Assembly: GCA_030834485.1 (NCBI GenBank)
Contig: JAUREX010000006.1
Location: 1 to 33,271, forward strand
Length of the DNA stretch: 33,271 nucleotides
Source of the DNA: Gemmobacter sp.
GTDB taxonomy: Bacteria; Pseudomonadota; Alphaproteobacteria; Rhodobacterales; Rhodobacteraceae
Direction: 5' to 3'
Shown here in pieces: positions 1 through 33,271 of the stretch (its first letter is position 1; every line of letters starts with the position of its first letter). The position numbers and the translations under genes were made by a program. A model generated the notes under the pieces. It saw nothing but the letters and a program-made list of their open reading frames with translations, made no database searches and was not told the DNA's origin.

Positions 1-2
1 AT

Positions 3-974
3 CTCGTGCGCGGACCGGGGGCGTCGGCCTTTCTCGACTGGTTCACGACGAACCGCCTGCCCGCGGTCGGGCGCATCAACCTGACCTATGCGCTGACCCC
101 CACGGGGACGGTGCGCACCGAATACACGATCGTGCGGCTGGCCGAGCAGGAATTCTACCTCGTGAGCGCAGGCGCCTGGACGGCCTATGACGGCGACTGG
201 CTGCGCAAATGCGCCGAGGATCAGGTCGCGCGCTTTGGCCATCTCGACATCCACGATGTCACCACCCAATGGGGCGTCTTCGCCCTCGCGGGCCCCAATG
301 CGCGCGCGATCCTCGCCGGGATGATCCGCGACCGCGAACCCGAAACTGCACTCTCGAACCGCCGCTTCCCCTGGCTCTCGATGCGCCGGATCGAGCTCGG
401 GATGGTCCCGGTGCGGGCGGTGCGCGTGGCCTATACGGGCGAACTCGGCTGGGAGCTGCACCACCCGATCGAGATGCAGAACCACCTCTTCGACCGGCTG
501 ATGGCGGCGGGCGAGGGCCATGGGCTGAAGCTCGTCGGCGCGCGCGCGCAGAACTGGCTGCGCCAGGAAAAGAGCTATCGCGCCTTCGGCACCGAGCTTG
601 GCCGCGACGCAACCCCGCTCGAGGGCGGGCTCGACCGCTTCGTCGACCTCGGCAAGGACTTCCTCGGCAAGGAGGCGATGCTCGCGGCCGGCATCCGCGC
701 GAAATGCGTGACCGTCCTCATCGACGGGCCGGCGGACGCCGACCCCTGGGGGCGCGAGGCGCTCTGGCAGGGCGGCCGCAAGGTCGGGCGGCTGACCTCG
801 GGCGGCTGGTCGGTCGTCTTCGGGCGCCAGATCGGCATGGGCTATGTCGAGCCCGCGCTCGCCGCGGTCGGCACCCGGCTCGAGGTCAGGATGCAGCGCG
901 CGCTCTTTGCGGCCGAGGTGGTCGAGGACAGCCCCCACGACCCCACCAACGCCCGCATCCGCGCCGACGGCTGA
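3..974 (+). CDS. Partial (5' end off window) aminomethyltransferase/GcvT-like C-terminal part of a dimethylglycine/sarcosine dehydrogenase-type protein
   Basis: Translation has GcvT/DMGDH folate-binding domain motifs (TNRLPAVGRINLTYALTPTGTVRTEYT, FALAGPNAR, YTGELGWELHHP, KDFLGKEAM, GMGYVEP); reading frame is open to the window edge. Confidence 0.8.
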   Translation, partial: LVRGPGASAFLDWFTTNRLPAVGRINLTYALTPTGTVRTEYTIVRLAEQEFYLVSAGAWTAYDGDWLRKCAEDQVARFGHLDIHDVTTQWGVFALAGPNARAILAGMIRDREPETALSNRRFPWLSMRRIELGMVPVRAVRVAYTGELGWELHHPIEMQNHLFDRLMAAGEGHGLKLVGARAQNWLRQEKSYRAFGTELGRDATPLEGGLDRFVDLGKDFLGKEAMLAAGIRAKCVTVLIDGPADADPWGREALWQGGRKVGRLTSGGWSVVFGRQIGMGYVEPALAAVGTRLEVRMQRALFAAEVVEDSPHDPTNARIRADG

Positions 975-1003
975 GGGGCGGGGCCGCGCGCGCTTCGGGC
1001 CCG

Positions 1004-1022
1004 GCGGGCGGGGTCCGCCCGC
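1004..1022. terminator. GC-rich hairpin between the GcvT-like gene and the MFS gene, possible terminator
   Basis: GCGGGCGG-GGT-CCGCCCGC 8-bp perfect inverted repeat just after the stop codon; no clear U tract. Confidence 0.3.
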
Positions 1023-1163
1023 GCGCCCGAGGGACCCTCAACGGGGCCCGAGGGCGCTTTCCCGCCACGCCGCCCGCAGGCCCGGGGCGGATGAGAAAGG
1101 CACTGGACCGGCGCGGCGGTTCGCGGCATCGTCTGCCGTCGATTTCATGCCCGGCCCGACCCG

Positions 1164-2384
1164 ATGCGCCTGCTCGTCTCCTTCGCTGCCCTGTTCCTCT
1201 CGGTCGTGCTGCTCCAGCTCGGCCTCGGGGGGCTTGCGCCGCTCGATGCGCTTTCCGGCGCGCAGCTCGGCTTTTCCGAATTCGAGGTCGGGCTGCTCGG
1301 CTCGGCGCATTTCGCGGGCTTCCTGATCGGCTGCTGGTGGACGCCGCGCCTGATGGGGGCGGTCGGGCATTCGCGCGCCTTCGCGGCCTTCACCGCCGCG
1401 GGCACGATCGGCATCCTCGCCCACATGATCGTCATCGACCCGCTCGCCTGGGCCGTGATGCGCATGGCCGCTGGGCTCGCCATCGCGGGGTGCTACACGA
1501 TCATCGAGGCCTGGCTGCAATCCAAGGTCACGAACGCCACCCGCGGCCGCGCGATGGGGGTCTACCGCGTCGTCGACATCTCGGGCAGCCTCGGGGCGCA
1601 GCTGCTGATCGGGGTGCTCTCGCCCGCGGCCTATGTCTCCTACAACATCCTCGCGCTGCTCGCCTGTGCCGCGCTCTTTCCGCTGGTGCTGAGCCGGGCC
1701 GAGGCGCCCGAGACGGGCGAGGCGCCGCGGCTGCGCCCGATCCTCGCGCTGCGCCGCTCGCCGCTCGCTGCAGCGGGCGTCGTGGTGTCGGGCATCACGG
1801 GGGCGGCCTTTCGCATGGTCGGGCCGCTCTACGGGCTGACAGTCGGGCTCGCGGCCGACCGCATCGCGCTCTTTCTTGCGGCCTATGTCCTCGGGGGGGC
1901 GATCGCGCAGCTGCCCGTGGGCTGGCTCGCCGATCGCCAAGACCGCCGCGGCGTGCTCGTGTGGCTGTCGGTCGCCTCGGTCGCGGCCTGCGCCTTCACG
2001 ATCTTCGGCGGCACGCGCGGCGACGGGGCGGTGCTGGTCGCGGCCTTTCTCTTCGGGGTCACGACCATACCGATCTTCTCGGTCTCGGCCGCCCATGCCC
2101 ATGATTTCGCCGAGCAGTCCGAGCGGGTCGAGCTGTCGGCCGCGCTCATGTTCCTCTATGCGGTCGGTGCGATCGCCTCGCCGGTGATCGCGGCGGTCCT
2201 CATCGCGCAATTCGGCCCCGGCGCGATGTTCCTGTTCCTTGCGGCGGCGCATCTCTTCCTCGTGGTGTTCGGGATCATGCGCATCCGCAGCGGGCGAACG
2301 GCCGGGGCGCGGACGGGCTATGTCTATGTGCCGCGCACCTCCTTCCTTATCGGGCGGCTCCTCGTGCGGCGGCGCGACGGCTGA
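1164..2384 (+). CDS. MFS transporter (YcaD-like)
   Basis: 406 aa, about 12 hydrophobic segments, motifs such as [20 protein letters not shown] and [10 protein letters not shown]. Confidence 0.8.
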
Positions 2385-2454
2385 GGGGTGCGCTCCCCTC
2401 TGGCAGCGGCGAGCGCGGGGCGCTAAAGCTCTGCCGACCATCTGGGGGGCGCGC

Positions 2455-4172
2455 ATGGCACGGCATCTGATCACCTCGGCCATTCCCTACATCAACGGGG
2501 TGAAGCATCTGGGCAACCTCGTCGGCAGCCAGCTGCCGGCCGACCTCTATGCGCGCTATCTGCGCGGCCGGGGGCATGAGGTGATGTTCATCTGCGCCAC
2601 CGACGAACACGGCACCCCGGCCGAGCTTGCCGCCGCCAAGGCGGGCCAGCCGGTCGCCGATTATTGCGCCGAGATGCATGCGGTCCAAGCCGAGCTCGGG
2701 CGCGGGTTCCGGCTGTCGTTCGATCATTTCGGGCGCTCCTCCTCGGCGCGCAACCATGTGCTGACACAGCATTTCGCGGGACGGCTGGCCGAGGCGGGCC
2801 TGATCGCCGAGGTGCAGGAGATGCAGGTCTATTCGGTCGACGACGGCCGTTTCCTGCCCGACCGCTACATCGAGGGGACCTGCCCCAATTGCGGCTATGA
2901 CAAGGCGCGGGGCGATCAGTGCGAGAACTGCACCAAGCAGCTCGACCCCGCCGACCTCATCGATCCGCGCAGCGCGATATCGGGCTCGCGCAACCTCGAG
3001 CGGCGGGCGACGACGCATCTCTATCTGCGCCAGTCGGTGATGCGCGAGAGGCTCGACGCCTGGATCGGCGCCAAGACCGACTGGCCGGTGCTGACGACCT
3101 CGATCGCCAAGAAATGGCTCCATGACGGCGACGGGCTGCAGGACCGCGGCATCACGCGCGACCTCGACTGGGGGGTGCCGGTGCGCAAGGGCGCCGAGCC
3201 CTGGCCGGGTATGGAGGGCAAGGTCTTCTATGTCTGGTTCGATGCCCCCATCGAATACATCGCCGCGACCGCCGAATGGGCCGACGCCCACGGCCTGCCC
3301 GAGGCCGCCTGGCGGCGCTGGTGGCGCGAGGACGAGGGTGCGGGCGACGTGCGCTATACCCAGTTCATGGGCAAGGACAACGTGCCCTTCCACACGCTCT
3401 CGTTCCCCGTCACCATCATGGGGTCGGGCGAGCCGTGGAAGCTTGTCGATTTCATCAAGTCCTTCAACTACCTCACCTATGATGGGGGGCAGTTCTCGAC
3501 CTCGCAGGGGCGGGGCGTGTTCATGGACCATGCGCTCGCGCTCCTGCCCGCCGACTACTGGCGCTGGTGGCTGCTGAGCCACGCGCCCGAAAGCTCGGAC
3601 AGCGAATTCACCTGGGAGAATTTCCAGGCGAGCGTGAACAAGGACCTCGCCGATGTGCTCGGCAATCTCGTGAGCAGGGTGACGAAGTTCTGCCGGTCGA
3701 AGTTCGGCGAAACGGTGCCCGAGGGCGGCGAAACGGGGCCGCGCGAGGCGGCGCTCGCGGCCGATCTCGGCCAGCGGATCGCGGCCTATGATGCGGCGAT
3801 GGCCGCGATCGAGGTGCGCAAGGCCGCGGCCGATGCGGGGCGCGATCCGGGCTCGGCAACGAATACCTCCAGGCCGCCGCCCCCTGGTCGACCGTCAAGA
3901 CCGACCCCGAGGCGGCCGCGGCGCAGACGCGCCTCGCGCTCAACCTCATCCGCATCTATGCGGTGCTGTCGCGCCCGTTCATCCCCGACGCGGCCGAGGC
4001 GATGATGGCGGCGATGCGCTGCACCGACTGGACCTGGCCCGAGGATGTCGCGGGGGCGCTGCGGGTGCTGCCGGCGGGGCATGCGTTCGAGACGCCCGAT
4101 GTCCTCTTTCGCAAGGTCACCGACGAGGAGCGCGCCGAATGGCAGGCGCGCTTTGCCGGCGTGCGGGCCTGA
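2455..4172 (+). CDS. metG: Methionyl-tRNA synthetase, interrupted by an apparent frameshift near 3832-3860
   Basis: [37 protein letters not shown] (HLGN), Cys4 knob CPNCGY...[12 protein letters not shown]; after about 3832 the homologous reading ([54 protein letters not shown]) continues in another frame to the TGA at 4172. Confidence 0.9.
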
Positions 4173-4231
4173 GGGGCGGGTGGCGCGATCCTTGACCCGT
4201 CGGGCGCGATCTGCGATTCGTCCGATTGGCC

Positions 4232-4307
4232 GGGCCTGTAGCTCAACGGTCAGAGCAGGGCGCTCATAACGCCTTGGTTGGGGGTTCGAATCCCTCCGGG
4301 CCTACCA
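4232..4307 (+). tRNA. tRNA with CAU anticodon, probably tRNA-Ile2 (k2C34) rather than tRNA-Met
   Basis: 76-nt cloverleaf: GGGCCTG TA GCTC AACGGTCA GAGC A GGGCG CTCATAA CGCCT TGGTT GGGGG TTCGAAT CCCTC CGGGCCT ACCA; overall resemblance to tRNA-Ile(CAU). Confidence 0.93.
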
Positions 4308-4314
4308 GCATGCC

Positions 4315-5235
4315 CTACTTCGCCGCGCGCACGCGCTCGAGGATGAAGCGCGCCGTCATCAGGTCGAGATGCGCGCCGCCGCCGTTCTTGGCGATCGTGA
4401 TCTCATCGGCCGAGCGGCGGCGAAAGAGGCCGGCCGTGATGTCGTAGAAATCCGCGAGGATGTCGGCCTGCGAGATCACGCCCCGCGCGATCGGGTCCTT
4501 GAGCTCGCCGATATGCGCCAGCGTCGTGGCGCGCGAATCGACGAAGATGCGCGCGCGCCGCAGCGCCTCGTCGTCGACCTCGCGCATGTCGGGCCGATAG
4601 GCGCCGATCAGATCGAGATGCGTGCCCGGCCGCAGCCATTCCCCGCGGATCAGCGGCTCGGCGGCCATGGTGGTGGTGGCGATCACCTCGGCCCGCCCGA
4701 CCGCCTCGGCGAGGTCCTCGGCGACCTCGACACCGGGGTGGAGCGTCGCGAGCGCATGCGCCGCGCGCGCCGTGCGGTTCCAGAGCGTGATGCGCGCGCC
4801 GGGGATGAGCGCGCGATAGGCCGCGATCATCGAGGCCGCGACCTTGCCCGCCCCGACGATCAGCACGGATCGCGCATCCGGCCGCGCGAGGTGGCGCGCG
4901 GCGAGGAAGCTGTCGCCGGCCGTCTTCCACCGCGTGACGAGGTGGAAATCGACAAGCGCCTCGGGCAGGCCGGCCGCGTCGGAATAGAGCATCACGCCGC
5001 CGTTCACCGCCGCAATGCCGCGCGCCGGATTGCCCGGAAAGATCGTCGCGGATTTGACCGCGATCCCCATCCCGTCGATCCAGGCCGACCGGCTCAGGAG
5101 CGTGTCCGCCCCGCGATAGAGGAAGGTGTCGCCGATGCCCGCGACGGGCAGCCGGTGCCCGGCCTCGAGCGCATCCGCAAGCGCGTGCCAGCCGAGCAGC
5201 GCCTCGGCCTCGGGTCCGATGATCTCGAAATTCAT
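4315..5235 (-). CDS. Ornithine cyclodeaminase / mu-crystallin family protein
   Basis: MNFEIIGPEAEALLGWHALADAL..., SVLIVGAGKVAASMIAAYRALIPGARITLWNRT Rossmann motif, TTLAHIGELKDPIARGVI. Confidence 0.88.
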   Translation of the reverse strand: MNFEIIGPEAEALLGWHALADALEAGHRLPVAGIGDTFLYRGADTLLSRSAWIDGMGIAVKSATIFPGNPARGIAAVNGGVMLYSDAAGLPEALVDFHLVTRWKTAGDSFLAARHLARPDARSVLIVGAGKVAASMIAAYRALIPGARITLWNRTARAAHALATLHPGVEVAEDLAEAVGRAEVIATTTMAAEPLIRGEWLRPGTHLDLIGAYRPDMREVDDEALRRARIFVDSRATTLAHIGELKDPIARGVISQADILADFYDITAGLFRRRSADEITIAKNGGGAHLDLMTARFILERVRAAK

Positions 5236-6176
5236 CCCCGCCTCCGTGCGCGGTCGATCTGCAATTCCCTGAACGCAACATAAAGCCCCGAGCCGAGGAT
5301 CAAGGCCATTCCCGCCCAGGCGACCAGGTCGGGCCGCTCGCCAAAGATGAAGGCGCCCCACAGCACCGCAAGCGGGAGCGAGGCATATTCGAAGGGCGCG
5401 GCCAGCGCCGCATCGCAGAGCCGATAGGCCTGCGAGATGAGGAAGGCGCCCGTCGCGCTCGCGACCCCACTCGCGAACAGGATCAGCCCATCGCCCGCAT
5501 CCGGCCAGACCCAGGGCCGCAGGAGGAAGGCGAGCACCCCGTCACCTTGCGCAAACGCACCGTCGCCGAAGGCCAGGCCCATCAGGGCACCCACGACGAT
5601 GAAGGTCAGTTGCACCGAGACGGTCATGGCAAGCGCGCTCTCGGTCCCGCCGAGGCGGCGCACGAGGATGTTGGCGCCCGCATAGGCAAGCGCCGAGCCG
5701 AGCACCAGAAGCGCTGCGGGCTGCATCGCCTCGGTCCCCGGCCGCATCACGATGAGGACGCCAGCGAGCCCCGCCAGCACCGCGAACCACCGCCGCGGCC
5801 CGACCTTTTCGGCCAGGAACACCACCGAAAGTGCGGTGATGATGAGCGGGGCGACAAAGAAGATCGCGACCCCCTCGCCCAGCGGCATCACCGCGATCGC
5901 GAGGAAAAAGAGCGTGTTCGTCAGCACGATCATCAGCGCGCGCGCCAGATGCAGATGCAGCCGGCGCATCCTGAGCGCGGCCGTCCCGCCCGCAAGGGGC
6001 ATGAACACCCCGATCATGAGCCCGAGCCCGATCACCGAGCGCATGAGCACGATCTGGTGGAGCGCATAGCCCCCCGAGAGGAACTTGATCGCGACATCAT
6101 TGATCGAAAACGCCGTGACAGCGCCCAGCACGCAGGCGATGCCGGCGATCGTCGCGCGCGGATCCGAGGCCATCAT
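5232..6176 (-). CDS. DMT superfamily transporter (EamA domain)
   Basis: MMASDPRATIAGIACVLGAVTAFSINDVAIKFLSGGYALHQIVLMRSVIGLG..., two EamA-like halves; ATGA overlaps with both neighbours. Confidence 0.88.
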   Translation of the reverse strand: MMASDPRATIAGIACVLGAVTAFSINDVAIKFLSGGYALHQIVLMRSVIGLGLMIGVFMPLAGGTAALRMRRLHLHLARALMIVLTNTLFFLAIAVMPLGEGVAIFFVAPLIITALSVVFLAEKVGPRRWFAVLAGLAGVLIVMRPGTEAMQPAALLVLGSALAYAGANILVRRLGGTESALAMTVSVQLTFIVVGALMGLAFGDGAFAQGDGVLAFLLRPWVWPDAGDGLILFASGVASATGAFLISQAYRLCDAALAAPFEYASLPLAVLWGAFIFGERPDLVAWAGMALILGSGLYVAFRELQIDRARRRG

Positions 6177-7108
6177 GGCGTGCCGAGGACCCCGCCCGTG
6201 ATCTCGGCGATGACCCAGGTAACGGTCACGATGCTCGCCGCGGTCGAGATGAGGATCGCCGACGAGACGCGCTGCGGCGCGATGCCATAGCTTGCCGCGA
6301 GGATATAGACATTCCCCGCGACCGGCAGCGCCGAGGCCGCGATCATCACCCCTGCGGCAAAGGGATCGACATCGAAGACCCACAGCGCCGCGACCGCGAC
6401 CGCGACCGGATGCAGCACGATCTTGGCAAATGCGAGCCAGGAGGCGACCGCGAGACGCTCGGCCGAGCGGCCCGCAAGCGAGGCGCCGATGGCAAAGAGC
6501 GCGCCGGGCGTCGCCGCCGCGCCGAGCATGGTGAGGAAATCGGCCGCCGGCGCCGGCATCGTCCAGCCCGTCGCCCCAAACGCAAGGCCAAGCGCCATCG
6601 AGGCGATCATCGGGTTGCCAACCAGGCCCGCAAGCACGCCCGCGGGGCGCATCCGCCCCTCGCGCAGCGCGGTGACGACAAGGGTAAAGAGGCTTGAAAA
6701 GACGATGAGGTCGAGCGCGAGCAGCAACAGGATCGGCCCCGCCGCCTCGGGCCCGAGGAGTGCGACCAGCATCGGCACGCCCAGAAAGCCCGTATTGCCG
6801 ATGACGGCGCATTGCGCCTCGATCGCGGCCTCGGCTGTCCCCGTGCGTCGCATCAGTGCGACCGCGAAGGCCAGCGCATAGACGACGGCGCAGGCCGAGA
6901 GATAGGCCAGCACGAAGGGCAGATCGAAGATCTCGCCGACCGAGAGGCTGGCGGCGAAGCGGAAAAGCATCGCCGAGAGCGCGAAGTAGAACACGAACCG
7001 CGTCAGCCCTGCCGTCGCCTCGGCCGAGATGAAGCGCGCCCGCGCCGCGAGGTAACCCAGCCCCACGACGGCGAAGAACGGCAGGGTGCGGAAAAAGATC
7101 TCGTCCAT
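6173..7108 (-). CDS. AEC (auxin efflux carrier) family transporter
   Basis: MDEIFFRTLPFFAVVGLGYLAARARFI..., NTGFLGVPMLVALLG, ALPVAGNVYILAASYG motifs. Confidence 0.88.
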   Translation of the reverse strand: MDEIFFRTLPFFAVVGLGYLAARARFISAEATAGLTRFVFYFALSAMLFRFAASLSVGEIFDLPFVLAYLSACAVVYALAFAVALMRRTGTAEAAIEAQCAVIGNTGFLGVPMLVALLGPEAAGPILLLLALDLIVFSSLFTLVVTALREGRMRPAGVLAGLVGNPMIASMALGLAFGATGWTMPAPAADFLTMLGAAATPGALFAIGASLAGRSAERLAVASWLAFAKIVLHPVAVAVAALWVFDVDPFAAGVMIAASALPVAGNVYILAASYGIAPQRVSSAILISTAASIVTVTWVIAEITGGVLGTP

Positions 7109-7127
7109 CTGGCCCTGCGCAACCGCG

Positions 7128-8105
7128 TCAGCCGCCGCCTATCAGCACCCCGGCAGCGAGCACAAGGGCGCCCCCCAGCACGACCTGCAGCGCGGCGCGG
7201 AAAAAGGGCGTCTCCATGAAGCGGTTCTGGATCCAGGCGATGGCCCAGAGCTCAACGAAGACGACCGCGATCGCGATTGCGGTTGCGGTGGTGAAATCGG
7301 GGATGAGGTAGGGCAGCGCATGGCCAAGCCCCCCGAGCGTCGTCATCACGCCGGCCGAGATCCCGCGCTTGACCGGGCTGCCGCGCCCCGAGAGCGTCCC
7401 GTCATCCGAGGCGGCCTCGGTAAAGCCCATCGAGATGCCCGCGCCGACCGAGGCCGCGAGGCCCACGAGGAAGGTCGTCCAGGGGTCCTGCGTCGCGAAC
7501 GCGGTCGCGAAGATCGGCGCAAGCGTCGAGACCGAGCCATCCATCAGCCCCGCGAGCCCCGGCTGCACCCAGGTCAGCACGAACTGGCGCCGCGCGCCGC
7601 GGTCCTCGGCGCCGCGGGCGTCCTCGCCCAGATGCTCGGCGCCGAAGGCTTCGGCCTTGCGCCCGTGCCCGGCCTCGGCCGCCGCGAGATCGCCAAGCAG
7701 AAGCCGCGTCGCCGCGTCGGTGATGCGGGCTGCGGCGCGTTCATAAAAAGCCTGCGCCTGACGCTCCATCCCCTCGGCCTCGGCGCGGATCGTCTCAAGG
7801 GGGAGGTTCTCGACCAGCCAGATCGGGCGGCGGGCATAAAAGCCCGCGACATGCTCGCGCCGGATCAGGGGGATCGGCCCGCCGAAGCGCGCCTCGTGCA
7901 GCGCAATCAGCCGGCGGCGGTGGTCGTCCTCCTCGGCGGCCATGGCGTCGAAGATCGCGGCGGTGGCGGGATAGTCCTTGCGAAGCCGCTCGCCATAGCT
8001 GCGATAGATGCGCGCGTCATCCTCCTCGGCCGAGATCGCAAGCGCGAGCACCTCGCGCTCCGAGAGGTCGGCGAAGCGGCGGCGGCTGGAAAATCCGGGA
8101 ATCAT
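7128..8105 (-). CDS. mbfA: Membrane-bound ferritin-like protein: N-terminal rubrerythrin-like diiron domain plus C-terminal VIT1/CCC1 iron-transport domain (MbfA type)
   Basis: ALAISAEEDDARIYRSYGERL...AAEEDDHRRRL ferritin-like helices, then GLMDGSVSTLAPIFATAF...GISMGFTEAASDDG VIT1 motifs. Confidence 0.85.
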   Translation of the reverse strand: MIPGFSSRRRFADLSEREVLALAISAEEDDARIYRSYGERLRKDYPATAAIFDAMAAEEDDHRRRLIALHEARFGGPIPLIRREHVAGFYARRPIWLVENLPLETIRAEAEGMERQAQAFYERAAARITDAATRLLLGDLAAAEAGHGRKAEAFGAEHLGEDARGAEDRGARRQFVLTWVQPGLAGLMDGSVSTLAPIFATAFATQDPWTTFLVGLAASVGAGISMGFTEAASDDGTLSGRGSPVKRGISAGVMTTLGGLGHALPYLIPDFTTATAIAIAVVFVELWAIAWIQNRFMETPFFRAALQVVLGGALVLAAGVLIGGG

Positions 8106-8171
8106 GGCTGGAACCTTCAGGCGGTGGCGCGCAGTTTCCCCCTTCCGCGCGCCCGCCGCAACCCGCCCCGG

Positions 8172-8939
8172 TCAGACGAACTGCTCCGAGATCAGCCGCT
8201 CCTCTAGGCCATGGCCCGGATCGAAGAGGATGCGGTGGCGGATCGCGGGTTCCGAGCGGACCTCGACCGCCACCACCTCGCGCACCGAGCGGCCGTCGGC
8301 ATCGGCCATCACGGGCCGCTTTACCGGGTCGATCACATCGAAGCGCACCCGCGCCGTCTTGGGCAGGAGGGCGCCGCGCCAGCGCCGCGGGCGAAAGGCC
8401 GCCACGGCGGTCAGCGCGAGGACATCCGACCCCACGGGCAGGATCGGCCCATGCGCCGAATAATTGTAGGCGGTCGAGCCCGCGGGCGTGCACAAAAGCG
8501 CCCCGTCGCAGACAAGCTCTTCCATCCGCACCTTGCCGTCCACGCTGATCCGCAGCCGCGCCGCCTGCGGCCCCGCGCGCAGGAGCGAGACCTCGTTGAT
8601 CGCGAGCGCCTCGGCCGTCGTGCCGTCGGGGCGGTGCGCCGTCATGGCGAGCGGGTTGATGACCGTCTCCTCGCCGGCCGCGACGCGCTCGGGCAGGCCC
8701 TCGGCATCATAGCCGTTCATGAGAAAGCCGATCGTGCCGCAGTTCATGCCATAGACCGGCAGCCCCAGCGCCTGCGTCGCGTGCAGCGTCTCGAGCATGA
8801 AGCCGTCGCCCCCGAGCGCCACGATCGCGCGCGCGGCCTCGGGCGCGCAATCGCCATAGCGCGCGACCAGATCGGCGCGCGCCCCCTGCGCCTGATCGGT
8901 GCGCGCCGCGCGAAAGGCCAACCTGCCGTCTTGGGCCAT
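8172..8939 (-). CDS. nadK: NAD kinase
   Basis: VALGGDGFMLETLH (GGDG), YGMNCGTIGFLMN, AINEVSLLR, DGALLCTPAGSTAYNYSAHGPI; start assigned at MAQDGRLAF. Confidence 0.9.
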   Translation of the reverse strand: MAQDGRLAFRAARTDQAQGARADLVARYGDCAPEAARAIVALGGDGFMLETLHATQALGLPVYGMNCGTIGFLMNGYDAEGLPERVAAGEETVINPLAMTAHRPDGTTAEALAINEVSLLRAGPQAARLRISVDGKVRMEELVCDGALLCTPAGSTAYNYSAHGPILPVGSDVLALTAVAAFRPRRWRGALLPKTARVRFDVIDPVKRPVMADADGRSVREVVAVEVRSEPAIRHRILFDPGHGLEERLISEQFV

Positions 8940-9133
8940 CTTGCGCATCCATCCGCAGCCGAGCGCCTCCATGATGTGCCCAGCCGGCGGCCGCTGCAAG
9001 CCGTCGCGGGGGGCGCGTCGCAAAAAGGCGCCGAATGGGTGCCCTATGTCGCATCCGGCCTTTCCGAACCGCCCGCGACAGTTTATTTCGCGCCCAAGCC
9101 ATTCACCCCCCGCATCCCGAAGGGAGCCCGCCG

Positions 9134-10441
9134 ATGAACGCCCCCCAGAACGCCCAGCACCGCGACGCCGGATTCTTTTCCGAGACCCTCGCGAGCCGCG
9201 ACCCCGCGCTTGCCGCCGCCATGTCCGCCGAGCTTGGCCGCCAGCGCGACGAGATCGAGCTGATCGCCTCGGAAAACATCGTCAGCCGCGCCGTGATGGA
9301 GGCCCAGGGCGGGGTGATGACGAACAAATATGCCGAAGGATACCCCGGCAAGCGCTATTACGGCGGCTGCCAGCATGTCGACGTGGCCGAGAACCTCGCG
9401 ATCGAGCGTGCCTGCGCGCTCTATGATTGCGGTTTCGCCAATGTGCAGCCCAATTCGGGCAGCCAGGCCAACCAGGCGGTGTTCCTCGCGCTGCTCAAGC
9501 CGGGCGATACCTTCCTCGCGATGGACCTCTCGGCGGGCGGGCATCTGACGCATGGGGCCAAGCCCAATGTCTCGGGCAAATGGTTCAACCCGGTCCATTA
9601 CGGCGTGCGCGCGCAGGACCAGCAGCTTGACTATGACGCGATGGAGGCGCTCGCGCGCGAGCATCGCCCCAAGCTCATCATCGCGGGCGGCTCGGCCATT
9701 CCGCGCATCATCGACTTCGCCCGCTTCCGCGCCGTCGCCGATGAGATCGGGGCCTATTTCATGGTCGACATGGCGCATTTCGCGGGGCTGATCGCGGCGG
9801 GGCTCTATCCCAACCCGCTCGAATACGCCCATGTCGCGACGACGACGACGCACAAGACGCTGCGCGGTCCGCGCGGCGGCATGATCCTGACGCGCGATGA
9901 GGCGCTGGCGAAGAAGTTCAATTCGGCGGTCTTTCCGGGCATGCAGGGCGGGCCGCTCATGCATGTGATCGCGGCCAAGGCGGTCGCCTTCGGCGAGGCG
10001 CTGCGGCCCGAGTTCAAGACCTATCAGGCGCAGGTCATCCGCAACGCGCAGGCGCTCGCGGATCAGCTGATGAAGGGCGGCCTCGACATCGTGACGGGCG
10101 GGACCGACACGCATGTGATGCTCGTCGATCTGCGGCCCAAGGGCGTCAAGGGCAACGCGACCGAAAAGGCGCTCGGCCGCGCGCATATCACCTGCAACAA
10201 GAACGGCATCCCCTTCGACCCGGAATCGCCCACCATCACCTCGGGCGTGCGCCTCGGCACGCCTGCGGGCACGACGCGCGGCTTTGGCGAGGCCGAATTC
10301 CGCCAGATCGCGGACTGGATCGTGCGCGTGGTCGATGGCCTTGCCGCGAACGGCGAGGATGGCAACGGCGCGGTCGAGGCGGCGGTGCGCGCCGAGGTGC
10401 AGGCCATGTGCGACCGCTTCCCGATCTATCCGGGGCTCTGA
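9134..10441 (+). CDS. glyA: Serine hydroxymethyltransferase
   Basis: [55 protein letters not shown]-lysine motif. Confidence 0.97.
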
Positions 10442-10445
10442 GCGG

Positions 10446-11264
10446 GTGCTGGCGGCGACCGTCCACGGGGAGGATGAGGGGGGGCGCCCCCTCGTCATCG
10501 CGCATGGGCTTTATGGGGCGGGGCGCAACTGGGGCGCCATCGCCAAGCGGCTCGCGCAGGACGGCCGGCGCGTCATCTGCCCCGACATGCGCAACCATGG
10601 CGCCTCGCCCTGGGATGGCGTGCACGACTATCCCGCGATGGCCGCCGATCTGGCCGGGCTGATCGCGTCCGAGGCGGGGGGCGTGGCCGATGTGCTCGGC
10701 CATTCGATGGGGGGCAAGGCGGCGATGGCGCTCGCGCTACTCCATCCGGGGCGGGTCGGGCGCCTCATCGTCGCCGACATCGCCCCCATCGCCTATGGCC
10801 ATGCGGGCGCGCAGCGCGCGATCGTCGCAGCACTTGGTGCCCTCGATCTCGCGGGCGTCGCGACCCGGGCCGAGGCCGACCGCCGGCTTCAGCCCGCGAT
10901 CCCCGACGCGGGCCTGCGGGCCTTTCTGCTCATGTCGCTCGAGATCGGCCCGCAGGGCGCGCGCTGGCGGTTGAATCTCGAGGTTCTGGCGGCGCGGATG
11001 GACCAGATCACCGGCTGGCCCGACCTGCCCGGACGGTTCGAGGGGCCCACGCTCTTTCTGACCGGGGCGCTTTCGGCCTATGTGCGCCCCGAGCACCACG
11101 GCGCGATCCGCGCGCTGTTTCCCGCGGCCGAGTTCGCGACGCTCGAGGGCGCGGGGCATTGGCTGCACGCCGACCGCCCGGCCGAATTCATCGCGGCGGT
11201 CTCGGGCTGGCTCGGCCGACCCGAGCCTCAGGAGGCATCCTCCCACCGCCCCGCGATCGCCTGA
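10446..11264 (+). CDS. Alpha/beta hydrolase (YbfF-like esterase), GTG start likely
   Basis: LVIAHGLYGAGRNWGAIAKRLAQDGRRVICPDMRNHGASPW, GHSMGGKAAMALAL nucleophile elbow, GAGHWLHADRP catalytic His. Confidence 0.88.
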   Translation: MLAATVHGEDEGGRPLVIAHGLYGAGRNWGAIAKRLAQDGRRVICPDMRNHGASPWDGVHDYPAMAADLAGLIASEAGGVADVLGHSMGGKAAMALALLHPGRVGRLIVADIAPIAYGHAGAQRAIVAALGALDLAGVATRAEADRRLQPAIPDAGLRAFLLMSLEIGPQGARWRLNLEVLAARMDQITGWPDLPGRFEGPTLFLTGALSAYVRPEHHGAIRALFPAAEFATLEGAGHWLHADRPAEFIAAVSGWLGRPEPQEASSHRPAIA

Positions 11265-11600
11265 TCGGCGGTCCGCATCAGCCGCGCCCAGGTCGCGGCC
11301 AGCGCGGTCGCGTTCCCGGCATCGAGGCAGGCCGCGACATCGTCCGCGACCCGCGCGATCACCGGCAGGCCCAGATGCTCGCCGATCCGGCGCAGGCGGC
11401 GCAGGTTGCGCGAAAAGCCCTGCAGGTCGCGCCCGGCATATTGCGCCGAAAGCTCGCCCCTGACGACGCAGAGCTCGTTCATCGCGCTCGACCAGCGCCT
11501 GCACCTCATCCCCCCCCAGTTGCGCATAAAGAACCTCGATCCGCGAGGAATCGAGCAAGACCCGCTCATGCGGCATGAGCCGCAGCACTTCGGCTGGCAT
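11228..11600 (-). pseudogene. Small Hpt-domain-like hypothetical gene with apparent frameshift near 11480-11490
   Basis: N-terminal frame MPAEVLRLMPHERVLLDSSRIEVLYAQLGGDEVQALVER, then frame switch to AMNELCVVRGELSAQYAGRDLQGFSRNLRRLRRIGEHLGLPVIARVADDVAACLDAGNATALAATWARLMRTADQAIAGRWEDAS. Confidence 0.55.
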
Positions 11601-11737
11601 GACAATCCCCAGACACCACTTCACCCGATGCCGAGCATGCCGGGGCGCGGTGAAGAATTGGTTGTGCGCCGGATTGAAGCGGGCGGAAAATTCGGTCAAA
11701 TGCAAGATGCTGCGCATCGGCGCAGGGGAGGCCTTGC

Positions 11738-12391
11738 ATGATCCCGGGCATCCGACCCCTGCCGGGGTTCCTGGTCCAGCGTTTCCACGGCTGGCGCGCC
11801 ACGACCTGGCGCGAGAACAAGGCATGGTATCGCCGCCTCGCGCAGGACGGGCAGCATCCGCGCACCATGGTGATCTCGTGCTGCGACAGCCGGGTGCATG
11901 TGACCTCGATCTTCGGGGCAGATGAGGGCGAATTTTTCATTCACCGCAATATCGCGAGCCTCGTGCCCCCCTTCAACCCGGACGGCGAATATCACGGCAC
12001 CTCGGCCGCGATCGAATACGCGGTGACGACGCTGCGGGTCGCGCATGTGGTGGTGCTCGGCCACGCCAATTGCGGCGGGGTGCGCGGCTGCCACGACATG
12101 TGCCAGGGCCACGCCCCCGAGCTTTAGGCCGCAACGAGCTTCGTCGGCCGCTGGATGGCGATGCTGCGCCCCGCCTGGACCGAGGTCGCCGGGATCGCCG
12201 AAGAGACATCGCGGGTGCACGCGCTCGAAAAGGCGGCGGTCGTGCTGTCGCTGCGCAACCTGCTGACATTTCCCTTCGTGGCGAAGGCGGTCGAGGCCGA
12301 AGAGATGACGCTCCACGGCCTCTGGACCTCGATGGGCGAGGGAAGCCTCGAGGTCTACGATCCCGAGACGGGCGGGTTCGTGGCGCTCTGA
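11738..12391 (+). pseudogene. Beta-class carbonic anhydrase interrupted by an in-frame TAG at 12125-12127
   Basis: VISCCDSRVHVTSIFGADEGEFFIHRNIASLVPP, VVVLGHANCGGVRG; the same frame continues after TAG as AATSFVGRWMAMLRPAWTEVAG...FPFVAKAVEAEEMTLHGLWTSMGEGSLEVYDPETGGFVAL. Confidence 0.88.
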
Positions 12392-13041
12392 ACCGGGGCA
12401 AAGCGCGCCGCGAGATCGGCCGCGATCGCGCGGTCGGTCGCATCCTCGGGCCCCCGCGCCCAGGGGCGGAAGCGCGCCCGGAACGCCGCGATCAGGGCAT
12501 CCGCCGGCGCCGGGGGATAGCCAAAGCGCGCGAGGCTCTGGCCGAGCGGCGGGCCATCCGTGGCCGCGGGCTCGGCCCAGACCGCATGGCCCGCACGCGC
12601 CAGCGCGCGCCAGTCGAAGCGGGGGCCCGGATCGGCCTTGCGCGTCGGCGCAAGGTCGGCGTGCCCGATCACGCCCTGCGGCGCGATCGCGTGGCGCGCG
12701 CGCAGATCGCCCACAAGCGCGCAGAGCGCCGCGATCTGGGGCTGCGGATAGGGATGATCGCCCCGGTTCTGCAACTCGATCCCGATCGAGGCCGAGTTCA
12801 CATCCGCGCACCCCGCCCAGGCGCCCGCCCCCGCATGCCAGGCGCGCGCCTCTTCGGGCACGAGCGACCAGAGCGTGCCGTCAAGGTCGATGAGGTAATG
12901 CGCCGACACCTCGGTCGCCGGGTCGCAGAGCCGCGCAAGCGCGTCGGCCGCACTCGGCATCGCGGTGTAGTGGAGCACGATCAGATGCGGCGCGACACCG
13001 CCGCGCCGGGGGCCGAAATTGGGCGAAGGGCAGGCCCGCAT
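12355..13041 (-). CDS. N-acetylmuramoyl-L-alanine amidase (AmiD/AmpD-like, Amidase_2)
   Basis: SPNFGPRRGGVAPHLIVLHYTAM, SAHYLIDLDGTLWSLVPEEARAWHAG, NSASIGIELQN, VIGHADLAPTRKADPGPRFDW. Confidence 0.9.
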   Translation of the reverse strand: MRACPSPNFGPRRGGVAPHLIVLHYTAMPSAADALARLCDPATEVSAHYLIDLDGTLWSLVPEEARAWHAGAGAWAGCADVNSASIGIELQNRGDHPYPQPQIAALCALVGDLRARHAIAPQGVIGHADLAPTRKADPGPRFDWRALARAGHAVWAEPAATDGPPLGQSLARFGYPPAPADALIAAFRARFRPWARGPEDATDRAIAADLAARFAPVQSATNPPVSGS

Positions 13042-13051
13042 CGGGCGGGCG

Positions 13052-13534
13052 TCAGCGCAGCGCGAGGCGGAAGGGGCGCGGATCCCAGCCGCAGGCAAAG
13101 CCGTCGCCGTCGGGGTCGATGCCGAGGCGGTCGCGCTCGGGCCCGCCGGCCTTGAGGAACGCCTCCTGCGCGAGGTCGGGTGCGGGATAGCGCCCGCAGG
13201 CGCGCGCATAGCTCTGGAGGCGGATATCGCTGCGCTTCCAGCGCTGCTGGCCCGGCTGGTGGCGGGTCTGGAGCGCGAAGTCGATGATGATCGGCCGCTC
13301 CACCCCGGCGGTGTCGGGCAGCGCGGTGGGCGGGATGAAGACATATTGCTGACGCTGCGCCGCGAGGCGCTCGCGGTCGCTCTCGATCGTCTCGCGCGCG
13401 GCGACGGCGTTGAAATCCTGCTCGTCCGAGATGCCGGCCTTGCCGGCCTCGGCGGCGGCTGCGGCCTCATCGACGGGCGGCTCGGCACAGCCCGCAAGCG
13501 CGAGGGCGAGGACAATCAGGGCAAGCGGGCGCAT
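13052..13534 (-). CDS. Predicted lipoprotein with excalibur-like calcium-binding C-terminal motif
   Basis: MRPLALIVLALALAGCAEPP signal peptide with lipobox; C-terminal GIDPDGDGFACGWDP. Confidence 0.75.
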   Translation of the reverse strand: MRPLALIVLALALAGCAEPPVDEAAAAAEAGKAGISDEQDFNAVAARETIESDRERLAAQRQQYVFIPPTALPDTAGVERPIIIDFALQTRHQPGQQRWKRSDIRLQSYARACGRYPAPDLAQEAFLKAGGPERDRLGIDPDGDGFACGWDPRPFRLALR

Positions 13535-13565
13535 CATGGATCGAAACCTCCGGGCCGAAGCCGCC

Positions 13566-15044
13566 CTACCACCATCTCGCGGGCTTGGCCACGAAACCCG
13601 CCGCCTTTTCCAGCACATGCGCGTGAGCGAGAAGCCCCGCCTCATCCCACGGCCGGCCGATCAGTTGCAGCCCGAGCGGCAGCCCCTGCGCGTCGAGCCC
13701 GACCGGCACCGCAATGCCGGGAAGCCCCGCGAGGTTCACCGTCACGGTGAACACGTCGTTGAGATACATCGCCACCGGATCGGCCGAGGCCTGCGCGCCC
13801 AGCTCGAACGCGGCCGACGGCGTCGCGGGCGTCAGGATCGCGTCGATCCCCTCGGCAAAGGCGGTCTCGAAGTCGCGCCGGATCAGCGCGCGCACCTTGC
13901 GGGCGCGGTTGTAATAGGCGTCATAGAACCCCGCCGAGAGGACATAGGTCCCGATCATGATGCGCCGGCGCACCTCGGGGCCGAAGCCCTCGGCGCGCGT
14001 GCGCTCATACATCTCGACGATCCCCTCGCCGGGCCCGAGCGTCGCGCGGTGGCCATAGCGCACCCCATCATAGCGCGCGAGGTTCGAGGACGCCTCGGCG
14101 GGCGCGATGACGTAATAGGCGGGCAGGGCGTATTTCGTGTGCGGCAGCGAGATGTCGACGATCTCGGCGCCCGCGTCGCGCAGCATCGCCGCGCCCTCGG
14201 ACCAGAGCCGCTCGATCTCGGCGGGCATGCCGTCCATGCGGTATTCGCGCGGGATGCCGATGCGCCGGCCGCGGATGTCGCCCGTGAGTGCCGCCTCGAA
14301 ATCGGGCACGGGCAGCGCGGCCGAGGTCGCATCCTTCGCATCCTCGCCCGCGATTGCCTGCAGGAAGATCGCGGCGTCGCGCACCGTCTTGGTCATCGGC
14401 CCCGCCTGATCGAGCGATGAGGCGAAGGCCACGATCCCCCAGCGCGAGACGCGCCCATAGGTGGGCTTGAGGCCGACGATCCCGGTAAACGCCGCGGGCT
14501 GGCGGATCGAGCCGCCCGTGTCCGTCCCAGTCGCGGCAAGGCAGAGGTCCGCCGCCACCGCCGCCGCCGACCCGCCCGACGATCCGCCCGGCGTCAGCCG
14601 CCGGTCGTCGACCTTCCAGGGGTTGACGGCGGGGCCGTAGCACGAGGTCTCGTTCGACGAACCCATCGCGAATTCGTCCATGTTGAGCTTGCCGAGCATG
14701 ACGGCGCCGGCCTCGAAAAGCCGCGCGGTCACGGTCGATTCATACTCGGGCCGAAACCCCCCGAGGATGTTCGAGGCCGCCTGCGAGGCGACGCCCCGCG
14801 TGCAGAAGAGGTCCTTGATCCCGACCGGGATCCCGCACATCGCCGGCGCCTCGCCCGCCGCAAGGCGCGCATCCGCCGCCCGCGCCTGATCGAGCGCGAT
14901 GTCGGGCGTGCGATGGACAAAGGCGCCGAGTTCGTCCGAGGTATCGATCGCGGCCAGGCACGACATGGTCAGATCGCGCGCGGAGATCTCGCGCCGGCGC
15001 AAGAGGTCGCGCGCCTCGGCGATCGAGAGGGTGTTGAGGGTCAT
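13566..15044 (-). CDS. gatA: Aspartyl/glutamyl-tRNA amidotransferase subunit A
   Basis: [82 protein letters not shown] amidase signature. Confidence 0.96.
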
Positions 15045-15328
15045 TCGACCACCTTCGGCACCGCGAAGAACCCCTCGCGCTGGTCGGGCGCGTTCGCGAG
15101 GATGCGCGCGGCCATCCCGCCCTCGGTCACCCGATCCTCGCGCAGTCTGAGCAGCATGGGCGTGACCGACGTCATCGGCTCGACGCCCGCGACATCGACC
15201 TCGTTCAACTGCTCCATGAAGCTCAGGATCCCCGAGAGTTCGCGGGCAAGCGCGGGGAGGTCTGCCTCCTCGACCCGGATTCGGGCGAGGCGGGCGACCT
15301 TGCGGGCGGTCTCGGGCGTGATCGACAT
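15041..15328 (-). CDS. gatC: Aspartyl/glutamyl-tRNA amidotransferase subunit C
   Basis: [56 protein letters not shown] overlap with gatA. Confidence 0.95.
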
Positions 15329-15395
15329 GGCAACTCCGGCGTCAGGCCGGGGCGGTTTACCCCCCCGGCCCGCGCGCTGCAAGCGCCGAGGACGC

Positions 15396-16013
15396 TCAGT
15401 TCTTGTGCGCGACCGTCCGCCAGAGGCCTTCGGTGATGAGCCGCCCGCCCGCGATGGCCGAATTGGCCCTGCGGCCGCGCGTCAGCAGCGGAAAGGGCAG
15501 GAACTTCGTCGACATGTAGCCGCCGCCGCGCATCGCCGAGTCGGCCCGCCGCCCCCGCGACAGGAGCGGGATGCCGAAGGCGTTCGAGATCAGCCCGCGC
15601 GCGAGATCGGCGCCCGGGATCATGTCCATGCTGAAGAAGCGCGGATGATCGGTCAGCACGCTGAGGTAGAGGTCCGAGCGGGCCGCCTCGGAGACATAGG
15701 CGTTCTCATCCGCGACGCCCGAGCGCAGCGGGTCGTGCGCATCGACGATCTGCATCGCGAGGCGCGCCGCCCCGATCGGGTTGAAGGGCGCGCGGCAGAC
15801 GACAAGCGCCTTGCCCCCGGCCGACATCTGGCCGGCATAGATCGCGGCCGAGGCCGCCGGCACGCGGGCCGCGCGGATCGCGGCCGCGGTGTCGCCCGCG
15901 CCCGCCTCGATCACATCGACGATCGCGGCCGGGAAGCCCTCGGCATGAAGCGCGTCGGCGACGGCCTGCGCCTTCGATTTGCTCGCATAGAGCCTTGAGA
16001 CGATGGTGGTCAT
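15396..16013 (-). CDS. Uncharacterised protein at the end of the puc operon, with duplicated PLL(S/T)RGRRA(D/N)SA motif
   Basis: 205 aa starting MTTIVSRLYASKSKAQAVADALHAEG; co-directional with and 75 nt downstream of pucC. Confidence 0.75.
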   Translation of the reverse strand: MTTIVSRLYASKSKAQAVADALHAEGFPAAIVDVIEAGAGDTAAAIRAARVPAASAAIYAGQMSAGGKALVVCRAPFNPIGAARLAMQIVDAHDPLRSGVADENAYVSEAARSDLYLSVLTDHPRFFSMDMIPGADLARGLISNAFGIPLLSRGRRADSAMRGGGYMSTKFLPFPLLTRGRRANSAIAGGRLITEGLWRTVAHKN

Positions 16014-16088
16014 GCTTTCCTCCGGTTCTCGGGCCCTTGGCGGGCCGCTTGGGTCTTCGAACGCGCGCGCAACGCGCATTCGCTTGTT

Positions 16089-17483
16089 CTAGCCTTGCGC
16101 GGCGCGACGTCTAGTCGCCTCGCGCATCAGCGGCAGCGCCGTCGCGAGCGCGACGAGGAGCAGGATCAGTTCGATCGCGAAGACGGCGACATAGGGGCCC
16201 TCGGCGCCATGGGCCGGGTCGGGCAGCGCGCGGATCAGATCGCGCAGGATCCCCGCGAGCGCGACCGCAAGCCCCGCCGCCGTCGCCTGCACCGCCCCCC
16301 ATGCCCCGAGCGCGAGGCCGATCTGCGCACGCGGCGCGGCCCGCATCGTGGCGGTCAGGGTCGCATGGCCGAAGATGCCCGCGCCGATCCCGACGAGGAG
16401 CACCGCGAGGATGAAGAGGCCCGTGCCCGTCCCGAAGGACGCAAGGATGATCGCGCCGAACCCCGGCAACCCGATCAGCGCCCCGAGTGCCGCGAGGCGC
16501 AGCGGAATGCCGCCCCGCCCAAGCACCCGCGCCGCGAGCGCGATGCCGATCAGTCCGCCCGCCGCCATCACCGCCGTGAGCCGCGTGGTCTGCGCGACCG
16601 ACATGCCGAGAACCTCGCCGCCATAGGGTTCGAGCAGCACATCCGCCATCCCGTAGCCCGCCGTGCCAAGCGCCACGAGCGCCAGGAGCCGCAGCGTCCC
16701 CGGCACGCGCATGAGGCCCGACCACGCCTCGGCGAATTCGGGCCGGGGCGTGGTGTCGGCGGCGCGGCGTCGGTCGCGCGGCTCCTGCTTCCAGATGGCG
16801 ACGACATTGAGCACGATGGTCGCGACCGCCGCCCCCTGCACGACGCGGATGAGGCGGCCGGGGGTGTAATCCTCAAGGAGCGCGCCGAAGATCAGCGCGC
16901 TGCCGATCATCCCGGCCAGAAGGGTCACATACATCAGCCCCACGACCCGCGGCTGGTCGGCCTCGGGCACAAGGTCGGTCGCGAGCGCAAGCCCGACCGT
17001 CTGGACCATATGCGCCCCCGCCCCGACCAGCAGGAACGCGATCGCAGCCCCGAGCGGGCCGAGCCAGAAGGGCGCATCGACAGCCTCGCCATAGCCCGAC
17101 AGCACCAGAAGCGCGAAGGGCATGATCGCGAAGCCGCCGAACTGCAGCATCGTGCCCTTCCAGATGAAGGGCACGCGCCGCCAGCCAAGCGCCGAGCGGT
17201 GCACATCCGAGCGATACCCCATGAGGGCGCGCAGGGGCGCAAACACCAGCGGCAGCGCCAGCATCACGCCGACGAGGGCGGCCGAGAGCTTCAGCTCGAC
17301 GATCATCACGCGATTGAGCGTGCCGACGAGCAGCACGAGCGACATGCCGACGCTGATCTGAAAGAGCGAGAGCCGCAGCAGACGCGCCAGCGGCAGATCG
17401 GGTGTCGCGACATCGGCGAAGGGTAGATAGCGCGGGGCCATGCGCGCCAGATTTCCGATCACATAGGCGCGGAAGTCGGCCAT
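16089..17483 (-). CDS. pucC: PucC/LhaA-family light-harvesting complex assembly protein (BCD family of MFS)
   Basis: 464 aa polytopic; LLRLSLFQISVGMSLVLLVGTLNRVMIVEL, ALMGYRSDVHRSALGWRRVPFIWKGTMLQFGGFAIMPFALLVLSG are PucC hallmarks. Confidence 0.93.
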   Translation of the reverse strand: MADFRAYVIGNLARMAPRYLPFADVATPDLPLARLLRLSLFQISVGMSLVLLVGTLNRVMIVELKLSAALVGVMLALPLVFAPLRALMGYRSDVHRSALGWRRVPFIWKGTMLQFGGFAIMPFALLVLSGYGEAVDAPFWLGPLGAAIAFLLVGAGAHMVQTVGLALATDLVPEADQPRVVGLMYVTLLAGMIGSALIFGALLEDYTPGRLIRVVQGAAVATIVLNVVAIWKQEPRDRRRAADTTPRPEFAEAWSGLMRVPGTLRLLALVALGTAGYGMADVLLEPYGGEVLGMSVAQTTRLTAVMAAGGLIGIALAARVLGRGGIPLRLAALGALIGLPGFGAIILASFGTGTGLFILAVLLVGIGAGIFGHATLTATMRAAPRAQIGLALGAWGAVQATAAGLAVALAGILRDLIRALPDPAHGAEGPYVAVFAIELILLLVALATALPLMREATRRRAAQG

Positions 17484-17543
17484 CGCACCCGAACCCTTCG
17501 CATGGGCACCCCCGACGGGCGCCGCTCGCGGGAAATGGAGAAC

Positions 17544-17575
17544 GGGCGGCCAGCGAGGGAGGTCGCCGGCCGCCC
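17544..17575 (-). promoter_or_regulatory. Stable stem-loop in the pucA-pucC intercistronic region (mRNA-stabilising or attenuating hairpin)
   Basis: GGGCGGCC ... GGCCGCCC perfect 8-bp arms (one further C-G pair outside), inner GCGA/TCGC pairing; 9 nt after pucA stop in the minus direction. Confidence 0.6.
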
Positions 17576-17584
17576 GCGTCCGCG

Positions 17585-17905
17585 TCAGTTCAGCGTAGCC
17601 GAACCCGCCGGAGCGCCGATCACGGCGCGCGCCGTGGTTCCGTCAGGCAGGATCACGAGGACCTGCTGGCCGACAGCGGCGGCGCCGCCCTCGACAAAGG
17701 CCACCTTGGCCACGCCATCGGCCGGCAGCGGCAGGGCTGCGGTCGCGCCCGCGCCGAGCGGCTGGCCCGAGAGGAAGTCGGCAACCCAGGTCGTGTTGCT
17801 CAGCACCGCGACATGCACGGCGAACGAGCCCACGGCCACGGCCGACAGGAAGAGGGGGATGCCGACCGTCGGCTTGACGACCAGCCACATCTTTGCGTTG
17901 TTCAT
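17585..17905 (-). CDS. pucA: Light-harvesting complex 2 alpha polypeptide with extended C-terminus
   Basis: MNNAKMWLVVKPTVGIPLFLSAVAVGSFAVHVAVLSNTTWVADFLSG aligns without gaps to LH2 alpha (K5, W7, P12, P17, H31, TTW40); AAGGAGG Shine-Dalgarno upstream. Confidence 0.95.
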   Translation of the reverse strand: MNNAKMWLVVKPTVGIPLFLSAVAVGSFAVHVAVLSNTTWVADFLSGQPLGAGATAALPLPADGVAKVAFVEGGAAAVGQQVLVILPDGTTARAVIGAPAGSATLN

Positions 17906-17919
17906 CTTGCGATCCTCCT

Positions 17920-18078
17920 TCAGCCGAGCCAGGGCGTCGTTGCGGCAACGAGGATGTGCGCGAGCAGGGCGATCGCCCCGAAGACGCGCGTGCCGTCGAT
18001 GAGGTAGCTGTGCACCTCTTCGGCTTCCTTCAGCGTCAGGCCGGTTGGCCAGACCTTGTCATGGTCATTTGCGGACAT
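17920..18078 (-). CDS. pucB: Light-harvesting complex 2 beta polypeptide (52 aa, not in the supplied ORF track)
   Basis: Reverse-strand translation MSANDHDKVWPTGLTLKEAEEVHSYLIDGTRVFGAIALLAHILVAATTPWLG*; GGAGG Shine-Dalgarno 5 nt upstream of ATG. Confidence 0.95.
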   Translation of the reverse strand: MSANDHDKVWPTGLTLKEAEEVHSYLIDGTRVFGAIALLAHILVAATTPWLG

Positions 18079-18208
18079 GCTTTCCTCCGTCCTTGGCAGT
18101 TTCCTGCGTGCTCCGGCCCTGCCCCGTCCGATGGGGCGCGCCGGTCTTCCCCTGCCCCTTGCCCCGGACGCTTGGGCGGCGCCTGAGGTGGGAACATGGG
18201 TGACATTT

Positions 18209-18226
18209 TGTCACAGTATGTGGACA
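18209..18226 (-). promoter_or_regulatory. PpsR/CrtJ-type operator 1 (TGT-N12-ACA), overlapping putative -10
   Basis: TGTCACAGTATGTGGACA; putative -10 TACTGT on minus strand at 18213-18218. Confidence 0.65.
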
Positions 18227-18234
18227 GCGGCAAG

Positions 18235-18252
18235 TGTAAATTGGGGCTGACA
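18235..18252 (-). promoter_or_regulatory. PpsR/CrtJ-type operator 2 (TGT-N12-ACA), overlapping putative -35
   Basis: TGTAAATTGGGGCTGACA; putative -35 TTTACA on minus strand at 18235-18240, 16 nt from the putative -10. Confidence 0.65.
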
Positions 18253-18263
18253 GTGGGGCCACG

Positions 18264-18899
18264 TCAGCGCGCGGAAAACCGAGCGATTACCGCGCGGAGC
18301 AGCGCATCTGCCTCGTGCCGGGCGGTCCGGTCGGCGCATTCTGGGCCGGCGCGGCCCTGCTCCATCGCGCCGGCATGCGCGACTCGGTCGCCGAGCGCAG
18401 CGGGCAGGATGTCGGCCCCGAGGCCCGCCGCGGCGGCGGCCATCTCGGCGCCGATCCGGCTCGAGGCGCGCAGGCGGTTGAGGACGATGACCGGCGCGCG
18501 CCCCTCGCGCGCGCAGAGGTCGAGCACCCCTTGCGTGGCCCAGAGATCGAGGGGCGAGGCCGCCACCGGCACCAGCACGAGGTCCGCCGCCCGAAGCGCG
18601 GGGCGCAGGTCGGCATCGATCCGCGGGGGCGTGTCGATCACGATCAGATCGGCCGTGGCGCGCAGGGCCGCGACCTCGCTCGCCACGCCCCAGGCCGAGG
18701 TCCGCAAGCAGCGCATCGTCCCCGCACGCCCCGCGGCGGCGCGCAGCGCGAACCACTGCCCGAGGCTGCCTTGCGGGTCGCTGTCGATCAGCGCGACGCC
18801 GAGCCCCTGGGCCGCCGCGCTGGCGGCGAGCGTCGCGGCAAGCGTCGTCTTGCCCGAGCCGCCCTTCTGCTGGGCGATGGTGAGGATGCGCGCGACCAT
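18264..18899 (-). CDS. ParA-family P-loop ATPase (orphan)
   Basis: MVARILTIAQQKGGSGKTTLAATLAASAAAQGLGVALIDSDPQGSLGQWF deviant Walker A, LIVIDTPP. Confidence 0.88.
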   Translation of the reverse strand: MVARILTIAQQKGGSGKTTLAATLAASAAAQGLGVALIDSDPQGSLGQWFALRAAAGRAGTMRCLRTSAWGVASEVAALRATADLIVIDTPPRIDADLRPALRAADLVLVPVAASPLDLWATQGVLDLCAREGRAPVIVLNRLRASSRIGAEMAAAAAGLGADILPAALGDRVAHAGAMEQGRAGPECADRTARHEADALLRAVIARFSAR

Positions 18900-18935
18900 G
18901 CTGCGGCGCAGCGTAACAGGGCCGCGCGCGAAAGC

Positions 18936-20543
18936 CTAGCCCCGGCGCAGAAACTCGACCAGCGCCGCGGTCGAGGGATCGGCCGCGGGTGCCGCCTCCG
19001 CGCGCCCCTCGACCAGCGGCAACAGCGCGACCGCGCGCTCCTTGCCGAGCTCCACACCCCACTGATCGAAGGAGTTGATCCCGAGGCAGACGCCCTCGAC
19101 GAAAACCCGATGCTCATAGAGCGCGACGATCTGGCCGAGCACGAAGGGCGTAAGCTGCGGATAGGCGAGCGTGACCGAAGGCCGGTTGCCCGGAAAGGCG
19201 CGGTGCGGCGCGAGACGGCGCGCCTCGGCCTCGGAGAGGCCCGCGCGGCGCATCAGCGCCTCGGCCTCGGCGTCGGAGCGGCCGCGCATCAGCGCCTCGG
19301 ACTGCGCGAGGCAGTTCGCGACGAGGATGCGGTGGTGATGGGCAAGTTCCGCCTCATGCCCGCGCGCCGCGATCAGGAATTCCGCGGGCACGATCTGCGT
19401 GCCCTGATGGAGAAGCTGGTGAAAGGCGTGCTGCCCGTTCGTGCCCGGCGCGCCCCAGACGACCGGCCCCGAGGCCACACCAAGCCGCGCGCCCGCCATG
19501 GTCACGCCCTTGCCGTTCGATTCCATTTCCAATTGCTGCAAATAGGCGGGCAGACGCGACAGGCGTTGGTCATAGGGCAACACCGCGCGGGTCGCATGGC
19601 CCGCGACCTGCGCGTGCCACATCCCGCTCAGCGCCAGCATCACCGGCATGTTGCGTGCAAGCGGCGCGGTGCGGAAATGGGCATCCATCGCCGCCGCCCC
19701 CGCGAGCATCTCGGCAAAGCGCGCAGGTCCGATCCCGATCATCAGCGCCAGCCCGACCGGCCCCCACATCGAATAGCGCCCGCCCACCCAGTCGCCAAAG
19801 CCGAAGACGCGCGCGGGGTCGATGCCGAAGCGGGCGGTGCGCTCGGTCGCCGACGACACGGCCGCCACCTGCAGCCCCACATCGCCCCCGCCCCGCACCA
19901 GCCAGTCGCGCACCGTCTCGGCGTTCGTCATCGTCTCGATGGTGGTGAAGGTCTTCGAGGCGACGATCACCAGCGTGCGCGCCGGATCGAGGCCGCGCAG
20001 GATGTCGGCCGCATGCGCGCCATCGACATTCGACAGGAAATGCAGCCGCGGCCCGTCGCCATAGGGCGCAAGTGCCGCCGCCGCCATCGCCGGCCCGAGG
20101 TCCGACCCCCCGATCCCGATGTTGACGACATCGCGCACGGGCCCCCCGGCCGCCGGATGCGCGCCCGCGCGCACCGCCTCGGCAAAGGCCGACATGCGCG
20201 CGAGCGTCGCGGTGATGCCGGGGCGGACATCCTCGCCCGCGACCACAAGCGGGGGGCCGGCGGGATCGCGCAGCGCCGTGTGCAGGACGGCGCGCCCCTC
20301 GGTCGCGTTGATGGGGCGGCCCGCGAACATCGCCTCGCGCGCAGCCCCGACGCCCGCAGCGTCGGCAAGCGCAACGAGGGCCGCGAGGGCCGCATCGTCG
20401 ATCCCGGTCTTCGAGGCATCGAGCAGCATGCCGTCGGCCTGAACCGAGAACCGCCCGACCCGGGCCGGATCGTCCATCAGCGCCAGGATCGGCCGGTCGC
20501 GGGTCGCGGCGTGAAGGGCGCGCAGGGTGCTCCAATCCGACAT
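18936..20543 (-). CDS. pgi: Glucose-6-phosphate isomerase
   Basis: [63 protein letters not shown]. Confidence 0.96.
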
Positions 20544-20544
20544 C

Positions 20545-21213
20545 TCAGACGCTCCAGTGCACGGTGGCGCGCGGCAGGATGGCCGCGACGGGGGCGATCT
20601 GCGGCGCGAGCCCCGCGGCGCGGTCAAGGGCCGCGCGCTTGTCCGCGCCGGTGATCGCCAGATGGATCGCCCCCGCCCCCGACAGCATCCGCGCGCTGAG
20701 GCTCAGCCGCGCCTCGGGCTGGCCGGGCGGGTGCAGGAGCATGAGGGGCGGCGCATCGGGCGCAAGTGCTGCGCCAAGCTCGGGCGCATCGGGAAAGAGC
20801 GAGGCCGTATGCATGTCCGCCCCCATCCCCGCAAGGAGGACCGCAGGCGGCAGATGCGGGCCGAGTTCGGCACCAAGCCGGGCCACCCCCTCGGCCGTGG
20901 GTGGCGCCAGCGCGAGCGACAGGATCCGCGCCGCCGCCGCCGGCCCCTGCCCCAGATGCGCGCGCAAGAGGCCCGTGTTCGACCGCGCATCCCCCTCGGG
21001 CACGCAGCGTTCATCGGCCGCAAAGACCGTCACCCGCGCCCAGTCGAGCGGCATCTGCGCCAGCCGCGCAAGGATCGGGGCGGGCGTCGTGCCGCCAGGC
21101 AGCGCGAGGCTCGCGCCGGCCCCGCGCGCAAGGGCCGCGCCCAGATCGGCCGCGATCGCCGCTGCGGCCCCCTCGGCCCAGGCGTCGCGGTCGGGATAGG
21201 CGCGCAGCATCAT
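20545..21213 (-). CDS. pgl: 6-phosphogluconolactonase
   Basis: [49 protein letters not shown]. Confidence 0.93.
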
Positions 21214-22634
21214 GGCGCGATGGCGCGCCAGCGCCGCCCGTCGCGGTGCAAGAGCGCGAGCGCCTCGTCCGGGCCGGCGCTGCCCTGATCATAGGGGGCG
21301 GGGGCGTCGGTCGCGGCAGCGAGGATCGGGTCGATCCAGGCCCAGGCGGCCTCGACCTCATCCCCGCGCATGAAGAGGGTCTGGTTGCCGCGCATCACGT
21401 CCATGATCAGCCGCTCATAGGCGTCGGGCATATCGGTGCCCTCGGCGCCCAGCGCCTCGGCGAAGGACATGTCGAGCGGCACCTGCACCAGTCGCATCCC
21501 GCCCGGCCCCGGTTCCTTGATCATGACCGAGAGGTTCATCCCCTCATTCGGCTGCAGCCGGATCGAGAGGACATTGCCCCGCCAGCCCGGGGCGTCGTCG
21601 AAGATGAAATGCGGCGGGTCGCGGAAGGTGATCGCGATCTCGGAGGCGCGCGCGCGCAGCCGCTTGCCCGTGCGCAGATAGAAGGGCGTGCCCTTCCAGC
21701 GCCAGTTCGAGATGCCGCATTTGAGCGCGACGAAGCTTTCGGTCACGCTCCGGCGGTTGCCCGCATCGGAGCGGTAATCGGGGCCCTCGGGCCCGGCGCG
21801 ATACTGGCCGCGCACGATGTCGGACGGGCGCACCGGATCGAGCGCGCGGATCACCTTGAGCTTCTCGTCGCGCACCGCGTCGGGGTCGAAGTGATAGGGC
21901 GGCTCCATCGCGATCAGGCACAGAAGCTGCATCATGTGGTTCTGCACCATGTCGCGCAGCGCGCCCGAGCCGTCGTAATAGGCCCCCCGCCCGCCGACGC
22001 CCACCGTCTCGGCGACGGTGATCTGGACATGATCGACATAGCGCGCATTCCACAGCGGCTCGAACAGGATGTTGGCAAAGCGCACCGCCATCAGGTTCTG
22101 GACCGTCTCCTTGCCGAGGTAATGGTCGATCCGGTAGATCTGCCGCTCCTCGAAATGCCGCGCGAGGGTGGCGTTGAGGGCGCGCGCCGTCTGCAGGTCG
22201 TGGCCGAAGGGCTTTTCGACGACGATGCGCGCATCGGGGCCGGCGATGCCATGGGCGTGCAGACGCTCGGCCAGCGCGCCGAAGAGGTCGGGGGCGACCG
22301 AGAAATAGTAGGCCTGCACCACATCGCGCCGCACCGCGCCCGCAAGTGCCGCCCAGCCCGCGCTGCCGCGCGCATCGAGCGCGACATAATCGACGCGCGC
22401 AAGGAAGGCCTCCGTGCCCTCGGCGGCGGCGGGCAGGGCGGCGCGCACCCAGTCGCGGAACTCGGCTGGGCCCTGTTCGGCCCGCGCGGCGCCGATCACG
22501 CGGCTTTCGGGCGGGATCTGGCCGGCCTGCCAGCGCTGCCAGAGGGCGGGCCAGATCTTGCGCCGCGCGAGATCGCCCGAGGCGCCGAAGATGACGAGGT
22601 CGAACGGCTCGACCGGAATGACGCGCGAAACCAT
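21210..22634 (-). CDS. zwf: Glucose-6-phosphate 1-dehydrogenase
   Basis: DLVIFGASGDLARRKIWPAL, RIDHYLGKETVQNLMAVRFAN, VEKPFGHD; ATGA overlap with pgl. Confidence 0.96.
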   Translation of the reverse strand: MVSRVIPVEPFDLVIFGASGDLARRKIWPALWQRWQAGQIPPESRVIGAARAEQGPAEFRDWVRAALPAAAEGTEAFLARVDYVALDARGSAGWAALAGAVRRDVVQAYYFSVAPDLFGALAERLHAHGIAGPDARIVVEKPFGHDLQTARALNATLARHFEERQIYRIDHYLGKETVQNLMAVRFANILFEPLWNARYVDHVQITVAETVGVGGRGAYYDGSGALRDMVQNHMMQLLCLIAMEPPYHFDPDAVRDEKLKVIRALDPVRPSDIVRGQYRAGPEGPDYRSDAGNRRSVTESFVALKCGISNWRWKGTPFYLRTGKRLRARASEIAITFRDPPHFIFDDAPGWRGNVLSIRLQPNEGMNLSVMIKEPGPGGMRLVQVPLDMSFAEALGAEGTDMPDAYERLIMDVMRGNQTLFMRGDEVEAAWAWIDPILAAATDAPAPYDQGSAGPDEALALLHRDGRRWRAIAP

Positions 22635-22737
22635 CCGAAATACCCTGCGCCGCGCGGCCTCTGGCGGCGTTCGGGCAGGTTCTAGCCGCGCCGCAGCGTC
22701 TTGTCCACGCGCGCGTCGGGTCTTGCGCGCGTCGGGT

Positions 22738-23442
22738 TCAGCGGCGGCCGGCGCCCGCGATCTCGGCCGCGATGGCGCGCGCGGCCGCGGCGGGGTCGGC
22801 GGCCTGCCAGACCGGACGGCCCACCACGAGGTGGTCGGCCCCCGACCCGATCGCCTCGGCAGGGGTCATGATGCGCTTCTGGTCGCCCGCCGGGCTGCCC
22901 GTGGGCCGCACCCCCGGTGTCACGATCAGCCGCCCCGCCGCCTCGGGCAGGGCGCGGATCGCCGCGATCTCGTGCGGGCTCGCGATCACGCCGTCGGCGC
23001 CGGCGGCAAGCGCGCGCGCGGCGCGTTCGCGCGCGATCTCGGCCACACTGCCCGGGCGGATCAGGTTGGCGTCGAGGTCGGCCCGGTCGAGCGAGGTCAG
23101 CACCGTCACCGCGAGGATCTTCAGATCATGCGCCCCGCGCCCCTCTGCCGCGGCCGCGACCACCTGCGGATCGCCGTGCACGGTCAGGAAATCGAGGCCA
23201 AGCCGCGCGATCCCGCGCACGGCGGCCTCGATCGTGGCGCCGATGTCGAAAAGCTTGAGGTCGAGGAAGATGCGCTTGCCGTGGTCGTCCTTGAGTTCGC
23301 GCGCGAGCGCGAGCCCGCCCCCCGTCAGCATCCCGAGGCCGATCTTGTAGAACGACACCGAATCGCCCAGCCGCTCGGTCAGCGCGAGCCCCGCGAGGAC
23401 ATCGCCCACATCAAGCGCCACGATCAGCCGGTCGTCCGCCAT
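22738..23442 (-). CDS. pyrF: Orotidine 5'-phosphate decarboxylase
   Basis: LIVALDVGDVLAGLALTERLGDSVSFYKIGLGML, IFLDLKLFDIGATIEAAVRGIARLG, VTPGVRPTG. Confidence 0.95.
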   Translation of the reverse strand: MADDRLIVALDVGDVLAGLALTERLGDSVSFYKIGLGMLTGGGLALARELKDDHGKRIFLDLKLFDIGATIEAAVRGIARLGLDFLTVHGDPQVVAAAAEGRGAHDLKILAVTVLTSLDRADLDANLIRPGSVAEIARERAARALAAGADGVIASPHEIAAIRALPEAAGRLIVTPGVRPTGSPAGDQKRIMTPAEAIGSGADHLVVGRPVWQAADPAAAARAIAAEIAGAGRR

Positions 23443-23506
23443 GCCCTGCCCCCCTTGCTGCCGGGGCGCGCCCTAGCACGGCTCGCGCGCCCCCGCAAAG
23501 CCCCCC

Positions 23507-25990
23507 TCAGAGGTCGAGCGCGACGCCCCTGCGCTTCGCGCTCTCGATCACCGCCTCGCGCAGGGCGGCGTGGCGCGCGATCAGGGCGCGAAAGCGCCCC
23601 TCGTCGAGGACAAGCAGCGTCGAATGCGCGATGGCCGTCACCTGCGGGCGGATGCGCCCCTTCGTCAGCATCGCGATCTGCCCGAACATCTCGCCCCGAC
23701 CGAGGCGCGTCTTCTGCCCCGCGACCTCGACCTCGACCGCGCCCGAGGCGATGAAATGCACCCGCCGCATCGGCGCGCCGCGCCGCTGCACGATCGTGCC
23801 GGGCACCACCTGCCGGGTCGAGAGCGCGCGCAAGAGGCGCCGGCGCTGGGTCGCGTCCATGTCGGCAAAAAGCGGGAACTGCCGCACAAGCTCGGCCTTC
23901 TGCACCGCGAGGTCGAGTTGGAGCCGCGCGCCGAGGCCCGTGCGCTCGGCCGCGATGCGCGATTTCAGCCGCGCATGAAGCTCAGGCCCGATCAGCCCGT
24001 CGTCCATCAGCGCGTCGTATTCGCTCTCCTCGAAGCGCAGCGCGATGCGGCGGATGTAGCGCCGCTCGAGCTCCTCGGCATAGCCCGGAAACTGCAGCCG
24101 CAGCCCCTCGAGCGCGCTGTCGACCTCTTCCTCGCGCCGCGAGAGGAGTTCGTGGAGCAACTCGGCCACGCGCCGGCCGTGGATGCGCAGGATGCGCCCG
24201 TCGATGAAGCCGTGCAGCGCGCGCAGGATCATGCGCTGATCGATCAGCGTCTCGAAGCGGTCCGCCGTCATCCGCCCGAGCGGCCCCGAGATGCCGAGGC
24301 GGTTGTGCAGGAACACCGCCACCCGCTGCGCCCGCCCCGACCCGAGGCTGCGCCGCCCGGCCTCGCGATAGGCGTTGCGCCCGCCGGCCCGCGTCGCCTC
24401 GATCAGCCGGTCGGCGTCCGAGAGCATCGCATCGACGACCCGGGTCGAGATCACCTGCTCGCGGAACTTCTCGAGGATCATCTCGCGCTCGCGCCCCGCG
24501 AGCGCGACAAGGCCGAGCGTGATGCGGTCGCGGTCGAGGATCCCCTCGCCGCGCTCGGCATCCTCGACCGCACGGTCGAGCCGCTCGGCAAAGCGCTTGG
24601 CCTCGGCGCGCACGATCTCCTTGCCGAGCGCATGGTCCTGCGCGGTCGTGGACACCTGCTCGCGCACGGTCTGGAGCGCGACCGCGATCACCTGATTGGC
24701 GAGTGCGGTATCGAGCGGCGGCAGCCGGTCGAGGCCGAGCCTGCGGATCACGAGGCGCAGCGTCGCGCCCTGCACGAAGAGGGTGAAGAGGGTGAAGCCC
24801 GTCGCGAGGATCCCCACGAGGCGCTTGACCTCGGGCGCGACCTGCGGGTTCTCGGTGACCGCAAGCGCGAGCACGAGCGTCACCGCCCCGCGCAGCCCGC
24901 CCCACAGGATCGCGAGGCGATAGGGCCGCTCGACCCTCGGCGACAGGCGCAGCCACGCCAGCACCGGCAGCATCCCCGACAGCACGAGAACCCGCGCCGC
25001 CATCGCCGCGAGGACGACGACCGCCACGAGCGCAAGATCGGTCGGCCGCGCCTCTGCCATGAGCCGCGGGATGATGAGGGCCGCGAGCAGGAAGATGAGC
25101 GCGCCCGCCCAATGCGCGAGCATGTCCCACACGCCGCGCAGATAGGTCCAGACGGCGGGCGCCATCCGCCCCGGCCCGGTGAGGTTGAGCGTGAGGCCCG
25201 CGACCACCACCGCGATCACGCCCGAGACGCCAAGCCCGCGCTCGGCCAAAAGATAGGCGACATAGGGCAACGCCACGCTGAGCGAGACCTGCGCCGCCGG
25301 AAAGCGCGCGACCGCGGCGATGAGCGTGACGCCCGCCCGCGCCAGCGCCCAGCCCGCGACCGCCCCCCCGATCAGGAGCCAGGGAAAACCCATGAGGATG
25401 TCGCGCAGCGTCGGATCGGGCACGCCCGACATCACGAAGGTCAGGAAGAAGCCGAATAGCGCGATGGCCGCGGCATCGTTGAGCAGGCTCTCGCCCTCGA
25501 CGATGCGCGCCAGCCGCCCCGGTGCCCCGATCGAGCGAAAGATGCTCACGACCGCCGAGGGGTCGGTCGTCGAGACGATCGCGCCGATCAGAAGGCACGC
25601 GACCGGCGCAAGCCCCGTGACGGGCACGAGCGCGAAGCCGACCGCGAGCGTCGCCACCACCACCGCGACCACCGCGAGCACGAGGATCGGCACCCAATCG
25701 TCGAGCATCCGCCTGAGATTGAGGCCGAGCGCCACCTGAAAGAGAAGCGTCGGCAGAAAGACAAAGAGCAGCAGGTCCGAGCGCACCGGCGCGGCGAGAA
25801 AGCCGAGCGCCTCGGAGCCCGCCGGATCGGCAAGCGTCCCGCCCGCAAGCGTCGCCGCAACCCCAATCAGCGCCCCGATCAGCGCGAGCACGACCGAGAA
25901 CGGCAGCCGCAACCGGTCGGCGACCGGCTCGGCCAGCCCGATGATGAGGAAAAGCCCCGCGAAGGCCGCGACGATCGAGACGGGTTCCAT
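23507..25990 (-). CDS. CPA1-family Na+/H+ antiporter with C-terminal cyclic-nucleotide-binding-like domain
   Basis: 827 aa; N-terminal NhaP-like transporter (GAIVSTTDPSAVVSIFRSIGAPGRLARIVEGESLLNDAAAIALFGFF), C-terminal FPLFADMDATQRRRLLRALS...PMRRVHFIASGAVEVEVAGQKTRLGRGEMFGQIAML. Confidence 0.88.
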   Translation of the reverse strand: MEPVSIVAAFAGLFLIIGLAEPVADRLRLPFSVVLALIGALIGVAATLAGGTLADPAGSEALGFLAAPVRSDLLLFVFLPTLLFQVALGLNLRRMLDDWVPILVLAVVAVVVATLAVGFALVPVTGLAPVACLLIGAIVSTTDPSAVVSIFRSIGAPGRLARIVEGESLLNDAAAIALFGFFLTFVMSGVPDPTLRDILMGFPWLLIGGAVAGWALARAGVTLIAAVARFPAAQVSLSVALPYVAYLLAERGLGVSGVIAVVVAGLTLNLTGPGRMAPAVWTYLRGVWDMLAHWAGALIFLLAALIIPRLMAEARPTDLALVAVVVLAAMAARVLVLSGMLPVLAWLRLSPRVERPYRLAILWGGLRGAVTLVLALAVTENPQVAPEVKRLVGILATGFTLFTLFVQGATLRLVIRRLGLDRLPPLDTALANQVIAVALQTVREQVSTTAQDHALGKEIVRAEAKRFAERLDRAVEDAERGEGILDRDRITLGLVALAGREREMILEKFREQVISTRVVDAMLSDADRLIEATRAGGRNAYREAGRRSLGSGRAQRVAVFLHNRLGISGPLGRMTADRFETLIDQRMILRALHGFIDGRILRIHGRRVAELLHELLSRREEEVDSALEGLRLQFPGYAEELERRYIRRIALRFEESEYDALMDDGLIGPELHARLKSRIAAERTGLGARLQLDLAVQKAELVRQFPLFADMDATQRRRLLRALSTRQVVPGTIVQRRGAPMRRVHFIASGAVEVEVAGQKTRLGRGEMFGQIAMLTKGRIRPQVTAIAHSTLLVLDEGRFRALIARHAALREAVIESAKRRGVALDL

Positions 25991-26044
25991 GCCGCGAAGA
26001 TAGCGCCGCCCCGGCGCGAAAGACAGGGTGCGGGGGGCGCGAAC

Positions 26045-26545
26045 TCAGTGTCTGGGGGGGTATTTCGCGCGCAGCGCCGTGGCGACGGCGGGCGGGACGA
26101 ACTTGCCGACATCGCCCCCGAGGCGCGCGATCTCCTTGACGAGCTTCGACGCGATCGCCTGGCGCTGCGCGTCGGCCATCAGGAAGACCGTCTCGATGCG
26201 CGCATCAAGGGCGCGGTTCATCCCGACCATCTGGAACTCGTATTCGAAATCCGCCACCGCGCGCAGCCCGCGGATGATGACGCCCGCGCCGACGTCGCGG
26301 GCGCAATCCACGAGCAGGTTCTCGAACGGGTGGGCGATGATCTCGACCCCGGTCGCGGCCGCGAGGGGGCGGCATTCCGCCTCGACCATCGCCACCCGCT
26401 CCTCGAGCGGAAAGAGCGGGCCCTTGTCGCGGTTGATCGCGACGCCGATCACCAGCCTGTCCACCAGCCGCGCCGCCCGCCCGATGATGTCGATGTGCCC
26501 GAGCGTCACCGGGTCGAAGGTGCCCGGGTAAAGTCCGATCCTCAT
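26045..26545 (-). CDS. coaD: Phosphopantetheine adenylyltransferase
   Basis: MRIGLYPGTFDPVTLGHIDIIGRAARLVDRLVIGVAIN, IIRGLRAVADFEYEFQMVGMNRAL. Confidence 0.96.
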   Translation of the reverse strand: MRIGLYPGTFDPVTLGHIDIIGRAARLVDRLVIGVAINRDKGPLFPLEERVAMVEAECRPLAAATGVEIIAHPFENLLVDCARDVGAGVIIRGLRAVADFEYEFQMVGMNRALDARIETVFLMADAQRQAIASKLVKEIARLGGDVGKFVPPAVATALRAKYPPRH

Positions 26546-26608
26546 GTCAGCCCCTCTGCGGCGCCGCCTCCGTGGCGCCCTGCCTGTCGAGCGCCGACGC
26601 ACCTTGCG

Positions 26609-27043
26609 TCAGAACCCCTTGATCATCCCCTCGAGCGCATCCATCTCGGCCCCGAGTTCGTCAAGGCGCGCCTTGACGACATCCCCGATCGAGATGAGCC
26701 CGACCATCTCACCCCCCTCGAGCACCGGCATGTGGCGAAAGCGCCCCGCCGTCATGCGCTCGAGCACGCTCTGGGCCGTGTCGGCGGGCGCGCAGGTCAC
26801 GATCGCGCGCGTCATCACCTCGCCGACCGTCCGCCCGAGGCACGCGGGCCCCCGCGCGGCCAGTTCGCGCACGATGTCGCGCTCCGACACGATCCCCTCG
26901 ACATCCGCGCCCGTCCGGCTGACGACGAGGGCGCCGATGCGCCGCTCAGCCATCGCCGCCACCGCCGCATCGAGCCCCGCCGCGGGCGCGATCGTCGCGA
27001 CCCCGCCCGCCGCCTTCGACTTCATGATCTGCTGCACGATCAT
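26609..27043 (-). CDS. CBS-domain pair protein
   Basis: 144 aa; two CBS repeats (RRIGALVVSRTGADVEGIVSERDIVRELA; RFRHMPVLEGGEMVGLISIGDVVKARLDEL). Confidence 0.88.
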   Translation of the reverse strand: MIVQQIMKSKAAGGVATIAPAAGLDAAVAAMAERRIGALVVSRTGADVEGIVSERDIVRELAARGPACLGRTVGEVMTRAIVTCAPADTAQSVLERMTAGRFRHMPVLEGGEMVGLISIGDVVKARLDELGAEMDALEGMIKGF

Positions 27044-27228
27044 CGCTTCTCCCCGCCCGTTTGTGTGTGTCTTTCCTCTCCGTCCCTTCGGTCTTTCCCC
27101 GCCAGCGTTCTTCGATGCAGGGCGACTGTCAAGCTGTCACGACGTCAACCCCGCATGTTTCCGCCTTGGGCCTTTCGCCGGTCGCGGCGCGCGGCTATTG
27201 TTCCGCCGGTCTGAAGATGGAGCCCCCG

Positions 27229-28728
27229 ATGAAGGATCTTTCCCACTGGATGAACGGCGCGCAGGTCGCCGGCACGTCGGGCCGTTTCGGCGACGTGTTC
27301 AACCCCGCGACCGGCGAGGTGCAGGCCCGCGTGCCGCTCGCCTCCAGGGCCGAGCTCGACGCGGCGGTGGTGGCGGCGGCGGCGGCGCAGCCGAAATGGG
27401 CCGCGACCAACCCGCAGCGGCGCGCGCGCGTGATGATGGAGTTCGTCCGCCTCGTGAACCGCGACATGGACAAGCTCGCCGAGGTGCTGAGCGCCGAGCA
27501 CGGCAAGACCTTCGCCGATTCGAAGGGCGACATCCAGCGCGGGGTCGAGGTGGTCGAGTTCTGCATCGGCGCGCCGCATCTGCTCAAGGGCGAGTTCACC
27601 GACAGCGCGGGGCCAGGGATCGACCTCTATTCGCTGCGCCAGCCGCTCGGCGTGGTGGCGGGCATCACGCCCTTCAACTTCCCCGCCATGATCCCGATGT
27701 GGAAGCTCGCCCCCGCCATCGTCTGCGGCAACGCGATGATCCTCAAGCCCTCCGAGCGCGACCCCTCGGTGCCGCTCATGCTCGCCCAACTCATGCAGGA
27801 GGCGGGGCTGCCCGACGGGATCCTGCAGGTCGTGAACGGAGACAAGGAGGTCGTGGACGCGATCCTCGACAACCCGGTGATCCAGGCCGTGGGCTTCGTC
27901 GGATCAACCCCCATCGCGCATTACATCTATTCGCGCGGCTGCGCGGCCGGCAAGCGCGTGCAATGCTTCGGCGGCGCCAAGAACCACATGATCATCATGC
28001 CCGACGCCGACCTCGACCAGGCGGCGGACGCCCTTGTCGGCGCAGGCTATGGCGCGGCAGGTGAGCGGTGCATGGCGATCTCGGTCGCGGTGCCGGTCGG
28101 CGACAAGACCGCCGACGCGCTGATGGAGCGCCTCGTGCCCAAGGTCGAGAAGCTGCGCGTCGGCCCCTGGACGGCGGGCGCCGACATCGACTATGGCCCG
28201 GTCGTCACCGCGGCCGCCAAGGCCAACATCCTGCGGCTGGTGGAAACGGGCGTGGCGCAGGGCGCGAAGCTCCGGGTCGACGGGCGCAACTTCAGCCTTC
28301 AGGGCTACGAGAAGGGCTTTTTCGTGGGCCCGCATCTTTTCGACCATGTGACGCCCGAGATGGACATCTATCGCACCGAGATCTTCGGGCCGGTCCTCTC
28401 GACCGTGCGCGCGCAGAGCTATGAAGAGGCGCTGAAGCTTGCGATGGACCATGAATACGGCAACGGCATCGCGATCTTCACCCGCGACGGCGACACGGCG
28501 CGCGATTTCGTCAACCGCGTGAATGTGGGCATGGTCGGGGTCAACTTCCCGATCCCGGTGCCGCTGGCCTACCACACCTTCGGGGGCTGGAAGAAATCCT
28601 CGTTCGGCGACCTCAACCAGCACGGGCCGGACGCGTTCCGCTTCTACACCCGCACCAAGACGGTGACGGCGCGCTGGCCCTCGGGCATCAAGGAAGGTGC
28701 CGCCTTCAACTTCAAGCAGATGGACTGA
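27229..28728 (+). CDS. mmsA: Methylmalonate-semialdehyde dehydrogenase (CoA-acylating)
   Basis: WMNGAQVAGTSGRFGDVFNPATGEVQARVPLAS, GITPFNFPAMIPMWKLAPAIVCGNAMILKPSERDPS, GAGYGAAGERCMAISVAVPVG active Cys. Confidence 0.95.
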   Translation: MKDLSHWMNGAQVAGTSGRFGDVFNPATGEVQARVPLASRAELDAAVVAAAAAQPKWAATNPQRRARVMMEFVRLVNRDMDKLAEVLSAEHGKTFADSKGDIQRGVEVVEFCIGAPHLLKGEFTDSAGPGIDLYSLRQPLGVVAGITPFNFPAMIPMWKLAPAIVCGNAMILKPSERDPSVPLMLAQLMQEAGLPDGILQVVNGDKEVVDAILDNPVIQAVGFVGSTPIAHYIYSRGCAAGKRVQCFGGAKNHMIIMPDADLDQAADALVGAGYGAAGERCMAISVAVPVGDKTADALMERLVPKVEKLRVGPWTAGADIDYGPVVTAAAKANILRLVETGVAQGAKLRVDGRNFSLQGYEKGFFVGPHLFDHVTPEMDIYRTEIFGPVLSTVRAQSYEEALKLAMDHEYGNGIAIFTRDGDTARDFVNRVNVGMVGVNFPIPVPLAYHTFGGWKKSSFGDLNQHGPDAFRFYTRTKTVTARWPSGIKEGAAFNFKQMD

Positions 28729-28750
28729 CGCCCAAGGCCTGGGAGACGGG

Positions 28751-29896
28751 ATGGACTTCGCGCCGACCGAGGAGCAGCAGGCGATCCTTGCGATGGCGCG
28801 CGAGGTCGGTGCCGAGCACATCGCCCCCCACGCCCGCGCGTGGGAGGCGGCAGGCACCATACCGCGTGACCTCTGGCCGAAGCTTGCCGCACTCGGCTTC
28901 GGCGGGCTCTGCGTCTCGGAGGCCGCGGGCGGGGCGGGCCTCGGCCGGCTCGAGGCAACGCTGGTGTTCGAGGGGCTGGCGATGGCCTGCCCCTCGGTCG
29001 CGGCCTTCCTCTCGATCCACAACATGTGCGCGACCATGCTCGACCGCCACGGCACGGCCGAACAGAAGGCGCGCCTGCTTGCCCCCGCGGTCAGGATGGA
29101 GACGATCCTGTCCTATTGCCTGACCGAACCGGGCAGCGGGTCGGACGCGGCCGCGCTGCGCACCCGCGCGGAACGCACCAACGACGGCTGGCGGCTGACC
29201 GGAACCAAGGCCTTCATCTCGGGCGGGGGCTATTCGGACGCCTATGTCGTGATGGCGCGCACGGGCGCCGAGGGGCCAGGCGGCATCTCCGCGCTGATCG
29301 TCGAGGCGGGTGCGCCGGGGCTCTCTTTCGGGGCGCTCGAGGACAAGATGGGCTGGCGCAGCCAACCCACGCGGCAGGTGCAGCTTGACGGCTGCGCGGT
29401 CGGGGCCGGGGCGCTGCTCGGGGCCGAGGGGGCCGGGTTCCGGCTGGCGATGGAGGGGCTCGACGGCGGGCGCCTCAACATCGCGGCGTGCTCGCTCGGG
29501 GGGGCGCAGGCGGCGCTTGAGCGCACGCGCGCCTATATGGCCGAGCGCATGGCCTTCGGGCGCACGCTCGACCGCTTCCAGGCGCTGCAATTCCGATTGG
29601 CCGAGATGGAGATCGAGATCGAGGCCGCGCGCGTCTTTCTGCGCCAGGCGGCCTGGAAGCTCGACCGCGGCGCGCCGGATGCGACCAAGGCCTGCGCGAT
29701 GGCCAAGGCATTCGTGACCGAGGCCGGCAGCCGCATCGCCGATCAGTGCCTGCAACTGCACGGCGGATACGGCTATCTGGCCGATTACGGGATCGAGAAG
29801 ATCGTGCGCGACCTGCGCGTGCACCGCATCCTCGAGGGGACGAACGAGATCATGCGCCTCATCGTTGCGCGCTCGATGATCGGGGGGCGGGAATGA
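28751..29896 (+). CDS. Acyl-CoA dehydrogenase, probably isobutyryl-CoA dehydrogenase
   Basis: MDFAPTEEQQAILAMAREV, LTEPGSGSDAAALRTRAE, QLHGGYGYLADYGIEKIVRDLRVHRILEGTNEIMRLIVAR; operon context. Confidence 0.92.
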   Translation: MDFAPTEEQQAILAMAREVGAEHIAPHARAWEAAGTIPRDLWPKLAALGFGGLCVSEAAGGAGLGRLEATLVFEGLAMACPSVAAFLSIHNMCATMLDRHGTAEQKARLLAPAVRMETILSYCLTEPGSGSDAAALRTRAERTNDGWRLTGTKAFISGGGYSDAYVVMARTGAEGPGGISALIVEAGAPGLSFGALEDKMGWRSQPTRQVQLDGCAVGAGALLGAEGAGFRLAMEGLDGGRLNIAACSLGGAQAALERTRAYMAERMAFGRTLDRFQALQFRLAEMEIEIEAARVFLRQAAWKLDRGAPDATKACAMAKAFVTEAGSRIADQCLQLHGGYGYLADYGIEKIVRDLRVHRILEGTNEIMRLIVARSMIGGRE

Positions 29897-30930
29897 CCGA
29901 TCTGGACATCCGGCAGGAGGGGCGCGCGGGGCGCATCACCTTCACGAGGCCACAGGCCCTCAATGCGCTGAGACATCCGATGGCGCTTGCGATCGAGGGC
30001 GCGCTCGACCGCTGGCGCGACGATCCGGGCGTCGCGGTCGTGCTGATCGACGCCGAGGGCGCGCGCGCCTTCTGCGCGGGGGGCGACATCGCGGCGATGT
30101 ATCACGCCGGAAGAGCGGGCGATTTCGACGCCGCGCGCCGCTTCTGGCGCGACGAATATCGCATGAACGCCAAGATCGCGGCCTATCCCAAGCCCATCGT
30201 TGCGCTGATGCAGGGCTTCGTGATGGGCGGCGGCGTCGGCGTCGGCGGCCACGCCCGCCACCGCGTCGTGGGTGAGAGCACGCAGGTCGCGATGCCCGAA
30301 TGCGGGATCGGGCTTGTGCCCGATGTGGGGGGGTCGTGGCTCCTGGCGCGCGCGCCGGGGCGCGCGGGCGAATACCTCGGCCTGACGGGTGCGCGGATGG
30401 GGCCGGGCGATGCGATCTGGGCGGGCTTTGCCGACCGCTTCGTGCCCGAGGCCGAATGGCCCGCGCTGACGCGCGCGCTGATCGAGACGGGCGATCCGGC
30501 CGCGATCCCCGACCACCCCGCACCACCCTCGGCCCTTGCCGCGGCGATGGCAGCACTCGGTCCCGCCTTCGCGGCGCCGACGGTTGCCGAGATCGCGGCC
30601 GCGCTCGGCCCCGTCGAAACACCCGAGGCGGCGGCGGCGCGCGCCGCCATCGCGCGCAACGCGCCACTCTCTATGGCCGCGACCCTTGCGATGGTGCGCG
30701 CGGCGCGCGCCGATCGCGACCTGCGCGCCGCGATCGCGCGCGAGTTCCGCTTTACCGCCCGCGCGATTGCGCAGGGCGAGTTCCTCGAGGGCGTGCGCGC
30801 GCAGGTGATCGACAAGGACCGCGCGCCGCGCTGGCGCCATGCGGGCCCCGAGGCGGTCGATCCGGCCGAGGTGGCGGCGATGCTCGCCCCACTCGGCCCC
30901 GAATGGCGGATATGGGAGGACATCGCATGA
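29893..30930 (+). CDS. Enoyl-CoA hydratase/isomerase family, 3-hydroxyisobutyryl-CoA hydrolase type
   Basis: FTRPQALNALRHPMALAIEGAL, GARAFCAGGDIAAMY, MGGGVGVGGHARHRVVGESTQVAMPECGIGLVPDVGGSWLLAR; ATGA overlaps on both sides. Confidence 0.92.
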   Translation: MTDLDIRQEGRAGRITFTRPQALNALRHPMALAIEGALDRWRDDPGVAVVLIDAEGARAFCAGGDIAAMYHAGRAGDFDAARRFWRDEYRMNAKIAAYPKPIVALMQGFVMGGGVGVGGHARHRVVGESTQVAMPECGIGLVPDVGGSWLLARAPGRAGEYLGLTGARMGPGDAIWAGFADRFVPEAEWPALTRALIETGDPAAIPDHPAPPSALAAAMAALGPAFAAPTVAEIAAALGPVETPEAAAARAAIARNAPLSMAATLAMVRAARADRDLRAAIAREFRFTARAIAQGEFLEGVRAQVIDKDRAPRWRHAGPEAVDPAEVAAMLAPLGPEWRIWEDIA

Positions 30931-31799
30931 AGATCGGGTTCATCGGGCTGGGCAACATGGGCGGGCCGATGGCCGCGAACCTCGCACGGGCGGGCCATGC
31001 GGTGCGGGGCTTCGATCTGCGCGCGCCGCTGCCCGAGGGGGTCGCGGGCGCCGCCTCGGCCGCAGATGCCGCGGCAGAGGCCGAGGTCGTCATCACCATG
31101 CTGCCCGACGGGGCGATCCTGCGCGCGGTCGCGGCCGAGGTCATCCCCGCGATGGCGCGGGGTGCGGTGCTCTGCGATTGCTCGACGGTCGATGTCGCCA
31201 GCGCGCGCTGGCTGCACGAGGCAGGCGCAGCCGCGGGGCTCGGCGTCCTCGATGCGCCGGTCTCGGGCGGGGTCGGCGGGGCTGCGGCCGGCACGCTGAC
31301 CTTCATGGCGGGCGGCACCGAGGCGGCCTTTGCGACGGTTGCGCCGCTGTTCGAGGTGATGGGCCGCAAGGCGGTGCATTGCGGCGGCGCCGGCGCCGGG
31401 CAGGCGGCCAAGATCTGCAACAACATGATCCTCGGCGTCACCATGATCGCGACCTGCGAGGCCTTCGCGCTCGCCGACCGGCTGGGGCTTGCGCGGCAGA
31501 AGATGTTCGATGTCGTCTCGACCTCATCGGGCCAGTCCTGGAGCATCACGGCCTATTGCCCCGCCCCCGGCGTCGGGCCGCAGAGCCCGGCCGACAACGG
31601 CTATCGGCCCGGGTTTGCCGCCGACCTCATGCTCAAGGATCTGCGGCTCTCGCAGGCGGCGGCGGCGGGGGCGGATGCCGACACGCCGATGGGTGCGCTC
31701 GCGGCCGAGCTCTATCGCCGCTTCGTCGAGGATGAGGACGGCGCGGGGCGCGACTTTTCCGCCATGCTGCCGCGGTTCGAGGGGCGTTCGCGCGGCTGA
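30927..31799 (+). CDS. mmsB: 3-hydroxyisobutyrate dehydrogenase
   Basis: MKIGFIGLGNMGGPMAANLARAGHAVRGFDL, DAPVSGGVGGAAAGTLTFMAGG, GAGQAAKICNNMILG. Confidence 0.95.
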   Translation: MKIGFIGLGNMGGPMAANLARAGHAVRGFDLRAPLPEGVAGAASAADAAAEAEVVITMLPDGAILRAVAAEVIPAMARGAVLCDCSTVDVASARWLHEAGAAAGLGVLDAPVSGGVGGAAAGTLTFMAGGTEAAFATVAPLFEVMGRKAVHCGGAGAGQAAKICNNMILGVTMIATCEAFALADRLGLARQKMFDVVSTSSGQSWSITAYCPAPGVGPQSPADNGYRPGFAADLMLKDLRLSQAAAAGADADTPMGALAAELYRRFVEDEDGAGRDFSAMLPRFEGRSRG

Positions 31800-31802
31800 C
31801 CC

Positions 31803-32945
31803 TTAGCGCAGCGTCGCGACGAGGCGGCCGAGCATCGCCTCGCAGGCGGCGAGTTGCGCCTCGGTCAGGAATTCGTCGGCGCGGTGCGCCTCGGTCATCG
31901 ACCCCGGCCCGCAGACGACCGCGGGGCAGCCGAGGGCCGCGAAAAACCCCGCCTCGGTGCCGTAATCGACGCGTCCGAGCGCCGTCCCCGCGGGCAGGAC
32001 CGCCCGGATCGCCACGACCGCCCCCGAGTCGGGCGCCGTCTCGAGGCCCGGGTAGCGCGCGCGCTCGGTCAGGGTGATCGAGGCGGCGGGGTGGCGGGCG
32101 TCGGCCACGATCGCCTCCGCACCCGCCCGGATCTCGGCCAGGATCGCGTCGGGGTCCTCGGCGGCGGTGTGGCGGATCTCGAACCCGATCTCGGCCCGCT
32201 CGGGCACGATGTTGAGGGCCGCGCCCCCCCGCATGGTGCCGGCGTGCACCGTCGCATGGGGCACCTCATAGCCCGCCACGCGCGGCCCCGCCGCAGCGAT
32301 GCGCCCCTGCACCGCGCGCAAGAGCCCGAGGAAATCCGCGCCAAGGTGCAGCGCGTTCAGATGCAATGGCGCGCGCGCCGAATGGCCGGCCTCGCCCGTG
32401 CAAACCGCATCGAGCGCGATCTTGCCCTTGTGGCCGGTGACGATGCGCATCGATGTCGGCTCACCCACCAGCGCCAGCGCGGGGGCGTGCAGATGCGGCC
32501 CGAGGCGCGGGGCCATCTCGGCGATGCCGCGGCAGCCGATCTCCTCATCATAGGAAAGAACGAGGATGAGCGGGCGCGCAAGCGTCCCCTGCCCCGCCGC
32601 GCGCGCGGCGTGAAGGGCGGCAGCGAGGAACCCCTTCATGTCCGCCGTCCCGCGGCCAAAAAGCCGCCCGCCCTCGGCATGCAGCGCGAAGGGATCGCGC
32701 GACCACGCCTGCCCCGCGACCGGCACCACATCCATATGCGCCGAGAGGATGACCCCACCCGCCACCGCCGGCCCGATGCGCGCGACCAGCCCCATCCGGC
32801 TCGCGTCGGCATTGGGCAGGCGCGCGACCTCGGCCCCCGCGTCGGCGAGATAGGCCGCGATCCAGTCGGCGATGGCGTGGTTGGGCGTCCCCGCGAGCGA
32901 GGGGAAACCGATCAGGCGCTCGAGGATGGCGCGGCTTGCGGGCAT
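31803..32945 (-). CDS. argE: Acetylornithine deacetylase (M20 peptidase family)
   Basis: LSAHMDVVPVAGQAWSRDPFALHAEGGRLFGRGTADMKGFLAA, YDEEIGCRG, GHKGKIALDAVCTGEAGHSARAP. Confidence 0.9.
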   Translation of the reverse strand: MPASRAILERLIGFPSLAGTPNHAIADWIAAYLADAGAEVARLPNADASRMGLVARIGPAVAGGVILSAHMDVVPVAGQAWSRDPFALHAEGGRLFGRGTADMKGFLAAALHAARAAGQGTLARPLILVLSYDEEIGCRGIAEMAPRLGPHLHAPALALVGEPTSMRIVTGHKGKIALDAVCTGEAGHSARAPLHLNALHLGADFLGLLRAVQGRIAAAGPRVAGYEVPHATVHAGTMRGGAALNIVPERAEIGFEIRHTAAEDPDAILAEIRAGAEAIVADARHPAASITLTERARYPGLETAPDSGAVVAIRAVLPAGTALGRVDYGTEAGFFAALGCPAVVCGPGSMTEAHRADEFLTEAQLAACEAMLGRLVATLR

Positions 32946-32946
32946 G

Positions 32947-33271
32947 TCAGGGCGTGATCGGATCATGGGGCGCAAGGCCCGCGATCTCGCGCCGAAACGA
33001 GAGCGCCTCGCCCCGGTCGGGGGCGTCGAGGCCCTCGGCATAGCGCCGCCCGGCATAGGTCGCCCAGGCGATGGGGCCAGGTGCGGCCGCATCGCCCACA
33101 AGCTCGACCGAGCGGATCCCCGCACCCCGCCAGTCGGCGGCCGAGAGCGCGCGCCAGAGCCCGTCCTCGGGCGTGCGCGCGCCGACGAGGACGACCGCAT
33201 CCGCCGCAACCCGGCGCCGCGACCCCGTCCAGACGCAAGCCAGTTCCACCCCGTCGGGCCCGATTTCCTCG
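32947..33271 (-). CDS. Partial (5' end off window) C-terminus of an NADH:flavin oxidoreductase / dimethylamine- or trimethylamine-dehydrogenase-like protein
   Basis: DAVVLVGARTPEDGLWRALS...AGIRSVELVGDAAAPGPIAWATYAGRRYAEGLDAPDRGEALSFRREIAGLAP; frame open to window edge. Confidence 0.65.
   Translation of the reverse strand, partial: EEIGPDGVELACVWTGSRRRVAADAVVLVGARTPEDGLWRALSAADWRGAGIRSVELVGDAAAPGPIAWATYAGRRYAEGLDAPDRGEALSFRREIAGLAPHDPITP

Follow-up and report, generated by a model that had tools for sequence, protein, structure and literature searches.

The only puc operon in the genome of this Gemmobacter sp. encodes, with a probability of about 0.78, a regular LH4-like peripheral antenna with a B800-only spectrum at ~804–806 nm, under PpsR-type control. 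We infer the spectrum and the pattern of expression from features that are read directly, namely the PucA residues and their register, the single copy of the operon, its orthology to a complex of measured spectrum, and the promoter sites. The window, i.e., the whole stretch of 33,271 nucleotides that was analysed, comes from an alphaproteobacterium of the Rhodobacterales type that is phototrophic and has no rubisco. Its antenna belongs to a known type, as the F44L45 motif of "LH4-like" antennae has already been published (PMC12654162), and the spectral class proposed by a sequence-only reading, LH3, is probably wrong. The prediction for this antenna moves from LH3 to the B800-806 type.

The operon lies on the minus strand in the order pucB-pucA-pucC-ORF205. 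pucB (17920..18078, minus strand), identified from the ORF list and by Pfam LHC, encodes an LH2 beta subunit of 52 amino acids with His and Arg at the positions where they are expected (EEVHSYLIDGTRVF...AH), in agreement with the sequence-only reading. The NCBIfam model NF040862 (pufB, LH1 beta) scores pucB 17920-18078 above its cut-off, so that automatic annotation may say LH1; this label was rejected for PucB, as the gene adjoins pucA and pucC and a separate pufBA is present. pucA (17585..17905, minus strand) encodes the LH2 alpha subunit, which is 106 amino acids in length from its ATG, contains F44-L45, V41, and S27, and, like PucB, matches Pfam LHC (48.2 bits for PucA against a cut-off of 23). 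The pucC product (16089..17483, minus strand; PF03209, PUCC, 475.7 bits) is a BChl-delivery/assembly MFS protein of 464 amino acids. The fourth puc gene, ORF205 (15396..16013, minus strand, with an in-frame ATG further up at 16079), specifies a protein of 205 amino acids with an alpha/beta N-domain and C-terminal modules of ~25 residues. The sequence-only reading did not mention V41 or S27, nor the ~58-residue extension of PucA, the tandem PpsR-type sites, or the fourth gene.

Comparison of PucA with the PDB by phmmer gave gapless alignments over the first 46–50 residues with 7ze3, 7pbw, 8z81, 7ze8, and 7zcu, the best PDB match being 7ze3 (Rps. palustris PucD-LH2). W7, H31, W40, F44, and L45 are in register with the Y44-Y45 of R. 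sphaeroides and the Y44-W45 of Rps. palustris, and the alpha subunit of the B800-820 complex 1ijd reads W40-Y41-A-A-F44-L45. These solved LH2 alpha subunits and 1ijd confirm the earlier statement that PucA aligns without gaps and that F44-L45 is in register with the acetyl-bonding residues. The LHC profile, the W7/H31 register, and the partner genes pucB and pucC identify PucA as an LH2-type alpha subunit. Codons 44-45 (17771..17776, minus strand; assigned from the sequence and the PDB register) place Phe-Leu at the position of the acetyl-H-bonding Tyr-Tyr/Trp, and codon 41 (17783..17785, minus strand) specifies Val at the position of the H-bonding Tyr of B800-820 LH3, so that PucA has no H-bond donor at 41, 44, or 45. 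PucA thus carries the F44 with L/M/F45 of LH3 (signatures in PMC5069747; 1ijd), but V41 in place of the alpha-Tyr41 that provides the one remaining acetyl H bond in 1ijd; F44-L45 with no donor at 41/44/45 is the combination of the LH4-like antennae of aerobic phototrophs. The LH4 signature of Rhodopseudomonas, M26, F44, and M45 (PMC5069747), is absent from PucA, in which position 26 is Gly, and the missing M26 counts against the LH4-like reading.

Residues 49–106 (17588..17761, minus strand) form a C-terminal extension, modelled by AlphaFold as a loose, flexible linker followed by a predicted beta-hairpin with strands 80–85 and 91–96 (about 17618-17668, minus strand; pLDDT ~76–83). D88-G89 is invariant across the relatives that carry the extension, and the hairpin consensus within 17588-17761 reads VLVxLPDGTxAxAVL.

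The structural basis for the expected spectrum comes from a comparison of nine structures, in which two C3-acetyl H bonds accompany absorption at ~850 nm, one at ~825 nm, and none at ~803 nm (PMC9618040). LH3 (1ijd) keeps one H bond via alpha-Tyr41 and absorbs at 820–824 nm, and PucD-LH2, with V41-F44-M45 and no acetyl H bond, absorbs only at 803 nm (PMC9618040). A blue shift of B850 through loss of the two acetyl H bonds is well supported by the PucA residues. In the proposed mechanism, PucA and PucB would assemble into an LH2 ring that binds B800 together with a ring of "B850" BChls; neither C3-acetyl would receive an H bond from Phe44, Leu45, or Val41, and the "B850" band would shift to about 804–806 nm and merge with B800. 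The outcome would be the LH4-like B800-only spectrum seen in D. shibae and Roseobacter, not B800-820, in an antenna serving as the regular peripheral complex of the cell under PpsR-type control.

Loss of two bonds alone need not give 804 nm, however: the R. sphaeroides complex engineered from YY to FL, in which position 41 is Leu and S27 is retained, has its band at 826 nm (PMC9618040). Orthology to D. shibae is stronger evidence on the spectrum than the H-bond count. The PucA of D. shibae DFL12, though only about 62% identical to that of the window, likewise carries F44-L45, V41, S27, and a C-terminal extension, and the bands of this species lie at 804 nm (single peripheral) and 868 nm (PMC10890935, PMC12654162). 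A 2025 review describes F44L45 as shared by the LH4-like antennae of aerobic phototrophs, in which they are the exclusive peripheral complex (PMC12654162). On the strength of an orthologue at 804 nm with the same 27/41/44/45 residues, together with this review, a single band at ~804–806 nm is a more likely expectation for this organism than B800-820.

The true LH3 originally proposed, a bimodal B800-820/826 antenna, takes its appeal from an F44-L45 pair identical to that of 1ijd and from the 826 nm FL mutant with Ser27 (PMC9618040), a residue kept in the window. It is nevertheless improbable, as PucA is without Y41 and D. shibae, with identical residues at 27/41/44/45, absorbs at 804 nm rather than 820 nm; V41 and the D. 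shibae spectrum lead us to reject an assignment to LH3 by the residue pair alone. The part of that proposal that stands is a blue-shifted B850 through the loss of two acetyl H bonds; the B800-820 class is made unlikely by Val41 and the ~804 nm of D. shibae. The retention of S27 in D. shibae also suggests, from this one species, that S27 by itself is not enough to keep absorption at 826 nm. Very remote indeed is an ordinary B800-850 complex whose red absorption is restored by other residues (e.g., S27 or a beta residue): Roseicyclus elongatum, whose genus is close to some FL-type loci, has a listed absorption of 802 nm with a shoulder at 850 nm (PMC12654162), but absorption at 850 nm is always paired with two C3-acetyl H bonds among the nine structures (PMC9618040). 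The LH4-like B800-only antenna is the reading preferred here.

Four LHC-type genes, pucBA and pufBA, were found in the whole draft genome (2.44 Mb, 338 contigs, estimated 100% complete), with pufBA on a contig other than that of pucBA and two more PUCC-family genes on other contigs. With one pucBA and one pufBA in a draft of this completeness, the window puc is the only peripheral antenna of the genome, and the idea that it might be an alternative or low-light puc set was not borne out. No RuBisCO was found in the whole genome, which fits an aerobic photoheterotroph. A plasmid location of puc was rejected, as a PucA search of PLSDB gave no match.

The distribution of this PucA type was followed in a family sample of 397 genomes, one per genus, and in 192 PucA-like stretches of a named genome collection, 80 of which were kept. 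A PucA-like match was present in 54 of the 397 family genomes. F44-L45 occurred in 72 of the 80 named loci, F44-A45 in five, and Y44-L45 in three; V41 was found in all FL-type named loci (72/72) and in 41/41 family PucAs, and S27 in 72/72 FL-type named loci. Nearly all FL PucAs have a C-terminal extension of about 45–75 residues, and within this family PucAs of the YY, YH, and YW types end in short or low-complexity tails. F44-L45/V41 is therefore the commonest PucA type in Rhodobacterales, rather than the unusual feature in a Rhodobacteraceae-like background that it had been taken for. In a PucC tree, the window falls in a single large clade that is mostly FL, with the YY-type operons outside it; the exact placement is unsure owing to long branches, that of the window included. 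Within the FL clade, the Tyr44-Leu45 combination was regained on four occasions (L044, L045, L052, L172), three of them with Tyr41. Tyr44 occurs, for instance, in Tateyamaria pelophila (with V41) and in Thetidibacter halocola (with Y41), for both of which absorption red-shifted from 805 nm is predicted. One large puc clade has F44-L45/V41 as its norm and provides natural tests of the H-bond tuning rule, e.g., in the Y44/Y41 reversals. The presence of S27 in all FL members, despite the 804 nm band of D. shibae, bears on the S27 question raised in PMC9618040.

Control of the operon by a PpsR-type regulator is suggested by two PpsR/CrtJ-type sites (TGT-N12-ACA) upstream of pucB, at 18209..18226 and, 26 bp from the first, at 18235..18252. 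These are the only two such sites in the whole window, for which 0.83 would be expected by chance. Most relatives have a similar pair about 110–190 bp ahead of pucB, and at least one PpsR-type site is present upstream of pucB in 75 of 79 loci, versus 0.08 per kb elsewhere. The puc genes of D. shibae are under PpsR control (PMC10890935).

The fourth puc gene is a conserved, so far undescribed repeat-protein gene that may encode a further antenna component. Within the stretch covered, a homologue lies by pucC, nearly always directly downstream, in 68 of the 80 named loci; of the remaining 12, some are cut off too soon to show one or may contain divergent members. Among the 397 family genomes at E <= 1e-3, the gene was found in 45/45 genomes with an extended/FL-clade PucA, 2/9 with another PucA, and 3/343 without PucA; at E <= 1e-10 the counts were 44/45, 1/9, and 1/343. 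Two of the 45 genomes are atypical: G231, whose tail is short, and G322, whose reading frame is broken. Fisher's p for this distribution is about 1e-54, uncorrected for kinship. R. sphaeroides-type puc loci contained no fourth-gene homologue. In D. shibae, a family member directly follows pucC, which brings the total to four genes, as many as in the puc operon published as Dshi_2897-2900. In other alphaproteobacterial families, a gene of this type was at or near pucBA in 9 of the 10 class-sample genomes judged to carry pucBA on the basis of an LHC pair distinct from the puf-like pair. In seven of these nine (L181-L184, L186-L188) the fourth-gene profile matched in both halves, above all 300 shuffles. 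In three MAGs labelled Roseibium, Roseitalea, and Phyllobacteriaceae (L050, L072, L087) the gene is upstream of pucBA and inverted, indicating that the link to puc survives rearrangement.

The N-domain of the fourth protein is modelled as an alpha/beta domain (residues 1–110, pLDDT over 90). The C-terminal part, of low model confidence, consists of modules spaced mostly 25–27 residues apart, which in the window read ...FGIPLLSRGRR...SAMRGGGYMSTKFLPFPLLTRGRR...; across the family their number ranges from two or three to about eight, the latter in long forms such as L083. The homologues L075 and L173 have shorter modules of ~15 residues, most with a His (e.g., FPFGHLVPGHK) that is a possible pigment ligand. 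Sequence searches of the PDB gave no credible homologue, a fold search with the model gave vague matches only and nothing under E 0.001, and Pfam and NCBIfam contained no entry naming the family.

Co-occurrence and gene order make it most likely that the fourth product acts together with the LH2 ring, either as an assembly factor or as a ribbon attached to it. A rather unlikely alternative is a role in regulation or stress only, as a YflT-like protein with no physical link to LH2. Sub-threshold similarity to PF11181 in 5 of 36 members (best 6e-4) speaks for it, but the gene is almost wholly confined to puc genomes, adjoins pucC or pucBA in several families, and has a tandem-module build. Within the preferred LH2-associated reading, it is possible, if tentative, that the gene encodes a gamma-type subunit, a module-repeat ribbon round the LH2 ring that would carry extra BChls or stabilise the ring. 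The gamma subunit of Rps. palustris is an extended protein of 97 residues with six 16-residue repeats, each binding BChl through Ser, and was reported, by BLASTp, only in Rhodopseudomonas (PMC9618040). Three locus numbers separate its gene, RPA1495, from pucBe/pucAe (RPA1491/1492; numbers from PMC5069747 and PMC9618040). Over its repeats, gamma aligns in register with the relative L183 (E 6e-5), and against period-keeping shuffles gamma ranked 1 of 2001 for L183, L184, and L181, though not for the other three tested; with the Rhodobacterales members alone it had no sequence match. Relatives of the L183 kind would escape a BLASTp search.

This likeness to gamma is suggestive rather than proof. 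Should the gene product prove to be an LH2 subunit, many alphaproteobacterial phototrophs contain a component of a textbook complex that has escaped notice. If it is of the gamma type, subunits of this kind would be general among the LH2 systems of Alphaproteobacteria, R. sphaeroides and its closest kin excepted, and the gamma of Rps. palustris would be a shortened representative of them instead of a Rhodopseudomonas invention.

Among known systems, LH2-gamma of Rps. palustris (7zcu chain S) resembles the fourth protein in having its gene in the puc locus, in its tandem short modules with a P-L-[LI]-x-[KR] core, and in the little secondary structure predicted for the repeat part. The fourth protein differs in its N-terminal domain of ~105 residues and in modules of ~25 rather than 16 residues. 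For the antenna itself, the B800-820 LH3 of Rbl. acidophilus 7050 (1ijd) has F44-L45 as in the window, but its Y41 keeps one H bond where the window has V41. Rps. palustris PucD-LH2/LH4 (7ze3) shares the lack of a donor at alpha-41/44/45; it has M45 where the window has L45, and the window is without M26, contains only one puc set, and has a PucA with a long extension. The B800-804/806 LH4-like antenna of D. shibae and Roseobacter (Niedzwiedzki 2011 and Duquesne 2011, as summarized in PMC12654162 and PMC9618040) has F44-L45 in common with the window and is likewise the sole peripheral antenna. With D. shibae, a species of a different genus, the window also shares V41, S27, and a long C-terminal extension of PucA, as well as the pucB-pucA-pucC-ORF operon.
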